From NCBI RefSeq assembly GCF_030908215.1, contig NZ_JAVFJK010000005.1, positions 1 through 64,000 on the forward strand: a stretch of 64,000 nucleotides of DNA. The letters are read 5' to 3'. This DNA comes from Sinomonas sp. ASV486 (GTDB lineage: Bacteria; Actinomycetota; Actinomycetes; Actinomycetales; Micrococcaceae). A program made the position numbers and the translations under genes. This document shows, piece by piece, positions 1 to 64,000 of the stretch. The notes below the pieces were generated by a model that was not told the origin of the DNA, made no database searches, and saw only the letters and a program-made list of their open reading frames with translations. Numbering within the stretch: position 1 is the first letter of the stretch; each line of letters starts with the position of its first letter.

Positions 1-379
1 TCTACAGCACCCCCGCCACCGAGTTCGTCGCGACCTTCATCGGCAGCCTCAACCGCCTCCAAGGCCGCCTCCAGGACGGCCGCATCATCCCCGGCGCCGG
101 CGTGGTCGGCATCCGCCCCGAGGACGTCGTCTTCACCCCCGGCTCCGCTCCGCCGACGCCGCCAAGCACAGCACCGGCAGCGAGGGGATCCCCGCCACAG
201 TCCACCGCGTCGTCCCCCGCGGCCACTTCACCGAGGTCCACCTCACCCGCGACGACGCCAGCCTGCGCAGCTACGCCACCGGCAACCCGCCCCCCGTCGG
301 GACCCGCGGCCACGCGCGGGTCACCAAATGGCTCACCTTCGAGGACGGCAGGCTTGTCACCACGGGGGACGGCGCGTGA
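1..379 (+). pseudogene. ABC transporter ATP-binding protein, 3' end only, frameshifted in the TOBE region
   Basis: Only the C-terminal part lies in the window. The reading frame starting at base 3 gives TEFVATFIGS and then VGIRPEDV, the usual TOBE-domain motifs of UgpC/MalK/PotA-type import ATPases. At about base 150 this frame loses the family pattern. The family-like sequence resumes in another frame (GIPATVHRVVPRGHFTEVHL) and ends at the TGA at 377-379. The switch coincides with two tandem copies of ctccg at 143-147 and 148-152; removing one copy joins the two parts as GSADA in one frame. The gene overlaps the next by GTGA and probably belongs to an uptake system for the substrate of that fusion enzyme (inference). 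It could be a real pseudogene or an assembly error. Confidence 0.75.
143..152. repeat. 5-bp tandem duplication (ctccg x2) causing the frameshift
   Basis: Two adjacent copies of ctccg lie in the TOBE-coding part of the ABC ATPase gene. A 5-base insertion moves the frame, and deletion of either copy restores one continuous family-like protein. Confidence 0.7.
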
Positions 380-2013
380 ACGACGCAACGTCGCCCACGA
401 CGGCCGCCGCGCCGCTGGTGACCGCGCACCGCGGCGACGTGGAGCAGCACCGCGAGAACACCCTGGCAGCCGTCCGGGCGGCCGTCGAAGCCGGCGCGGA
501 CTTCGTCGAGGTCGACGTCCGGCTCACCCGCGACGGGTACGCAGTGCTCCTCCACGACCCCACCCTCGAGCGGATGTGGGAGGACCCGCGGGACATCGGG
601 GACGTGGACTGGGCAGACGTCGCGGCCCTGGGCCGGGGCGAAGGCAAGGACCACCGCATCCCGCTCCTCTCCGACGCCCTCGACCTCGTCGCGGGCACCG
701 GCTCCGTGCTGCTCATCGACATGGACGAGCCCGGCCCCGCCCAGGCGAGCGTCGCCGTCGTCCGCAGTCATGCCCAGGACGCGCGCGCAGCGGGCACCGA
801 ACCAGCCCGCGTCGCATGGTGCGGGAACCTCGAGGCCATGACGATCGTGCGCGGCCTCGACGCGGACGCGAGCGTGTGGCTCCCCTGGAACCGCCGCGAC
901 CTGCCGCCGGCCGAGCTCCTTGCACGGCTGCGCCCGCACGCCGTGAACTCCGACTACGCCGTCCTCAGCCAGGCGCTCGTCGACGCCGCCCACGCCGCGG
1001 GCGCACTCGCGGCCTGCTGGACGGTCGACACCGAGGACGGCATGCGCTGGGCACTCGCCCTCGGGGTGGACGCGGTCACCACCAACCGCCTCTCCGTCCT
1101 CCGGACCGTCATCGCCGAGGGCCCGGCCGCCTGGGCCTCGGCACCGCACCCGAGGCACCTCCCGGGCGATGAGCTCGCGGCGGCAGCCGCCGTGGCCCAC
1201 GAGCTGGCCCTCTGGGCCATCGACTACACCCGCCAAGCCAACCTCGGCCGCGTCCGCACCAAGGCCAACCCCGCCGACCACGTCACCGAAGTGGACCTCG
1301 CCGTCGAGCAGCACGTCCGCCAGGTCATCGCCGCCCGTCTCCCCGGCCACCTCGTGGTCGGCGAAGAACTCGGCGGCACCCCGGCGCCGGGGGTGCCGTG
1401 CTGGTACGTCGACCCAGTCGACGGGACCGCGAACCTCGCCAACGGCATGCCATGGACCGCCTTCTCACTCGCCCTCGCCATCGACCACGAGCCGCTCGTC
1501 GCCGTAGTAGCCGACATATGGCGCGGGAACGTCCTCGCAGCCGTCGCCGGCTACGGCGCCGAAGCCGACGGCGACCGCCTCGACCTCTCCCACGGGGCGG
1601 GGATGCACGACGTCGCGTCGCCGGGGGACGCTGTCGCGGGCCTCGCTGGCACCGTGGTCGCCACCGAGCTTCTAGGCCACCTGCCATGGCCGGGCTTCGC
1701 CGCGTTCCTTGACGAAATGTCCAGGCGGTTCTGCACGGTGCGTGTCATGGGCTCCGGGACGCTCTCGCTCGCAGGGGTTGCCGTGGGGCGGGGCGCCGGC
1801 GGTGTCGTTGTGCGGTTCAGCCCGATCGACCATCTGGCCGCGGTCCTCATCGTGCGCGAGGCCGGAGGGGTCGTCCTCGACGAGGATGGCCGCCTGACGG
1901 CGTGGCCCGAGTCCGGAGGCGTCCTCGCGGCGCGGCCCGAGCATGCTGCCGAGCTGCACGAGGCATGGACTGCGGCACTGCGCGCCGATCTCGAGCCCGC
2001 ACGTGTGGACTGA
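376..2013 (+). CDS. Fusion of glycerophosphodiester phosphodiesterase and inositol-monophosphatase-family phosphatase
   Basis: A 545-residue protein starting with GTG at 376, inside the stop of the ABC ATPase (GTGA overlap). Residues about 13-250 are a GDPD TIM barrel: TAHRG near 16-20, a REN-T element, EVDVRLTRDG and LLHDPTLE carry the catalytic and metal-binding positions. Residues about 260-530 are an IMPase/FBPase-type phosphatase: GEEL at 329-332, the metal site WYVDPVDGTANL at 343-354, and a late IDHLAA at about 484 in place of the usual WDxAA. Each half normally occurs as a separate protein. A plausible role is stepwise breakdown of glycerophosphoinositol to glycerol, inositol and phosphate in the cytoplasm; that pathway is inference. 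The neighbouring ABC ATPase would fit uptake of the phosphodiester. Confidence 0.85.
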   Translation: MNDATSPTTAAAPLVTAHRGDVEQHRENTLAAVRAAVEAGADFVEVDVRLTRDGYAVLLHDPTLERMWEDPRDIGDVDWADVAALGRGEGKDHRIPLLSDALDLVAGTGSVLLIDMDEPGPAQASVAVVRSHAQDARAAGTEPARVAWCGNLEAMTIVRGLDADASVWLPWNRRDLPPAELLARLRPHAVNSDYAVLSQALVDAAHAAGALAACWTVDTEDGMRWALALGVDAVTTNRLSVLRTVIAEGPAAWASAPHPRHLPGDELAAAAAVAHELALWAIDYTRQANLGRVRTKANPADHVTEVDLAVEQHVRQVIAARLPGHLVVGEELGGTPAPGVPCWYVDPVDGTANLANGMPWTAFSLALAIDHEPLVAVVADIWRGNVLAAVAGYGAEADGDRLDLSHGAGMHDVASPGDAVAGLAGTVVATELLGHLPWPGFAAFLDEMSRRFCTVRVMGSGTLSLAGVAVGRGAGGVVVRFSPIDHLAAVLIVREAGGVVLDEDGRLTAWPESGGVLAARPEHAAELHEAWTAALRADLEPARVD

Positions 2014-2493
2014 CCCACCGCGGGACGGGAGCCTCTCCGCGGAGGTCGCCACCTGGACGCGGCGCACACGCTTCGAGCTTGTTCGCCGCGTCTAGCTGCC
2101 GTTCGCGACTCACCATCCTCAGGTCATGACCCTGGCGGCCGGCCGGGTGTTCCTCACGACCGTTGAAGTCCTTGATCCTCCGCATCCGCTGGCCGGCGCG
2201 GATGGGGACCCGTCCCTCCGCGTAGCTGGCCACGGTCGCTCTCACCGGACCCCGCCCCGGGAACGCTTTACGGGGCAATGAGCGGATCCTCCGGACGACT
2301 CGAGCGCCCAGTCGTCGGGACCACCCCGCAGCAGGGTGGGCTCAGGGGACCCGTTGCCTGGAAGCAACGGGTCCCCGTCACACGCCCGTGACAGCCATAC
2401 GTCAGGCCGCAAGCCGTGTGCCGTTCGTGGAGCCCCAGCCCTTCACGTACGGCGCGCGGCGACAGGCCAGCTTCTGGCCGTCAGCGGACGGGT
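2014..2493. other. 480-base gap with no supported gene
   Basis: Holds the hairpin at 2345-2376 and otherwise nothing I can assign. A minus-strand open frame starting near 2278 contains a short stretch (TVASYAEGRVPIRAGQRMRR) that faintly resembles antitoxin or DUF2384-like helices, but it runs into the downstream fusion gene on the opposite strand and has no other support. Confidence 0.5.
2345..2376 (-). terminator. 13-bp hairpin downstream of the collagen-like protein gene
   Basis: ggggacccgttgc (2345-2357) and gcaacgggtcccc (2364-2376) are perfect complements around a 6-base loop. It lies 118 bases past the stop of the minus-strand gene ending at 2494. There is no clear U tract, as is common for high-GC actinobacterial terminators. 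Confidence 0.6.
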
Positions 2494-3459
2494 CTACGCC
2501 GTCGCGGACGCCCTTGCGCGACGACGGCTCAGGGCCAACCCCGTCCCGAGGCCGGCTCCGAGGCCGAGGCTCAGGGTCAGGGCTGCCAGCAGCAGGGTGA
2601 ACGTGAGCGTCATGGTGCCGCTTGTTTCCTGCGAGAGCGACGCAAGGCAGGCTTCTGGTGCCGCGCCGCCTTGTGTCGGTGCCTGCGGTTGCGACGCAGC
2701 GTACGCCTGAGTCTGCGTAGCCGCTGGCGTCCACGAGGCAGCCAGAGGTCGAGCCACTGCAGACGTGCCTGCGTTGCTGCCGGGGGCGAGCGTCACGTAG
2801 ACGACGAAGACAGCACGAGCGCCGCCAGTGCCGGGCGCGCTGGCTGCACGGGGCATCCCTGAGGTGCTGGGCATGCCTGGTGTGCCCGAGGCTCCTGGGA
2901 TGCCGAGCTCGCCTGATGCGCCGGGCGTGGCGGGCATGCCCGACGTGCCGGGTGTACCCGAGGAGCCCGGTGTACCCGAGGCGCCACGAGTGCCGGTCGT
3001 GCCGCAGTCGCCCGCAACCATCGCGGCTGGTCCGCCGAAGCCCGCGGAAAGCGGCAGCGCGAGGCACGCCTTCGGGTTCGTCGCGACGTCGACGCCGCCA
3101 ACCAGGCCGGTCCCCGTGCCCGTCCCTGTGCCGGTGCCAGTGCTCGTGGTGAGCGTGGTGGGTGGGGTGAGGGTGACGGCGGGGTCGGTGGCTGCGCTGA
3201 GTGCGCCTGTGGACCCGCCGACCTGGCCGGTCCCTGTGCCCGTGCCCGTGCCAGTGCTCGTGGTGAGCGTGGTGGGTGCGGTGAGGGTGAGGACGGGATC
3301 TGTCGTGGCGGTCAATGAGCTGACGGTTGCCGGGGTGACGATCACGCCGGACTGCGGATCGGGTGGGGTCGTGGCCGCACTTGCGGCGGCGTGGCCGAGG
3401 CCCAGCAGGCCTCCCGCGACCAGAGTTCCGAGCATGGCTCGGCGCACATAGATGTGCAT
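2494..3459 (-). CDS. Secreted, membrane-anchored low-complexity protein with collagen-like triplets
   Basis: 321 residues; no family recognised as a whole. An N-terminal signal peptide (GTLVAGGLLGLGHAAASA) is followed by two similar blocks, each about VTLTxPTTLTTSTGTGTG, differing in the number of GT repeats. A middle segment (about 163-212) is built of Gly-X-Y triplets (GTP, GSS, GTS, GAS, GMP), typical of bacterial collagen-like proteins. The C-terminus has one hydrophobic helix (TLTFTLLLAALTLSLGLGAGL) followed by RRR, so the bulk should face outward with a C-terminal membrane anchor. The GT runs are DNA-level repeats and likely vary in length. It sits 80 bases downstream of another protein of similar design, suggesting a joint surface role. 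Confidence 0.75.
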   Translation of the reverse strand: MHIYVRRAMLGTLVAGGLLGLGHAAASAATTPPDPQSGVIVTPATVSSLTATTDPVLTLTAPTTLTTSTGTGTGTGTGQVGGSTGALSAATDPAVTLTPPTTLTTSTGTGTGTGTGTGLVGGVDVATNPKACLALPLSAGFGGPAAMVAGDCGTTGTRGASGTPGSSGTPGTSGMPATPGASGELGIPGASGTPGMPSTSGMPRAASAPGTGGARAVFVVYVTLAPGSNAGTSAVARPLAASWTPAATQTQAYAASQPQAPTQGGAAPEACLASLSQETSGTMTLTFTLLLAALTLSLGLGAGLGTGLALSRRRARASATA

Positions 3460-3539
3460 GGTTCTTCTCCTGACGAGGTGATGGGGGCGCCGGTGGCGCC
3501 GGGGAACGAGTGTCTGCGCGAGGGCAGACCTGTCCCCTC

Positions 3540-4505
3540 CTAGTCGGGAGTCGATCCGGGATCGAACGAGGGCGAGGCCGGTAGGCGCGTGGCCGTGTGG
3601 CCCAGTCGGCCGCCTGCGCGGCTCAGGAGCATGAGCGAGAAAGCGCTCGCGCCCAAGGCGGTGGCGGCACCGGAGCCGCCTCCCGCACCGGAGGGCGAAC
3701 TCTCACCCGAGGTGGGAGCAGGGGCTGGCGCAATGACGGGATCCCGGGGAAGGTCCGGCCACCCGCTGCCCGTGCCTGAAGCGACCATCGCGGCGCCATC
3801 GAGGACAAAGGCACCGGCCATTGCCGGGGGAGTGGGGCGTGCGGTTGCGGCCGCGGACAGCCCAGCTTCGCCCGCGAGCGGGTCCTGCCTCATCGGCTCC
3901 CCGGCGGGTGAGTCTCCGCCGGGGTGGTCAAGAGGCGTGGATGCCGCTGGTGCAGTGTCCATGAAGATGTCGGCTAGGCCGGGAACCGGCCGCGTGGGCG
4001 CCGGAGCGGTCGTGGTCTCGAGCACTTGACCCACGGGCTGTGCGACTGGGGCGAGCGCGTCCCCTGTTCCTTGGGCAACCGCGCCCACTGTGCCTCCGAC
4101 AGCTCCCACCGCTTCTACGGCCAAGCTCGTGGTGCCCTCGACGACGGGTGTGATCACTGGCGCGAGGGGCGAGGCCGGTCCACCGGTGAGTGGCGCCACG
4201 GCCGTGGGCACGGCCCCGGCAAGCGAGGTGGCCGTCGACGTCGTCGTGGCTGTGAGGCCCGCGAGGGTGCCGCCCGGATCCGAGGCGAGCGCCGCCGTCG
4301 TGGCAGGTACCGAGCTCATGGGTCCTGAGGCGGTGGCCGAGGGTGCGGGCGCAACGATGCCGCCCACGAGGTCTCCTGGGGAGGGAATGGCGGCGTTCGC
4401 TGGGGCGCCCGAAAGGAGAATCCAAGCGGCTCCGAGGCCAGCGGCCGCGGCCGCGTGGCGGGCAACGGTGAGGGCGCGTGCGCGCCAGCGTCCACCAATG
4501 CGCAT
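3540..4505 (-). CDS. Secreted Ala/Thr/Pro-rich surface protein with C-terminal membrane helix
   Basis: 321 residues from the ATG at 4505, chosen because a strong ribosome site (GGAGGAGGG) lies just upstream; the longer open frame has no such site. The start gives a basic N-terminus, a hydrophobic signal segment (ARHAAAAAGLGAAWILLSGAPANA) and then Ala/Pro/Thr/Val-rich repeats of the kind VGAVGGTVGAVAQGTG. A Gly/Ala-rich segment (GAATALGASAFSLMLL) near the C-terminus may anchor it. No known domain was seen. Its architecture resembles that of the downstream neighbour (signal, low-complexity stalk, C-terminal helix), so the two may form a surface-protein pair expressed together. Function unknown. 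Confidence 0.7.
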   Translation of the reverse strand: MRIGGRWRARALTVARHAAAAAGLGAAWILLSGAPANAAIPSPGDLVGGIVAPAPSATASGPMSSVPATTAALASDPGGTLAGLTATTTSTATSLAGAVPTAVAPLTGGPASPLAPVITPVVEGTTSLAVEAVGAVGGTVGAVAQGTGDALAPVAQPVGQVLETTTAPAPTRPVPGLADIFMDTAPAASTPLDHPGGDSPAGEPMRQDPLAGEAGLSAAATARPTPPAMAGAFVLDGAAMVASGTGSGWPDLPRDPVIAPAPAPTSGESSPSGAGGGSGAATALGASAFSLMLLSRAGGRLGHTATRLPASPSFDPGSTPD

Positions 4506-4605
4506 GGGTTCCCTCCTCCCCAAGGCAAGCCGCCGCCCCGCGGCGGGCTGTTCAAGCCTCATGCTAGGCGCGCTCCGAGTTCGGGTCCAGAGCTGGAGGA
4601 CTTTG

Positions 4606-5679
4606 TCAGTGGATTTCGTCGTTCGGGTAGCGGATGCCGAGCTGCCGCCGCACGCCGTCGAAGAGGCGCATCGTGTCCACTGTGTGCTTCCACGGCATGG
4701 TGGGGCTCTCGACGGCGCCCTGCTGGATGCAGCGCACCACCTCCCGCAGCTCGTACACGTAGCCCCGGCCCACCACGTCAATCGTTTCGGTCCGCGCCGG
4801 GTCCCATCCGCGGCGCACCACGAGCTCCGTGGGGTTGTTGATGCTGCCGACGCTCGTGAGGACTCCCTCGGTGCCGGCCACCGTGGCGGTTCGGGGCCCG
4901 TGGGCGACGAACGAGGAGATGAGGGTCGCGAGCTGCCCGCCGCTGTACGAGAGGGTGAGGGCATTCTGCTCGTCCACGCCATCCTCGTTGAGGCTCCCGA
5001 CGGCCGTCAGGGAGTCGGGGAAGCCGAGCGCACCCACGGCCCACAGGAGCGGATACACGGTCAGGTCCAGCAGCGCCCCGCCGCCTGCGGACACGTCCCA
5101 GATGCGGCTCTGCGGGTCCTTGGGCGCCGGGAAGCCCAGATCGGCGGAGACCCATTGGATCTCGCCAAGATCGCCAGATTCGATGATGTCCAGCGCCCTG
5201 AGCATGCCCGGCACGAACCTGCTCCACACGGCCTCCATGAGGAAGAGGCCCCGCGCCGAGGCGAGGTCCACGAGCGCCTGCGCCTCATGGGCGTTGACGG
5301 TAAAGGCCTTCTCGACGAGCACGTTCTTCCCGGCCTCGAGCGCTGCCTTCGCCACCTCGAAGTGCTGTCCGTGCGGAGTGGCGACGTAGACGACGTCGAT
5401 ATCAGGGTCCTGCACCAGCTGCGCGTACCCCGGAGTCGCCCCCTGATCGGCGTACGTGTGGGCCGCACCGAATTCGCGGGCGAAGGCGAGGGCGGTCTCG
5501 TGGTGCCTCGAGCTCACAGCATGCAGGGAGGCATCGGGCAGGAGGATCAGGTCGCGCGTCACGGTCCGGGCGATGCCGCCCGTCGCCACGACGCCCCAGC
5601 GGACCGTGCGGCCCGTCGGCTCGAGCGGGTCATCGGACGGCTGCAGTGAGAGCCACGGGCGCTGGATGTGACGCGTCAT
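4606..5679 (-). CDS. Gfo/Idh/MocA family NAD(P)-dependent oxidoreductase
   Basis: 357 residues from the ATG at 5679, with AAGGA about seven bases upstream. The N-terminal Rossmann fold has WGVVATGGIART, and VYVATPHGQH and the EKAFTVN motif (the family EKP position, here EKA) follow at about 120-150, as in dihydrodiol or trans-1,2-dihydrobenzene-diol dehydrogenase-like members. The C-terminal alpha/beta domain holds GGGALLDLTVYPL, the usual substrate-pocket segment with an expected catalytic His-to-other variation. Sugar, inositol or diol substrates are known in the family; the substrate cannot be read from sequence. It is transcribed away from the metal ATPase gene, with 114 bases between the starts. 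Confidence 0.85.
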   Translation of the reverse strand: MTRHIQRPWLSLQPSDDPLEPTGRTVRWGVVATGGIARTVTRDLILLPDASLHAVSSRHHETALAFAREFGAAHTYADQGATPGYAQLVQDPDIDVVYVATPHGQHFEVAKAALEAGKNVLVEKAFTVNAHEAQALVDLASARGLFLMEAVWSRFVPGMLRALDIIESGDLGEIQWVSADLGFPAPKDPQSRIWDVSAGGGALLDLTVYPLLWAVGALGFPDSLTAVGSLNEDGVDEQNALTLSYSGGQLATLISSFVAHGPRTATVAGTEGVLTSVGSINNPTELVVRRGWDPARTETIDVVGRGYVYELREVVRCIQQGAVESPTMPWKHTVDTMRLFDGVRRQLGIRYPNDEIH

Positions 5680-5793
5680 GCGCCCATCCTTCCACGCCCC
5701 TGGCGACACCATGCCGATGCGAGGAACGGAGGGTTGCGTGAGGCGAGCCTCCCCTCGCTGGACGGGGCGTGGCAGGACGGGCAGGATCGGACC

Positions 5794-7674
5794 ATGGGGA
5801 TCCTCCGTCTCGTGCGCGCCTATCCGCTCGTTATCGCCGCCATCATCGTTCTCGCGCTCTCGCTGCTCCTGGCCGGGATCGGGCAGGGCGAGGCGGCGCA
5901 GCTCGTGGCCAGCATCTTCGCGGGAGGCGTGGCGGCCTGGACGTTCGTGGGGATGGTGCGGGAGATCCTCCGGGGGCATTGGGGACTCGACCTCCTCGCT
6001 GTCACGGCGATCGTCGCGACCCTGCTCGTGGGGGAGTACGTCGCTGCGGTGATCATCGTGCTCATGCTCTCGGGCGGTGAGGCGCTTGAGGACTACGCCG
6101 CGGGGCGCGCGAAGCGGGAGCTCACGGCTCTTCTGGACCGGGTGCCGCGCACCGCACACCGACGCCTCGCAGACGGCACCGTGGAGGACGTGCCGCTCGA
6201 GGATGTGGCCCCCGGTGACCTCCTCGTGGTCCGTCCCTCCGAGGTGGTCCCTGTTGACGGCGTGCTGGAATCTGGGGCGGCCTCGTTCGACGAGTCCTCG
6301 CTCACTGGGGAGAGCCTCCCCGTGGATCGCGAGGCGGGGGAGAAGGTCCTCTCCGGCTCCGTCAACAGCACGACGGCGGCGCTGCTCCGTGCGAGCGCGA
6401 CGGCCGCGGACAGCCAGTTCTCCCAGATCGTGGCCCTCGTGCGCGAGGCTTCCGCGAGCCGCGCCCCGGTGGTGCGCCTCGCCGACCGGTATGCCGTCCC
6501 GTTCACAGCCTTCTCGCTCGCGCTCGCGGCCGTGGGCTGGTGGCTCTCCGGCGACCCACGGCGGTTCGCCGAGGTGCTCGTCGTCGCGACCCCTTGCCCG
6601 CTGCTCATCGCAGCCCCCGTGGCGTTCATGGGCGGCATGAGCCGCGCGGCGAAGAACGGGGTGATCGTCAAGGGTGGCGCCGTCCTCGAGCTGCTCTCGC
6701 GGGTCAAGACCGCCGCGTTCGACAAGACGGGAACGCTCACCCGTGGTCGTCCCGAGCTCGTCTCAGTCCGCCCCGAGCGCGGGTTCGACGCCGCGGAACT
6801 CCTAGCGCTCACGGCCTCGGCTGAGCAGTACTCCACTCACGCGCTCGCCTCATCCATCGTCGAGGCGGCCGTCGCCCAGGGTGCCGAGCTGATTCCAGGG
6901 TCTGGCGCCGAGGAGGCCGCAACGAACGGCGTGCTGGCACAGCTCGAGGACCAGCGGGTCCTCGTGGGCAAGCGCGCGTTCGTGGGCGCTGAGACCGGGC
7001 GCGAGATCGCAGAGCCGCCGCTCGAGCCGGGGGAGCTCGCCGTCTACGTGGCAGTGGACCGGGCGTTCGCGGGCGTCGTCGTGCTTCGCGACCTGCCCCG
7101 CCCCGAAGCGAAGGCGACCCTCGCCAGGCTCGCCGAGCTCGGTGCGCGGCACACGGTCATGCTCACGGGCGACGGCGCACGGACCGCCCGCAGCATCGCC
7201 GACCAGCTGGGGGTCTCTGATGTGCGGCCCGAACTGCTGCCGCTGGACAAGGTCGAGATCGTGCGGGCGGCGGCGCCTCGGCCCGTGCTCATGGTCGGCG
7301 ACGGCGTCAACGACGCTCCGGTCCTCGCGGCCGCGGATGTCGGCATCGCGATGGGTGCGCGCGGCTCGACGGCTGCGAGCGAGTCCGCCGACGCCGTTGT
7401 CCTCGTCGACGACATCTCGCGGACGGCGACCGCCGTCGAGATCTCCCAGCACACCGTCCGCGTTGCCCTCCAGTCGATCTGGCTGGGCATTGCGCTCAGC
7501 GTGGGGCTCATGATCGTGGCGCTGACCGGTGTGCTGCCCGCGGTTGCCGGCGCGCTCCTCCAGGAGGCCGTGGACCTCGCGACCATCCTCAATGCGCTGA
7601 GGGCGGTCCGCGGGGGCCGCCCGGCCGTGCGCGTGTCCGTGGAAGCCACCAGCCATCCCGTCAGGCTGCCCTGA
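5794..7674 (+). CDS. P1B-type heavy-metal-translocating ATPase with a TPC motif
   Basis: 626 residues from the ATG at 5794. It contains all P-type ATPase hallmarks: TGES (171-174) in the actuator domain, DKTGTLT with the phosphorylated Asp at 310, and GDGVNDAP from 502. The transmembrane metal site is ATPCPL (265-270), that is TPC rather than the CPC of copper/zinc pumps. There is no N-terminal metal-binding domain, and only about three hydrophobic helices precede the actuator domain. The nucleotide-domain motif usually read as EHPLA is STHALA (His 349, Ala 350), so the His is kept and the Pro lost. The cation cannot be assigned. It ends at a bidirectional hairpin shared with the next, convergent gene. 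Confidence 0.88.
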   Translation: MGILRLVRAYPLVIAAIIVLALSLLLAGIGQGEAAQLVASIFAGGVAAWTFVGMVREILRGHWGLDLLAVTAIVATLLVGEYVAAVIIVLMLSGGEALEDYAAGRAKRELTALLDRVPRTAHRRLADGTVEDVPLEDVAPGDLLVVRPSEVVPVDGVLESGAASFDESSLTGESLPVDREAGEKVLSGSVNSTTAALLRASATAADSQFSQIVALVREASASRAPVVRLADRYAVPFTAFSLALAAVGWWLSGDPRRFAEVLVVATPCPLLIAAPVAFMGGMSRAAKNGVIVKGGAVLELLSRVKTAAFDKTGTLTRGRPELVSVRPERGFDAAELLALTASAEQYSTHALASSIVEAAVAQGAELIPGSGAEEAATNGVLAQLEDQRVLVGKRAFVGAETGREIAEPPLEPGELAVYVAVDRAFAGVVVLRDLPRPEAKATLARLAELGARHTVMLTGDGARTARSIADQLGVSDVRPELLPLDKVEIVRAAAPRPVLMVGDGVNDAPVLAAADVGIAMGARGSTAASESADAVVLVDDISRTATAVEISQHTVRVALQSIWLGIALSVGLMIVALTGVLPAVAGALLQEAVDLATILNALRAVRGGRPAVRVSVEATSHPVRLP

Positions 7675-7705
7675 CCGGTCCTGTCGCAGCGCGGCGAGTG
7701 CAGCG

Positions 7706-7743
7706 CGACGGCGGCCGCCCCGGCGAGGGGACGGCCGCCGTCG
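7706..7743. terminator. Bidirectional hairpin between convergent genes
   Basis: cgacggcggccg (7706-7717) and cggccgccgtcg (7732-7743) form a 12-bp stem between the stops at 7674 (+) and 7760 (-). The same 12-base arms occur in the hairpin at 57912-57952. Confidence 0.75.
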
Positions 7744-7759
7744 TCAGTGCGGAGCGGGG

Positions 7760-9490
7760 CTACGGCGTGATCGTCGCCAGGAATACGTCCTCGTCGGGAC
7801 CGGCCGCGCCGCTGTTGCGCGTGTCTGCCCAGACCGCGTGCACGAGGTTCGAGCCGGGCGCCGTCGAGGCCGCGATGCTCGAGTAGTCCCCGAGGAAGCC
7901 CCTCTGGCTCGCGTTGGCCTGCGGGCTCGGGTACGCCTGACCGTCGCTGACGCTGCGGTAGGCGGAGAAGCTGGTGGCACCCGCCGCGCGGGCGCGCAGT
8001 CCGTAGCCGAACGTGCCGCCGCCGACGGCTGTGCCGCTGTACGGGTTGGCGTTGTAGAAGCTGACCGCCGTCGTGCCCGTCCGGGTGATGGCAACGGACG
8101 GCTGGGACAGGGCTGCCCCGGTGACGCCGTCGAGTACGGTGCCCCCGCCCGCCGCGTCGGTCCAGGTCCGGCCGCCGTTGGTGCTGTCGGAGACCACGAC
8201 GTTGTACGTCCCGCTCGCGTCCGCGGCATGACGACCGTCCTGCCAGACCGCGACGAGGTGGTTGGGGTTCGTGGGATCGACCGCGACTGCCGGGTAGTCG
8301 TTGGTCCTCACGTTGAGCGACTTCACGCACTCCTCCGGGCCTCGGCCGAAGTCGCAGAGCGCCACATGGCTCTCATCATCCTGGCCGACCTTCACAACCG
8401 GGCCCATCGTGCCGTCCGTGTTGATGCGACGGCCGAGCTGCTGGTTGAGCGCGGTCGGCGTGTTGCCGTTGCTCCACACGACGAAGACGCTTCCGTCGCT
8501 CGGGTCGACCACAGGCATGCTGCCCTGGTCGAAGTTGCACGCATCTGCGGCAGCCTTCTTGTCGAACGTGTTGCCGCCGGTGCACAGGGGGGAGGACCCG
8601 CTGACGTTCGCGATCGGGGACCACCTCTGGCTCGTGGCGTCCCACTTCGAGTAGAAGATCTCGGAGCTGCAGTAGGCGCCGGGGTTGTTGCCCGTGGAGC
8701 ACTTCTGGTCGGAGTTGAACACCGTGAAGGTGACGTAGACGCTCTTCTGACCGGTACGCGGGTCGCCAGCCATGAACTGCTTGTCGTAGAAGGTGTGGCC
8801 GTCGTTGGCCTCGGCGACGACGAACTTCGAGGCGCCCGCGCCCACGTTCGCGTAGGCCGATCCCTTGAGCGCCGCGGTGGACGGGACAGCGAGGAGCCCT
8901 GTGGCGTTGCTGTTGACGTCGAAGACCACGCAGGAGTACCAGGCGACACCCGCTCCGTTGAAGGTCACGTTGGGGTCGCTCGCGGCGTCGTAGGTGTGGC
9001 CCGTGCCGGGATTCAGGTGCTGGAAGAACGGAGGGAGCCCGTCGCCGAACGTGGCCCCCTGGTCCAGTGAGTAGTCGAAGCCGCAGTGGTTGAAGCCGAT
9101 GCGGCTGTCGTTCTGGCCTGCGATGACGTTGGTGGGGTCGAGGGGGTTGACGGCCACCTGCTCCTCGGCCTGCCGGCGCGCGGTGCAGTCCTGGTTCACC
9201 CTGCGGTTCGTGGGGGAGCCCCGGTTCGCGCAGCCGAGCGCGGACACGGCCGCGTCGGGAGGAAGGTCGGAGGACGCAGCGGACTGCGCATCGGCACCCA
9301 GCGCCCGCTCCTCGTCGAAGGTCACCTCCGTGCCGCCGGAGACGTGGGGAAGGGCCTTGCCGTTGTCGAGGTGGCCGTGGGCCTTCACGTCCAGACTCGG
9401 GTTGACCGCCTGGGCGCTGCTGACGAATCCGGCGCTCAACGACAGGGTTCCGACCAAGGCGACAACGGCGAGAGCACGACGAGCTTTCAT
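7760..9490 (-). CDS. Secreted sialidase/BNR-like beta-propeller protein
   Basis: 576 residues. A clear signal peptide ends near AGFVSSAQA (residue about 28). The mature part has repeated segments of the BNR type, such as VAVNPLDPTNVIAGQNDSR, DYSLDQGATFGDG and VVSDSTNGGRTWTD, which are the S-x-D-x-G-x-T-W Asp-box pattern of sialidases and other propellers. Paired Asp-boxes and VAVDPTNPNHLVAVWQD repeats suggest a six- or seven-bladed propeller. The catalytic Arg triad and Tyr/Glu pair of true sialidases cannot be confirmed, so an extracellular binding or glycosidase role is open. Several Cys residues (for example NHCGFD, DACNF) fit an exported, disulphide-bonded protein. Confidence 0.75.
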   Translation of the reverse strand: MKARRALAVVALVGTLSLSAGFVSSAQAVNPSLDVKAHGHLDNGKALPHVSGGTEVTFDEERALGADAQSAASSDLPPDAAVSALGCANRGSPTNRRVNQDCTARRQAEEQVAVNPLDPTNVIAGQNDSRIGFNHCGFDYSLDQGATFGDGLPPFFQHLNPGTGHTYDAASDPNVTFNGAGVAWYSCVVFDVNSNATGLLAVPSTAALKGSAYANVGAGASKFVVAEANDGHTFYDKQFMAGDPRTGQKSVYVTFTVFNSDQKCSTGNNPGAYCSSEIFYSKWDATSQRWSPIANVSGSSPLCTGGNTFDKKAAADACNFDQGSMPVVDPSDGSVFVVWSNGNTPTALNQQLGRRINTDGTMGPVVKVGQDDESHVALCDFGRGPEECVKSLNVRTNDYPAVAVDPTNPNHLVAVWQDGRHAADASGTYNVVVSDSTNGGRTWTDAAGGGTVLDGVTGAALSQPSVAITRTGTTAVSFYNANPYSGTAVGGGTFGYGLRARAAGATSFSAYRSVSDGQAYPSPQANASQRGFLGDYSSIAASTAPGSNLVHAVWADTRNSGAAGPDEDVFLATITP

Positions 9491-9566
9491 TTCCGGTCCA
9501 ATCGATAGGTCTGACGGGGGCCAAGAGCAGTGACAGTGTCCGTCCGCAGGATTGGGGCTGTAAAGA

Positions 9567-9603
9567 CGCCAGCCGCCGCCTCCGGAAGAGGCGACGGCTG
9601 GCG
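9567..9603 (-). terminator. Terminator of the sugar ABC operon
   Basis: A 16-bp stem with one mismatch (9567-9582 with 9588-9603, loop of five) lies 20 bases past the stop of the binding-protein gene. Confidence 0.8.
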
Positions 9604-9623
9604 TGGTGGTTCGGTGCAGGGTC

Positions 9624-10721
9624 CTACTGGGTGAGCTTGCTCAGCGTCGGATCGTTCGCGTAGGCGTCCTTGGCGTTCGCCTTCGTGACGATGACCGGCG
9701 GGAGCAGGAACGCGGGGACGACCTTGGTGCCGTTGTTGTACGACTTGTCGTCGTTGACGTCCGGCGTCTGGCCAGCCTGGAGCTTCTTGACCATGTCGAT
9801 CGCCTTGTTCACGAGGTTGCGCGTGTCCTTGTTGATGGTCGAGTACTGCTCGCCCGCCATGATCGACTTGACCGACTCGACCTCGGAATCCTGGCCCGTC
9901 ACGACCGGGATCGGCTTGCCAGCGCTCTTCACCGAGGTGATGATGGCGCGGGCAAGGGTGTCGTTCGGCGAGAGCACGCCGTCGAGCGTCTTCGAGTTGT
10001 AGCTCGACGCGAGGAGGGTGTCCATGCGCTTCTGGGCGTTCTCAGCCTTCCAGCCCTGGGTCACGGCCTGGTCGAAGGACTTCTGGCCCGAGACGACGTT
10101 GAGTGTGCCGTCGTCGATCTTCGGCTGCAGGACGCTCATGGCGCCGTTGAAGAACACCTTCGCATTGGCGTCGTCCGGGGAGCCGGCGAAGAGCTCGACG
10201 TTGTAAGGGCCCGTGGCCTTCTTGGCCTTCATGCCGTCCAGGAGCGCCTGGCCCTGGAGCACGCCGACCTTGAAGTTGTCGTACGCCACGTAGTAGTCCA
10301 CGTTCGGGGTGTTCAGGAGCAGGCGGTCATACGCGATCACCGTGGCGCCTGCCTGCTTCGCCTGGGCGAGCTGGGTGCCGAGCTGCGATCCGTCGATGGC
10401 GCCGACGATGATGACCTTGGCGCCCTTCGTGACCATCGCGGAGATCTGGTTCTGCTGCTCGGAGACGCCGCCGTTCGCGAACTGGACGTCCGCGGTGAAG
10501 CCGGCGCCCTTGAGCCCGTCGTTGAAGAGGCCCTCGGCGAGGACCCAGTTCTCCGACGTCTTCTGCGGGAGCGCGACGCCGATCTCGGAGTTCTGCGCGA
10601 ACCCGGCAGCGCCGCTGCTCGAGCCGCTTGATCCGCTGTCCGAGCGACCGCAGGCGGTCAGCGCCAGTGCTGCGATCGCAGCAATGGCTGCTGCCTTTCC
10701 TGCCTTGCCAAACTTTCGCAT
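9624..10721 (-). CDS. chvE: ChvE-like multiple-sugar-binding lipoprotein of an ABC importer
   Basis: 365 residues from the ATG at 10721. The lipobox LTAC places the lipidated Cys at 24, followed by a Ser/Gly linker. The rest is a periplasmic-binding-protein type I fold close to ChvE: IGVALPQKTSENW, QISAMVTKGAKVIIVGAIDG, VIAYDRLLL and LFAGSPDDANAK. It should hand a monosaccharide (xylose, arabinose, glucose or galactose are typical for the family) to the permease and ATPase encoded upstream in the same operon. The long open frame running from 9624 to 13664 is an artefact of stop-free high-GC DNA; the family match, lipobox and spacing define this start. Confidence 0.88.
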   Translation of the reverse strand: MRKFGKAGKAAAIAAIAALALTACGRSDSGSSGSSSGAAGFAQNSEIGVALPQKTSENWVLAEGLFNDGLKGAGFTADVQFANGGVSEQQNQISAMVTKGAKVIIVGAIDGSQLGTQLAQAKQAGATVIAYDRLLLNTPNVDYYVAYDNFKVGVLQGQALLDGMKAKKATGPYNVELFAGSPDDANAKVFFNGAMSVLQPKIDDGTLNVVSGQKSFDQAVTQGWKAENAQKRMDTLLASSYNSKTLDGVLSPNDTLARAIITSVKSAGKPIPVVTGQDSEVESVKSIMAGEQYSTINKDTRNLVNKAIDMVKKLQAGQTPDVNDDKSYNNGTKVVPAFLLPPVIVTKANAKDAYANDPTLSKLTQ

Positions 10722-10782
10722 GGTGTTCGCTTTCTGTGGTTCTTCTCTGGTTTCCAGTGGGGAAATCGGGGGTGGTGATGGG

Positions 10783-10807
10783 CGACGGCGCGTGGCCGCC
10801 GCCGTCG
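10783..10807 (-). terminator. Weak intercistronic hairpin before chvE
   Basis: cgacggcg (10783-10790) and cgccgtcg (10800-10807) can pair directly after the permease stop codon at 10808. In ABC operons such hairpins often protect or tune the binding-protein message; that role here is inference. Confidence 0.4.
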
Positions 10808-12076
10808 TCAGCTTTCCTTGGCGAGGACTTCGCTGGTCTTGGTGGTCTCGTCCGGGCGGGAGGGCTCGCTCCTGGAGCTGTTGCGCAGGAGGAGGCCGAT
10901 GATCGAGCGCTTGCCCTGGGACTTGTTGTAGACGTCGAAGGCGACTGCCGCGAGGAGTACGAGGCCCTTGATGATGGCGGTGCGGTCCGCGCCGATGCCC
11001 AGGAGCTGCAGTCCGTTGTTGAGCACGGCCATGACGAGGCCTCCAACGATCGAGCCGATCACGGTGCCGACGCCGCCGGTGACGGCCGCGCCGCCGATGA
11101 ACACGGCCGCGATTGCGTCGAGCTCCCAGCCGGTGCCGTCGAACGGGCCGGAGGCGGTGGAGCGGGCCACGAAGACCATGCCGGCGAGGGCCGCGAGGAT
11201 GGCCATGTTCATCATGACGAGGAAGTTGACCTTCTTGGACTGCACGCCGGAGAGCTCGGCCGCGTGCCGGTTGCCGCCGACGGCGTAGATGTGGCGGCCG
11301 ACGACTGTCTTGGCGGAGATGAAGCCGTAGATGAGCACGAGGACGCCGAGGATGATGCCCGGGACCGGGAAGGAGGTGCCGGTGCGGCCTGTGGCGAAGA
11401 GGTACGTCGCGTAGAGGATGGCCGCGCAGATGAGCACGAGCTTCGTGATGCTCACCCACAGCTCGGGGACCTCGGCGCCGAGCTCCTTGGCCTGGCGGCG
11501 GCCGCGCACCTCGAACCAGATGACGGCCGCGGCCCCGATGAGCCCGAGGAGGAGCGTCAGGTTGTTGTACCCGAGCTTCGGGCCGATCTCGGGCAGGTAA
11601 CCGGCGCCGATGTACTGGAAGTCCGTCGGAACGGGGACCGTGTTGGACTGGCCGATGAACTGGTTCACACCGCGGAAGATGAGCATGCCGGCGAGCGTGA
11701 CGATGAAGGCGGGGATCCCGACGTAGGCCACCCAGAAGCCCTGCCACGCCCCGATGAGCGCGCCGATCGCGAGGCCGAGGACGATCCCGACCCACGTGGG
11801 CAGGTGCCAGTCGCGCATCGTGATGGCCACGATGATGCCCACGGCCGCGGCGATCGAGCCGACGGAGAGGTCGATGTGGCCCGCGATGATCACGAGGACC
11901 ATGCCGATCGCGAGGATGAGGATGTACGAGTTGCCGTTGAAGAGGTTGATGACGTTGTCCGGGGTGAGCGTGAGCCCGCCGGTGAGGATCTGGAACAGGA
12001 CGATCAGGGCCACGAGGGCGAAGATCATCCCGAATTGGCGGGTGTTGCCGCCGAAGAGCTTCTTGAGGGCGTCCAT
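10808..12076 (-). CDS. gguB: Sugar ABC transporter permease (GguB/XylH/MmsB type)
   Basis: 422 residues with about ten to eleven hydrophobic segments, of the BPD_transp_2 family. Typical motifs are AIGMVLVIIAGHIDLSVGS, PAFIVTLAGMLIFRG, AVGGNRHAAELSGV and AAVFIGGAAVTGGVGTV. The length and a long soluble insert between helices (FEVRGRRQAKELGAEV) match GguB/XylH rather than the shorter RbsC. It lies 18 bases downstream of the ATPase gene and 86 upstream of the binding protein, giving the order ATPase, permease, binding protein. It acts in the cytoplasmic membrane as a homodimer. Confidence 0.9.
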   Translation of the reverse strand: MDALKKLFGGNTRQFGMIFALVALIVLFQILTGGLTLTPDNVINLFNGNSYILILAIGMVLVIIAGHIDLSVGSIAAAVGIIVAITMRDWHLPTWVGIVLGLAIGALIGAWQGFWVAYVGIPAFIVTLAGMLIFRGVNQFIGQSNTVPVPTDFQYIGAGYLPEIGPKLGYNNLTLLLGLIGAAAVIWFEVRGRRQAKELGAEVPELWVSITKLVLICAAILYATYLFATGRTGTSFPVPGIILGVLVLIYGFISAKTVVGRHIYAVGGNRHAAELSGVQSKKVNFLVMMNMAILAALAGMVFVARSTASGPFDGTGWELDAIAAVFIGGAAVTGGVGTVIGSIVGGLVMAVLNNGLQLLGIGADRTAIIKGLVLLAAVAFDVYNKSQGKRSIIGLLLRNSSRSEPSRPDETTKTSEVLAKES

Positions 12077-12094
12077 GATTGGTCCTTCGTTCTC

Positions 12095-13639
<1,545 letters not shown>

Positions 13640-13714
13640 GTGCCGCTGGCCTCCTGGTCATCAAACACGAACTTCATTGTCCGGCGGCCTTGGAGCGGCG
13701 CCGTCTGAGTAGAA

Positions 13715-13744
13715 AGTAAACAAGCCCTCGGGGCTTGTCGTCAA
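13715..13744 (-). promoter_or_regulatory. Promoter of the sugar ABC operon
   Basis: On the minus strand TTGACG (13744-13739), an 18-base spacer and TTTACT (13720-13715). The -35 box lies inside the operator-like repeat at 13732-13757, and the spacer is the arm-and-loop caagccctcggggcttg. Confidence 0.6.
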
Positions 13745-13757
13745 GGCTTTAACGCAA
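13732..13757. promoter_or_regulatory. ROK operator-like repeat, copy 1
   Basis: A 26-bp block beginning ggcttgtcgtcaag and ending aacgcaa. It matches the block at 15016-15041 at 23 of 26 positions and in the same orientation. The core CTTG-tcgt-CAAG is an inverted repeat containing the -35 box. Confidence 0.7.
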
Positions 13758-13797
13758 TCTATACCCGGATTGTTGTCTTCCGGGTCACCATTCCGCC

Positions 13798-14991
13798 TCA
13801 GGTGTGGCGGGCGATGTCCGCGTTCTGGAACACGAGCGCGGCGGCGCCGAGGACCTCCGCGCGGGCGCCGAGTGCCGACATCGCGACGGTCGTCGTCTCG
13901 CCGATGAGCGGCACGGCATGGCGCAGGAGCCCGCGCCGGATTGGCTCGAGGAGCAGCTCCCCGAGCTCGGCCAGAGGGCCACCGATGACGATCACCTCGG
14001 GATTGATCAGATTGGCCACGGCGCCGAGCGCGCGGCCGGTCGCCAGCCCGGCGTCGTCGAGCACCCTCAGTGCGGCGGGCGAGCCCCCGAGGGCGCGGTG
14101 CACGATGTCGTCGGGGGTGAGGGGCTCAGGTTCACCGCGGCTCAGGAGCTCGGACATCGTAGTGGTCGAGGATACCGTCTCGAGGCAGCCGCGATTGCCG
14201 CAGCGGCACATGAGCCCGTGCTCGGAGATGGTCATGTGGCCGATCTCGCCGGTGACCCCGACGTGCCCGTAGAACAGCGCGCCGTCGAGGATGAGGCCCG
14301 CTCCGATCCCTGATCCGATCTTGACGAACATGAGGTTCGAGACCCCGTTGTGCGGGCCCCACGTGATCTCGCTCAGAGCGCCGAGATTGGCGTCATTGTC
14401 TACGAAAACCGGGAGTCTGAGCCGTTCCTCGAGGTGGGAGAGGATCTGGAATCCGACCCATTCCGGGAGGATTGCGCCCTGGACCACGGTTCCCGTCCGG
14501 TGGTCGATCGGCCCGGGGATCCCGGCGCCGACTCCTACGATGTCCTCGCGGCGCACGCCGGTCTCCGCGATGAGGCGGTCGAGGACGTCGACGGCGGCCG
14601 TGATGCTCACATCGGCCTGATGCCCGAGCGGCAGGCTCATGCTCTCCTCGGCGAGCACCTCGTAGGCGAGGTTGGCCAGGACCACGCGGAGGTGCCGGCG
14701 TCCGAAGTCTATGCCGACGGCGACCGCCGAGTTGCTGTTGAGCCGCACCCTCAGGGCGCGCCTGCCGGAGCTCGTCGTCGGCTCGGTGGCGACCACGCTG
14801 GCATCGTGAAGGACCTTGACGATGTTGGAGACGGTCGCCGTGGAGAGCCCGGTGTGCCGGGACAGCTCAGCCTGGGTGGCAGGCCCCGCCATGAGGGCCT
14901 CCACAATACGCTGCTCGTTGAGCTTGCGGAGAGCAGACTGGGAGCCCGGATTGCCGGCGCCGCTCGTCATCGAGCGCAGGGTGGAGACCAT
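13798..14991 (-). CDS. ROK-family transcriptional regulator, likely repressor of the sugar ABC operon
   Basis: 397 residues. Residues about 17-75 are a winged helix-turn-helix (LNEQRIVEALM, ATQAELSRHTGLSTATVSNIVK). The rest is a ROK sugar-kinase-like domain: VGIDFGRRHLRVVLANL, GAGIPGPID, a VDNDANLGALSE segment, the GxGIGAGLILDG motif, and the zinc-site motif CRCGNRGCLET. Such proteins (XylR, NagC, Mlc) usually repress sugar uptake genes and are released by the sugar. It is upstream of, and co-oriented with, the ABC operon. Its own promoter carries the same 26-bp element, so autoregulation is likely (inference). Confidence 0.9.
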   Translation of the reverse strand: MVSTLRSMTSGAGNPGSQSALRKLNEQRIVEALMAGPATQAELSRHTGLSTATVSNIVKVLHDASVVATEPTTSSGRRALRVRLNSNSAVAVGIDFGRRHLRVVLANLAYEVLAEESMSLPLGHQADVSITAAVDVLDRLIAETGVRREDIVGVGAGIPGPIDHRTGTVVQGAILPEWVGFQILSHLEERLRLPVFVDNDANLGALSEITWGPHNGVSNLMFVKIGSGIGAGLILDGALFYGHVGVTGEIGHMTISEHGLMCRCGNRGCLETVSSTTTMSELLSRGEPEPLTPDDIVHRALGGSPAALRVLDDAGLATGRALGAVANLINPEVIVIGGPLAELGELLLEPIRRGLLRHAVPLIGETTTVAMSALGARAEVLGAAALVFQNADIARHT

Positions 14992-15000
14992 GCCCTACAG

Positions 15001-15028
15001 CTTCTACCCGCCCACGGCTTGTCGTCAA
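15001..15028 (-). promoter_or_regulatory. Promoter of the ROK gene
   Basis: On the minus strand TTGACG (15028-15023), 16 bases, TAGAAG (15006-15001), placing the start of transcription only about three bases before the ATG at 14991. The -35 box is part of the 26-bp repeat. Confidence 0.6.
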
Positions 15029-15041
15029 GAAATTAACGCAA
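15016..15041. promoter_or_regulatory. ROK operator-like repeat, copy 2
   Basis: Block beginning ggcttgtcgtcaag and ending ttaacgcaa, 23/26 identical to 13732-13757. It covers the -35 box of the ROK gene, so a bound repressor would block RNA polymerase. Confidence 0.7.
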
Positions 15042-15076
15042 CCGAGGACTTCGGGCCCCGTTTACCTACTGGCCAC

Positions 15077-15082
15077 TAGTCT
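15077..15082 (+). promoter_or_regulatory. -10 box giving a leaderless message for the gamma-carbonic anhydrase gene
   Basis: TAGTCT ends six bases before the ATG at 15089, and no ribosome site precedes the ATG. No convincing -35 was seen. Confidence 0.5.
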
Positions 15083-15088
15083 GGGCGC

Positions 15089-15610
15089 ATGAGCCCAGTC
15101 ATCGAGTTCGGGGGCGTGGCCCCGGACATCCATCCGAGCGCGTTCGTGGCGCCGACCGCGTCGATCATCGGCGACGCGCATCTGGCCGAGCGGTCGAGTG
15201 CCTTCTACGGCGTCTCGGTCCGCGCGGACACCGCGACGATCACCATCGGCGCCGGCAGCAACCTCCAGGACAACGTGGTCCTGCACGCGGATGCGGGCTT
15301 CCCCTGCACGGTGGGGGCTGGCGTTTCAGTTGGCCACAACGCCGTCGTGCACGGGTGCACGGTGGGGGACAACGTCCTCGTGGGCATGAGCGCGACCATC
15401 ATGAACGGAGCCGTGATCGGAGCCGAATCCCTCGTCGCGGCCGGCGCCGTCGTGCTTGAGGGGACGCAGGTGCCTCCCCGCTCCCTGGTGGCCGGGGTGC
15501 CGGCCAAGGTGCGGCGTGAACTCACGGACGACGAGGTCGCGAGCCTCTACCGCAATGCCTCGCATTACGTGGACCTCGCCCGTGCCCACCGGCAGGCCAA
15601 TCCCCGCTGA
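15089..15610 (+). CDS. Gamma-class carbonic anhydrase family protein
   Basis: 173 residues of left-handed beta-helix hexapeptide repeats (for example VAPTASIIGDAHLAERSS, VRADTATITIGAGSNLQDN). The three zinc-ligand histidines of the family are present, in VVLHAD and in VGHNAVVHGC. The C-terminal helix holds RRELTDDEVASLYRNASHYVDLA. Members trimerise and include carbonic anhydrases, PaaY thioesterases and YrdA; the sequence alone does not separate these. It starts with a -10-proximal ATG and ends 15 bases before the first unit of the 21-bp repeat element. Confidence 0.88.
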   Translation: MSPVIEFGGVAPDIHPSAFVAPTASIIGDAHLAERSSAFYGVSVRADTATITIGAGSNLQDNVVLHADAGFPCTVGAGVSVGHNAVVHGCTVGDNVLVGMSATIMNGAVIGAESLVAAGAVVLEGTQVPPRSLVAGVPAKVRRELTDDEVASLYRNASHYVDLARAHRQANPR

Positions 15611-15624
15611 CTCACCATGCCGCC

Positions 15625-15794
15625 GAGGTCACCCCGTGTGGGGCCGAGGTCACCGGGTGTGTGCGGCCGAGGTCATCGCGTGTGAGCGCGAGGTCACCCG
15701 GTGTGCGGCCGAGGTCACCGCGTGTGTGCGTGAGGTCACCCGGCGTGGGGCCGAGGTCACCGGGTGTGTGCGCGAGGTCAGGTGGTGTGCCCCC
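15625..15794. repeat. 21-bp repeat element A, left array (8 units)
   Basis: Units starting GAGGTCA lie at 15625, 15646, 15669, 15690, 15711, 15732, 15753 and 15774: spacing 21 except one of 23. The consensus is GAGGTCACCxxGTGTG followed by a variable GC-rich end; the two central bases (CC, GG, GC, CG) change from unit to unit inside CACC..GTG. GATATCGG follows at 15794-15801. Units show no spacer-like unique DNA and no associated protein. The array starts just past the stop of the gamma-carbonic anhydrase gene. Confidence 0.9.
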
Positions 15795-15934
15795 GATATC
15801 GGGTCGCGAGTGGCGCACGACGGCGACTGGTCACCTCAGGCGGCCATGGCACCGACGTGGCTATGGGCCGTCGTCCGCCCGCCCCGATGGAACAGGCGCC
15901 GGCACACGGGCTGTCCTGGACGGGGTGCCAGGCC
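15795..15934. other. Central segment of repeat element A
   Basis: About 140 bases without repeat units between the two arrays. It begins with the palindrome-like GATATCGG and contains GC-rich partial dyads. No promoter, gene or RNA was recognised. Confidence 0.6.
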
Positions 15935-16020
15935 GGGTGACTTCGGCTCCAGACGGGGTGATCTGGGTGCCACACGGGGTGACTTGGGCGCCACACGGGG
16001 TGATCTCGGCGCGAACGCCC
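15935..16020. repeat. 21-bp repeat element A, right array (4 inverted units)
   Basis: The reverse complement of the same unit, CACACGGGGTGACTT-type. GTGA cores at 15937, 15958, 15979 and 16000 are exactly 21 apart. The array abuts the stop of purU, so each of the two convergent genes runs into units of the same orientation relative to its own transcript. Confidence 0.9.
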
Positions 16021-16025
16021 AGCTG

Positions 16026-16874
16026 CTAGGGGAAGACGACCGTCCGGTGCCCGTCGAGGAGCACTCGGTGCTCGGCGTGCCACTGCACGGCGCGGCTCAG
16101 GGTGCGGCCCTCGACGTCGCGGCCCAGCTGGACGAAGTGCTCCGGAGTCCGAGAGTGATCCACCCGGATGACCTCCTGCTCGATGATGGGTCCCTCGTCC
16201 AGGTCCGCCGTGACGTAGTGCGCGGTGGCCCCGATGATCTTGACGCCGCGTGCATGCGCCTGATGGTACGGCTTGGCTCCCTTGAACGAGGGCAGGAACG
16301 AGTGGTGGATGTTGATCGCGCGGCCCTCGAGTGCCCGGCACAAATCGTCGGACAGGATCTGCATGTACCGTGCGAGCACCACGAGCTCAACCCCATGCTC
16401 CTCGACCAGGGCAAGGAGCCGCGCCTCCGCCTCGGCCTTTGTCGCTGACGTGACGGGCAGATGCACGAACGGCACCCCGTAGAACTCGGCCATCGGGGCG
16501 AGGTCCCTGTGGTTGGAGACGACCACCGGCACCTCGATGGGAAGGGTGCCCGCGCGCTGCTGGAACAGCAGGTCGTTGAGGGTACGGCCGTCCTTGGAGC
16601 ACATGATGAGGGTGCGCACCGGCTCGCCGCCGTCGAAGAGTCCGAGCCGCATCGAGAACGCCTCGGCGACTGGCGCGAGCGCAGCCTCGAGCGCGGGCCG
16701 CTCGGACTCCGTCTCGACCTCGACGCGCATGAAGAAGGTTCCCGTGTCCGGGCTCTCATACTGGCGCGACTCGGCGATGTTGCAGCCGGCCTCGAGCAGC
16801 GCGCCCGAGACGGCATACACAATGCCGGGCCGGTCAGGGCAGGAGAGGGTCACGATGAAGGTGTTCCGTTGCAC
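16026..16874 (-). CDS. purU: Formyltetrahydrofolate deformylase
   Basis: 282 residues, GTG start at 16874. Residues about 5-85 are an ACT domain (FIVTLSCPDRPGIVYAVSGALLEAGCNI). From about 90 a formyl-transferase-type domain follows: VVVSNHRDLAPMAEFYGVPF, the catalytic-type INIHHSFLPSFKGAKPYHQA and HYVTADLDEGPIIEQ. The length and domain order match PurU, which releases formate from 10-formyl-THF to supply purine synthesis and balance one-carbon pools. It lies near glyA and folD, which act on the same folate pool, although on the other strand and separated by one gene. Confidence 0.95.
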   Translation of the reverse strand: MQRNTFIVTLSCPDRPGIVYAVSGALLEAGCNIAESRQYESPDTGTFFMRVEVETESERPALEAALAPVAEAFSMRLGLFDGGEPVRTLIMCSKDGRTLNDLLFQQRAGTLPIEVPVVVSNHRDLAPMAEFYGVPFVHLPVTSATKAEAEARLLALVEEHGVELVVLARYMQILSDDLCRALEGRAINIHHSFLPSFKGAKPYHQAHARGVKIIGATAHYVTADLDEGPIIEQEVIRVDHSRTPEHFVQLGRDVEGRTLSRAVQWHAEHRVLLDGHRTVVFP

Positions 16875-16931
16875 GGGGTCAAGCGTACCGAGCCGCCCAC
16901 GCGCGGCTCAGCTCAGGGGTCGTCGCGGGCT

Positions 16932-18020
16932 TCAGCGGACGACGGCGCCGGCCTCCTCGCGCTGCAGGCTGCGGACGGCGGCGATCGCCGCGGCGCGCCC
17001 GGCGCGGGTGGCCCCGACCGTCGAGGCGCTCGCCCCGTAGCCGACCAGGAACAGGCGAGGTTCGCGCACGACGCTGACGCCGTCGTCGGCCATGAGGACG
17101 CCGCCGCCCGGCTCCCGCACGTGCAGGGGTGCGAGGTGTCCGAGCGAGGCACGGAAGCCGGTGGCCCACAGGATCGCGTCGAGCTCGAGCTCGGTGCCGT
17201 CAGTAAGGACGGCCCCTGTGGGGGTGATGCGGGCGAGCGGGCCGCGCGAGACGAGCACCCCTGAGCGGATTCCGGCGAGGTACTGCTCGGTCAGCGGCAG
17301 CCCGGTCGCAGCGGAGACGGAGAGCGGAGGGAGGCCGGCGCGGGTCCGCTCGTTGACGCGGCGCTCGACGTCGACGCCCCAGTCAGCATCGAACGCCTCC
17401 TCGGTCCACTGCGGCGCACGCCTCGTGGACCACGCCGTCTCGGCGCCGGCGTCGCGGAGCTGGAGGAGGAACTGCAGGGCGCTCGTCCCGCCGCCCACCA
17501 CGAGGACGCGCTGGTGGGTGAACTCCTCGGCGGAGACGAAGTCGTGGGTGTGGAGCTGCCGCCCGCGGAAGGTCTCCCGGCCGGGGTAGTGGGGCCAGTA
17601 CGGCGTGTCCCACGTCCCCGTCGCGCTGATGACCGTGTCGGTGTGCCACGCGCGACCGTCGGCCGCGCGCACGAGGAAGCGGTCGCCGTCGTCCGTCGTC
17701 CCGACCGACGCGACGCGCACCGGTCGGATCACCGGGAGAGCGAACTCGCGCTCGTACTCGCCGTAGTAGCGGCGCACGACGGCGGAGGCCGGCTCCTTGG
17801 GGTCCGGAGCCTCGAGCGGGAGGCCGGGGAGGGGGTGGAGGCCGTGCGCGGCGTCGAAGGTCAGGGAGTCCCAGCGGTGCCGCCACGCTCCGCCGGGGCC
17901 CTCGTTGGCATCGAGGACCACGTAGTCCTCCCACGGCGTGAGCCCGCGGCGGCCCAGCCAGTGCGCAGCGCTGAGGCCAGCCTGCCCGGCACCGATCACC
18001 ACGGCCTTGAGGGTCTCCAC
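16932..18020 (-). CDS. Flavin-dependent monooxygenase-like NAD(P)-binding oxidoreductase (CzcO-like)
   Basis: 362 residues from the GTG at 18020, chosen because AAAGGAG lies six bases upstream and the product begins directly before the FAD site. GAGQAG (10-15) is the FAD-binding Rossmann motif. A second nucleotide motif, VVGGGTSA, lies near residue 165, with ATGTWDTPYWPHYPG before it, as in flavin monooxygenase and Baeyer-Villiger-like families. ATGFRASLGHL near 300 is the conserved ATG motif. The substrate is unknown; relatives oxidise heteroatoms or ketones or appear in metal-resistance clusters. It is divergent from glyA. Confidence 0.8.
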   Translation of the reverse strand: METLKAVVIGAGQAGLSAAHWLGRRGLTPWEDYVVLDANEGPGGAWRHRWDSLTFDAAHGLHPLPGLPLEAPDPKEPASAVVRRYYGEYEREFALPVIRPVRVASVGTTDDGDRFLVRAADGRAWHTDTVISATGTWDTPYWPHYPGRETFRGRQLHTHDFVSAEEFTHQRVLVVGGGTSALQFLLQLRDAGAETAWSTRRAPQWTEEAFDADWGVDVERRVNERTRAGLPPLSVSAATGLPLTEQYLAGIRSGVLVSRGPLARITPTGAVLTDGTELELDAILWATGFRASLGHLAPLHVREPGGGVLMADDGVSVVREPRLFLVGYGASASTVGATRAGRAAAIAAVRSLQREEAGAVVR

Positions 18021-18106
18021 CGCATCTCCTTTGTCTGACGTGTCAACTGCTCTATCCAACGCCCGGACAGCTCCGGGGATTCCCCGGCTCCGGGTTAGAC
18101 TCGACA

Positions 18107-18186
18107 CGTCGCAACTGGCGTTGGGTGGGTCACCACCGGGGAGCGGCGCACAGGGGACACCGCGGATCGTACGCCTGGGCCGAGGG
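18107..18186 (+). promoter_or_regulatory. ZTP (pfl) riboswitch upstream of glyA-folD
   Basis: The conserved pfl blocks occur in order: aaCUGGCG (18113-18120), a GGUGG...CCACC hairpin (18124-18138), the GGGGAGCG block (18138-18145), a variable linker, and CGCCUGGGC (18172-18180). ZTP riboswitches sense ZMP/ZTP, which build up when 10-formyl-THF is short, and typically control glyA, folD and purine genes. CCUGGG at the aptamer 3' end can pair with CCCAGG at 18275-18280, which overlaps the AGGAGA ribosome site of glyA, so translational control is plausible (inference). Confidence 0.85.
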
Positions 18187-18287
18187 TCGAGAAGCCGTGT
18201 CTTCATGCTCTGCCACGCAGTACCGGGCAGCGCTTGGGGCCGGTAGCCTGACCAGTAGCCTCCCAGCCAACGACCCCAGGAGATTCC

Positions 18288-19580
18288 GTGACTCCCGCCA
18301 CTCCTACCGTGTCCGCCGTCAGCAACCTCCCGCTGAGCGAGGTCGATCCGGAGATCGCCGCCGTCCTCGAGCAGGAGCTCGGACGCCAGCGCAACACGCT
18401 CGAGATGATCGCCAGCGAGAACTTCGCGCCCCGCTCCGTCATGGAGGCGCAGGGTTCAGTCCTGACCAACAAGTACGCCGAGGGCTACCCCGGCAAGCGC
18501 TACTACGGTGGCTGCGAGTACGTCGACGTGGCCGAGAACCTTGCGATCGAGCGCGTCAAGGCCCTCTTCGATGCCGAGTACGCCAATGTCCAGCCGCACT
18601 CGGGCGCGCAGGCCAACGCTGCCGCGCTGTCCGCAATGATCACGCCGGGCGACAAGATCCTTGGCCTCTCGCTCGCCCACGGCGGGCACCTCACGCACGG
18701 CATGAAGCTGAACTTCTCCGGGAAGCTGTACCAGGTCGCCGCGTACCAGGTCGAACAGGACACCTTCCGCGTCGACATGGACAAGCTGCGCGAGCAGGCC
18801 CTCGCCGAGCGTCCGCAGGTCATCATTGCAGGCTGGTCCGCGTACCCGCGCCACCTCGACTTCGAGGCGTTCCGCTCGATCGCCGATGAGGTCGGCGCCT
18901 TGCTCTGGACCGACATGGCCCACTTCGCGGGCCTCGTCGCGGCCGGCCTCCACCCGTCGCCGGTTCCCCACTCGCATGTCGTGACCTCCACCGTGCACAA
19001 GACCCTTGCCGGACCTCGCTCGGGCGTGATCCTGGCCAAGGAGGAGTTCGGCAAGAAGATCAACTCCAACGTGTTCCCCGGCCAGCAGGGCGGCCCGCTC
19101 ATGCACGTCATCGCCGCGAAGGCCGTGGCGTTCAAGATCGCGGGCTCCGACGAGTTCGCCGAGCGCCAGCAGCGCGTCCTCGAAGGCGCGAAGATCATCG
19201 CGGAGCGCCTCAACGCAAAGGATGTGGCCGACGCCGGAGTGTCCGTCCTCACGGGCGGCACCGATGTCCACCTCGTCCTCGTGGACCTGCGCAACTCTCA
19301 GCTTGACGGCCAGCAGGCCGAGGACCTCCTCCACGAGGTGGGTATCACGGTGAACCGCAACGCCGTCCCGTTCGACCCCAGGCCCCCGATGGTCACCTCG
19401 GGCCTGCGCATCGGCACCCCTGCCCTTGCGACGCGCGGCTTCGGCGCGGTCGAGTTCACGGAGGTCGCGGACATCATCGCGACGGCGCTCAAGGGCGGCG
19501 CTGATCTCGCCGCGCTCCGTGCCCGCGTGGACAGGCTCGCTGAAGACTTCCCGCTGTACCCCGGCCACGAGGCATGGTGA
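18288..19580 (+). CDS. glyA: Serine hydroxymethyltransferase
   Basis: 430 residues, GTG start at 18288 preceded by AGGAGA. The protein matches SHMT throughout: [44 protein letters not shown], and the PLP-lysine segment [16 protein letters not shown] with Lys at about 238. It converts serine and THF to glycine and 5,10-methylene-THF. It overlaps folD by 7 bases and is headed by a ZTP riboswitch, so both enzymes should rise when formyl-folate is low. Confidence 0.97.
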
Positions 19581-20485
19581 CCAGGGAGATGCCAGCACAG
19601 ACCGCCGTCGTCCTCGACGGGAAAGCCGCCTCGGCGGCCATCAAGGCGGAACTCGCCGAGCGCGTCGCCGCGCTCAAAGCCAAGGGTGTGGTCCCCGGGA
19701 TCGCCACCGTGCTCGTGGGCGGCGACCCCGCGTCGCAACTGTACGTGGGGATGAAGCACCGGCAGTCCGAGGCGATCGGGATGAACTCGATCCAGAAGGA
19801 GCTGCCCGCGGACGCGACGCAGGAGCAGGTCGAGGCGCTCCTCGACGAGCTCAACGCGGACCCCGCCTGCCACGGGTACATTGTGCAGCTGCCGCTGCCG
19901 AAGCACCTGGACACGGACGCGCTGCTCACACGGATCGACCCCTCCAAGGATGCGGACGGGCTGCACCCGACCAACCTCGGGCGGCTCGTGCTCAACGTCA
20001 ACGGGAAGATCACCACCCCGCTTCCCTGTACGCCGCGTGGAGTCATCGAGCTCCTGCTGCGCAACGGGTACGACCTCAAGGGCAAGCACGTGGTGGTCGT
20101 CGGCCGCGGTGTGACGATCGGACGGCCGATGCCGCTCCTGCTGACCCGTCGCGAGATCAACGCGACGGTGACGATCGTCCACACCGGCACCCCGGACATG
20201 GGCCGGTACCTGCGTGATGCGGACGTCATCGTGTCCGGGGCCGGCGTGAAGCACATCGTCAAGCCTGAGGACGTCAAGCCCGGTGCCGCCGTGCTCGATG
20301 TCGGTGTGACCCGCGAGGACGATCCCGAGGGCGGCAAGTCCAAGGTGTACGGCGACGTGCACCCCGACGTCGCCCAGGTTGCCGGCTACCTTTCACCCAA
20401 CCCCGGCGGCGTGGGCCCCATGACCGTGGCGCTCCTCATGACCAATGTGGTTGAGGCCGCGGAGCGGGCAGCCGGCCTCGCCTGA
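19574..20485 (+). CDS. folD: Bifunctional methylenetetrahydrofolate dehydrogenase/cyclohydrolase
   Basis: 303 residues. The ATG at 19574 overlaps the glyA stop; GTG 19577 and ATG 19589 are alternatives. Conserved parts: [19 protein letters not shown] (with the Lys of the YxxxK active site; the family Tyr is present), the [10 protein letters not shown] segment, [24 protein letters not shown] and [18 protein letters not shown] for NADP binding, then [14 protein letters not shown]. It interconverts methylene-, methenyl- and 10-formyl-THF. The GlyA-FolD pair together turns serine into formyl-folate. Confidence 0.96.
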
Positions 20486-20519
20486 ACCAAGCCGCGTTGC
20501 GGAGTCAGCTCCCTGCGAT

Positions 20520-20551
20520 GCGGGGTCATCCACCGCGGTGGATGACCCCGC
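20520..20551 (+). terminator. 32-bp perfect palindrome after folD
   Basis: gcggggtcatccaccg is followed at once by its exact complement cggtggatgaccccgc (axis between 20535 and 20536), 35 bases past the folD stop and followed by cgtttcgctt. A 16-bp stem with minimal loop should terminate transcription and could also extrude as a cruciform. Confidence 0.75.
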
Positions 20552-20577
20552 GCCCGTTTCGCTTGAGCGGGGCGCGT

Positions 20578-20645
20578 CCGGGAGTCACGTCCTGGGGGTC
20601 ACGTTCTGGAAGTCACATGACGTGACCCCCAGAAGGTGACCCCCA
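20578..20645. repeat. 14-bp-period inverted repeat element C
   Basis: On the left, units ending GTCACGTCCTG, GTCACGTTCTG and GTCACATGA are 14 bases apart. On the right, the inverted units GTGACCCCCAGAAG and GTGACCCCCAGAC follow. ctgggggtcacgt (20592-20604) pairs with acgtgacccccag (20620-20632). It lies between the convergent folD and MFS genes. The shared GTCAC core and inverted layout recall elements A and B, but the period differs. Confidence 0.65.
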
Positions 20646-20679
20646 GACGTTGTCCCTCAGTAGCTTCTGAGGCGGGCCG

Positions 20680-22059
20680 TCAGGCCTTGGCCTGGACCTT
20701 CTTGGCGGAGAGGTTGGGGGCGAACATCGTGGCGCCGGATGCCTGCTCGTCCTCGTGGTCCGGGCCGAGCGGGATGCCGCGGCGGTCGCGGAGCATCAGG
20801 ACAGCGGCGATGGACACGATGGTCGCGATGAGCAGGTAGACCGAGATCGACACAGTGCTGCCGGTGGCCTGAAGGAGCGCCTGGGCGATGGTCGGCGCGA
20901 ACGCGCCGCCGAGGATCGCGCCGATCGCGTAGGAGATCGATACGCCGGAGAACCGCACGGAGGCCGGGAAGATCTCGGAGTACCACGCCGCCTGCGGTCC
21001 GTACGTCAGGCCGAGGCCGACCGAGAAGAGGACGAGCCCCGTGTAGAGACCGGCGACGGTTCCCGCATTGACGAAGAAGAACACCACGAACACCATGACC
21101 GACTGGATCGCGAAGCCGATGAGATAGGTGTTCCTGCGCCCGATCGTGTCGGCGAGATAGCCTGCGGCGAGGGTCGAGAAGAACCAGACGGCCGCCGCGA
21201 CGGTCACCGCGAGGAGCACCGTTGTGGGGTCCATCTTGAGCTTGCCCGTCGCATAGCCCTGGAGGAAGCCGCCGGTCGTCATGTAGCCGGCCGCGTTGTT
21301 GCCCACGAAGACGAGGGCGGCGAGGATCACGAGGTGCCAGTGCTTGCGGAACAGGGCCACGATCGGGACCTTGGTCTGCTGGCCGCGCTCGGCGATCTCA
21401 GCGAAGACCGGGCTCTCCTCGACGGAGCGCCGCACGAGGAAGCCGACCACGATGAGCACGACGCTCAGGAGGAACGGAACGCGCCAGCCCCACTCGAGGA
21501 ACGCCTTTCCGGGGGAGACGAGACCCGTCATGATCGCCATGACGCCGGAGGCGAGGAGCATGCCGAGGGGCACGCCGAGCTGTGGGAAGGCGCCCGCGCG
21601 GCCTCGGCGGTCGGCCGGAGCGTGCTCGACGGCCATGAGGACGGCGCCGCCCCACTCGCCCCCTGCTGAGACGCCCTGGAGGATGCGCAGGAGCAGCAGC
21701 AGGATCGGAGCGCCGATGCCGATCTGGGCGAACGTCGGCAGGACACCGATGAGGGTTGTCGATGCGCCCATCAGGATGAGGGTGAGGACGAGCATCGACC
21801 GTCGGCCGATCACGTCGCCGAAGTGCCCGGCCAGGAATGCGCCGAGCGGGCGGAACAGGAACGAGATGCCGACGGTCGCGAAGGAGAGGAGGAGCCCGAT
21901 GTCCTCGCCGGCGGGCTTGAAGAAGAGCTGGGCGAACACGAGCCCTGCGCCCGTGGCATAGATGAAGAAGTCGTACCACTCGATGGTGGTGCCGATGATG
22001 GTCGCGAATGCGACCCGTCGCTGGGTGGCCGGGCTGCTCACGGCTCTAGTGGTGGTCAT
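20680..22059 (-). CDS. MFS transporter, metabolite:H+ symporter (MHS) family
   Basis: 459 residues from the ATG at 22059, which has AAGGACAGG upstream. About twelve membrane helices. The N-terminus TIIGTTIEWYDFFIYATGAGLVF and the loop GHFGDVIGRRSMLV are characteristic of the MHS group (ShiA, ProP, KgtP), as is GVSAGGEWGGAVLMAVEHAP. Such carriers import organic acids, shikimate-like compounds or osmolytes with protons. The gene is divergent from the LysR gene at 22259, which is therefore its likely regulator. Confidence 0.9.
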   Translation of the reverse strand: MTTTRAVSSPATQRRVAFATIIGTTIEWYDFFIYATGAGLVFAQLFFKPAGEDIGLLLSFATVGISFLFRPLGAFLAGHFGDVIGRRSMLVLTLILMGASTTLIGVLPTFAQIGIGAPILLLLLRILQGVSAGGEWGGAVLMAVEHAPADRRGRAGAFPQLGVPLGMLLASGVMAIMTGLVSPGKAFLEWGWRVPFLLSVVLIVVGFLVRRSVEESPVFAEIAERGQQTKVPIVALFRKHWHLVILAALVFVGNNAAGYMTTGGFLQGYATGKLKMDPTTVLLAVTVAAAVWFFSTLAAGYLADTIGRRNTYLIGFAIQSVMVFVVFFFVNAGTVAGLYTGLVLFSVGLGLTYGPQAAWYSEIFPASVRFSGVSISYAIGAILGGAFAPTIAQALLQATGSTVSISVYLLIATIVSIAAVLMLRDRRGIPLGPDHEDEQASGATMFAPNLSAKKVQAKA

Positions 22060-22209
22060 TGCCTGTCCTTCGGAGTGGCATCGACTGTGATGCCTCACGG
22101 GTGCGGGGGGTGCGGTTGGGTTGGCCCGGTGGGCCAGCTGTAGGGAGCACTGCGGTGACTCTATGGTGAGCTGCCCCACTTCCTCGTGTAAACGTCAGAT
22201 AATTGCGGA

Positions 22210-22226
22210 TAAAGTTCGGCTGTACT
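22210..22226. promoter_or_regulatory. LysR-type operator-like motif, copy 1
   Basis: TAAAGTTC, five bases, TACT in the MFS/LysR divergent region, 33 bases before the LysR start. The same motif with the same spacing occurs before the second LysR gene at 25866-25882. Confidence 0.5.
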
Positions 22227-22258
22227 TAAGAAGTTGGTGGCGACGAAAGGAAGCGGCA

Positions 22259-23254
22259 ATGGCGGAGGTGACCCTGAGGCAGCTCGAGCTGTTTGCTGCG
22301 CTGCCCGACTACGACACGCTCAGCGCGGCCGCGGTCCATCTGCACATCTCGGAGTCGGCGCTTTCGCAGGCCATTACCGGGCTTGAGAAGGCGGTAGGGG
22401 AGCAGCTGTGCGTTCGCCGCAAGGCACGCGGGCTGGCCCTGACACCCGCGGGCCAGCACTTCGCGATGCGTGCGCGCCGGATCCTGGCGGACACCCGGGA
22501 ACTCGTGCTGGACGCGCGGCGGGGCGAGGACCTGCGGGGGCCGGTGAAGCTCGGCTGCTTCGCGAGCTTCGCCACGAGTGTGGTGCCCGAGCTCCTCGAG
22601 GGCTTCCCGCTCAGGCATCCCGGAGTGGACCTCGAGATCACGGTGGGGACCAACGATGACCTGCTGCCTGCGCTGGAGTCCGGCCGCCTCGACGTCGCCA
22701 TCGTGTACGACATGTTCCTGCCTGCCGGGTACCGCCGTCGCGAGATCTATGCGACGGAACTCGAGGCGCACCTGCATCCGGACCATCCGCTCGCGGCGCG
22801 TAGCACGGTGGACCTCGCCGACCTCGCGGCCGAGCCGCTCATCCACTACGAGTCGAGCCCCAGCACGCTCAATACCGTCGAGGCCTTCGCTGCGCGCGGA
22901 CTCGAGCCGAGAATCGTCGCTCGGGTGCCACAGATCATCCTCGTTCAGGCCCTCGTGGGCCGCGGCGTCGGCTACGGCTTGCTCATGTCCCGACCCAACG
23001 TGCTTCCGGTCAGCGTCGAGGGCCGGCCTGTCGCGGTGCGCCCGCTCGATCCGTCCGCGACAGCCTCGCACGTCGTCGCCATCTGGCCAGAGGACATGGC
23101 TCTCACCCCGCGGGCGGCCGCGTTGCTCGATTACGCAGTCGAGAAGCTCGGCTGCTACGGGCACGCGGTGCAGCCCGGCAGGGCGCACGACGCCGCCGGG
23201 CCGGCTAACAAGGGGACGTCGCCTCATGCGGGAAGCGGCACGAACCGCGAATAG
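22259..23254 (+). CDS. LysR-family transcriptional regulator (A)
   Basis: 331 residues from the ATG at 22259, preceded by GAAAGGAAG. Residues 5-64 are the winged helix domain (LRQLELFAAL, LSAAAVHLHISESALSQAITGLEKAVG, RGLALTPAGQHF). The effector domain has the pattern VKLGCFASFATSVVPELLEGF, DVAIVYDM and LVGRGVGYGLLMSRP. It is closely similar in layout to the second LysR (25921-26901), suggesting a gene duplication. It faces the MFS transporter and ends overlapping, tail to tail by 31 bases, with the broken ferredoxin reductase gene. Confidence 0.9.
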   Translation: MAEVTLRQLELFAALPDYDTLSAAAVHLHISESALSQAITGLEKAVGEQLCVRRKARGLALTPAGQHFAMRARRILADTRELVLDARRGEDLRGPVKLGCFASFATSVVPELLEGFPLRHPGVDLEITVGTNDDLLPALESGRLDVAIVYDMFLPAGYRRREIYATELEAHLHPDHPLAARSTVDLADLAAEPLIHYESSPSTLNTVEAFAARGLEPRIVARVPQIILVQALVGRGVGYGLLMSRPNVLPVSVEGRPVAVRPLDPSATASHVVAIWPEDMALTPRAAALLDYAVEKLGCYGHAVQPGRAHDAAGPANKGTSPHAGSGTNRE

Positions 23255-24268
23255 GCCTTCAGATCGAAGGACGGGTCCGCCAGATCAGCGAGCGACGGCG
23301 TCCGGCCGGCCTCGAGGATCCTGCGGGCGGCCAGATGGTCGCCTGGACTGTTCACGCTCTCGACAGCGAGGAGCGCCGCGCCCGGGTGGGCCCCGTCGAA
23401 GGAGAAGACGGAGAACTTCCCCGACGAGCGGTCGCCCCGGACTATGCGGTGCACGCTGGGCCTGCCGATCCCGGCGATCTGCACCTTGGTGCGTCCCTGA
23501 TGGGTCCAGAACCAGGGAAGCTCCCGGTACTGGCCGGGATCCTGCCCGAGGAGCACCGCGGCGAGGTGTCGGCCCTGATCGGTCGCGTTCTGGACGGACT
23601 CGAGGCGCACCCGGTGGCCCGCGTGCTCGCTCGGGAAGCTCGCGCAGTCGCCGATCGCGAACACGCGGGGGTCGGAGGTGCGCAGGGCGCCGTCGACCGT
23701 GACGCCGCCGTTGTCCCCGTCGACGGCCAGCCCCGCGGTCACGGCGATCCCCGTGGCAGGTACCACCCCGACTCCCACCACCACGAGGTCCGCGGGCAGC
23801 TCGCGGCCGTCATCGGTCACCACCGAGGCCACTCGGCCCTCCGTCCCGTGGAAGGCGGTGACGGCAGCGCCAAGCTCGAGTCGGACGCCATCGAGCCCGT
23901 GCCGCTCGGCGAGGAATGCCGAGACGTCGGGGGAGACGGAGCGGCGGAGCGGACGCTCGGCAGATCCGATCGCCGGTGTCCGCGATAACCTCGCGCGTGG
24001 ACAGGTCAATGGAGTCCGCCGAGACGCCCCACAGCGCCCGGACGCCGCCCTTCTCGAAGAAGCGCGCACCGCGCAGCGGGAGGGGCTGGGCGTCGTCGTC
24101 GGCGGAGATGAAGTCTTTGGACAGCGGTGGGCGCTGGTAAGGCCGCTCGGCCTCGCGGGACAGGAGCGTGATGCGTCCCGTGAAGCCCCCGGTTCGGAGC
24201 GAATCGATCAGTTGGACGCCGGCGTGGCCCGCGCCGATGACCACCACGTGGTCGGACTCGGTCAGCAC
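23224..24268 (-). pseudogene. Ferredoxin reductase with internal deletion and frame change
   Basis: The N-terminal part (from GTG 24268) has the FAD motif VVVIGAGHAGVQL, RPYQRPPLSKDF and runs to about residue 102 (ADTGDRI) near 23963. The C-terminal part, in another frame, begins about ERPLRRSVSPDVSAFL and has DDGRELPADLVVVGVGVVP, VFAIGDCASFP and RTKVQIAGIG to the stop at 23224. The segment between, which in the putidaredoxin reductase family holds the ATGARPR loop and the NAD(H)-binding GxGxxG fold (about 75-90 residues), is absent. The loss plus the frame change means no working NADH-ferredoxin reductase. It follows the ferredoxin gene by one base and was the third member of the P450 operon. 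Confidence 0.85.
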
Positions 24269-24269
24269 A

Positions 24270-24593
24270 TCACACCTGTCCCTTCGGCACGTCGACGACG
24301 AGCGCGTCGGTGCTTCCGCACGTGATCTGGCAGCCGAGACGGCTCCGCGTGCCGTCGCGGGGCGTCGCGATGCAGTCGAGCATTTCGTCCTCGTCCTCGC
24401 TGACCTCAGGCAGCCAAGCCAGGTACTCGGGCCGGACGAGGACGTGGCAGGTGGCGCACATGGCCTGGCCTCCGCACTCGCCGACGATCCCGGGGACCCC
24501 TGCGGAAACCGCGGCGCGCATCACCGAGGTGGCGGGGTCGACGATCAGGACGGTCTCGGCGCCGTCGGGCTGGACGTATGTAATGGTGGGCAC
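24270..24593 (-). CDS. [2Fe-2S] ferredoxin of the adrenodoxin/putidaredoxin type
   Basis: 107 residues. Four cluster Cys residues fit the family: C40, C46 and C49 in GECGGQAMCATCH and C88 in SRLGCQI. MPTITYVQPDG at the N-terminus and the acidic VSEDEDEMLD helix that binds partner proteins are typical. It lies between the P450 gene and the broken reductase gene and would carry electrons to the P450. With the local reductase disrupted it would need a reductase from elsewhere in the genome (inference). Confidence 0.92.
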   Translation of the reverse strand: MPTITYVQPDGAETVLIVDPATSVMRAAVSAGVPGIVGECGGQAMCATCHVLVRPEYLAWLPEVSEDEDEMLDCIATPRDGTRSRLGCQITCGSTDALVVDVPKGQV

Positions 24594-24636
24594 AGGTCTT
24601 CCTTCGTGGTTGTGGAGTCGGGGAGGGACGAACGCG

Positions 24637-25833
24637 TCAGTCCCAGTCGACGGGGAGCTCGAGCATGCCCCGGAATACCCAGCCGCCCTCGCGGGCAGGG
24701 CGCGTGGAGAGGCGCAGGTTGGGCAGCGCCGCGAAGAGCTTCGGCAGCGCCACGTGGGCTACCGAGGTCCGGGCCACCCACGTGCCGGCGCAGAAGTGGG
24801 CGCCGCCGCCGAACGCGAGGTGCGGCTTCTTCTCCCGATTGAGGTTGTACGCCTCGGGGTCCTCGAACTGGACGGGGTCGCGGTTCGCGGCGCCGATGTT
24901 GACCCCCAGCCGGGCACCGGCAGGCAGCGTCACTCCGCCGATCTCCACCTCCCGCGTGGTCTGGCGAGGGTACATGCCGATCGGCGCGACCCAGCGGACG
25001 GCCTCCTCGAACGCCACCGCCCAAAGGCCCGGGTCTGCCACGACCTGCGCGAGCTGTTCCGGGTTGGACAGGAGCGCCCACGCGGCCGTGCCGAGGACGT
25101 CGCGGGGCTCGTTGAGGCCACCGCCGATCGTCATCTTCATGTTGGCGCGGATGGCTGGCAGCGTCAGGCCCGCGTTGACGACGGCGGAGAGGAGCGTCGC
25201 GTCCGGCTCCGCGCTGAGAAGGGGGACGAGCTCGTCGATCGCGGCGTCCGCCTCGGCGCTGGAGGCGGCGGCCTTGGCCCAGACCTCCGGATCGTCGGCG
25301 TAGTTGCCGGTGCCGTCGATGAGGGTCTGGCTCCAGCGCTGCATGTCCTCCTGCGTCGCATTGCGGAAACCCATGATCTCGCGGAGGTTCTCGGCGGCGA
25401 ATGGGGCGGCGAAGCCGAGGTGCAGGTCCGAGCCGGGTCCCTGCGCCGCGAAGGCGGCGAGGTACTTCTCTGCGTTCTTCTCGAACACGGAGGTCCACGT
25501 CTCCTTGATGGCCTTGGGCCGGAGCACCGGGCCGTATGCGGCGCGGTCCACCTGGTGCTCGGGATCGTCCTTGCGCAGCATCGAGTGGCCCATGGATCGC
25601 TTCATGAGCGAGCTCTCCTCGTCTGCTGAGAACGTCTCGGCGTCCTGCTCAATCTGGTGGCAGGCTTCGAAGCTCGTCACCATGTACCGGCCCACCGCGG
25701 GCACCCAGGCGACGGGGGATTCGGCCCGCAGCCGGGCGTAGATGGGGTAGGGGTCGTCGTAGAGGTCCTCGATGCGGACCCAGTCTGCGACGGGGGGCGC
25801 GTCGGACGCGGTCGGCTGTGCGGTCGAAGTCAT
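24637..25833 (-). CDS. Cytochrome P450, related to GcoA/CYP255-type aromatic O-demethylases
   Basis: 398 residues from the ATG at 25833. The heme-binding loop is FGGGAHFCAG with the ligand Cys at 348; the ExxR pair is in FEEAVRWVAP. The I-helix near residues 230-240 reads GGGLNEPRD: the usual Ala-Gly and acid-Thr pair is replaced by N-E-P. GcoA of Amycolatopsis also lacks the Thr and has an EP at this place, and the C-termini also resemble each other (GWxFRG). This suggests a small aromatic ether such as guaiacol or a related acid as substrate, which is inference. The operon order is P450, ferredoxin, reductase. Confidence 0.88.
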   Translation of the reverse strand: MTSTAQPTASDAPPVADWVRIEDLYDDPYPIYARLRAESPVAWVPAVGRYMVTSFEACHQIEQDAETFSADEESSLMKRSMGHSMLRKDDPEHQVDRAAYGPVLRPKAIKETWTSVFEKNAEKYLAAFAAQGPGSDLHLGFAAPFAAENLREIMGFRNATQEDMQRWSQTLIDGTGNYADDPEVWAKAAASSAEADAAIDELVPLLSAEPDATLLSAVVNAGLTLPAIRANMKMTIGGGLNEPRDVLGTAAWALLSNPEQLAQVVADPGLWAVAFEEAVRWVAPIGMYPRQTTREVEIGGVTLPAGARLGVNIGAANRDPVQFEDPEAYNLNREKKPHLAFGGGAHFCAGTWVARTSVAHVALPKLFAALPNLRLSTRPAREGGWVFRGMLELPVDWD

Positions 25834-25865
25834 GCATCGAGTGTGGCGCGGAGCATATATCCAGG

Positions 25866-25882
25866 TAAAGTTCAAAAATACT
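25866..25882. promoter_or_regulatory. LysR-type operator-like motif, copy 2
   Basis: TAAAGTTC, five bases, TACT between the divergent P450 and LysR-B genes. It matches 22210-22226 exactly in the fixed bases and in spacing. Confidence 0.5.
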
Positions 25883-25920
25883 CATCGAATATGCAGTTCT
25901 CCTTGAGAAGAGGATGGCGA

Positions 25921-26901
25921 ATGGTAAAGCTGAGCCCGGCCGACGAGCCAGGCGCCGCAGTCGTGAACATTCCGAGCCGCTTCACGCTGCGCCAGCTCGG
26001 ATACCTCTTGACCGTTGCGGATGCGGGTACGATCAGCGCCGCGGCCCAGCGGCTCCACGTCACGCAGACGGCGGTCGGCGCCGCGCTGAGCGATCTGGAG
26101 CGTGCCCTCGGCGCGCAGCTGCTAGTGCGAAGGCGCGCGCACGGCGCCGTTCTGACCCCGGCGGGGGCCTATGTGTGCGACCGTGCCCGGGGCCTGCTCG
26201 CGGACGCCGTCGATCTGGAGCTGTCATCGCTCGACGCCGGTACGACTCTCCGCGGGCCCCTCGCCCTGGGCTGCTACTCGACGCTCGCGGTCACGCTCGT
26301 GCCGCCGATCCTCCAAGGGTTCGGCGACGCCTACCCGGAGGTCGGGCTCGACTTCGTGGCCGACCAGCAGGAACCGCTCGAGCGCCGGCTCCTCGGCGGG
26401 GAGCTCGACGCGGCGCTCCTCTACGACATGAACCTGCCCCTCGGACTCGAGACGACGACGATCCTCGAAGCCCGGGCGTACGCGCTCCTCGCAGCCGGAC
26501 ACCCGCTCGCAGGGGAACGGTCTGTGGCGCTCGAGGCGCTCGCAGACGAGCCACTCGTCTTCCTCGACCTCCACCCGAGCGGCGAGCACACCCTTTCGGT
26601 GTTCCGCGCCTCGGGCGTGACGCCGCGGATCCGCTATCGGACCACGGACTTCGAGCTCACGCGCTCCCTCGTGGGCCGCGGGCTCGGCTATGCCATCCTC
26701 GTGCAGCGGCCCGCACGCGAGGAGACGTACGAGGGGCTGCAAGTGGTCCCGGTCGAGATCACGCCGGCGCCAGCGCCCGTGCGCGTCGTGATGGCCTGGA
26801 ACGCGGCCGTGCGGCCCACCCGGCGCGCCCGTGCCCTGAGGGAATTCATCACGAAGGAACCGTTCGCCCGGATGGCGCCCCGGCCTGGCGGGGAAACTTA
26901 A
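25921..26901 (+). CDS. LysR-family transcriptional regulator (B)
   Basis: 326 residues from the ATG at 25921; AGAGGA lies seven bases upstream, and an ATG at 25891 is an alternative. Winged helix: FTLRQLGYLLTVADAGTISAAAQRL, VTQTAVGAALSDLERALG. The effector domain keeps the same landmarks as LysR-A (LALGCYSTLAVTLVPPILQGF, AALLYDMNLP, LVGRGLGYAILVQRP). It is divergent from the P450 operon by 87 bases and is its likely activator. The two LysR genes bracket the MFS-independent P450 cassette. Confidence 0.9.
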   Translation: MVKLSPADEPGAAVVNIPSRFTLRQLGYLLTVADAGTISAAAQRLHVTQTAVGAALSDLERALGAQLLVRRRAHGAVLTPAGAYVCDRARGLLADAVDLELSSLDAGTTLRGPLALGCYSTLAVTLVPPILQGFGDAYPEVGLDFVADQQEPLERRLLGGELDAALLYDMNLPLGLETTTILEARAYALLAAGHPLAGERSVALEALADEPLVFLDLHPSGEHTLSVFRASGVTPRIRYRTTDFELTRSLVGRGLGYAILVQRPAREETYEGLQVVPVEITPAPAPVRVVMAWNAAVRPTRRARALREFITKEPFARMAPRPGGET

Positions 26902-26932
26902 CGAGAGTTGTCATCCCGTTGTGAAAGATTCG

Positions 26933-26961
26933 TTGCGGATGTGGGACCCCCGTACTAGGGT
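26933..26961 (+). promoter_or_regulatory. Promoter of the DrrAB/NodIJ-like ABC operon
   Basis: TTGCGG (26933-26938), 17 bases, TAGGGT (26956-26961), 47 bases before the GTG at 27008. Confidence 0.5.
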
Positions 26962-27007
26962 GCAATCTGTGTCACACTCCGCTTCAGCACCTGCCAGGGG
27001 GCCAGCC

Positions 27008-27946
27008 GTGAATGAAGCAGCTCGCAGAACCGTCATTGCGGCAGAGGACCTCGTCAAGACTTATGGGGAGTCCAATGCCGTGGACGGCATCACCTTCGAC
27101 GTCCCGGCTGGCGAGTCCTTCGGCCTCCTCGGGCCCAATGGCGCGGGCAAGTCGACAACGATGCGGATGATCGGCGGCGTCACCCAGCGCACGTCCGGCC
27201 GCCTGACCATCATGGGCCTCGACCCCGAGGAGCAGGGCCCTGAGGTCCGGGCGCATCTCGGCGTGGTGCCCCAGCAGGACAACCTCGACGAGGAGCTCCG
27301 CGTCCGCGACAACCTCATCGTCTACGGCCGGTACTTCGGTCTGCCCATGAGCTACCTCAGGCAGCGTGCGGACGAGCTGCTTGCCTTCGCCCAGCTCGAG
27401 GACAAGGCCGGGGCCAAGGTCGATTCGCTCTCGGGCGGCATGAAGCGCCGCCTCACGATTGCCAGGTCGCTCGTCAACGACCCCAAGATACTGCTCCTCG
27501 ACGAGCCGACCACGGGGCTGGACCCGCAGGCGCGGCACGTGTTGTGGGACCGGCTGTTCCGCCTCAAGGAACAGGGGGTGACTCTGGTCCTCACGACCCA
27601 CTACATGGACGAGGCCGAGCAGCTGTGCGATCGGCTCATCGTGGTCGACAAGGGCCGGATCATGGCCGAGGGGTCTCCGTCCGCGCTCATCCGGCAGCAC
27701 TCGAGCCGGGAGGTGCTAGAGGTGCGGTTCGGCGCGGAGCGGAACGCCGCCGTCGTGGGCGAGCTCGACGGGGTCGGGCATCGCATCGAGGCCCTTCCGG
27801 ACCGCGTGCTGGTCTACACGGAGGACGGCGAGGCGTCCCTTGAGCAGATCCGCTCCCGCGGCCTGCATCCGATCACGTCCCTCGTCCGCCGGGCCTCGCT
27901 CGAGGACGTCTTCCTGCGTCTGACGGGACGGTCCCTCGTTGACTGA
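27008..27946 (+). CDS. ABC exporter ATPase (DrrA/NodI/CcmA type)
   Basis: 312 residues if the GTG at 27008 is the start; in-frame upstream starts exist, but the conserved part begins just after it. Walker A is GPNGAGKST, the Q-loop region is VVPQQDNLDEELRVRDNL, the signature is LSGGMKRRLTIARSLV, and Walker B is LLLDEPTTGLDP, followed by LTTHYMDEAEQLCDR. The C-terminal about 90 residues form the extra domain of DrrA/NodI proteins. It is followed by two ABC-2 permease genes. Such systems export drugs, polyketides or polysaccharide; no substrate gene adjoins. Confidence 0.92.
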   Translation: MNEAARRTVIAAEDLVKTYGESNAVDGITFDVPAGESFGLLGPNGAGKSTTMRMIGGVTQRTSGRLTIMGLDPEEQGPEVRAHLGVVPQQDNLDEELRVRDNLIVYGRYFGLPMSYLRQRADELLAFAQLEDKAGAKVDSLSGGMKRRLTIARSLVNDPKILLLDEPTTGLDPQARHVLWDRLFRLKEQGVTLVLTTHYMDEAEQLCDRLIVVDKGRIMAEGSPSALIRQHSSREVLEVRFGAERNAAVVGELDGVGHRIEALPDRVLVYTEDGEASLEQIRSRGLHPITSLVRRASLEDVFLRLTGRSLVD

Positions 27947-28817
27947 GACGTCGCGGCGGGCGAAACCTAGGAGGCTGTTGTCAGCGCACACCCCCGAGGT
28001 CTCCGCCGCGAAGGCTCGGCGCTGGGGCTCGTTCTACTTCGCCGAGCACATGCTCCGCAGCATGCGCGCCTACCTCGTCACGATCATCGTCACGAGCGTC
28101 GGCAATCCGCTCCTGTACCTCTTCTCGATGGGGGTGGGCCTCGCCTCGATCGTGGACCGCAGCTCCTCCGGGCAGGGCGCGGCGGCACACGGCGCGTTCG
28201 ACGGCGTGGGGTACCTCGCGTTCGCAGCCCCGGCATTGCTGGTGTCGAGCGCCGTGATGACGAGCGCGAACGAGATGATGTTCCCCGTTATGGACGGATT
28301 CAAGTGGCGCCGGATCTACTACGGGCCGCACGTCACGCCGCTCGTCCCGGGCCAGCTCGCCGCCGGCCACATCATGGCGGTAGGGGTGCGGTTGCTTATC
28401 CAGAGCCTTGTGTTCTTCTTCATCATGCTCCTGTTCGGCGCGGCCCCCGGGCCGTGGTCCTGGCTGCTCGTGCCTCTCGGGGTGCTCACGGGGATGGCGT
28501 TCGGGGCGCCGCTCATGGCGTACTCGGCCCACATCGAGAAGGAGAACTTCCAGTTCTCGATGATCCAGCGCTTCATCGTGATGCCGCTCTTCCTGTTCTC
28601 CGCGACGTTCTATCCACTGGGCACGATGCCGATCGGCATGCAGTGGATCGGCTGGATCTCGCCCCTGTGGCACGGGAACCAGCTCGGCCGGATCGTCTCC
28701 TACGGGCTTGCGGAACCGGGCTGGCTCGTCGTCGTGCATGTGCTCTACCTCGCGGTGCTGTGGGGTGTCGGCATCTGGTGGGCGCGGCGTAACTATACGA
28801 AGAGGATGGGCAAGTGA
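27939..28817 (+). CDS. ABC-2 type permease, first subunit
   Basis: Up to 292 residues with TTG at 27939 overlapping the ATPase stop. A TTG at 27978 follows AGGAGG by only three bases and is an alternative start. About six membrane helices: GNPLLYLFSMGVGLASIV, VGYLAFAAPALLVSSAVM, LLIQSLVFFFIMLLFG, and PLFLFSATFYPL with the signature region of ABC-2 permeases. MMFPVMDGFKWRRIYYG is the conserved first cytoplasmic loop. It pairs with the next gene to form a heterodimeric channel. Confidence 0.9.
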   Translation: MTETSRRAKPRRLLSAHTPEVSAAKARRWGSFYFAEHMLRSMRAYLVTIIVTSVGNPLLYLFSMGVGLASIVDRSSSGQGAAAHGAFDGVGYLAFAAPALLVSSAVMTSANEMMFPVMDGFKWRRIYYGPHVTPLVPGQLAAGHIMAVGVRLLIQSLVFFFIMLLFGAAPGPWSWLLVPLGVLTGMAFGAPLMAYSAHIEKENFQFSMIQRFIVMPLFLFSATFYPLGTMPIGMQWIGWISPLWHGNQLGRIVSYGLAEPGWLVVVHVLYLAVLWGVGIWWARRNYTKRMGK

Positions 28818-29644
28818 GCGTCCTGACCGACGACGACTACGCGATCGCCCCGAGCCGCCGCCCGTTCGGGGCCCTGTACTCCGGGAACACGCAGGCCGTC
28901 GTCGAGCGCGGATTCCGCGTTATCAAGAGCCAGAACTGGATCATCCTCGTCTCCGGGTTCTTCGAGCCGGTCTTCTACCTGCTGTCGATGGGGATTGGGC
29001 TCGGGAGCCTCGTGGGTGCGGTCGAGGGGCCCGGCGGGGCGCAGATCTCCTACGCGGCGTACATCGCGCCAGCGCTCCTCGCTGTGTCAGCGATGAACGG
29101 AGCCATCTACGACTCGACATGGAACGTGTTCTTCAAGATGCACTTCGGCAAGATCTACCAGGGCATGCTCTACACGTCCCTCGGCCCGCTCGACATCGCT
29201 ATGGGCGAGATCGTCATGGCGCTCTTCCGCGGGTTCCTCTATGCGCTCGGGTTCACGGGCGTGATGGCGCTCATGGGCCTCGTCACCACGCCGTGGGCGC
29301 TTCTGCTCGTGCCGGCATCGGTGATGGTCGCCTTCGGCTTCGCCTCGTTCGGCATGGCCGTGACGAGCTACATGAAGACGTTCCAGCAGATGGACATGAT
29401 CACGTTCTTCATGCTGCCGATGTTCCTGTTCTCGGCCACGTTCTACCCGCTCTCTGTGTATCCGCTCCCCGTGCAGTGGATTGTGCAGGCGTTCCCTCTG
29501 TGGCACGGCGTGGAACTCATGCGGCAGATCAGCATCGGTGTCTTCAGCCCGGCAACCTGGGTCCACCTGCTGTACTACGCGGCGATGATCCTCGTGGGTG
29601 TCTCCTTCACGACCCGACGATTGAGGTCCTTGTTCCTCCGCTGA
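28814..29644 (+). CDS. ABC-2 type permease, second subunit
   Basis: 276 residues, GTG start within the stop of the first subunit (GTGA). Same six-helix layout as its neighbour: EPVFYLLSMGIGLGSLV, YIAPALLAVSAMNGAIYD, STWNVFFKMHFGKIYQGML, FMLPMFLFSATFYPLSVYP. It is therefore a paralogue. Its stop lies 13 bases before the first unit of repeat element B. Confidence 0.9.
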   Translation: MSVLTDDDYAIAPSRRPFGALYSGNTQAVVERGFRVIKSQNWIILVSGFFEPVFYLLSMGIGLGSLVGAVEGPGGAQISYAAYIAPALLAVSAMNGAIYDSTWNVFFKMHFGKIYQGMLYTSLGPLDIAMGEIVMALFRGFLYALGFTGVMALMGLVTTPWALLLVPASVMVAFGFASFGMAVTSYMKTFQQMDMITFFMLPMFLFSATFYPLSVYPLPVQWIVQAFPLWHGVELMRQISIGVFSPATWVHLLYYAAMILVGVSFTTRRLRSLFLR

Positions 29645-29657
29645 CCGCCCATCCGCC

Positions 29658-29806
29658 GAGGTCACCCCGTGTGGCGCCGAGGTCACCCGGTGTGGCGTCG
29701 AGGTCACCCGGTGTGGACCACCCCGTGTGGCGCCGAGGTCACCCGGTGTGGCGTCGAGGTCACCCGGTGGCGCCGAGGCCGGTGTGGAGTCGAGGTCACG
29801 CCGTCT
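29658..29806. repeat. 21-bp repeat element B, left array
   Basis: Units starting GAGGTCACC or close at 29658, 29679, 29700, 29735, 29756, 29775 and 29792, plus a 5'-truncated unit around 29717. Whole units are 21 apart and shortened ones 17-19. The unit is the same as in element A. It begins directly past the stop of the ABC permease. Confidence 0.9.
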
Positions 29807-29914
29807 GACAGCCCGCAGGCCAGGTACGGTGGGCGTCGCCTGCCGATCAGGTCTACCCGTGTCTTCCGCTGCTCGCGATATCGGACGTAAAGACATTGAT
29901 GCGGGGAGCAGGGG
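29807..29914. other. Central segment of repeat element B
   Basis: About 110 bases with no unit, containing GATATCGG at 29877-29884, here next to the right array. In element A the same 8-mer adjoins the left array, so B looks inverted relative to A. No gene recognised. Confidence 0.6.
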
Positions 29915-30033
29915 GCGATCTCGCTCCCACACGGGGTGACTTCGTGCCCACACGGGGTGACTTCGCGGTCCGGAGGGGTGACTTCGTGCCCACACGGGGT
30001 GACCTCGGCGGTGCAGGGGGTGATCTGGGTGGG
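29915..30033. repeat. 21-bp repeat element B, right array (6 inverted units)
   Basis: Inverted units with GTGA/GCGA cores at 29915, 29936, 29957, 29978, 29999 and 30020, all exactly 21 apart, of the form CACACGGGGTGACTTC. It ends 38 bases before the next gene start, so here the inverted half is in a 5' region. Confidence 0.9.
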
Positions 30034-30057
30034 TGCGGGGGGCCGCCGTCGGTCTGG

Positions 30058-30063
30058 GACAAT
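30058..30063 (+). promoter_or_regulatory. -10 box for a possibly leaderless small membrane protein gene
   Basis: GACAAT ends seven bases before the ATG at 30071, the distance expected if transcription begins at the start codon. Confidence 0.4.
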
Positions 30064-30070
30064 GGAGGGC

Positions 30071-30607
30071 ATGCAGAGTCTCGGCCACCAGAACCCGTCC
30101 CAGCAGCCCGACGCCGCGCCGGGGTCTCGCCGAGGAGGCGGCTTCAGGGTCGGCGCGCTCGGCCTCTCGGTGCTCGTGCTCGCGTTTCTCGTGGCGGTGG
30201 TCTTCGCGGCCAACCAGAGCCAGGTGATCGGCTGGATCGTGGCCGTCATCTCGTTCGGCTGGCTCGTCTTCGCCGTGTTCGTGTTCACCACGGTGCGCAG
30301 CGCAGGCCGCAAGGCCCAGGAACGCTTCGAGCGCATGGCGGGGCAGTTCGGCGGCCGAGCGCCCTCGGTGTCGGGCACAGCGGCCAGTGAGGCCCGCTCG
30401 GTCGACGACGTCCGCGACCTCAAGCTCGACCACTCCTTCAAGATCATCCAAGTCCAGGAACGGGTGGTCCGAGACAACCTCGGCAAGGACGACGAGCAGG
30501 TGGCCCGAGCCCTCGAAACCATCCAGATCACCGCGGCCAACGCCCGTGACATGCTTCGCCCCGACGACTCCGCACCCGTCTCCGGGACGGTCATCGACGA
30601 GGGGTAG
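30071..30607 (+). CDS. Small membrane protein with two transmembrane helices
   Basis: 178 residues; ATG at 30071 (ATG 30062 is an in-frame alternative). Two adjoining hydrophobic segments (GALGLSVLVLAFLVAVVFA and VIGWIVAVISFGWLVFAVFV) near the N-terminus recall the LapA-domain layout. A cytoplasmic tail follows with a charged stretch (DDVRDLKLDHSFKIIQVQERVV). No enzyme motif was seen. It lies between repeat element B and exonuclease III, with nine bases to the latter, so the two may be co-transcribed. Confidence 0.7.
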   Translation: MQSLGHQNPSQQPDAAPGSRRGGGFRVGALGLSVLVLAFLVAVVFAANQSQVIGWIVAVISFGWLVFAVFVFTTVRSAGRKAQERFERMAGQFGGRAPSVSGTAASEARSVDDVRDLKLDHSFKIIQVQERVVRDNLGKDDEQVARALETIQITAANARDMLRPDDSAPVSGTVIDEG

Positions 30608-30616
30608 AGTGGCTAG

Positions 30617-31444
30617 GTGACTTCTCCCGAAGCGGCCCCCAAGGACGGGGCCCTGCGCATCGCGACTGTCAACGTCAACGGCCTGCGGGCCTCGTGGCGC
30701 AAGGGCATGCAGGAGTGGCTTGCGCCGCGCGGGGTCGACATTCTGTGCCTGCAGGAGGTCCGCGCCCCGGACGAGATCGTGCACGAGTACTTCGAGGGGT
30801 GGAGCGTGCTGCACGCCGAGGCCGACGCGAAGGGCCGTGCAGGGGTTGCGATCGCCTCGCGCCAAATACCCACGGCGACGCGCGTCGGTATCGGCGACGA
30901 TTACTTCGCCACGGCGGGCCGCTGGATCGAGGCGGATTTCGCGCTCGACGGCGGTCGGCAGCTCACCGTGGTCAGCGCCTATGTGCACTCCGGCGAGGCT
31001 GGGACCCCAAAGCAGGAGGACAAATACCGCTTCCTGGACGTCATGCTCAAGCGCCTACCGGAGCTCGCCGAGCACTCCGACTACGCGCTCGTCGTGGGCG
31101 ACCTGAACGTGGGCCACACCGAGCTCGACATCCGCAACTGGAAGGCCAACCAGAAGCGTGCCGGCTTCCTCCCCGAGGAGCGCGTCTACTTCGATCGGTT
31201 CTTCGGCAACGAGATCGGCTGGAAGGACGTCCACCGCGAACTCGCGGGCCCGATCGACGGACCGTACACGTGGTGGTCGCAGCGCGGCAAGGCATTCGAC
31301 AACGACGCCGGATGGCGCATCGACTACCAGATGGCGACGCCGGGCCTCGGCGCGGTGGCGCGCAACGCCGTCGTGGATCGGGCGACCGCCTGGGACACCC
31401 GATGGTCCGACCATGCCCCTCTCGTTATCGATTACAAGCTCTAG
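30617..31444 (+). CDS. xth: Exodeoxyribonuclease III (AP endonuclease)
   Basis: 275 residues, GTG start. Endonuclease/exonuclease/phosphatase fold: IATVNVNGLRASW, DILCLQEVRAP (metal-binding Glu), VVSAYVHSGEAG, VVGDLNVGHTELD (catalytic Asp and Asn), and the final WSDHAPLVIDY (active-site Asp-His). It repairs abasic sites and trims 3' ends. Its last six codons and stop are the first copy of a 20-bp tandem repeat that continues past the gene. Confidence 0.93.
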   Translation: MTSPEAAPKDGALRIATVNVNGLRASWRKGMQEWLAPRGVDILCLQEVRAPDEIVHEYFEGWSVLHAEADAKGRAGVAIASRQIPTATRVGIGDDYFATAGRWIEADFALDGGRQLTVVSAYVHSGEAGTPKQEDKYRFLDVMLKRLPELAEHSDYALVVGDLNVGHTELDIRNWKANQKRAGFLPEERVYFDRFFGNEIGWKDVHRELAGPIDGPYTWWSQRGKAFDNDAGWRIDYQMATPGLGAVARNAVVDRATAWDTRWSDHAPLVIDYKL

Positions 31445-31503
31445 ATATCGATGACAAGCTCCAGATATCGATGACAAGCTCCAGATGTCGACTACACGCT
31501 TTT
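31424..31503. repeat. Four tandem 20-bp copies starting inside the end of xth
   Basis: Copies at 31424-31443 (encoding VIDYKL and stop), 31444-31463, 31464-31483 and 31484-31503. Copies 2 and 3 are identical; 1 and 4 diverge by several bases. The repeats carry the core tATCGATgACAAGCT. Confidence 0.9.
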
Positions 31504-31523
31504 AGACCCGGAAGCACCTACCT

Positions 31524-32561
31524 ATGACCTCCACTGCCCCCACTTCCCGCCAGCGTCTCCTCTCGGGCATGCAGCCCTCGGGTGATTCGCTCCACCTCGG
31601 CAACTACCTCGGCGCGCTCGTCAACTGGGTCCGCCTCCAGGACGACTACGAGTGCTTCTACTTCATCCCGGACCTGCACGCCATCACGGTCCAGACCGAT
31701 CCCGCCGAGCTTAGGCATCGTACGCGCCTCACCGCGGCACAGTACATCGCCGGTGGGATCGACATCGAGAAGTCCGCCCTGTTCGTCCAGTCCCACGTGC
31801 CCGAGCACGCTGAACTCGCGTGGGTCCTCGCCTGCATCACGGGCTTCGGCGAGGCCGCCCGGATGACGCAGTTCAAGGACAAGTCGGCCCGCTACGGCCA
31901 GGACTCGACGAGCGCAGGCCTGTTCATGTATCCGATGCTCATGGCCGCGGACATCCTGCTCTACAAGCCCTATGGGGTTCCCGTGGGGGAGGACCAGCGC
32001 CAGCACCTCGAGCTCGCGCGCACGCTTGCGCACCGGTTCAACACCCGGTTCGGCGAGGCATTCACGGTCCCCGAGGCGCTCATCCCGCCATCGTCCGCGA
32101 AGATCTACGACCTCCAGAACCCGACGGCGAAGATGTCGAAGTCGGCTGAATCGCCCAACGGTCTCATCAACCTCCTCGACGATCCGAAGGCCACGGCCAA
32201 GAAGGTCAAGTCCGCGGTGACGGACACCGAGACGGTCGTACGGTTCGACCGTGAGACGAAGCCCGGCGTGTCGAACCTGCTCACGATCATGGCGACGATC
32301 ACCGGGCAGGACATGGACGAGCTCGTGGCCTCCTATGAGGGCAAGATGTACGGCCACCTCAAGGCGGACGTCGCTCAGACCGTCGTGGACGTGGTGGCGC
32401 CGATCAAGGCCCGCACCGAGGAGCTCCTCGAGGACCCCGCCGAGCTCGACCGCCTCCTCGCGCGGGGCGCCGCGAAGGCCCGCGAGATCGCATCGAAGAC
32501 CCTAGCGGACGTCTATGAGCGCGTCGGGTTCCTCCCGCCGGCGGCGGCGACCTTCGCCTGA
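31524..32561 (+). CDS. trpS: Tryptophanyl-tRNA synthetase
   Basis: 345 residues, class I synthetase. The HIGH-type motif is in [17 protein letters not shown], and KMSKS is at 203-207. TrpRS-specific segments are [27 protein letters not shown] and [15 protein letters not shown]. The usual length for bacterial TrpRS is about 330-340. It starts 20 bases after the last 20-bp tandem copy; no clear ribosome site other than GGAAG was seen. Confidence 0.97.
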
Positions 32562-32565
32562 GGCC

Positions 32566-33165
32566 ATGCCTGAGCTTCAGGACGGGAGAGAGGCGAGTCC
32601 GGAGGCGGCTGCGCCGTCGGGGAGCCCGCTTGTCGGCGTGATTCTCGAGTTTCCCGACCGGATCGCCGAGGACCTGCGGGGATGGCGCGAATCCTTCGGT
32701 GACAGCCTCGCCGACCTCATCCCCGCGCACATCACCCTCGTGACAACGACGGAGACCGACGACTGGGAGGCCACCGAGCGGCACGTGCGCGCCGTGGCGT
32801 CCCGTATGCACCCCTTCAGGGTGAGACTGCAGGGCACGGGGTCGTTCCGCCCGGTCTCCCCGGTCGTGTACGTCAACGTGGCCGAGGGCTTCGACGAGTG
32901 CGTGCGGCTCCACCGCGAATTGCAGAAGGGGCCGCTCGCACGCGCCCTCCAGTTCCCCTACCACCCGCACGTCACGGTGGCGCATGATCTCCAGCCAGAG
33001 CGGCTGGACGAGGCGCAGAATGCGCTGAAGTCCTACAGCGAGTCCTTCACTGTGGCTAGCATGGGCCTGTACGAGCACGATTCCGACGGGTTATGGCAGC
33101 TGAAGGAAGAGCTTGACTTTGGTACGCGACCGGAAGTTCCCCGCGAAGGGAAGCACGAAGGCTAG
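32566..33165 (+). CDS. 2H phosphoesterase / 2'-5' RNA ligase family protein
   Basis: 199 residues, ATG four bases after the trpS stop. Two HxT motifs, HITL at 55-58 and HVTV at 135-138, form the 2H catalytic site. The family includes RNA 2',3'-cyclic phosphodiesterases (ThpR). The mRNA carries a TTA leucine codon at 33091-33093, rare in this region. The 3' end overlaps the next gene by 53 bases. The substrate is unknown. Confidence 0.85.
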   Translation: MPELQDGREASPEAAAPSGSPLVGVILEFPDRIAEDLRGWRESFGDSLADLIPAHITLVTTTETDDWEATERHVRAVASRMHPFRVRLQGTGSFRPVSPVVYVNVAEGFDECVRLHRELQKGPLARALQFPYHPHVTVAHDLQPERLDEAQNALKSYSESFTVASMGLYEHDSDGLWQLKEELDFGTRPEVPREGKHEG

Positions 33166-34414
33166 GCGCGACGACGAACCGCCCCTGCCCACAGAACGGG
33201 CGCTGCTCAAGCTCGAGGTGATCCACAAGCGGCAGGCGCTCGGCCGGGCCCGCCGTGATGGAAGCCTGCCGAAGACCGCGCTGGCCGCACTCCTGTGGCT
33301 CGTGGCCAGGCTCAAGGCCTTCCGGCCCATGCGCGCGTGGACTCACTACGGTCTCCAGCACGGTCCGCTCATGAGTGCCGGCATCGGCTTCAATATGTTC
33401 TTCTCGATCTTCGGGCTTCTGGCCACGGGCTTCTCCTTGGCCGCGCTCGTCCTGGCCGGGAACCCTGATCTCGTCGACCAAGTGGTGCACAGCGTCGCGA
33501 AGGCCGCGCCCGGCCTCCTGAAGGTAGACGGCTCGGACGGGCTCGTCGACCCCAAGACCCTGCTGAACCCCACGGGTATCGGGGTCACGGCCGTCATCGC
33601 GATCCTCGTGACCCTGTTCTCCTCACTGGGCTGGATCACGAGCCTGCGGGACGGGCTGCGCGGCGTGGTGGGCGTCCCTCCGCTCAAGGGCAACCCCATC
33701 ATCGTCAAGGTCCGCGATATCGGAACGCTCCTGCTCCTAGGGGTCCTGCTCGTGCTGACCTCCGCAGTGAGTGTTGCGTTCACCTCGGCCGTGCACTTCC
33801 TCGCCGGCCTGCTGGGGATCGACGGTGCTTTCGTCGCTCCGGTCGGGTGGCTGATCGGCCTCCTCATTCCGCTCGTGCTCAATGTGCTCACGGCGCTCAT
33901 CCTCTTCCGGCTCGCGGGCGGCCTCAAGCTCAGCCGCCGCGCGCTCTTCGAGGGGACGCTCCTCGCGGGGATCGGGTCATCGGTGCTCCAGGCCTTCAGC
34001 ACGCAGCTCCTCGCGAGGGCCGGCGCGAACCCGCTCCTGGCACCTTTCGCGATCATCATCGGCCTGCTCATCTGGTTCAACCTCGTGAGTCAGGTGTATC
34101 TGGTCTCCGCGGCGTGGAGCGCGATCCGTGAGGCGGACCTCGCCGCCGCAACCCCGAAGCGCGTTGAATCCTTCGGATCGGCGCACCACGTGGCGCGTCC
34201 CTCGGCTGCGCTCACCCGTGCGAACGCCAGGTCCCAGACCCAGCACGAGTCGGCCCTGTACGGGTCCTCCCCGAACGCATCAGCCCCGGTGGCAGTGCCA
34301 GCCACGCACGACGGCGCGCGGTCGGCGCCGGGTGAGGGTCGCCGTCGAGCATCGGGTCCCTTCGCGTGGCTCGGCAGCCTGCGGCGTCGCAAGGACGAGG
34401 TCCCCACCGGCTGA
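33113..34414 (+). CDS. YihY/BrkB-family inner membrane protein
   Basis: 433 residues from the TTG at 33113, supported by AAGGAAGAG directly upstream. A basic N-terminal region of about 75 residues precedes the YihY core: AWTHYGLQHGPLMSAGIGFNMFFSIFGLLATGFSLA, then five further helices ending in LLIWFNLVSQVYLVSAAWSAIRE. A poorly conserved tail (about 90 residues) ends in RRRKDEV. The family was once called tRNA-processing ribonuclease BN, but that assignment was wrong; its role is unknown. It overlaps the 2H phosphoesterase gene. Confidence 0.88.
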   Translation: MTLVRDRKFPAKGSTKARRDDEPPLPTERALLKLEVIHKRQALGRARRDGSLPKTALAALLWLVARLKAFRPMRAWTHYGLQHGPLMSAGIGFNMFFSIFGLLATGFSLAALVLAGNPDLVDQVVHSVAKAAPGLLKVDGSDGLVDPKTLLNPTGIGVTAVIAILVTLFSSLGWITSLRDGLRGVVGVPPLKGNPIIVKVRDIGTLLLLGVLLVLTSAVSVAFTSAVHFLAGLLGIDGAFVAPVGWLIGLLIPLVLNVLTALILFRLAGGLKLSRRALFEGTLLAGIGSSVLQAFSTQLLARAGANPLLAPFAIIIGLLIWFNLVSQVYLVSAAWSAIREADLAAATPKRVESFGSAHHVARPSAALTRANARSQTQHESALYGSSPNASAPVAVPATHDGARSAPGEGRRRASGPFAWLGSLRRRKDEVPTG

Positions 34415-34442
34415 CGTGCCGCAGACCCCGCTCCGTTGGGGA

Positions 34443-34486
34443 CGCCGAAGGGGGCGCCGCTCGCATGAGCGGCGCCCCCTTCGGCG
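34443..34486. terminator. Bidirectional terminator between yihY-like and sdhB
   Basis: A perfect 20-bp stem (34443-34462 with 34467-34486) around a GCAT loop between convergent stops at 34414 and 34503. Confidence 0.9.
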
Positions 34487-34502
34487 CGTGGTCAGGACCG
34501 TA

Positions 34503-35284
34503 TCAGACCTTGCGGGTCAGGATGGCCTGCTTGACCTCGGCGATCGCCTGCGTCACCTGAATGCCTCGGGGGCATGCCTCGGTGCAGTTGAAGGTCGTGC
34601 GGCAGCGCCACACTCCCTCCTTGTCGTTGAGGATCTCGAGGCGCATGTCACCGGCATCATCGCGCGAGTCGAAGATGAAGCGGTGCGCGTTGACGATCGC
34701 GGCCGGGCCGAAGTACTGCCCATCCGTCCAGAACACCGGGCAGGACGACGTGCACGCGGCGCACAGGATGCACTTGGTCGTGTCGTCGAAGCGCTCTCGC
34801 TCCTCGGCGGACTGCAGGCGCTCCTTGGTCGGCTCGTGGCCCTTGGAAATGAGGAACGGCATGATCTCGCGGTAGGACTGGAAGAAGGGCTCCATGTCCA
34901 CGATCAGGTCCTTCTCGACCGGGAGGCCCTTGATGGGCTCCACCAGGATCGGCTTGGACGTGTCGAGGTCCTTGAGGAGCGTCTTGCAGGCCAGACGATT
35001 GCGGCCGTTGATGCGCATGGCATCCGAGCCACACACGCCGTGCGCGCACGAGCGGCGGAACGAGAGCGATCCGTCCTGCTCCCACTTGACCTTGTGCAGC
35101 GCGTCGAGCACGCGGTCCGTGCCGTACATGGTGAGCTTGAACTCCTCCCACGAGGACTCCTCGGAGACCTCGGGGTCGTAGCGGCGCACACGGAGCGTCA
35201 CGTCGAACGTGGGGATCTCGCCCCCGCCGCCCACGCTTGCGGGCAGCTCGACCTTGGAGGCGGGCTCTACGGTTGGGGCACTCA

Positions 35285-35285
<1 letters not shown>
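34503..35285 (-). CDS. sdhB: Succinate dehydrogenase iron-sulphur subunit
   Basis: 260 residues. The [2Fe-2S] ligands are in CAHGVCGSDAMRINGRNRLAC; the [4Fe-4S] and [3Fe-4S] ligands are in CILCAACTSSCP and CRTTFNCTEACPRG. It passes electrons from the flavoprotein to the membrane quinone site. ATG at 35285 overlaps the sdhA stop by one base. The order on the minus strand is sdhC-D-A-B. Confidence 0.97.
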
Positions 35286-37072
<1,787 letters not shown>

Positions 37073-37096
37073 GCTCAGATGCTCTCTTTCAGGGGG

Positions 37097-37576
37097 TTAC
37101 GCCGCGGGGCAGAAGTCGGGGAGTCCGGTCGTGATCCCATGCGGACACGGATCGAACGTGAAGATCACGAGCGTGCCGAGGATGACGATGACGGCGCTCG
37201 CCGCGAACAGGACCATCTTCAGCCAGAAGCGGACGGAGTCGCGTTCGGCGTAGTCGTTGATGATCGTGCGGACGCCGTTCGTGCCGTGGAGCATCGCAAG
37301 CCAGAGCATCGCGAGGTCCCAGACCTGCCAGAACGGATCGGCCCACTTGCCCGCCACGAAGCCGAAGTCGATGCCGTGGACACCCTGGCCCAGCAGCAGG
37401 TTCACCGTGAGGTGGCCGAAGATCAGGACCACGAGGACCACGCCGGAGAGGCGCATGAACAGCCACGCAAGCATCTCGAACTGGCTCTTGGAGCCGCCCG
37501 AGCGCTTGTACTGCGGGGCGATGCGTCCCGTAGCGGAGGTAGTGCGCGGCGCGCGGATTTCAGGTGCTGTGCTCAT
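37097..37576 (-). CDS. sdhD: Succinate dehydrogenase membrane anchor subunit D
   Basis: 159 residues, three transmembrane helices: FEMLAWLFMRLSGVVLVVLIFGHLTVNLL, WDLAMLWLAMLHGTNGVRTII and VRFWLKMVLFAASAVIVILGTLVIF. The RLSG...H and HGTNG motifs fit the heme- and quinone-binding anchors. The gene follows sdhC immediately (one base between) and precedes sdhA. Confidence 0.9.
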   Translation of the reverse strand: MSTAPEIRAPRTTSATGRIAPQYKRSGGSKSQFEMLAWLFMRLSGVVLVVLIFGHLTVNLLLGQGVHGIDFGFVAGKWADPFWQVWDLAMLWLAMLHGTNGVRTIINDYAERDSVRFWLKMVLFAASAVIVILGTLVIFTFDPCPHGITTGLPDFCPAA

Positions 37577-37577
37577 G

Positions 37578-37958
37578 TCAGTGGGCTCCCAGCGAGAGTG
37601 AGAGGTGGCGGATCGCGAAGCCAGCGAAGGCGATGACCCAGATGACGACGACCGTCCAGAGCATCTGGCGCTGGTACTTCGGGCCGCTCTTCCAGAAGTC
37701 CACGAGGATCACGCGGAGGCCGTTGAAGGCGTGGAAGAGGATCGCGGCGACGAGGCCGGTCTCTCCGAGCGCCATGAGCGGGTTCTTGTATTCGCCGATG
37801 ACGGCGGTGTACACGTCGGGGGACACCCGCACGAGCGAGGTGTCGAGGACGTGCACCAACAAGAAGAAGAAAATCACGACACCGGTAATCCGGTGTACCA
37901 CCCAAGACCACATGCCTTCACGGCCGCGGTACAGGGTGCCAGCTGGTTTTGTCGGCAC
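37578..37958 (-). CDS. sdhC: Succinate dehydrogenase cytochrome b subunit C
   Basis: 126 residues from the GTG at 37958, chosen because GGAGG lies nine bases upstream and the product begins VPTKPAGTLYRGREGMWSW, the conserved start of actinobacterial SdhC. Three helices; WVVHRITGVVIFFFLLVHVLDTSLV holds the S/H-R-x-TG motif and the heme-ligand His, and ILFHAFNGLRVILVDFW holds the second conserved His. First gene of the operon. Confidence 0.9.
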   Translation of the reverse strand: MPTKPAGTLYRGREGMWSWVVHRITGVVIFFFLLVHVLDTSLVRVSPDVYTAVIGEYKNPLMALGETGLVAAILFHAFNGLRVILVDFWKSGPKYQRQMLWTVVVIWVIAFAGFAIRHLSLSLGAH

Positions 37959-38074
37959 TGAATAAACCTCCCTGCGGGCACCGGTGCCCGCATGGGGCCC
38001 ATGCGGTGGGGGCAACCGGTGCGGAGTGGCCCTGTTGTGCGCAGGGCACGCTCACCTAATCGAGCTCCAGCCTA

Positions 38075-38103
38075 AATCTAGACTTCGCCCACAGCTTACT
38101 CAA
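38075..38103 (-). promoter_or_regulatory. Promoter of the sdhCDAB operon
   Basis: On the minus strand TTGAGT (38103-38098), a 17-base spacer and TAGATT (38080-38075), leaving an untranslated leader of about 110 bases before sdhC. Confidence 0.65.
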
Positions 38104-38195
38104 TTCGCACCGGTCTTCGGTTCAGACGCGTGGGCATTATCACATCGGTGCGCCTTGCTTGCGGTCCGAGGCCGTGGAAGCCTCGCGTGCTCCAT

Positions 38196-38201
38196 TACAG
38201 T
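38196..38201 (+). promoter_or_regulatory. -10 box giving a leaderless message for the GDP-mannose gene
   Basis: TACAGT ends eight bases before the ATG at 38210, and no ribosome site precedes that ATG. Confidence 0.5.
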
Positions 38202-38209
38202 TGGGCTCG

Positions 38210-39370
38210 ATGACTGACTCTCCAGCCCCTGCCCGGGACGCCGTTCCCACCACTGCGGACCCGCTCGACCGGTTCGTCGCCGTGATCCCGGCAGGCGGCG
38301 TGGGAACCAGGCTGTGGCCCCTTTCGCGTGCCGCGGCCCCGAAGTTCCTCCACGACCTCACCGGTTCCGGCAGCACGCTCATCCGGGCGACGTATGACAG
38401 GCTGACGCCCCTGGCCCGCGGCCGCTTCCTCGTCGTGACCGGCGAAGCGCACCGCGCCGCGGTCTGCCGTCAGATCCCCGAGCTCGACGCCGCGGACCTC
38501 GTGCTCGAGAGCGAGCCCAAGGACTCGGGCGCAGCGATCGGACTCGCAGCTGCCATCCTGCACCGCCGCAACCCGGACGCCATCATGGGTTCGTTCGCCG
38601 CGGACCAGGTCATCTCCCCGGACAGCGTCTTCCAGGCGGCCGTGGTCGAAGCGATCCGCACGGCGGCCTCCGGCCCGCGGGGCAAGATCGTCACGATCGG
38701 CATCGAACCGACGCACCCCTCGACCGGCTTCGGCTACATCCGCCGCGGCGAGGCGCTCGAGGTCGAGGGCGCACCGAGCGCGCGCGCCGTCGTCGAATTC
38801 GTCGAGAAGCCCAGCCGCGAGGTCGCCGAAGACTACCTCGCCACGGGGGAGTACCTGTGGAACGCGGGCATGTTCGTTGCTCCTGTGGCGCTCATGCTCG
38901 AGCACCTCAAGGCCAACCAGCCCGAGCTGTTCGCCGGCCTCACGGAGATCGCCGAGGCCTGGGACACTCCTGCGAGGGACGAAGTGGCGGCCAGGGTCTG
39001 GCCGACCCTTCCCAAGATCGCCATCGACTATGCGGTCGCCGAGCCTGCCGCTGCGGCCGGGGACGTCGCCGTCGTGCCCGGGGCGTTCCGGTGGGACGAC
39101 GTCGGCGACTTCGCCGCCATCGGCCGGCTCAACAGTGCCCGTGAGGTCGATTCGGTGACGGTGCTCGGCGAGGGCGCCCGCGTGTTCACCGAGGACGCCA
39201 GCGGGATCGTCGTGTCGGATACGAAGCGGGTCATCGCGCTCATCGGCATCCAGGACGTCGTGATCGTGGATACTCCGGACGCGCTCCTCGTGACCACGAC
39301 CGAGCACGCCCAGAAGGTGAAGAACGCTGTGGCGGGTCTCAAGGCGAGCGGCGACACCGACGTTCTGTGA
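38210..39370 (+). CDS. manC: Mannose-1-phosphate guanylyltransferase
   Basis: 386 residues from the ATG at 38210. Nucleotidyltransferase motifs: VIPAGGVGTRLWPLSRAAAPKFL (signature and pyrophosphorylase Lys), the MGSFAADQVI segment (metal site), FVEKPSREVAEDYL and WNAGMFVAPVALML. It makes GDP-mannose from mannose-1-phosphate and GTP for cell-envelope glycans. It has the short nucleotidyltransferase-only form, with no isomerase domain. A 54-base gap precedes the next gene, which has its own promoter. Confidence 0.9.
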   Translation: MTDSPAPARDAVPTTADPLDRFVAVIPAGGVGTRLWPLSRAAAPKFLHDLTGSGSTLIRATYDRLTPLARGRFLVVTGEAHRAAVCRQIPELDAADLVLESEPKDSGAAIGLAAAILHRRNPDAIMGSFAADQVISPDSVFQAAVVEAIRTAASGPRGKIVTIGIEPTHPSTGFGYIRRGEALEVEGAPSARAVVEFVEKPSREVAEDYLATGEYLWNAGMFVAPVALMLEHLKANQPELFAGLTEIAEAWDTPARDEVAARVWPTLPKIAIDYAVAEPAAAAGDVAVVPGAFRWDDVGDFAAIGRLNSAREVDSVTVLGEGARVFTEDASGIVVSDTKRVIALIGIQDVVIVDTPDALLVTTTEHAQKVKNAVAGLKASGDTDVL

Positions 39371-39413
39371 CGGGCCCGTGCGCATGACGGCGGGGCCACA
39401 GCGTCGTGACGCT

Positions 39414-39419
39414 ATTGTG
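39414..39419 (+). promoter_or_regulatory. -10 box giving a leaderless message for the M20 amidohydrolase
   Basis: TATTGT ends five bases before the GTG at 39425. Confidence 0.45.
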
Positions 39420-39424
39420 AACAG

Positions 39425-40624
39425 GTGCGAAACTACACGACGGAGACCGAGCCCACACCGCTTGTGGGGCCCCGGCTCGAGGCGCTCCTTCCCGAGCTGA
39501 TCGCCTTCCGCAGGGACCTCCATTCGCACCCTGAGCTCTCGTTCCACGAGTACCGCACCACGGACAGGCTCGCGTCCCGACTCGAGGCCGCCGGCCTCAC
39601 TCCCCGCCGGCTCGAGGGAACCGGGGTCGTCGTCGACATCGGCTCCGGACCGATCGCGACGGCGGTGCGCGGCGACATCGACGCGCTGCCCATCATCGAG
39701 GAGACGGGCCTCCCCTTCGCCTCCCGCAACCACGGCGTCACCCACGCGTGCGGTCATGACGTCCACACAACGGTTGCCCTCGGCGTCGCCCTCGCCCTAG
39801 CGGAGCTCGACCGGGAGCGCCCGCTCGGCGCGACGGTGCGAGTCATCTTCCAGCCGGCCGAGGAGACCATGCCCGGCGGCGCCGTCTCGTGCATCGACCA
39901 GGGGGTCCTCTCCGGTGTGCCGCGGATCATGGCGCTGCACTGCGACCCGCGGATCGAAGTCGGCAGGATCGGCACGCGCATCGGGCCTATCACCTCCGCC
40001 TCGGACACCATCAGGATCTCGCTCACGGGCCGCGGCGGGCACACCTCGCGTCCCCACCTGACGGAGGATCTCGTCTTCGCGCTAGCCCAGATCGCGATCA
40101 ACGTGCCCGCGGTTCTCTCGCGGCGTGTCGACGTGCGCAGCGGTGTGTCCATGGTCTGGGGACAGATCTCCGCCGGGGCTGCCCCGAACGCGATACCGGC
40201 CTCGGGATCGATGGCCGGGACCATGCGGTGTCTGGACCGCGAGGCATGGCACAGCGCCGGAGAACTCCTCGACGAGGTGGTCCAGCAGGTCGCAGCGCCC
40301 TACGGGGTCGACGTGAGCCTCGAGCACACCCGCGGGGTCCCGCCCGTTGTGAACTCCGAGCACGAGACCGCCCTGCTCGAGGCGGCCGCGCGCGCCGAGC
40401 TGGGGGAGGACGCCGTGGTGCTGACCCCCCAGTCCATGGGCGGGGAGGACTTCGCCTGGTTCCTCGCCGAGGTGCCCGGTTCGATGTTCCGGCTCGGCAC
40501 CCACACACCCGGCGGCGAGGAGTACGACCTCCACCGCGGCGACTACATCGTCGATGAGGCCGCGATCGGCTACGGCGTGCAGGTGCTCACCGCTGCCGCC
40601 CTGAGGAGCATCAGGGACCTCTGA
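39425..40624 (+). CDS. M20-family amidohydrolase (N-acyl-amino-acid or hippurate hydrolase type)
   Basis: 399 residues, GTG start. Metal and catalytic motifs of the M20D group: LIAFRRDLHSHPELSFHE, THACGHDVHTTVALG (metal-binding His-Asp), RVIFQPAEETMPGGA (catalytic Glu), and GRGGHTSRPHLTEDLVFAL of the dimerisation domain, then the last ligand in SMGGEDFAWFL. Family members remove acyl groups from amino acids or cleave p-aminobenzoyl-glutamate. The exact substrate is not readable from sequence. Confidence 0.88.
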   Translation: MRNYTTETEPTPLVGPRLEALLPELIAFRRDLHSHPELSFHEYRTTDRLASRLEAAGLTPRRLEGTGVVVDIGSGPIATAVRGDIDALPIIEETGLPFASRNHGVTHACGHDVHTTVALGVALALAELDRERPLGATVRVIFQPAEETMPGGAVSCIDQGVLSGVPRIMALHCDPRIEVGRIGTRIGPITSASDTIRISLTGRGGHTSRPHLTEDLVFALAQIAINVPAVLSRRVDVRSGVSMVWGQISAGAAPNAIPASGSMAGTMRCLDREAWHSAGELLDEVVQQVAAPYGVDVSLEHTRGVPPVVNSEHETALLEAAARAELGEDAVVLTPQSMGGEDFAWFLAEVPGSMFRLGTHTPGGEEYDLHRGDYIVDEAAIGYGVQVLTAAALRSIRDL

Positions 40625-40806
40625 GGTGAAGGGCGGGCCGAGGGTCGGCTACTTCACGGTAACAATTCGCCAACGATTCCAGGACGGCGGGACGCCGCTC
40701 TATGTGAAGGACTTCTTTCCGAGTATCGTTGTGAGCTGTACCACGCGCCCGGACGCCGTCACACGCAGCCCGGGGCTGAGGATCATCTTCCCCTCTGGAG
40801 GACCAC

Positions 40807-41925
40807 TTGAACCCCTTCCGTTCCCGCCTTCCCACGGCCGGACTTGCCGGCGTTGCCATCGCGGGGGCCGCAGCGCTCGCCCTCGTGGGCTGCGGCGCCG
40901 CACCCACTACGTCTGGCCCGTCCGGCACATCCGGCGCAGCGGCCTCCAACTACCTGGGCTGCATGGTCTCCGACTCCGGCGGTTTCGACGACAAGTCGTT
41001 CAACCAGTCCGGCTACGAAGGCCTCCAGAAGGCCGTGAAGGACCTCGGCATCCAGGAGAAGCACGTCCAGTCCAAGGCTGACACGGACTACACGCCGAAC
41101 CTCACGTCGATGGTGCAGGCCGGCTGCAAGCTCACGGTCACCGTCGGCTTCCTGCTCGGCGACGCGACCAAGGCCGCCGCGACCGCGAACCCGAACAGCC
41201 ACTTCGCGATCATCGACTACACCGACCCGGCGTTCCCGAAGAACGTCAAGCCGATCGTCTACAACACGGCCCAGGCAGCCTTCCTCGCCGGCTACCTCGC
41301 CGCAGGGGAGAGCAAGACCGGCAAGGTCGCCACGTTCGGCGGGCTCAACATCCCGACGGTCACGATCTTCATGGACGGCTTCGCCGACGGCGTGAAGTAC
41401 TACAACCAGAAGAAGAACAAGACAGTCCAGGTCCTCGGCTGGGACAAGGACAAGCAGGACGGCACGTTCGTGGGCGACTTCAAGTCCATCGACAAGGGCA
41501 AGGTCCTCACGCAGGGCTTCCTGCAGCAGGGCGCGGACATCGTCCTTCCGGTGGCGGGCCCCGTGGGCTCGGGCGCGGGCTCTGCTGTCCTCGACGCCAA
41601 GAAGGCCGGCCAGGACGCGAAGCTCATCTGGGTCGACTCCGACGGCTACCTGACTGCACCCGACTACAAGTCGGTGCTCCTGACCTCGGTCCAGAAGAAG
41701 ATGACCGATGCCGTCGCTGCCGTCTTCAAGGACGACACCTCGGGCAAGTTCGACGCGGCTCCGTATGTCGGAACCCTCGCGAATGGCGGCGTGGCCCTGG
41801 CACCGTTCCACGATCTCGACTCCTCGGTCCCAGCTGACATGAAGAGCGAGCTCGACCAGCTCACGAAGGACATCGTCTCCGGCACCGTCAAGGTCGAGTC
41901 GAAGTCCAGCCCCGTCACGGGTTAG
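40807..41925 (+). CDS. BMP/PnrA-family nucleoside-binding lipoprotein of an ABC importer
   Basis: 372 residues from the TTG at 40807, placed six bases after GGAGG. The lipobox LVGC puts the lipidated Cys at 29. CMVSDSGGFDDKSFNQSGYEGL is the BMP signature, followed by YTPNLTSMVQAGCKLTVTVGF and GLNIPTVTIFMDGFADG. PnrA/BmpA and related proteins bind purine nucleosides. It heads an ATPase and two permeases and is separated from them by a hairpin, which should make the binding protein more abundant. Confidence 0.92.
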   Translation: MNPFRSRLPTAGLAGVAIAGAAALALVGCGAAPTTSGPSGTSGAAASNYLGCMVSDSGGFDDKSFNQSGYEGLQKAVKDLGIQEKHVQSKADTDYTPNLTSMVQAGCKLTVTVGFLLGDATKAAATANPNSHFAIIDYTDPAFPKNVKPIVYNTAQAAFLAGYLAAGESKTGKVATFGGLNIPTVTIFMDGFADGVKYYNQKKNKTVQVLGWDKDKQDGTFVGDFKSIDKGKVLTQGFLQQGADIVLPVAGPVGSGAGSAVLDAKKAGQDAKLIWVDSDGYLTAPDYKSVLLTSVQKKMTDAVAAVFKDDTSGKFDAAPYVGTLANGGVALAPFHDLDSSVPADMKSELDQLTKDIVSGTVKVESKSSPVTG

Positions 41926-41942
41926 GCACCGCACACATTGTT

Positions 41943-41978
41943 CCAGCGCCGTCCGCCCTCCACAGCGGGCGGCGCTGG
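41943..41978 (+). terminator. Partial terminator between the BMP lipoprotein and its ATPase
   Basis: ccagcgccgtccgc (41943-41956) pairs with gcgggcggcgctgg (41965-41978) with one G-U pair. Positioned 18 bases past the lipoprotein stop. Confidence 0.7.
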
Positions 41979-42034
41979 CATGATGGGCACTGACGCTGGC
42001 CCCACCGCACGCACGCCCCACTGCACACTAGGGG

Positions 42035-43627
42035 ATGGTTCCAGAAGTGAAACTCGAGCTCCGCGGCATCACGAAGCGCTTCGGCACCTTCGCCGCGAAT
42101 GACCACATTGACCTCGTCGTCGGGGATTCCCAGGTCCACGCCCTCCTCGGCGAGAACGGCGCTGGCAAGTCCACGCTCATGAACGTCCTCTACGGGCTGT
42201 ACGAGCCCACCGAGGGCGAGATCCTCGTGGACGGCAGGCCTGTCACGTTCCGCGGCCCGGCAGACGCGATGGCCGCCGGGATTGGCATGGTGCACCAGCA
42301 CTTCATGCTGGTCCCCGTCTTCACGGTCGCGGAGAACGTGGCCCTCGGCGCCGAATCAACGAAGGCTGCTGGGTTTCTCGACCTCGACGCGACGCGCGCG
42401 AAGATCCGCGAGATCTCTGCCCGTTATGGGTTCGACGTTGACCCGGACGCCCTCGTCGAGGATCTCCCGGTGGGGGTCCAGCAGCGCGTCGAGATCATCA
42501 AGGCGCTCGTCCGCAACGCGAAGGTCCTCATCCTCGACGAGCCGACCGCCGTCCTCACGCCGCAGGAGACCGATGAGCTCCTCGAGATCATTGCCGAGCT
42601 CAAGGCCTCGGGCACCTCGATCATCTTCATCTCCCACAAGCTGCGCGAGGTCAAGGCGGTCGCCGATGTGATCACCGTGATCCGGCGCGGTCGCGTGGTC
42701 GGCGACGCCGCGCCGTCGGCCGCTGCCGCCGAGCTCGCGACGATGATGGTGGGCCGGCCCGTGAGCCTGACCCTGGACAAGGCCCCGGCGCAGCCTCAGG
42801 AGACCACCTTCTCCGTCCGCGATCTCACGGTCGTGGCGCCCACCGGGCAGCGGGTGGTGGACGGTGTTTCCTTCGAGGTTGCCAAGGGTGAGATCCTGGC
42901 CGTCGCAGGCGTGCAGGGGAACGGGCAGACAGAGCTGACCGAGGCGATCCTAGGCCTCCACAGGCAGGCGACCGGCTCTGTGATGCTCGACGGCGAGGAG
43001 CTCCTGGGCCGGTCGGTCAAGCACGTGCTCGAGGCCGGGGTCGGGTTCGTCCCCGAGGACCGTTCGCATGACGGGCTCGTGGGCTCCTTCAGCGTCGCCG
43101 AGAACCTCGTCCTCGACCTCTACGACCGCGCCCCGTTTGCCCGCGGGCTCGCGATGAGCCCAGGGCGCGTCGCCGCGCAGGCGAAGGACAAGATCGAGGA
43201 ATTCGACATCCGCACCCAGTCGGCGGACGAGCTCGCCTCGTCGCTCTCCGGCGGCAACCAGCAGAAGCTGGTCATGGCGCGGGAGCTCTCGCGCCCGCTG
43301 CGGCTCTTCATCGCCTCGCAGCCCACGCGGGGCGTCGACGTCGGCTCGATCGAGTTCCTGCACCGCCGGATCATCGCGGAGCGGGACCACGGGACGCCGG
43401 TCATGATCGTCTCGACCGAGCTCGACGAGATTATGGAGCTCTCGGACCGCATCGCCGTGCTCTACCGTGGGCGCCTCATGGGCATCGTCCACGGCGACAC
43501 GCCCCGGGACGTGCTCGGCCTCATGATGGCCGGCATGAGCGCGGACGAGGCGCGGGCGGCCGCCGCGGAGACCTACGAGCAGACCCACAGGGCCAGCGAC
43601 GACACCCCAGGAGAGACCCATGCCTGA
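42035..43627 (+). CDS. Nucleoside ABC transporter ATPase (two NBDs)
   Basis: 530 residues; GTG 42047 is an alternative start. First domain: [63 protein letters not shown]. Second domain: degenerate Walker [46 protein letters not shown] and FIASQPTRGVDVGSIEF. This is the NupA/YufO-type ATPase that pairs with BMP binding proteins. It overlaps the first permease by eight bases. Confidence 0.93.
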   Translation: MVPEVKLELRGITKRFGTFAANDHIDLVVGDSQVHALLGENGAGKSTLMNVLYGLYEPTEGEILVDGRPVTFRGPADAMAAGIGMVHQHFMLVPVFTVAENVALGAESTKAAGFLDLDATRAKIREISARYGFDVDPDALVEDLPVGVQQRVEIIKALVRNAKVLILDEPTAVLTPQETDELLEIIAELKASGTSIIFISHKLREVKAVADVITVIRRGRVVGDAAPSAAAAELATMMVGRPVSLTLDKAPAQPQETTFSVRDLTVVAPTGQRVVDGVSFEVAKGEILAVAGVQGNGQTELTEAILGLHRQATGSVMLDGEELLGRSVKHVLEAGVGFVPEDRSHDGLVGSFSVAENLVLDLYDRAPFARGLAMSPGRVAAQAKDKIEEFDIRTQSADELASSLSGGNQQKLVMARELSRPLRLFIASQPTRGVDVGSIEFLHRRIIAERDHGTPVMIVSTELDEIMELSDRIAVLYRGRLMGIVHGDTPRDVLGLMMAGMSADEARAAAAETYEQTHRASDDTPGETHA

Positions 43628-44915
43628 CGTCCAGAACAGCCCCGAAGGGGCCCGGGCGCCGCAGCCCGTGCCGACGCCGGAGCCCGGAGGGAATCCCGGC
43701 TCCGCCGCCGGGAACGGCGAGTCGGTGTTCCGGCGCATTGCCACTGGCACGCCCATGGTCTCCGTGCTCTCTGTGGTCCTAGCCGTCGTGATCGGCGGGA
43801 TCCTCATGGCCGTCACGAACCCCAAGGTCGCGACCACGGCGGGCTACTTTTTCGCTCGACCCTCGGACATGATCTCCGAGGTCCTCAAGCCGTATGGCGC
43901 GCTCATCCAGGGCTCGATCTTCAACTGGCAGGGGGTCGACCTCGTTGCGCAGCTCTACCCGATCGCCGAGACGCTGACCGTCTCGACCCCGCTCATCTTC
44001 GCCGGACTCGGGGTGGCGCTGGCCTTCCGCGCGGGCCTGTTCAACATCGGCGCCCAGGGGCAGCTCATCTTCGGAGCCTTGTTCGGCGCATACGTGGGCT
44101 TCACATGGCACCTGCCGTTCGGCCTCCACCTCCTTCTCGTGATCGTGGCCGGAATCGTGGGCGGCGGCATCTGGGGTGCGATCGTCGGCTTCCTCAAGGC
44201 CCGGACCGGGGCGCACGAGGTCATCGTGACGATCATGTTCAACTACATCGCGGTCTTCTTCCTCCTCTTCCTGCTCACCACTGCGGCGTTCCAGCGCAAG
44301 GGCTCGACGAACCCGATCTCGCCCTTCCTCGACCCCAGCGCACAGTTCCCCCAACTCCTCGGGCCGCAGTTCCGGCTGCACGCCGGCTTCATCCTCGCCA
44401 TCCTCGTCACGTGGGGCGTGTGGTGGCTCCTGTCCCGCTCCACGGTCGGGTTCGAGTTCCGGGCGGTCGGGGCGAACCCCCACGCCGCGCGGACCGCCGG
44501 CATCAACGTGGGCCGCTCCACCGTGCTCGTCATGGCGATCGCAGGCGCGCTCTCTGGCCTGGCAGGCATTGCCCAGGTATCCGGCACGGAGAAGTACCTC
44601 TCGGCGGGCGTCGCTGCATCGATCGGCTTCGACGCCATTACGGTGGCGCTCCTCGGGCGTTCGACGCCGTGGGGGACCTTCTTCGCGGGCCTCCTCTTCG
44701 GCGCCTTCCGCGCTGGCGGCGTGTCCATGCAGGCCGTGACGCAGACACCCATCGACATCGTCCTCGTCATCCAGTCGCTCATCGTGCTGTTCATCGCTGC
44801 GCCGCCGCTCGTGCGTGCCATCTTCGGACTCAACCCGCGCCGCCGGCGGAGCGCGAAGGGTTCAGACCCCGGACCATCGACCCCCGCCCCAGCGCAGAGC
44901 GGAGCCGCATCATGA
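43620..44915 (+). CDS. Nucleoside ABC transporter permease (NupB/YufP type)
   Basis: 431 residues, ATG overlapping the ATPase stop. A long N-terminal cytosolic tail of about 40 residues is followed by eight to nine helices. FAGLGVALAFRAGLFNIGAQGQLIFGALFG, FLKARTGAHEVIVTIMFNYIA and RAVGANPHAARTAGINVGRS are hallmarks of this BPD_transp_2 group. It forms a heterodimer with the next permease; the two overlap by ATGA. Confidence 0.92.
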   Translation: MPDVQNSPEGARAPQPVPTPEPGGNPGSAAGNGESVFRRIATGTPMVSVLSVVLAVVIGGILMAVTNPKVATTAGYFFARPSDMISEVLKPYGALIQGSIFNWQGVDLVAQLYPIAETLTVSTPLIFAGLGVALAFRAGLFNIGAQGQLIFGALFGAYVGFTWHLPFGLHLLLVIVAGIVGGGIWGAIVGFLKARTGAHEVIVTIMFNYIAVFFLLFLLTTAAFQRKGSTNPISPFLDPSAQFPQLLGPQFRLHAGFILAILVTWGVWWLLSRSTVGFEFRAVGANPHAARTAGINVGRSTVLVMAIAGALSGLAGIAQVSGTEKYLSAGVAASIGFDAITVALLGRSTPWGTFFAGLLFGAFRAGGVSMQAVTQTPIDIVLVIQSLIVLFIAAPPLVRAIFGLNPRRRRSAKGSDPGPSTPAPAQSGAAS

Positions 44916-46378
44916 GCACCACGACAGCACCCGCTCCGCAGGGGGCTGCTCCGGCAGTGGTGGTCCTGCCCGTGTCCCGGAAGGCAGCGGTGGGTCTGAG
45001 CGTCCTCGCGCTCGTGGCACTCGTCCTCTTCGGGTTCCTCGCGGGTACCAAGAGCGCCTCGTTCGGCCTCGTCGACACCGGCCGCGAGGCTTCGGCGCTC
45101 GCGGCCTGGCTTGCGCTCGCCGTCACCCTGATCGCCTCCGCGTGGTTCGGCTACCTCTGGTTCCGGGCCCGCAGGGCCGGCCACGCGCCCGCCCGCTGGG
45201 TGCCGGGGACGCTCGCTGCAGCCGTCGTCGTCTTCCTCCTGTCGGTCCTGGGGGTGGCGGGGGTCACCGTCATCACGCTCAGCGCGCCCCTTCTCGGGTG
45301 GCTCACCGCCCTCGTGATGCTCGCGATCGCGGCGTACTCCGTGTGGCTCACCATCCGGCGACGCAGGACGCCGCGCTGGGCCACCGCCGTCTTCGCCGTC
45401 GCCTTCCTCGTGGGCTTCCTCGTGTGGATCGTGGCCGGCGGCCGGGACCAGACTCCATACATTTCTCTGGCAGGGCTCCTCGCGGGCGCGGTGACCCTCT
45501 CGGTGCCGCTCGTGTTCGGTTCGCTCTCCGGGGTCCTGTGCGAGCGCAGCGGGATCGTGAACATCGCGATCGAAGGCCAACTGCTCATGGGCGCATTCAG
45601 CGCGGCAGTCGGGGCCACGATCGCGCACAACGTCTATGTTGGCCTGGCGTCCGCGGCCATTGCGGGCGCGCTCGTCTCGCTCGTGCTCGCGCTCGTGAGC
45701 ATCAAGTACCTCGTCAACCAGATCATCGTGGGCGTGGTCCTCAACGTCCTCGTGGTCGGGCTGACCAACTTCCTCTTCTCGACCCTCCTCACCGAAGACC
45801 CCGACGGGCTCAACAAGCCCCCGCATCTGGGGAGCATCGAGATCCCGATCCTCGCGGACGTGCCGGTGATCGGCCCCATCCTGTTCCGCCAGTCGCTCGT
45901 GGGCTACCTCATGTATGCAGCCGTGATCGTCGTGTACGTCGGCTTGTTCCACACCCGCTGGGGCCTGCGTGTACGGGCCGTGGGCGAGCACCCCCAGGCC
46001 GCGGACACCCTCGGCGTCAACGTCAACCGGACGCGGTTCTGGAACACGATCCTCGGCGGCGCGGTGGCAGGGATCGGCGGCTCGTTCTTCACCCTCGTGG
46101 CGGTCGACGCATTCAGCAAGGAGATGTCCGCGGGCCGCGGCTACATTGCCTTGGCGGCGCTCATCTTCGGCCGGTGGAACCCGATCGGGGCGTTCCTCGC
46201 CTCGCTGCTGTTCGGCTTCGCCGACAACCTCCAGAGCATCATCACGATCATCGGCTCGCCGGTGCCGAGCCAGTTCATGGCGATGCTCCCGTACGTCGTG
46301 ACGGTGTTCGCCGTCGCGGGCCTCGTCGGCCGCTCACGGCCGCCAGCCATGGAAGGCATCCCGTATGTCAAGCAATGA
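44912..46378 (+). CDS. Nucleoside ABC transporter permease (NupC/YufQ type) with an N-terminal extension
   Basis: 488 residues from the ATG at 44912. Residues about 180-488 are the usual permease core (GSLSGVLCERSGIVNIAIEGQLL, VNQIIVGVVLNVLVVGLTNFL, RAVGEHPQAADTLGVNVNR, YIALAALIFGRWNPIGAFL). The first about 175 residues add four or more hydrophobic segments (for example AAVGLSVLALVALVLFGFLA) that ordinary members lack. The family core is normally about 310 residues. The overlap with the next gene is 14 bases. Confidence 0.9.
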   Translation: MSTTTAPAPQGAAPAVVVLPVSRKAAVGLSVLALVALVLFGFLAGTKSASFGLVDTGREASALAAWLALAVTLIASAWFGYLWFRARRAGHAPARWVPGTLAAAVVVFLLSVLGVAGVTVITLSAPLLGWLTALVMLAIAAYSVWLTIRRRRTPRWATAVFAVAFLVGFLVWIVAGGRDQTPYISLAGLLAGAVTLSVPLVFGSLSGVLCERSGIVNIAIEGQLLMGAFSAAVGATIAHNVYVGLASAAIAGALVSLVLALVSIKYLVNQIIVGVVLNVLVVGLTNFLFSTLLTEDPDGLNKPPHLGSIEIPILADVPVIGPILFRQSLVGYLMYAAVIVVYVGLFHTRWGLRVRAVGEHPQAADTLGVNVNRTRFWNTILGGAVAGIGGSFFTLVAVDAFSKEMSAGRGYIALAALIFGRWNPIGAFLASLLFGFADNLQSIITIIGSPVPSQFMAMLPYVVTVFAVAGLVGRSRPPAMEGIPYVKQ

Positions 46379-46853
46379 TCTGGTCGGAGACCGAGACGGA
46401 GACCGGGACCCAGACGGAGACCGAGACCGAGACGCGGCCGGAGCCCGACACAGCGTCCGGCCCGGCGATGTCGACTGGGACGCGCTCACGGAGGCCGCCA
46501 CGCTGGCCATGCGCGCCGCGTACGCGCCCTACTCGAAGTTCCCGGTCGGCGCCGCGGCGCTCGTCGACGACGGCCGGGTCATCACGGGCTGCAACGTCGA
46601 GAACGCCTCGTACGGCCTCACCCTGTGCGCCGAGTGCACCCTCGTGGGCCAGCTCCGGCTGGGCGGCGGCGGCCGCATCGCAGCGTTCGTGTGCGTCGAT
46701 GCCGGGGGCGCAGTCCTCATGCCGTGCGGGCGCTGCCGCCAGCTGCTCTACGAGTTCCGTGCGCCCGGAATGCGCCTGCTGACGGTCAGCGGGGTGCGCA
46801 CCATGGACGAGGTCCTCCCAGACGCCTTCGGCCCGCAGAACCTTGACCACTGA
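46365..46853 (+). CDS. cdd: Cytidine deaminase with an acidic-basic repeat tail
   Basis: 162 residues from the ATG at 46365, within the end of the permease. From about residue 37 it is a tetrameric-type cytidine deaminase: AYAPYSKFPVGAAAL, the catalytic TGCNVENASYGLTLCAECTL (Cys and zinc-ligand Cys) and MPCGRCRQLLYEF with the other two zinc-ligand Cys. The first about 25 residues are an Asp-Arg/Asp-Gly repeat from hexanucleotide DNA repeats (46387-46434) and lack any counterpart in the family. It deaminates cytidine imported by the upstream transporter. Confidence 0.93.
   Translation: MSSNDLVGDRDGDRDPDGDRDRDAAGARHSVRPGDVDWDALTEAATLAMRAAYAPYSKFPVGAAALVDDGRVITGCNVENASYGLTLCAECTLVGQLRLGGGGRIAAFVCVDAGGAVLMPCGRCRQLLYEFRAPGMRLLTVSGVRTMDEVLPDAFGPQNLDH
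46387..46434 (+). repeat. Eight imperfect copies of the hexanucleotide gagacc
   Basis: A run of GAGACC/GAGACG/GGGACC units of 6 bp encodes alternating Asp-Arg and Asp-Gly at the N-terminus of cytidine deaminase. Copy number can change without shifting the frame. Confidence 0.85.
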
Positions 46854-46866
46854 GAAGGAGAAGCCC

Positions 46867-48177
46867 ATGACCACCGCCGAGCCCTTCGACGCCGTCGACG
46901 TCATCCGCGCCAAGCGTGACCGCCGCGAGCTGGCCGATGCCCAGATCGACTGGGTCATCGACGCGTACACGCGCGGCGCCGTTGCCGACGAGCAGATGTC
47001 CGCGCTTGCCATGGCGATTCTGCTCAACGGCATGACCCATCGCGAGACGGCCCGATGGACGACGGCGATGATCGCCTCGGGCGAGCGCCTGGACTTCTCG
47101 TCGCTCCGGACGCGCTCGGGGGCCAGGGTGCCCACGGCGGACAAGCACTCGACCGGTGGAGTGGGCGACAAGATTACCCTTCCGCTCGCCCCCCTCGTGG
47201 CGGTGTTCGGTGTCGCCGTTCCACAGCTCTCCGGCCGCGGTCTGGGCCACACGGGCGGCACCCTGGACAAGCTCGAATCGATCCCCGGCTGGCGGGCGTC
47301 GCTCACGAACGAGGAGATGATGTCCCAGCTCGGCGAGGTCGGCGCCGTCGTGTGTGCCGCCGGGGCCGGGCTCGCGCCAGCAGACAAGAAGCTCTACGCC
47401 CTGCGCGACGTGACCGGGACGGTCGAGGCGATCCCGCTCATCGCGTCCTCGATCATGAGCAAGAAGATCGCGGAGGGAACGGGCGCGCTCGTCCTCGACG
47501 TGAAGGTCGGGTCGGGCGCGTTCATGAAGGACGAGGCGAGCGCGCGTGAGCTCGCCCAGACTATGGTGGCGCTCGGCCAGGACGCGGGCGTGCACACGGT
47601 GGCGCTCCTGACCGACATGAGCACTCCGCTCGGCCTCACGGCCGGCAACGCGATCGAGGTCGAGGAGTCCCTCGAGGTGCTCGCTGGCGGGGGGCCCGAG
47701 GACGTCGTCGAGCTGACCGTGCGCCTGGCCGAGGAGATGCTCGTAGGCGCTGGCGTGCACGGCGCCGACCCGGCCGCCGCGCTCCGGGACGGCCGCGCGA
47801 TGGACGTGTGGCGCCGTATGATCGCGGCCCAGGGCGGAGACCCCGACGCGGCGCTGCCCCAGGCGAAGGAGTCCGAGACCGTGTACGCACCCGCAGACGG
47901 TGTGCTCGTGGGGCTCGACGCCCTGTCCGTGGGGGTCGCCGCGTGGCGGCTGGGTGCGGGGCGGGCGCGCAAGGAGGACGCAGTGCAGGCTGGAGCGGGG
48001 GTGCGGCTCCACGCGAAGCCCGGAGCGACCGTGCGCGCGGGGGAACCGCTCATGACCCTCCTGACGGACACGCCGGAGCGGTTCGAACGGGCCAGTGAGG
48101 CTCTCGAGGGAGCCGTCACGATCGCGCCCGAGGGTTCTCGACCGGCCCACAGGCTCATCCTCGACAGGATCGCCTGA
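46867..48177 (+). CDS. deoA: Thymidine phosphorylase
   Basis: 436 residues from the ATG at 46867, with AGAAGGAG upstream. Nucleoside phosphorylase II motifs: VIRAKRDRRELADAQIDWVIDAYTRG, the KHSTGGVGDKITLPLAPLVA signature, SGRGLGHTGGTLDKLESI and KKIAEGTGALVLDVKVGSGAFMKD. It releases deoxyribose-1-phosphate from thymidine or deoxyuridine. It forms a salvage set with cytidine deaminase and the nucleoside transporter, 13 bases after cdd. Confidence 0.96.
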   Translation: MTTAEPFDAVDVIRAKRDRRELADAQIDWVIDAYTRGAVADEQMSALAMAILLNGMTHRETARWTTAMIASGERLDFSSLRTRSGARVPTADKHSTGGVGDKITLPLAPLVAVFGVAVPQLSGRGLGHTGGTLDKLESIPGWRASLTNEEMMSQLGEVGAVVCAAGAGLAPADKKLYALRDVTGTVEAIPLIASSIMSKKIAEGTGALVLDVKVGSGAFMKDEASARELAQTMVALGQDAGVHTVALLTDMSTPLGLTAGNAIEVEESLEVLAGGGPEDVVELTVRLAEEMLVGAGVHGADPAAALRDGRAMDVWRRMIAAQGGDPDAALPQAKESETVYAPADGVLVGLDALSVGVAAWRLGAGRARKEDAVQAGAGVRLHAKPGATVRAGEPLMTLLTDTPERFERASEALEGAVTIAPEGSRPAHRLILDRIA

Positions 48178-48269
48178 GGCCTCGCTGCGGCGGTGCCGGA
48201 GGCGCCCGCCCCGGGAGCGCGCGCCGTCGTCCCGGAGACGACCCTGTCCCAGGGGTTGGCGGCCCGACT

Positions 48270-48295
48270 GCGGATAGGAAGCGCGGATAGGAAGC
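48270..48295. repeat. 13-bp tandem duplication upstream of the DedA gene
   Basis: gcggataggaagc occurs twice in direct succession (48270-48282, 48283-48295), about 60 bases before the DedA start. Confidence 0.85.
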
Positions 48296-48352
48296 AGGGG
48301 CTGTACCGTGGGACACTGGTGAGGTCTATACAGTCCGAGGAGCCCGCACCGC

Positions 48353-49111
48353 ATGCCGCTTGAGCAAATCAACGAGGTGATCCTGCACGCCGCCGGGCAG
48401 TGGTGGGTCTATCCCGTACTGCTCGTCTTCTTCTTCGTTGACGGCTTCGCCATGATCGCGCCGAGCGAGACGCTCATCGTCGCGCTCGCGGCGTACTGGC
48501 GCCATTCGGGCCAACCAAACCTGTGGCTCCTCGGCGCAACCGCGCTTGTCGGCGCCATGGCGGGCGACAACATGGCCTATTACCTCGGCAGGAAGATCGG
48601 CACCGACCGCTGGAAGTGGATGCGGCGCCCCCGTGTGCAGAAGGTCTTCGGATGGGCCCGGCACGAGCTCGACAAGCGGGGCGCTGTCCTCATCTTCACG
48701 GCCCGCTACATCCCGTGGGGCCGTGTGGCCGTCAACTACGTGTCCGGCAGCACGGGCTTCAGGCACCGGACGTTCTTCTGGCTCGACGCGTTCGCATGCC
48801 TGACCTGGGTGGGCTACTCGATCGGGATCGGCCTGCTCGCGAGCTCCTTCCCGTGGCTCCACCACAATCCGCTCCTGAGCGTGGCAGTGGCGGTTGCCTT
48901 CGCGGTCGTCCTGGGCATCGGGCTCGACCACGCCATCACGGTGTTCCACCGGTGGCGGGACACCGTGGACGCCCGCAAGGCCGCCGCCGAGGCCGCGGCA
49001 GAGCACGAGCGCGAGCGGCTCCTGAACCCCCATGCGCCGGCAGACGACTACGCACCCCGTGACCGCGGCGTCGGCGCCCCGCGCGAGACGACACGGGCCA
49101 CAGGCGACTGA
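48353..49111 (+). CDS. DedA-family membrane protein
   Basis: 252 residues. The DedA/SNARE-associated core has VFFFVDGFAMIAPSETLIVALAA, AGDNMAYYLGRKIG, and FTARYIPWGRVAVNYVSGSTGF with the conserved Arg of the helical hairpin. Four to five helices; the C-terminal tail is charged and rich in Ala/Glu/Arg. DedA proteins flip or translocate undecaprenyl-phosphate or phospholipid; which one cannot be told here. No promoter could be set with confidence; TATACAGT lies about 20 bases upstream of the ATG. Confidence 0.88.
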   Translation: MPLEQINEVILHAAGQWWVYPVLLVFFFVDGFAMIAPSETLIVALAAYWRHSGQPNLWLLGATALVGAMAGDNMAYYLGRKIGTDRWKWMRRPRVQKVFGWARHELDKRGAVLIFTARYIPWGRVAVNYVSGSTGFRHRTFFWLDAFACLTWVGYSIGIGLLASSFPWLHHNPLLSVAVAVAFAVVLGIGLDHAITVFHRWRDTVDARKAAAEAAAEHERERLLNPHAPADDYAPRDRGVGAPRETTRATGD

Positions 49112-49158
49112 CCCTTGGCTCCCCGGCCCGTCCAGTGGCCGGATGCCTCGGCGTTCTC

Positions 49159-49164
49159 TAGAGT
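49159..49164 (+). promoter_or_regulatory. -10 box giving a leaderless message for adenosine deaminase
   Basis: TAGAGT ends six bases before the GTG at 49171; no ribosome site precedes that codon. Confidence 0.5.
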
Positions 49165-49170
49165 TGTGGC

Positions 49171-50313
49171 GTGACTGAGCCCTACATCAACGACGCCCCC
49201 GACCTGACCTTCGACCTCCGGGCTCTGCCCAAGGTCTCCCTCCACGATCATCTGGACGGTGGCCTCCGCCCCGCGACGATCATCGAGCTTGCCGCCGAGA
49301 TCGGGCACGGGCTCCCGTCGACGGACCCCGTGGCCCTCGGCCAGTGGTTCCGCGACGCCGCCGACTCCGGCTCGCTCCCGCGGTACCTCGAGACCTTCGA
49401 CCACACCATCGCGGTCATGCAGACCAACGCCGCGCTGCGCCGCATCGCCAGGGAATTCGTCGAGGACCTCGCGGACGACGGCGTTGTATATGGGGAGGTG
49501 CGCTGGGCACCCGAGCAGCACCTCACCGAAGGTCTCACGCTCGACGAAGCCGTCGAGGCCGTCCAGGCGGGGCTCGAGGACGGCATGGCGGCGGTCGAGG
49601 AATCGGGCCGGGTCATCGCGGTGGGCCAGCTCATCACGGCGATGCGGCATGCGGACAACTCCCAGGAGATCGCCGAGCTCGCCGTGCGCCACCGCGACGC
49701 TGGCGCCGTGGGCTTCGACATCGCGGGCGCCGAGGATGGCTTCCCGCCCTCGCGCTTCGCCGAGGCATTTACGTACCTCGCCCGGAACAACTTCCCCGCG
49801 ACGGTCCATGCCGGCGAGGCCGCGGGTCTGGACAGCATCCAGTCTGCGCTCGTGGACGGCCGCGCGCTCCGCCTCGGCCACGGCGTGCGGATCGCCGAGG
49901 ACATCACGGTCGAGTCCACGGACGAGGTCGACGAGGATGGCGTGCCGATCCTCGACGTGACGCTGGGCCCTCTCGCGGCGTGGGTCCGCGACCGCGGCAT
50001 CCCGCTCGAGCTGTGCCCGTCCTCGAACCTCCAGACCGGCGCGATCGCCAAGTGGGGCGAGGACATCCTCGACCACCCGATCGACATGCTCTACGAGCTC
50101 GGCTTCAACGTCACCGTCAACACGGACAACCGCCTCATGAGCGGCGTGACCCTCACCGACGAGTTCGAACTGCTCGTGGAGGCCTTCGACTACGATCTCG
50201 ACGACCTGCTCGAGCTCACACTCAACGCCGCAGAGGCCGCGTTCCTGCCGCTCGAGGACCGCGAGGACCTCGTGGAGTACATCAACGAGGCCTACGCGAA
50301 TCTCGCCGAGTGA
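49171..50313 (+). CDS. add: Adenosine deaminase
   Basis: 380 residues, GTG start. Zinc and catalytic motifs: LPKVSLHDHLDGGLRP (HxH), VHAGEAAGLDSI (zinc His and catalytic Glu), RLGHGVRIAED (His), and CPSSNLQTGAI with NVTVNTDNRLMSGVTLTDE (catalytic Asp pair). It converts adenosine to inosine, in keeping with the nucleoside uptake block just before it. It is 12 bases from MazG. Confidence 0.96.
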   Translation: MTEPYINDAPDLTFDLRALPKVSLHDHLDGGLRPATIIELAAEIGHGLPSTDPVALGQWFRDAADSGSLPRYLETFDHTIAVMQTNAALRRIAREFVEDLADDGVVYGEVRWAPEQHLTEGLTLDEAVEAVQAGLEDGMAAVEESGRVIAVGQLITAMRHADNSQEIAELAVRHRDAGAVGFDIAGAEDGFPPSRFAEAFTYLARNNFPATVHAGEAAGLDSIQSALVDGRALRLGHGVRIAEDITVESTDEVDEDGVPILDVTLGPLAAWVRDRGIPLELCPSSNLQTGAIAKWGEDILDHPIDMLYELGFNVTVNTDNRLMSGVTLTDEFELLVEAFDYDLDDLLELTLNAAEAAFLPLEDREDLVEYINEAYANLAE

Positions 50314-50325
50314 GCAGGCGCTGAG

Positions 50326-51027
50326 GTGAGTGCCGCCGTCGACCGTCTCGTGGAGGTGGTGCGCCTCCTGCGCGAGCACTGCCTGTGGACGGCGGCACTC
50401 ACGCACGCCTCGCTTGTCACCTACCTCATCGAGGAGTCCTACGAGCTCGTCGAGGCGATCGAGGACGGCCATCCCGAGGAAGACCTCAAGGGCGAGCTCG
50501 CCGATGTGCTCCTGCAGGTGGTGCTGCACTCCGAGATTGCCCGCGAGCGGGACGCATTCGATCTCGACGGCGTGGCGGCGGCGCTCACGGACAAGATGGT
50601 GCGGCGCAACAGGCACGTCTTCACGGCCGACGGCGCCCTGCAGCCGAGCTTCCCCTCGACCGTCGAGGAGATCATCGCCTCGTGGGACGAGGCGAAACGG
50701 CAGGAGAAGCACGACGGCGGTGACTCGCCGCGTCTGGTCGGCCCCGGCGCGCTCGAGGGGCTTCCCCGACACCTGCCGGCGCTCGCGCTCGCGCAGAAGG
50801 CGCTGGGCCGGGCCGAGCGGCGGCGGGCGCTGGACGGGCTGGCCTCGGCCGAAGGTGCCCCAATCCCGCGCGCAGACGACCCGGTCTCCGGCACACAGGC
50901 CCCGGTCGCGCCGGCCTTCGCGACGGAAGAGGAACTGGGCGAGTTCCTCCTCGGCGTGGTGCGGGAGGCCCGTGCCCGCGGCCTGGACGCCGAGCGGGCG
51001 CTGCGCACCGCCGTCGCCAGCCTCTGA
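50326..51027 (+). CDS. mazG: MazG-family nucleotide pyrophosphohydrolase
   Basis: 233 residues, GTG start at 50326. The N-terminal MazG domain has the metal-binding EESYELVEAIED and ELADVLLQVVLH helices (ExxE and ExxD), and MVRRNRHVF after it. The first conserved helix is WTAALTHASLVTYLIEE, where the usual WDxxQTHxS is WTAALTHAS. The C-terminal half (about 110 residues) is Ala/Arg-rich and matches the spaced second MazG repeat weakly (LALAQKALGRAERRRALDG). Such enzymes clear non-canonical NTPs or ppGpp. Confidence 0.85.
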   Translation: MSAAVDRLVEVVRLLREHCLWTAALTHASLVTYLIEESYELVEAIEDGHPEEDLKGELADVLLQVVLHSEIARERDAFDLDGVAAALTDKMVRRNRHVFTADGALQPSFPSTVEEIIASWDEAKRQEKHDGGDSPRLVGPGALEGLPRHLPALALAQKALGRAERRRALDGLASAEGAPIPRADDPVSGTQAPVAPAFATEEELGEFLLGVVREARARGLDAERALRTAVASL

Positions 51028-51075
51028 GCCGGCCGTCCGCGTCACAGGTCGCGTGCGCGCGCGTGGGGCGGTTAG

Positions 51076-52443
<1,368 letters not shown>

Positions 52444-52581
52444 GTCTGGCGGTCTATGCCGGGCGGGCTCAGCCCCGCCTGCACGGAAGAGGCTCCCGCG
52501 GCGGCTATCGTTGAAGACGATGGCCGCCGCGGCCCTGTTTCCGGCGGCAGACCACCCGGCACCGAACCGCGAGGAGCTCCC

Positions 52582-53208
52582 ATGGCGACGCGTCGACCGG
52601 CCGTGCCCCGCACGCCGGCCACGAAGCGGCCAGCACCGTCGGAGCTGGCGCGGCAGGACGCTGCCGGGCCTGCGGCCGCCAAGCCAACGGCCAAGGCCAT
52701 GCCGAACGCCCAGCCTCCGGGCGCGCCGAAGGAGGTCAAGAAGGCCTCGAGGAAGGCCAAGGCCACCGCGCCCGCGAAGTCGAAGACGCAGCTGCGCACT
52801 CCGGTCCCCACGGACGAGGTCCCTGTTCCCGCGCGGGCGTTCTCCGGACGCATCGTCGCCCTCGCCGTCGTCCTGGTGGCCATCACGATCATGCTCGCCC
52901 CGACCGTGCGGATCTTCATCGGGCAGCGGGCCGAGATCAGCGCGCTCCAGGGCGATATCGCCGCCAAGCAGGCCGAGCAGGATTCCCTCAGGCAGTCCAT
53001 CGCGCGGTGGCAGGACCAGAACTACGTCAAGCAGCAGGCACGCGACCGCATTAACATGGTCATGCCCGGCGAGACGGCGTACTGGGTGTTCGGAGACACT
53101 GGGGCGGCGACCACGGGCACGAGCAGTAGCGGCACGGCTCCCGCCAGCGCCGAGAAGCCCTGGACCCAGGGCTTCTGGGATTCGCTCGTGCGGGCGGCAA
53201 CCGACTGA
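52582..53208 (+). CDS. ftsB: FtsB/DivIC-like septum formation initiator
   Basis: 208 residues from the ATG at 52582, with GAGGAG upstream. A basic, Ala/Lys/Pro-rich cytoplasmic region of about 85 residues precedes one transmembrane helix (IVALAVVLVAITIMLAPTV). A coiled-coil follows (IGQRAEISALQGDIAAKQAEQDSLRQSI), with KQQARDRINMVMPGETAYWV as the FtsB/DivIC signature. It links FtsL, FtsQ and the divisome. The long N-terminal tail is usual for actinobacteria. Confidence 0.9.
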   Translation: MATRRPAVPRTPATKRPAPSELARQDAAGPAAAKPTAKAMPNAQPPGAPKEVKKASRKAKATAPAKSKTQLRTPVPTDEVPVPARAFSGRIVALAVVLVAITIMLAPTVRIFIGQRAEISALQGDIAAKQAEQDSLRQSIARWQDQNYVKQQARDRINMVMPGETAYWVFGDTGAATTGTSSSGTAPASAEKPWTQGFWDSLVRAATD

Positions 53209-53300
53209 ACCGCCCGGCACTCACGCAGCGTGAGGCTGACTCGCGAGGTGGGCGAGCGCCGTCGTGCGTGGCACCGAAACGATCAAGGACAGTGAACATC

Positions 53301-53999
53301 GTGACCGAGACCCCCTCGACACTGGGCGACGCCCCCACGGCGCACGACCTGGACACCCTCAGCCGCCAGCTGGGGCGGCCGGTGCGCGACGTCGTCGCCA
53401 TCTCGGCCAGATGCGTGTGCGGGAACCCGCTGGTCGCGGCCACGGCGCCGCGACTGTCGAACGGGACTCCGTTCCCGACCACCTTCTACCTCACGCACCC
53501 TGTGGTCACGGCCGCTGTGTCGCGGCTCGAGGCCGGGGGCCTCATGACGGAGATGAATGAGCGGCTCACTGCCGACCCCGAGCTGGCCGCGGCGTACCGT
53601 GGCGCGCACGAGGCCTACCTCGCGGCGCGCGAGGAGATCGGCCACCGCGCCGGAACCGGGCCCGTGCCCGAGATCGACGGCGTCTCGGCCGGCGGAATGC
53701 CCACGCGCGTCAAGTGCCTCCATGTGCTCGTGGGCGAGTCCCTCGCGCTCGGGCCGGGGGTCAATCCGCTCGGTGACGAGGCGATCGGGGCCCTTGCTGA
53801 GTGGTGGACCACGGACCGCTGCTACTGCGCCGGCGCGTGGGACACACAGGGCACGGCGCCGGACAGGGACCTCTCGCGGCACGGTCCCCAGGGACTGCCG
53901 GCCATGACCGGGCGGCCCGCACCGGTGCGCAAGTCCGAGGGCGGGCCTGAGAACACCGGGCCAGAAACCGCGTCACCACGCGAAGGGGGCGCATCGTGA
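53301..53999 (+). CDS. DUF501 protein
   Basis: 232 residues if GTG 53301 is the start (53268 and 53292 are alternatives). DUF501 core: LSRQLGRPVRDVVAISARCVCGNPLVAATAPRLSNGTPFPTTFYLTHPVV, then the VKCLHVLVGESLALGPGVNPLGDEAI segment and WWTTDRCYCAG. The Cys clusters suggest a metal site but this is untested. Its function is unknown. It overlaps ppx by GTGA and lies in the conserved order with eno and ftsB. Confidence 0.9.
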   Translation: MTETPSTLGDAPTAHDLDTLSRQLGRPVRDVVAISARCVCGNPLVAATAPRLSNGTPFPTTFYLTHPVVTAAVSRLEAGGLMTEMNERLTADPELAAAYRGAHEAYLAAREEIGHRAGTGPVPEIDGVSAGGMPTRVKCLHVLVGESLALGPGVNPLGDEAIGALAEWWTTDRCYCAGAWDTQGTAPDRDLSRHGPQGLPAMTGRPAPVRKSEGGPENTGPETASPREGGAS

Positions 54000-55000
54000 G
54001 GGTCGCCGGAATCGACTGCGGGACGAACTCCATCCGTTTGCTCGTCGCGGACGCTGTGACCGCCGACGGCGCACGCGCTGACGCGGCACGCACAGACGCG
54101 GCGGCGGCCGGCAGCACCACACGGCTCGAGGACGTGCATCGCGAGATGCGGGTGGTCCGGCTCGGGCAGGGAGTCGATGCCACGGGCATGCTCGCCCCCG
54201 AGGCGCTCGAGCGCACCTTCACCGCGGCGGACGACTACGCGGCCACCGTGCGGAGCCTCGGCGCCGAGCGGGTGCGCTTCGTCGCGACCTCGGCGATGCG
54301 CGACGCCGGCAACCGCGACGAGTTCGTCGAGGGAATCCGCGAGCGCTTCGGCGTGGACCCCGAGATCGTGGCCGGCACCGAAGAGGCTGCGCTGAGCTTC
54401 GCGGGCGCCGCAAGCGTCCTCGCGCTCGAGGAGGGCAGGCCCGTCCTTGTCGTGGACCTCGGCGGCGGCAGCACCGAATTCGTCCTCGGGGACGCGCGTG
54501 GGGTCATCGCCGCGGCGTCCATCGATATGGGGTGCGTGCGCCTGACCGAGCGCCACCTGCATTCCGACCCGCCGACCCCCGACGAGATCGCCGCTGCGGA
54601 GCGCGACGTCGACGCGGGCCTTGCCCGGGCCCTCGCAGGGGTGGCGCTCGGCGAAGCGACGGCCATCATCGGCGTCGCGGGCTCGATCACGACCATCACC
54701 GCCCACGCCCTGCGCCTGCCCACGTACCAGCCCGAGCGGATCCATGCCGCCGAGCTGACGATCGGCCAGATCACGGACGCCTGCGCGGATCTTCTCGCAC
54801 TCACCCGCGGCGAGCGCGCCGCCCTGCCGTACATGCACCCGGGCCGGGTTGACGTCATCGGCGCGGGAGCCCTCGTGTGGCGCCGCATCCTCGCTCGCGT
54901 GAGCGAACTGACCGGAGGCGCGATCACAACTGCCGTGACGAGCGAGCACGACATCCTCGACGGCATCGCCCTGAGCACCCTGGCGGAAAGCGCTTCGTGA
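53996..55000 (+). CDS. ppx: Exopolyphosphatase / guanosine pentaphosphatase family
   Basis: 334 residues, GTG start overlapping DUF501. ASKHA-fold motifs: VAGIDCGTNSIRLLVAD (phosphate 1), FVATSAMRDAGN, PVLVVDLGGGSTEFVL (phosphate 2) and VGVAGSITTITAHAL. A short Ala/Asp-rich insert (about 22-40) is unusual. It is the short actinobacterial form lacking a C-terminal HD domain. It degrades polyphosphate or pppGpp. Confidence 0.93.
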   Translation: MRVAGIDCGTNSIRLLVADAVTADGARADAARTDAAAAGSTTRLEDVHREMRVVRLGQGVDATGMLAPEALERTFTAADDYAATVRSLGAERVRFVATSAMRDAGNRDEFVEGIRERFGVDPEIVAGTEEAALSFAGAASVLALEEGRPVLVVDLGGGSTEFVLGDARGVIAAASIDMGCVRLTERHLHSDPPTPDEIAAAERDVDAGLARALAGVALGEATAIIGVAGSITTITAHALRLPTYQPERIHAAELTIGQITDACADLLALTRGERAALPYMHPGRVDVIGAGALVWRRILARVSELTGGAITTAVTSEHDILDGIALSTLAESAS

Positions 55001-56391
55001 TCCGACGCCCGCTCCTGACCGCGCTGTCGCTCGCTGCAAGCCTTGCCACGGCCTTCGCCGTCGCGGCCCTCGGGCTCCTGCCGGCGGCGCCGAGGGCGTT
55101 TGCCGACAGTATCCGGGACCGCGAGTACTGGCTCAGCGACTACGGGATCCAGAAGGCCTGGGAGGTGTCGAAGGGCGCGGGCGTCAAGGTTGCGGTGATC
55201 GACAGCGGGATTGACGGCAGCCACCCGGACCTGCGCGGCGTCGTCGTCGGCGGTCACGACTCCTCTGGGGCGGGCCAGCCCGACGGGCAGAAGCCGATCG
55301 GGGCGAAGCCCGAGCACGGGACGCTCGTCGCGACGATGCTCGCGGGGCGGGGCCACACCGGCAACGCCCCCGGCAACCCGAGCGGGGATCCCGCGAGTGC
55401 TGCCGGCGGACCGGACGGGATCGTGGGCGTTGCACCCGAGGCGCAGATCCTCTCGGCCTCCACGTGGCTCGGCTCGCCCAATCCGGCTGGGCGGCCGGAC
55501 ACGGACCAGATCCCTGATGCCGTCCGTTGGGCCGTGGGCCAGGGCGCCAAGGTCATCAACATCTCGCTCGGCAGTTCCTCGCCCGTGTGGCCGGAGAGCT
55601 GGGACTCGGCCTTCCTGTATGCCGAGCAGAAGGATGTCGTCATTGTGGCCGCGGCCGGCAACCGGGGTGGCGGCAATGTCGAGGTGGGTGCACCGGCCAC
55701 CATTCCGGGGGTTCTCACAGTGGCAGGGCTCGACCGTCAGCAGAATGCCAGCCTCGACTCGTCCTCGCAGGGCATCAGCATCGGCGTCGCTGCGCCGGCC
55801 GAGCAGCTGGTCGGTGGCCTCCCCGGAGGCCAGTATGCCGAGTGGGCCGGGACCTCCGGCGCGGCCCCGATCGTGTCCGGGGTTGCTGCGCTCATCCGTT
55901 CGAAGTGGCCGCAGATGAGCGCGGCGCAGGTCATCAACCGGATCGTGTCGACGGCCAGGGACGCCGGCGCCCCAGGTGTGGACCCGATCTACGGCCGGGG
56001 CATCCTCGACGCCGCCGCGGCGCTCACGGCGGATGTTCCCGAGACGGCAGCCAACCCGCTGGGATCCATCGCCGACTGGATCCGGGTCCACCGCAAGGGC
56101 GGCGCCGCGGATGGAGCAAGCGCCACGTCGGCGCCGGGGGAGACCGCCGCGCCGACGACCCCCGTCCAGGCTGCTCCCGAACCGACGGCGCCCACTCCGC
56201 GGATCGATTCCGTCGACAGCCCCTGGCCCGCTGTGACCGTCCTCGGCTCGGCCGCCGTGGTGGTCGCCGTGGCTGCGGGCGGTGCCCTCCACCTGCGCCG
56301 GAGGGCACTTCTCGAACGGGCGCACGACGGCGCGCAGGCGCCTCTCGAGGGGCGCGGAAGAGCGGTGGAGAATCCTCTCGAAGACCGCTAG
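54997..56391 (+). CDS. S8 subtilisin-family serine protease, mycosin-like
   Basis: 464 residues from the GTG at 54997, overlapping ppx by GTGA. A signal sequence (LSLAASLATAFAVAALGLLP) leads into a subtilisin domain with catalytic Asp 69 (VAVIDSGIDGSHPD), His 107 (PEHGTLVATMLAG) and Ser 287 (AGTSGAAPIVSG); VAAAGNRGGG supplies the oxyanion Asn. A Thr/Pro/Ala linker and one C-terminal transmembrane helix (AVTVLGSAAVVVAVAAGGALHL) with RRR follow. This is the MycP layout, but no ESX genes are adjacent. Its stop codon forms part of the Rex-like site at 56389-56406. Confidence 0.9.
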   Translation: MIRRPLLTALSLAASLATAFAVAALGLLPAAPRAFADSIRDREYWLSDYGIQKAWEVSKGAGVKVAVIDSGIDGSHPDLRGVVVGGHDSSGAGQPDGQKPIGAKPEHGTLVATMLAGRGHTGNAPGNPSGDPASAAGGPDGIVGVAPEAQILSASTWLGSPNPAGRPDTDQIPDAVRWAVGQGAKVINISLGSSSPVWPESWDSAFLYAEQKDVVIVAAAGNRGGGNVEVGAPATIPGVLTVAGLDRQQNASLDSSSQGISIGVAAPAEQLVGGLPGGQYAEWAGTSGAAPIVSGVAALIRSKWPQMSAAQVINRIVSTARDAGAPGVDPIYGRGILDAAAALTADVPETAANPLGSIADWIRVHRKGGAADGASATSAPGETAAPTTPVQAAPEPTAPTPRIDSVDSPWPAVTVLGSAAVVVAVAAGGALHLRRRALLERAHDGAQAPLEGRGRAVENPLEDR

Positions 56392-56406
56392 TGAATTTTT
56401 TCACAA
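56389..56406. promoter_or_regulatory. Rex-type redox operator before the NADH dehydrogenase gene
   Basis: TAGTGAA, four T bases, TTCACAA. The right arm matches TTCACAA exactly and the left arm differs from TTGTGAA at one base. Rex of Streptomyces and other Gram-positive bacteria recognises TTGTGAA-N4-TTCACAA and releases DNA when NADH rises. The site lies between the stop of the protease gene and the -10 box at 56412. Confidence 0.7.
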
Positions 56407-56411
56407 ACTGG

Positions 56412-56417
56412 TATCTT
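56412..56417 (+). promoter_or_regulatory. Extended -10 box for ndh, leaderless start
   Basis: TGG-TATCTT: a TG extended -10 whose downstream edge is six bases from the ATG at 56424. Confidence 0.55.
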
Positions 56418-56423
56418 TGGATC

Positions 56424-57878
56424 ATGCCTTCCTCCCTGCAGCTTGTCGATCGCCCCCGCGTCCTCGTCGTCGGCGGCGGCTACGTCGGCCTCTACGTGGC
56501 CCTTAGCCTCCAGAAGAAGATCGCCACGGCCGGCGGCATCGTCACGGTCGTCGATCCCAACCCCTACATGACGTACCAGCCGTTCCTGCCCGAGGTTGCC
56601 GGCGGCAACATCGAAGCACGGCACGCGGTCGTCTCCCTGCGCGAGCACCTCAAGGGCAGCGAGGTCATCCAGGGTTCCGTCACGAGCGTCGACCACGAGA
56701 ACCGCAAGGCCGTCGTCGAACTCCCGGGCGATCAGGGCTTCGTCGAGATCCCCTACGTCGATGTGGTCCTCGCAGCCGGTTCCATCACGCGCACCTTCCC
56801 GATCCCGGGCCTTGCCGAGGCCGGCATCGGCAACAAGACCATCGAGGAGGCCGTGGCCCTCCGCAACCAGCTGATCGAGCGGATCGAGTTCGCCTCGACC
56901 GCCACCGATCCGGCCGAGCGCAAGCGTGCGCTGACCTTCGTCGTGGTGGGCGGCGGGTTCGCCGGCATCGAGACCATCGCCGAGCTCGAGGACCTCGCCC
57001 GCGAGGCCGTGCGCAACAACGGCCGCCTCCGCCAGGAGGAGGTGCGCTTCGTCCTCGTCGAGGCCATGGGGCGCATCATGCCAGAGGTCACCGCCGATCA
57101 GGCCGAGTGGGTCGTCAAGCACCTTCAGAGCCGCGGCGTCGAGGTCCTCCTCAACACGTCTCTCGCGAACGCCGAGGGCTCCCTCAAGCTCATCAACATG
57201 CCGGACAAGACCCCGGCGGACGAGTTCGAGGCGGACACCCTCATCTGGACCGCCGGTGTGCAGGCCAACCCCATGGTCCGCTCGACGGACTTCCCGCTCG
57301 AGCCTCGCGGCCGCGTCCGGGTCCTTCCGGACCTCCGCATCGCAGGCGACGAGGGCATCATCGACAACGCCTGGGCTGCTGGCGATGTTGCCGCCGTCCC
57401 GGACCTCACGGGCAAGGGCCTTCCGGACGGCACATGTGTCCCCAACGCCCAGCACGCGCTGCGCCAGGCCAAGGTCCTCGCGAAGAACCTGTGGGCCAAC
57501 CGCTGGGACAAGCCCCTCGTCGACTACAAGCACAAGAACCTCGGTGCCGTGGCCGGCTTCGGCCCCTGGAAGGGCGTCGCGAACATCAACGTGCTCGGCC
57601 GCATCGGCCTCACGGGCCCGCTGGCGTGGGTTGCCCACCGCGGCTACCACGGCCTGGCGATCCCGACCGCCGAGCGCAAGTTCCGCGTGATGCTCGACTG
57701 GTTCTCCTCCCTCTTCGCGGGGCGCGACACCACCCCGCTGCAGGGCCTGGCGAACCCGCGCGCCGCCTTCGAGACGGCCGCACGCCCGGCGCCCAAGCCT
57801 GCAGCCCCGGCCTCGGTCGCGGCCCCGGCTGCTGCGTCCGACGGCGCCGGCGAGAAGGTTCCTGCCGGAGCCAAGTAG
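56424..57878 (+). CDS. ndh: Type II NADH dehydrogenase (NDH-2)
   Basis: 484 residues from the ATG at 56424. FAD motif RVLVVGGGYVGLYVAL, NAD(H) motif FVVVGGGFAGIETIAEL, and the NDH-2 features VDPNPYMTYQPFLPEVAGG and AWAAGDVAAVPDLTGKGLPDGT. The C-terminal membrane-anchoring region has KFRVMLDWFSSLFAGRD; an Ala/Pro tail follows. It oxidises NADH to feed quinone without pumping protons. The Rex site in its promoter makes NADH-responsive expression likely. Confidence 0.93.
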   Translation: MPSSLQLVDRPRVLVVGGGYVGLYVALSLQKKIATAGGIVTVVDPNPYMTYQPFLPEVAGGNIEARHAVVSLREHLKGSEVIQGSVTSVDHENRKAVVELPGDQGFVEIPYVDVVLAAGSITRTFPIPGLAEAGIGNKTIEEAVALRNQLIERIEFASTATDPAERKRALTFVVVGGGFAGIETIAELEDLAREAVRNNGRLRQEEVRFVLVEAMGRIMPEVTADQAEWVVKHLQSRGVEVLLNTSLANAEGSLKLINMPDKTPADEFEADTLIWTAGVQANPMVRSTDFPLEPRGRVRVLPDLRIAGDEGIIDNAWAAGDVAAVPDLTGKGLPDGTCVPNAQHALRQAKVLAKNLWANRWDKPLVDYKHKNLGAVAGFGPWKGVANINVLGRIGLTGPLAWVAHRGYHGLAIPTAERKFRVMLDWFSSLFAGRDTTPLQGLANPRAAFETAARPAPKPAAPASVAAPAAASDGAGEKVPAGAK

Positions 57879-57911
57879 GCATTTCGCCGTCGAACTGTTC
57901 GGCGGTGACCC

Positions 57912-57952
57912 CGACGGCGGCCGTCTCCCAGCACGGGAGGCGGCCGCCGTCG
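57912..57952 (+). terminator. Terminator after ndh
   Basis: cgacggcggccg (57912-57923) pairs with cggccgccgtcg (57941-57952), with an inner ctccc/gggag pairing. The outer arms equal those of the hairpin at 7706-7743. Confidence 0.8.
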
Positions 57953-58049
57953 TCGTGCATCACGGCCGCCACGGGCGGCGAGCCGCGGCCGGCCCGGCTC
58001 GGCGCTCCCGGAGCCGGTGGCCTCCGCGGAGCCAGTAGGCTGTGAGCAC

Positions 58050-58123
58050 GCCCCAGTAGCCCAATCGGCAGAGGCAGCCGACTTAAAATCGGCACAGTCA
58101 GGGTTCGAATCCCTGCTGGGGCA
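58050..58123 (+). tRNA. tRNA with anticodon UAA (codon UUA) in a class I body
   Basis: Acceptor gccccag (58050-58056) pairs with ctggggc (58116-58122), discriminator A at 58123. Anticodon stem gccga/tcggc encloses the loop CTTAAAA, with anticodon TAA at 58084-58086. T arm caggg-ttcgaat-ccctg (58099-58115) is perfect. The D stem has three pairs (GCC/GGC). The variable region is only five bases (58094-58098), whereas leucine tRNAs normally carry a long variable arm. CCA is not encoded. All standard features support a real tRNA; the amino acid is not certain. Confidence 0.85.
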
Positions 58124-58206
58124 CCCCCGAATCGCCGTTCACCTACTTTTCAGTAGCCTTTCGGCGAGCTGTTACGAGTCTGTGACCGCAATCACTGTAT
58201 TCCGGG

Positions 58207-58235
58207 TTAACCGTTCAATTAGCCTGTCTTGTAAT
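58207..58235 (+). promoter_or_regulatory. Promoter of the LIV-type binding-protein gene
   Basis: TTAACC (58207-58212), 17 bases, TGTAAT (58230-58235), about 63 bases before the ATG at 58299. Confidence 0.6.
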
Positions 58236-58298
58236 CAGGAACACCTGGTTGTTCGCATCAGGGGTGCACACCATGCGCCTCGATGGAGGAGATTACGT

Positions 58299-59666
58299 AT
58301 GATTCAACGTCACCAGTCGGCGCCCCGCGTGGCGAAGCTGGCTGCCCTCGGTGTCGGTGTCGCCCTTCTGGCGACTGCGTGCGGTGGCTCGTCCTCGACC
58401 CCGTCCGGGTCCAGCACCTCGAGCGCAGCGGCCGCCGGGATCTCGTGCCCGGCACCCTCGGGCAGCGCGAGCGCAAGTGCAGCGGCCGGGGGTACCACCG
58501 TCGCTCCGGCGGACGTCCCGAAGTCGCCCACCACGTCGGCAACGCCGCTCAAGCTCGGCTCGCTGCTCCCGCAGACCGGTGCCCTCGCCTTCCTCGGCCC
58601 GCCCGAAATCGCGGGTGTGAACCTCGCGGTCAAGCAGATCAATGACGCTGGCGGCGTGCTCAGCCATCCGATCGAGATCACCCACCGCGACTCGGGCGAC
58701 ACGACGACAGACATCGCGACCCAGTCGGTGACGAACCTCCTCGGGCAGGGCGTGAGCGCCGTCATCGGCGCGGCGTCCTCTGGTGTGTCCAAGACGGTGA
58801 TCAACCAGATCACGGGCGCGGGCGTCATCCAGTTCTCCCCGGCCAACACCTCGCCGGACTTCTCGACGTGGGACTCGAAGGGCCTCTACTGGCGCACGGC
58901 TCCCTCGGACGTTCTCCAGGGCCGCGTGCTCGGCAACTACATGGCCTCCTGCGGCGCCCAGACGGTCGGCATGATCGTCCTGAACGACGCCTACGGCACG
59001 GGCCTGCGCGACAACGTCAATAAGGCGTTCGAGGGCGCTGGCGGCAAGGTCGTCGACGAGGAGCTGTTCAACGAGGGCGACTCGCAGTTCAGCTCGCAGG
59101 TGGACAAGGTCGTCGCGGCCAAGCCGGACGCGATCGCGGTCATCTCGTTCGATCAGGCCAAGCAGATCATCCCGCTCCTCGCGGCCAAGGGCGTCAAGCC
59201 CACCCAGATGTTCTTCGTGGACGGCAACACGTCCGACTACAGCAAGGACTTCGCGGCCGGCACGCTCACGGGCGCACAGGGCACCCAGCCGGGAACGTTC
59301 GCCAAGGACGAGTTCAAGACGCAGCTCAAGTCGATCGACGCGGGCCTCAAGGACTACAACTACGCCGGCGAGTCGTGGGACGCGACGAACCTCATCGCGC
59401 TCGCAGCCGAGAAGGCCAAGAGCACCAAGGGCGTCGACATCGCCGCGCAGTTCGTGGGCATCACGCACGGCAGCAACCAGTGCTATGACTTCCCGTCGTG
59501 TGTGACGCTCATCCGGCAGGGCAAGGACATCCACTACATGGGCAAGTCTGGTCCGGTGAGCTTCGCCAAGAACGGCGATCCTCAGGAGGCCTACATCGGC
59601 ATCTACAAGTTCGATGACAAGAACGTGCCCCAGCCGCTCAAGGAGGAGTTCGGCAAGCTGAGCTAA
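58299..59666 (+). CDS. Branched-chain amino-acid-type ABC substrate-binding lipoprotein
   Basis: 455 residues from the ATG at 58299, with GGAGGAG upstream. Lipobox ATAC with the lipidated Cys near residue 27 and a Ser/Ala-rich linker to about 80. The mature part is a Leu/Ile/Val-binding fold: LKLGSLLPQTGALAFLGPPEIAGVNLAVKQINDAGG, AVIGAASSGVSKTVINQ, IVLNDAYGTGLRDNV and SFDQAKQIIPLLAAKGV. Its four transporter partners are encoded convergently on the other strand. The ligand may be amino acids, amides or urea; not readable. Confidence 0.9.
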   Translation: MIQRHQSAPRVAKLAALGVGVALLATACGGSSSTPSGSSTSSAAAAGISCPAPSGSASASAAAGGTTVAPADVPKSPTTSATPLKLGSLLPQTGALAFLGPPEIAGVNLAVKQINDAGGVLSHPIEITHRDSGDTTTDIATQSVTNLLGQGVSAVIGAASSGVSKTVINQITGAGVIQFSPANTSPDFSTWDSKGLYWRTAPSDVLQGRVLGNYMASCGAQTVGMIVLNDAYGTGLRDNVNKAFEGAGGKVVDEELFNEGDSQFSSQVDKVVAAKPDAIAVISFDQAKQIIPLLAAKGVKPTQMFFVDGNTSDYSKDFAAGTLTGAQGTQPGTFAKDEFKTQLKSIDAGLKDYNYAGESWDATNLIALAAEKAKSTKGVDIAAQFVGITHGSNQCYDFPSCVTLIRQGKDIHYMGKSGPVSFAKNGDPQEAYIGIYKFDDKNVPQPLKEEFGKLS

Positions 59667-59696
59667 CCCGTTCAGCCTGACGTACTGCACCGTTCG

Positions 59697-59730
59697 AAGG
59701 CCCCGGCTCCCGAGAGGGAGTCGGGGCCTT
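59697..59730 (+). terminator. Terminator after the binding-protein gene
   Basis: aaggccccggctccc and gggagtcggggcctt form a 15-bp stem with one mismatch around GAGA, 31 bases past the stop. Confidence 0.85.
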
Positions 59731-59761
59731 CGCTTCGTTCGGTGGAGTTGGTGACCACGGA

Positions 59762-59801
59762 CGACGGCGCCGCCCACCTGATGCGGTGGGCGGCGCCGTC
59801 G
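59762..59801. terminator. Hairpin between the convergent binding-protein and livF genes
   Basis: A 17-bp stem (59762-59778 with 59785-59801), loop tgatgc, 18 bases past the livF stop at 59819. Confidence 0.85.
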
Positions 59802-59818
59802 TGCGTGGAACAGGAGCG

Positions 59819-60604
59819 CTATGCCCCCTTGCCCTCGACGTCGTCCGCGAGCGTTCCGAGGTAGAGCTGGATGACCTTGGGGTCCTTGAGCAGGTCGCGC
59901 CCCGTGCCCGTGTAGGCATCGCGGCCCTGGTCAAGGACGTAGCCGCGATCGCAGATCTGCAGGCAGCGGCGGGCGTTCTGCTCGACCATGATCACGGACA
60001 CGCCAGCGCGGTTGATCTCGTGGACCCTCAGGAACGTCTCGTCCTGCTTGACGGGGGAGAGGCCCGCGGAGGGCTCGTCGAGCAGCAGGACGGCAGGTTC
60101 CATCATGAGTGCCCGGCCCATCGCGACCATCTGCCGCTCGCCGCCCGAGAGGGAGCCGGCCCGCTGGGCGCGGCGCTTCCCGAGCTCGGGGAACAGCTCG
60201 GTCACGAAGTCCCAGCGCTGCTTGAAGTCCTTGGGGCGTTGGAACATGCCCATCTGCATGTTCTCCTCGATCGTGAGGGACGTGAACACGTTGTTCGTCT
60301 GGGGGACGAAGCCGATGCCCCGGCTCACGAGCTTGTTCGCCTTGAGCCCGGTCAGGTCCTGCCCGCGCACCACCACGGAGCCCGAGTGGACCTTCACGAG
60401 GCCGAACATGGCCTTCAGGAGCGTCGACTTTCCGGCGCCGTTGGGGCCGATGATGCCGATGAGCTCGCCCTTGCGGGCCACGATGCTGCAGCCGTTGAGG
60501 ATGTTGACGCCGGGCAGGTACCCGGCGACGAGGTCGGTGACTGCCACGACGGCGTCTCCGTCCGACGGCGCACTGGTCGCCTCGGGCGTGGTCTGCTGGC
60601 TCAT
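59819..60604 (-). CDS. livF: LIV-type ABC transporter ATPase (LivF)
   Basis: 261 residues. Walker [36 protein letters not shown], signature LSGGERQMVAMGRALMMEPAVLLLDEPSAGLSP. The small size and VIMVEQNARRCLQICDRGYVL are diagnostic of LivF. The N-terminus has a 20-residue Ala/Ser tail. It overlaps livG by ATGA and ends the operon. Confidence 0.94.
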   Translation of the reverse strand: MSQQTTPEATSAPSDGDAVVAVTDLVAGYLPGVNILNGCSIVARKGELIGIIGPNGAGKSTLLKAMFGLVKVHSGSVVVRGQDLTGLKANKLVSRGIGFVPQTNNVFTSLTIEENMQMGMFQRPKDFKQRWDFVTELFPELGKRRAQRAGSLSGGERQMVAMGRALMMEPAVLLLDEPSAGLSPVKQDETFLRVHEINRAGVSVIMVEQNARRCLQICDRGYVLDQGRDAYTGTGRDLLKDPKVIQLYLGTLADDVEGKGA

Positions 60605-61641
60605 TCCGCCTCCTTGGAGGGCTTCTCGTGCTGGTCGACGGTGAGGGTCTCGGCGCCGTCCACGACGGATCCGGGGGCGAGGATGCCGGCATCCTCAGTG
60701 CCGACCACCGACTCCTCATCGGCGGCCAGTTCCTCCTCGAGCTCCTCGAGGCCGCCCGCTGCGCCCAGGTCGACGTCGTGGTGGGCGCCCAGGTAGGCGT
60801 CGATGACGGCCTGATCCCTCATGACGTCCCCAGGCGGCCCCTCCGCCACGATCTTGCCCTCGGCCATGACCACGACCCAGTCCGCGATGTGGCGGACCAT
60901 GTGCATGTCGTGCTCGACGAAGAGGACTGTCATGCCCTCGGCCTTGAGGTTCTTGATGTGGTCGAGGAGGCTCTGCGTGAGTGCAGGGTTGACGCCGGCC
61001 ATGGGCTCGTCGAGCATGACGAGCTTGGGGCTGACCATGAGCGCGCGTGCCATCTCGAGGAGCTTGCGCTGGCCACCCGAGAGCGAGGCGGCGTAGTCGT
61101 CCCGCTTGGTGTCGAGCTTGAACTTGGTCAGCAGGCCCTCGGCCTGCCCAGTGATGTCCTTCTCGCGCTTGCCCCAGATGCCGCGGAAGAGCGCGTTGCG
61201 CAGCTTCTCGCCGGGCTGCTCGGAGGCCCCGAGACGCATGTTCTCGATGACCGTGAGCTTGCCCATGACCTTGGTGAGCTGGAACGTGCGCACCATCCCG
61301 AGCCGGGCGACCTTGTAGGACGACATGCCCGCCAGATTGGTGCCTTCGAACTGCCACGAGCCCGTGTTCGGGGTGTCGAAGCCCGTGAGCAGGTTGAACA
61401 GCGTGGTCTTCCCGGCGCCGTTTGGGCCGATGAGGGCCGTGATCTTGTGGCGCGGGATCTCGAGGTGCTCGACATCGACGGCGTTGATGCCGCCGAATCG
61501 CCGGCTCACGTTGTCCGCGACGACGATCGGGTCCCTCTTCCTGCAGCCCGGGGCCCCGGGCCCCTCGGCGATCGGACGGGCGTCCGTCATGTAGTCGACG
61601 GTATCGACGGGAGCACCTGCGGTGCTGCTGGTCTCGCTCAT
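60601..61641 (-). CDS. livG: LIV-type ABC transporter ATPase (LivG)
   Basis: 346 residues. The core has Walker A GPNGAGKTTLFNLLTGFD, FQLTKVMGKLTVIENMRL, signature SGGQRKLLEMARALMVSPKLVMLDEPMAGVNP and TVLFVEHDMHMVRHIADWVVVM. An N-terminal extension of about 40 residues and an acidic C-terminal tail (GLEELEEELAADEES) exceed the usual 255-residue length. It overlaps livM by four bases (ATGA). Confidence 0.94.
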   Translation of the reverse strand: MSETSSTAGAPVDTVDYMTDARPIAEGPGAPGCRKRDPIVVADNVSRRFGGINAVDVEHLEIPRHKITALIGPNGAGKTTLFNLLTGFDTPNTGSWQFEGTNLAGMSSYKVARLGMVRTFQLTKVMGKLTVIENMRLGASEQPGEKLRNALFRGIWGKREKDITGQAEGLLTKFKLDTKRDDYAASLSGGQRKLLEMARALMVSPKLVMLDEPMAGVNPALTQSLLDHIKNLKAEGMTVLFVEHDMHMVRHIADWVVVMAEGKIVAEGPPGDVMRDQAVIDAYLGAHHDVDLGAAGGLEELEEELAADEESVVGTEDAGILAPGSVVDGAETLTVDQHEKPSKEAE

Positions 61642-62609
61642 GAGAACGCGAGCTCCTTCTTGTTGCCGAACACACCTTGTGGCCGGAAGATCATCAACAG
61701 CATGAGGGCCACACCCACGAGGATGTAGCGCAGCTGGCCTGCCTGCGTGGTGCTCAGGAACGGCAGGGCGCCGATCTGGATGAGCCCGTACAGCACGTTC
61801 TGGGTCAGCGAGAGCACGACCCAGAAGATCATCGCGCCGACGATCGGGCCGAGCACGGTGGCCATGCCGCCGAGCAGGAGGCAGGTCCAGAGGAAGAACG
61901 TGAATTCCGTGCCGTAGTTGGCGGGCTGGACCACGTCACGCGGGAGGGTGAACACGAGGCCCGCGAGGGAGCCGAAGATGCCGCCGAGGATGAGCGCCTG
62001 CATCTTGTACGCGTACACGTTCTTCCCAAGCGAGCGCACGGCCAGCTCGTCCTCGCGGATGCCCTTGAGCACGCGGCCCCACGGGCTGCGCATGAGCAGC
62101 CACACGACGATCCCGAGGATGACGACGAGGCCCCAGCCGAAGACACGGAAGAAGAAGTCGTTGCTGCTGTAGCCGAAGTAGACCGTGCCCTGGGGGAACG
62201 GGTTGAGCCGGAGGAAGTCCTGCCGGATGCCGGCGAGGCCATTGGCCGAGCCCGTGACATCGGTGAGCGTGTTCGTCGTGACGACATAACGGATGATCTC
62301 CGCTGCGGCGATGGTCACGATCGCGAGATAGTCGGCGCGCAGGCGGAGGGTCGGGATGCCCAGGATGAGGGCGAAGACCACCGAGGCGAGCACGGCCGCG
62401 ATGAGGGCGAGCCAGAAGGGGAACTGGAGGTGAATCGTGGTCATGGCGAAGACGTACGCCCCGACCGCGATGAAGCCCGCCTGGCCGAAGTTGAGCAGGC
62501 CCGAGTAGCCGAAGTGCACGGCGAGGCCGAGGGCGGCTAGTGCGTAGGCGGCCGTCGTGGGGCTGAAGAGCTCCCCGACTGCCTCGCTGAGTATCTGTCC
62601 GAAATCCAT
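61638..62609 (-). CDS. livM: LIV-type ABC transporter permease (LivM)
   Basis: 323 residues, about nine helices. LLNFGQAGFIAVGAYVFAMT, IPTLRLRADYLAIVTIAAAEIIRYVVT, and the GRVLKGIREDELAVRSLGKNVYAYKMQAL EAA-like loop identify LivM. NPFPQGTVYFGYSSNDFFFRVFG is a longer external loop. Eleven bases separate it from livH. Confidence 0.93.
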   Translation of the reverse strand: MDFGQILSEAVGELFSPTTAAYALAALGLAVHFGYSGLLNFGQAGFIAVGAYVFAMTTIHLQFPFWLALIAAVLASVVFALILGIPTLRLRADYLAIVTIAAAEIIRYVVTTNTLTDVTGSANGLAGIRQDFLRLNPFPQGTVYFGYSSNDFFFRVFGWGLVVILGIVVWLLMRSPWGRVLKGIREDELAVRSLGKNVYAYKMQALILGGIFGSLAGLVFTLPRDVVQPANYGTEFTFFLWTCLLLGGMATVLGPIVGAMIFWVVLSLTQNVLYGLIQIGALPFLSTTQAGQLRYILVGVALMLLMIFRPQGVFGNKKELAFS

Positions 62610-62620
62610 GATGGCCTCCT

Positions 62621-63961
62621 CTAGCCCACACGCTCACGGCGGCCCAGGATGCCCTGGGGCCGGAACAGGAGGACGAGGATCATGACGACCAGCGCCCCGA
62701 CGTACTTGAGATCAGATGTCAGACCGAACACGGTGGTCAGCTCGACGAAGACGCCCACGATGACGGAGCCCAGGAGTGCGCCGAACACCGTCCCGAGACC
62801 GCCCAGGGTGACGCCTGCGAAGATCATGAGCAGGATCTGCTGGCCCATGTTGAAGGAGACTCCGGGTCGGTAGTAGGCCCACAGTATGCCTCCGAGCGAC
62901 GCGAGGAAGCCGCCCGTGATCCAGACGAGCCGGATCACGCGGTCGACGTCGATTCCGCTCGCCGCCGCGAGTGCTGGGTTGTCTGCGACCGCACGCGTCG
63001 CCTTGCCGAGGCGCGTCCGCAGGAGCGCGAACGCGATCAGGAGGATGACGACGAGCGAGATCAGCAGCGACCACAGGTTGTTGGGCGAGACGGAGATGGG
63101 TCCGAGCTCGATGTCCGTGGACTGCGAGTACGGCAGCTGCTGGGTCGCGCCGCCGAAGAAGAACAGGATGACGTAGCGGACGGCGAGTGCGAGACCAATG
63201 CTCACGATCATCATCGGCACGAGGCCCGTGCCGCGCTGGCGCAGCGGCTTCCACAGCCACGCGTCCTGAACGTAGCCGAAGGCGACACCGGCGGCGAGGC
63301 CCGCGATGATCGCAAGCCAGAAGGGCGCGCCGATGGCGCTGAGCGAGAAGACGACGACGGCGCCGAGTGTAACCATCTCGCCGTGGGCGAAGTTCGTCAG
63401 GCCCGTGGTGCCGAAGATGAGGGAGAGGCCGACGGCGGAGAGCGCGAGCAGCAGGCCGAAGCTCAGACCGGCGACGAGCCGGTTGGCCAGATTGGAGAAG
63501 AAGCTCTCCTGATGCACCTGGATGCCCGCGCCGAACGCGAAGATCGTGCTGGCGTTCGAGGTCTGGTTGAACGTCACGGTCCGGGGGTTGTCCTGGCCCT
63601 CGGCAAGCTTGATGCCATCCGGCAGCGTGGACTCGTCAAGGGTCACCTTGTAGCTGCCCTGGGTGGGCACGGAGATGGTCCACGCGCCCGACGCCCCCGA
63701 GGTCGTGCTGCCGGTGAAGCCTTCTCCCTCGGCGGTGATCTTGACGCCTTGGAGGGGCTGACCGGCGTTGCGCAGGAAGCCCGAGATGCTGTTCTGGAAC
63801 TGGGTCTGGCTTGAGCTCGGACCGGGGCTGGGCGAGGTTGTCGCGTCAGCGGCTGGGGCGAGAGCCAGGAGCACTGCGAGGAAGGCGCCGATCAGGGCGC
63901 CAGCGGCCACCAGCACGCGTGGTACGCGTGGCCGGCGTATGGCCGGGGCTGTGCTTGTCAC
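62621..63961 (-). CDS. livH: LIV-type permease (LivH) fused to an exported beta-sandwich domain
   Basis: 446 residues from the GTG at 63961, supported by GGAGG seven bases upstream. Residues about 145-446 are LivH: GLLLALSAVGLSLIFGTTGLTNFAHGEMVTLGA, RAVADNPALAAASGIDVDRVIRLVWITGG and MIFAGVTLGGLGTVFGALLGS. Before this lies a signal-like segment (VLVAAGALIGAFLAVLLALAPAADA), then about 85 residues of a carboxypeptidase-regulatory-like fold (GFLRNAGQPLQGVKITAEGEG, GAWTISVPTQGSYKVTLDE), placed outside the membrane. Ordinary LivH is about 300 residues. The first 39 bases of the right window edge are upstream of this start. Confidence 0.9.
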   Translation of the reverse strand: MTSTAPAIRRPRVPRVLVAAGALIGAFLAVLLALAPAADATTSPSPGPSSSQTQFQNSISGFLRNAGQPLQGVKITAEGEGFTGSTTSGASGAWTISVPTQGSYKVTLDESTLPDGIKLAEGQDNPRTVTFNQTSNASTIFAFGAGIQVHQESFFSNLANRLVAGLSFGLLLALSAVGLSLIFGTTGLTNFAHGEMVTLGAVVVFSLSAIGAPFWLAIIAGLAAGVAFGYVQDAWLWKPLRQRGTGLVPMMIVSIGLALAVRYVILFFFGGATQQLPYSQSTDIELGPISVSPNNLWSLLISLVVILLIAFALLRTRLGKATRAVADNPALAAASGIDVDRVIRLVWITGGFLASLGGILWAYYRPGVSFNMGQQILLMIFAGVTLGGLGTVFGALLGSVIVGVFVELTTVFGLTSDLKYVGALVVMILVLLFRPQGILGRRERVG

Positions 63962-64000
63962 GTAGGAGCCTCCGTACTTTCCGGGGGGAGCGGCTGGCAC

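Follow-up and report, generated by a model that had tools for sequence, protein, structure and literature searches.

Introduction

REP, BIME and REPIN elements, which are associated with a RAYT transposase, are dispersed short inverted repeats that occur as single hairpins and prefer the spacers between genes. Iterons and phased operator arrays consist of ~21-bp direct repeats, equivalent to two helical turns, whose core is better conserved than the spacer; foldback transposons such as FB and Galileo of Drosophila have inverted arms that face each other, are composed of short tandem repeats and enclose a variable centre. The usual account of dispersed bacterial repeats treats them as mobile hairpins or neutral debris. 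Rickettsia palindromic elements, as presented in PMC10969869, are palindromes of ~150 bp that are also found in frame within protein-coding genes, and the stem-loop repeat families of bacterial genomes described in PMC2267715 are repeated non-coding sequences defined by their folding.

Here we analysed a paired array at positions 15625–16020 of a 64-kb stretch of DNA (hereafter “the window”, meaning the whole stretch) from the genus Sinomonas (Micrococcaceae), together with its relatives elsewhere. The arrays resemble bacterial minisatellites or VNTRs in having tandem units that differ in number within the species (at four of four loci), but their word family recurs at 28 or more loci, in facing pairs and with a core that varies between species. 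Like REP, BIME and REPIN elements, they are dispersed, short, inverted, present in many copies and found preferentially in spacers; however, those elements are single hairpins, whereas the Sinomonas units form 21-bp tandem arrays in genomes with no Y1 transposase (15 of 15). Iterons and phased operator arrays share with them the 21-bp direct repeats and the conserved core, and differ in that the Sinomonas arrays are dispersed across the chromosome. Their in-frame presence inside genes (13 of 13 frames open) is reminiscent of the Rickettsia elements (PMC10969869), although these measure ~150 bp, in contrast to arrays of a 21-bp unit in several frames. The facing repeat arms around a variable centre are a likeness to the Drosophila foldback transposons FB and Galileo; unlike these, the Sinomonas element is bacterial, as a rule 0.1–0.6 kb long, and a candidate for mobility only. 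Compared with the foldable stem-loop families of PMC2267715, it is likewise a repeated family, but its arms do not co-vary. The initial annotation of this locus did not recognize a described class, and in agreement with this no description of the element was found in the open-licence PMC papers searched. What recurs in this family is a phased DNA word that shows a polarity between arms, is tolerated in several reading frames of essential-type genes and is swapped between species.

Results and Discussion

Anatomy of the paired array

The array lies in a convergent spacer between two genes, and the locus comprises the following features.

15089–15610, + strand, left flanking gene, gamma carbonic anhydrase family; its stop codon is 14 bp before the first unit
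15625–15789, + strand, left arm, eight units of GANRTCACCNNGTGTG plus a 5-bp linker, period 21 with one step of 23; unit starts at 15625, 15646, 15669, 15690, 15711, 15732, 15753 and 15774
15790–15928, no strand, centre between the arms
15795–15810, + strand, in-register inner unit of the putatively older type (GATATCGGG...), a GANRTCGGG unit
15813–15825, + strand, GCGCACGACGGCG, dispersed genome-wide; words akin to it are over-represented on inner arm sides
15929–16007, − strand, right arm, four inverted units, period 21; unit starts at 15929, 15950, 15971 and 15992
16026–16874, − strand, right flanking gene purU, formyltetrahydrofolate deformylase; it ends 18 bp from the right arm

The count of eight left and four inverted right units at 21-bp spacing with a single exception, as first annotated, was borne out, the exception being the 23-bp step, and the central pair of the unit core (unit positions 10–11) does vary, as noted. 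The centre of ~140 bp described as unique is not wholly so: GATATCGGG at 15795 lies exactly one period beyond the unit at 15774 and matches the units of a putatively older type at the inner ends of other arms, and GCGCACGACGGCG at 15813 is dispersed. Within the 64-kb window, GAGGTCACCNNGTGTG (≤3 mismatches) had 33 matches against 11.2 ± 3.1 expected, and none of 100 shuffles scored as high. Genomes are denoted G000 (that of the window), G058 (a second genome of the same species), G003 (Sinomonas sp. R1AF57) and G008 (S. atrocyanea DS1018); between G000 and G058 the centre of the main array is kept and the arms differ in unit number. As a separate observation, GCGCACGACGGCG has 313 copies in G000 (3 for the reversed control), 169–433 copies in G002, G003, G004, G008, G011, G012 and G013, and 23–56 copies in G001, G005, G006, G007, G009 and G010, and it was found in genes and in spacers alike (30 loci inspected).

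A dispersed family of facing, periodic arms

Searched genome-wide in G000, the 16-base word (≤2 mismatches) had 119 + 120 matches against 10 + 5 for its reversed control, and two words spaced exactly 21 bp apart occurred 91 times against 0. At least 28 array loci were registered in this genome (26 plus the 2 in the window), all 28 with two or more units. The proposal of a dispersed, periodic, inverted element with copies elsewhere in the genome and in relatives was therefore confirmed by the genome searches; the copies are many and keep the 21-bp period, being neither confined to this locus nor aperiodic. Pattern totals per genome are complete in what follows, and individual places are those among the matches listed. 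Steps inside arms were 21 bp in 342 of 369 cases, and neighbouring arms within 1.5 kb stood in the facing order (“> <”) 32 times, with one “< >” and one “< <”, after 5 of 101 arms (3 in the window, 2 in locus L095) had been left out as not of this family; before their removal the counts were 34, 2 and 1. For the consensus analysis per arm, 12 off-phase arms were also dropped and 75 arms remained. The outer edge of most arms is CGCC, which is also linker sequence, preceded by a C-rich leader, and the centre ranges from nil, where arms overlap, to about 1.2 kb. Words like GCACGACGGC occur on the inner side of 39 of 101 arms and on the outer side of 13 of 101, against a background of 187 of 1,387 stretches of 250 bp. 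Single-arm elements exist as well.

Such polarity is what a selfish paired-end element would show, its arms being repetitive inverted ends, foldback- or MITE-like, moved or copied by a putative enzyme and then drifting as minisatellites. In its favour are the head-in order (32 “> <” versus 1 “< >”, and facing order in 11 of 11 places of the ATGGGG/ATCGGG type among the matches listed), the dispersed copies in spacers and coding linkers, and an array in the purU spacer that is present in some relatives and absent in others. Yet no shared centre stood out, the 120 most enriched 9-mers being nearly all unit, linker or leader words, some pairs flank native coding domains (the E3-binding domain of E2), and partner arms resemble each other no more than arms drawn from different elements do (12 pairs). 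The TGCGGGGTCAC family, moreover, sometimes violates the polarity (1 of 8 places among those listed, and two head-out cases in G058). A Y1 (IS200-like) transposase (PF01797) was found in 0 of 15 Sinomonas genomes, with 5 of 14 control genomes positive, which argues against the selfish element and led us to reject a REPIN mobilized by a RAYT. Taken together, we consider a selfish element unlikely. Telomerase-like addition at breaks was also considered because it would yield the “> <” polarity; it is disfavoured by the native sequence in centres, which reach about 1.2 kb.

Placement relative to genes

Placement was scored for 70 elements at 61 loci from three genomes, picked by matches to GTCACC-type patterns; genes are predictions of our own codon-usage caller, which was trained on the 64-kb window and also applied to other genera. 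Convergent spacers held 26 elements, tandem spacers 20 and divergent spacers 3, and the remaining 21 fell within predicted coding sequence. The other spacers of the same loci (n = 190) comprised 22 convergent, 114 tandem and 54 divergent ones. The placement counts are not independent because the 61 loci include orthologues. Placement at gene 3′ ends, as initially suggested, fits the convergent spacer at 15625–16020 but is not general, tandem spacers and coding sequence together accounting for 41 of 70 elements. The related claim, that each half points the same way as the gene behind which it lies, holds there because the spacer is convergent, but it is no general rule. One exception is a second paired array in the window:

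29658–30027, no strand, element B, a second paired array in a tandem (+,+) spacer

The right arm of element B lies 34 bp upstream of a gene start, between two same-strand genes. Of ten single-arm elements in tandem spacers, 7 share the direction of the flanking gene and 3 oppose it (no clear bias). Among spacer arms, before the five were dropped, 56 lay behind a gene of like direction and 19 faced a gene start; the latter (one dropped arm excluded) are 34–211 bp away, with one at 1,337 bp. The constant polarity is that of arm against arm, not of arm against transcription, and polarity set by transcripts or 3′ ends is rejected, or at least weakened, by the 41 elements in tandem spacers and coding sequence. 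The arrays avoid promoters, and a 3′-end role is not needed to explain their placement.

An RNA-level 3′-end element (bidirectional terminator, processing site or protective hairpin) would fit the over-representation of convergent spacers (26 of 49 intergenic elements versus 22 of 190 other spacers), and as RNA the array folds better than its shuffles (−259.2 kcal/mol, z = −6.07). However, any inverted repeat folds well, some elements have a single arm, and of the 70 elements 21 sit in predicted coding sequence while tandem spacers hold another 20. No intrinsic terminator (a G+C-rich stem followed by a T run) was found in 15560–16080, and Rfam gave nothing above threshold at the element, the only hit being NiCo at 18.6 bits (threshold 37, E = 0.54), so that intrinsic terminators and known RNA families were set aside as candidates. 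Similarity between partner arms (0.544) was no higher than between shuffled partners (0.573; 12 pairs, a small sample), which indicates that pairing is not the conserved feature and, within that sample, speaks against hairpin pairing or inverted copying between arms as an explanation. On this evidence an RNA-level 3′-end role is very improbable.

Arrays inside coding sequence

All 10 array-bearing open reading frames tested, which cover 13 of the 21 coding elements, matched Pfam families: E2 acyltransferase, phosphopantetheinyl transferase, DUF4194 and DUF3418 helicase (each in two species), a chorismate-binding enzyme, and DsbD/thioredoxin. In the E2 acyltransferase of two species the arms occupy both linkers that flank the E3-binding domain, and the array of the DUF3418 helicase occupies the same linker in five species. 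The arrays are translated in frame (21 bp being seven codons), and 13 of 13 translated frames lack an internal stop. Depending on strand and frame, the unit peptide is AEVTPCG, TSPRGGA, GVTSAPQ or RGDLGGP; since one DNA word yields such different peptides, it is the DNA word that recurs and not the peptide. It is also worth noting that at loci L086 and L130 arrays lie near both ends of a DUF4194 gene, DUF4194 being the JetB family of the Wadjet defence system.

Unit-number change and divergence of core and linker

Unit number differed between G000 and G058 at four of four loci compared (flanks 95–99% identical), with the centre and the outermost units retained; at one of the four, about 1 kb beside the array also differed. 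Tandem units with copy-number variation within a species, as in minisatellites or VNTRs, were thus observed at each of these loci. Mismatch to the arm consensus was 0.042 at core positions 1–9 (without position 3), 0.137 at positions 10–16 and 0.184 in the linker (214 interior units from 57 arms), with the same trend in 75 arms; this conservation of the core is partly ascertained because arms were found with a matrix built on the core, and restriction to interior units reduces but does not remove the bias. Helical phasing, a conserved core and a free linker, as in operator arrays, are all present, with the same partial ascertainment from the core-based search.

Purely mutational minisatellites, produced by slippage and gene conversion with no trans-acting reader and tolerated where harmless, would account for the variation in unit number within the species, for a 21-bp unit that preserves reading frame, and for the avoidance of promoter spacers (3 of 49 intergenic elements in divergent spacers versus 54 of 190 other spacers). 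They leave the polarity unexplained, and the unequal rates at which core and linker diverge run against them, as does a core common to dispersed arrays with different linkers and changed species-wide, which is hard to obtain without recognition. We therefore regard mutation by itself as an improbable explanation.

Core words by species and signs of replacement

The core word within the same 21-bp frame is GTCACC..GTGTG, GTCACC..GTGGG or RTSGGG, depending on species. At position 15 of the arm consensus, G000 has T in 27 of its 31 arms and G003 in all 18, whereas G008 has G in 25 of 26. This tendency mostly holds at five orthologous loci, with exceptions: the helicase-gene array of G000 has G (3) or C (2) and never T, and in the phosphopantetheinyl transferase array of G008 T is as frequent as G. 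Across 15 Sinomonas genomes, the two-unit GTCACC pattern (≤2 mismatches) had 128 matches in G000, 131 in G058, 138 in G003 and 94 in G008, and 0–7 in the other 11 (reversed control, 0–6 in the 15 genomes). The two-unit RTSGGG pattern (≤1 mismatch) had 127 in G011, 121 in G010, 60 in G007 and 43 in G002, and 0–4 in the other 11 Sinomonas genomes; outside the genus, 12 of 380 genomes had 1–2 matches versus 3 of 380 for the control. A narrower ATGGGG pattern matched in G011, G002 and G007 alone. Genomes rich in one core type have little of the other, and both types are all but absent from G001, G005, G006 and G009, from which it follows that the arrays are dispensable.

The purU spacer of G011 has the same layout with an RTSGGG-type word instead, and in some relatives this spacer is array-free, though too diverged to place the element ends. 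In a purU tree, where several forks are open, two deep groups are supported; RTSGGG species fall in both and GTCACC species in one. This distribution suggests that RTSGGG may be the older type, a single gene being a weak guide. Of 96 arms, 12 have GANRTCGGG no more than 60 bp away on their inner side, in register in 10 of these, and 2 have it on their outer side, against a background of 36 of 6,515 60-mers. Outermost units also outscore innermost ones (22.0 versus 17.6; 54 versus 26 of 87 arms, P = 7 × 10−6).

DNA-level recognition as a proposed explanation

The arrays are dispersed, strictly periodic and variable in unit number within the species, their words are blind to frame and strand inside genes, and the core word is species-specific in matching 21-bp frames. 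The explanation we favour, tentatively and with less than even confidence, is that they are recognized at the DNA level by a putative trans-acting factor and grow in the manner of minisatellites. A recognition word of ~16 bp would recur every 21 bp, or two helical turns, in paired head-in tandem arrays and would be read on the DNA by that factor, most simply a DNA-binding protein that contacts one face of the helix once per two turns. The arrays would gain and lose units through replication slippage or unequal exchange, and the core word would shift genome-wide as the specificity of the factor shifts. Under recognition on the DNA, the bias to convergent spacers would arise because promoters are avoided and not from a role at 3′ ends; a bound array may organize domains, act as a roadblock to transcription, serve for titration or do no more than propagate itself. 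Copying between loci, by gene conversion or a mobility enzyme, would also give species-specific words, binding by itself gives no explanation for head-in polarity, and the 14-bp and 32-bp periods of related families are not all whole helical turns.

More doubtful still is a genus-wide reading system, in which a trans-acting factor would read facing phased arrays at dozens of sites and the word would be replaced (from RTSGGG to GTCACC and on to GTGTG or GTGGG), with new units outer and old ones inner. Comparable facing 21-bp arrays in Mumia, which belongs to a different order of Actinomycetes, hint that such a class may be broader. If a factor does read the word, a pull-down would name it at once, and species with other words would serve as ready specificity controls; if there is none, the arrays would cleanly test the extent to which gene conversion by itself can homogenize dispersed arrays in a bacterium.

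Wider distribution and related repeat families

A three-unit pattern scan of genome contigs returned 28 stretches, 22 of them from Sinomonas, with the window's own genome possibly outside the set scanned. Among 395 genomes of the family the pattern was found in 10 Sinomonas genomes and in 7 of 380 others, with 1–5 matches each and no more than for the control (7 of 380). A phage origin is disfavoured by the lack of a match to the element in the phage collection; two viral contigs matched the three-unit pattern with period-21 arrays. At five further non-Sinomonas loci, the stretch inspected contains period-21 arrays but no partner facing them. In Mumia sp. zg.B17 (Nocardioidaceae; L051, 6513–6797), a predicted convergent spacer is filled by a pair of facing 21-bp arrays that have GCGGGTCAC as their core and immediately follow a stop codon and a C/T-rich leader. 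A spacer of Geomonas oryzae (L050, 4375–4716) holds 16 copies of a 21-bp unit containing GTCACC and CACGTG; IS21-type ends were considered for this locus and rejected, as the L050 open reading frames listed suggest, by eye, no transposase.

Other repeat families accompany the arrays in Sinomonas. A 21-bp family with TGCGGNGTCAC has 280 matches in G011, 105 in G058, 92 in G000, 20 in G012 and ≤6 elsewhere, and its arms face each other in 7 of 8 places among the matches listed, with two G058 loci in reversed order. Families with 14-bp and 32-bp periods are also present, and one spacer of the window has related but different paired words:

20486–20679, no strand, convergent spacer after folD, with TGCGGRGTCA units and 14-bp GGGGTCACGTTCTG units

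In G007, the orthologous purU spacer (L143, 1–560) carries 32-bp units built on a GGGTCACSTCCCGYGGGT core and arranged as arrays that face each other. A 32-bp array with GTTTCGGGTACGGATCTCG was seen at L185 (1423–1601), with an inverted copy past a hairpin beside GCGCACGACGGCG. Finally, positions 31426–31491 of the window hold a 20-bp tandem repeat, TATCGATGACAAGCTCCAGA, in 3.3 copies, which is present in G058 too.
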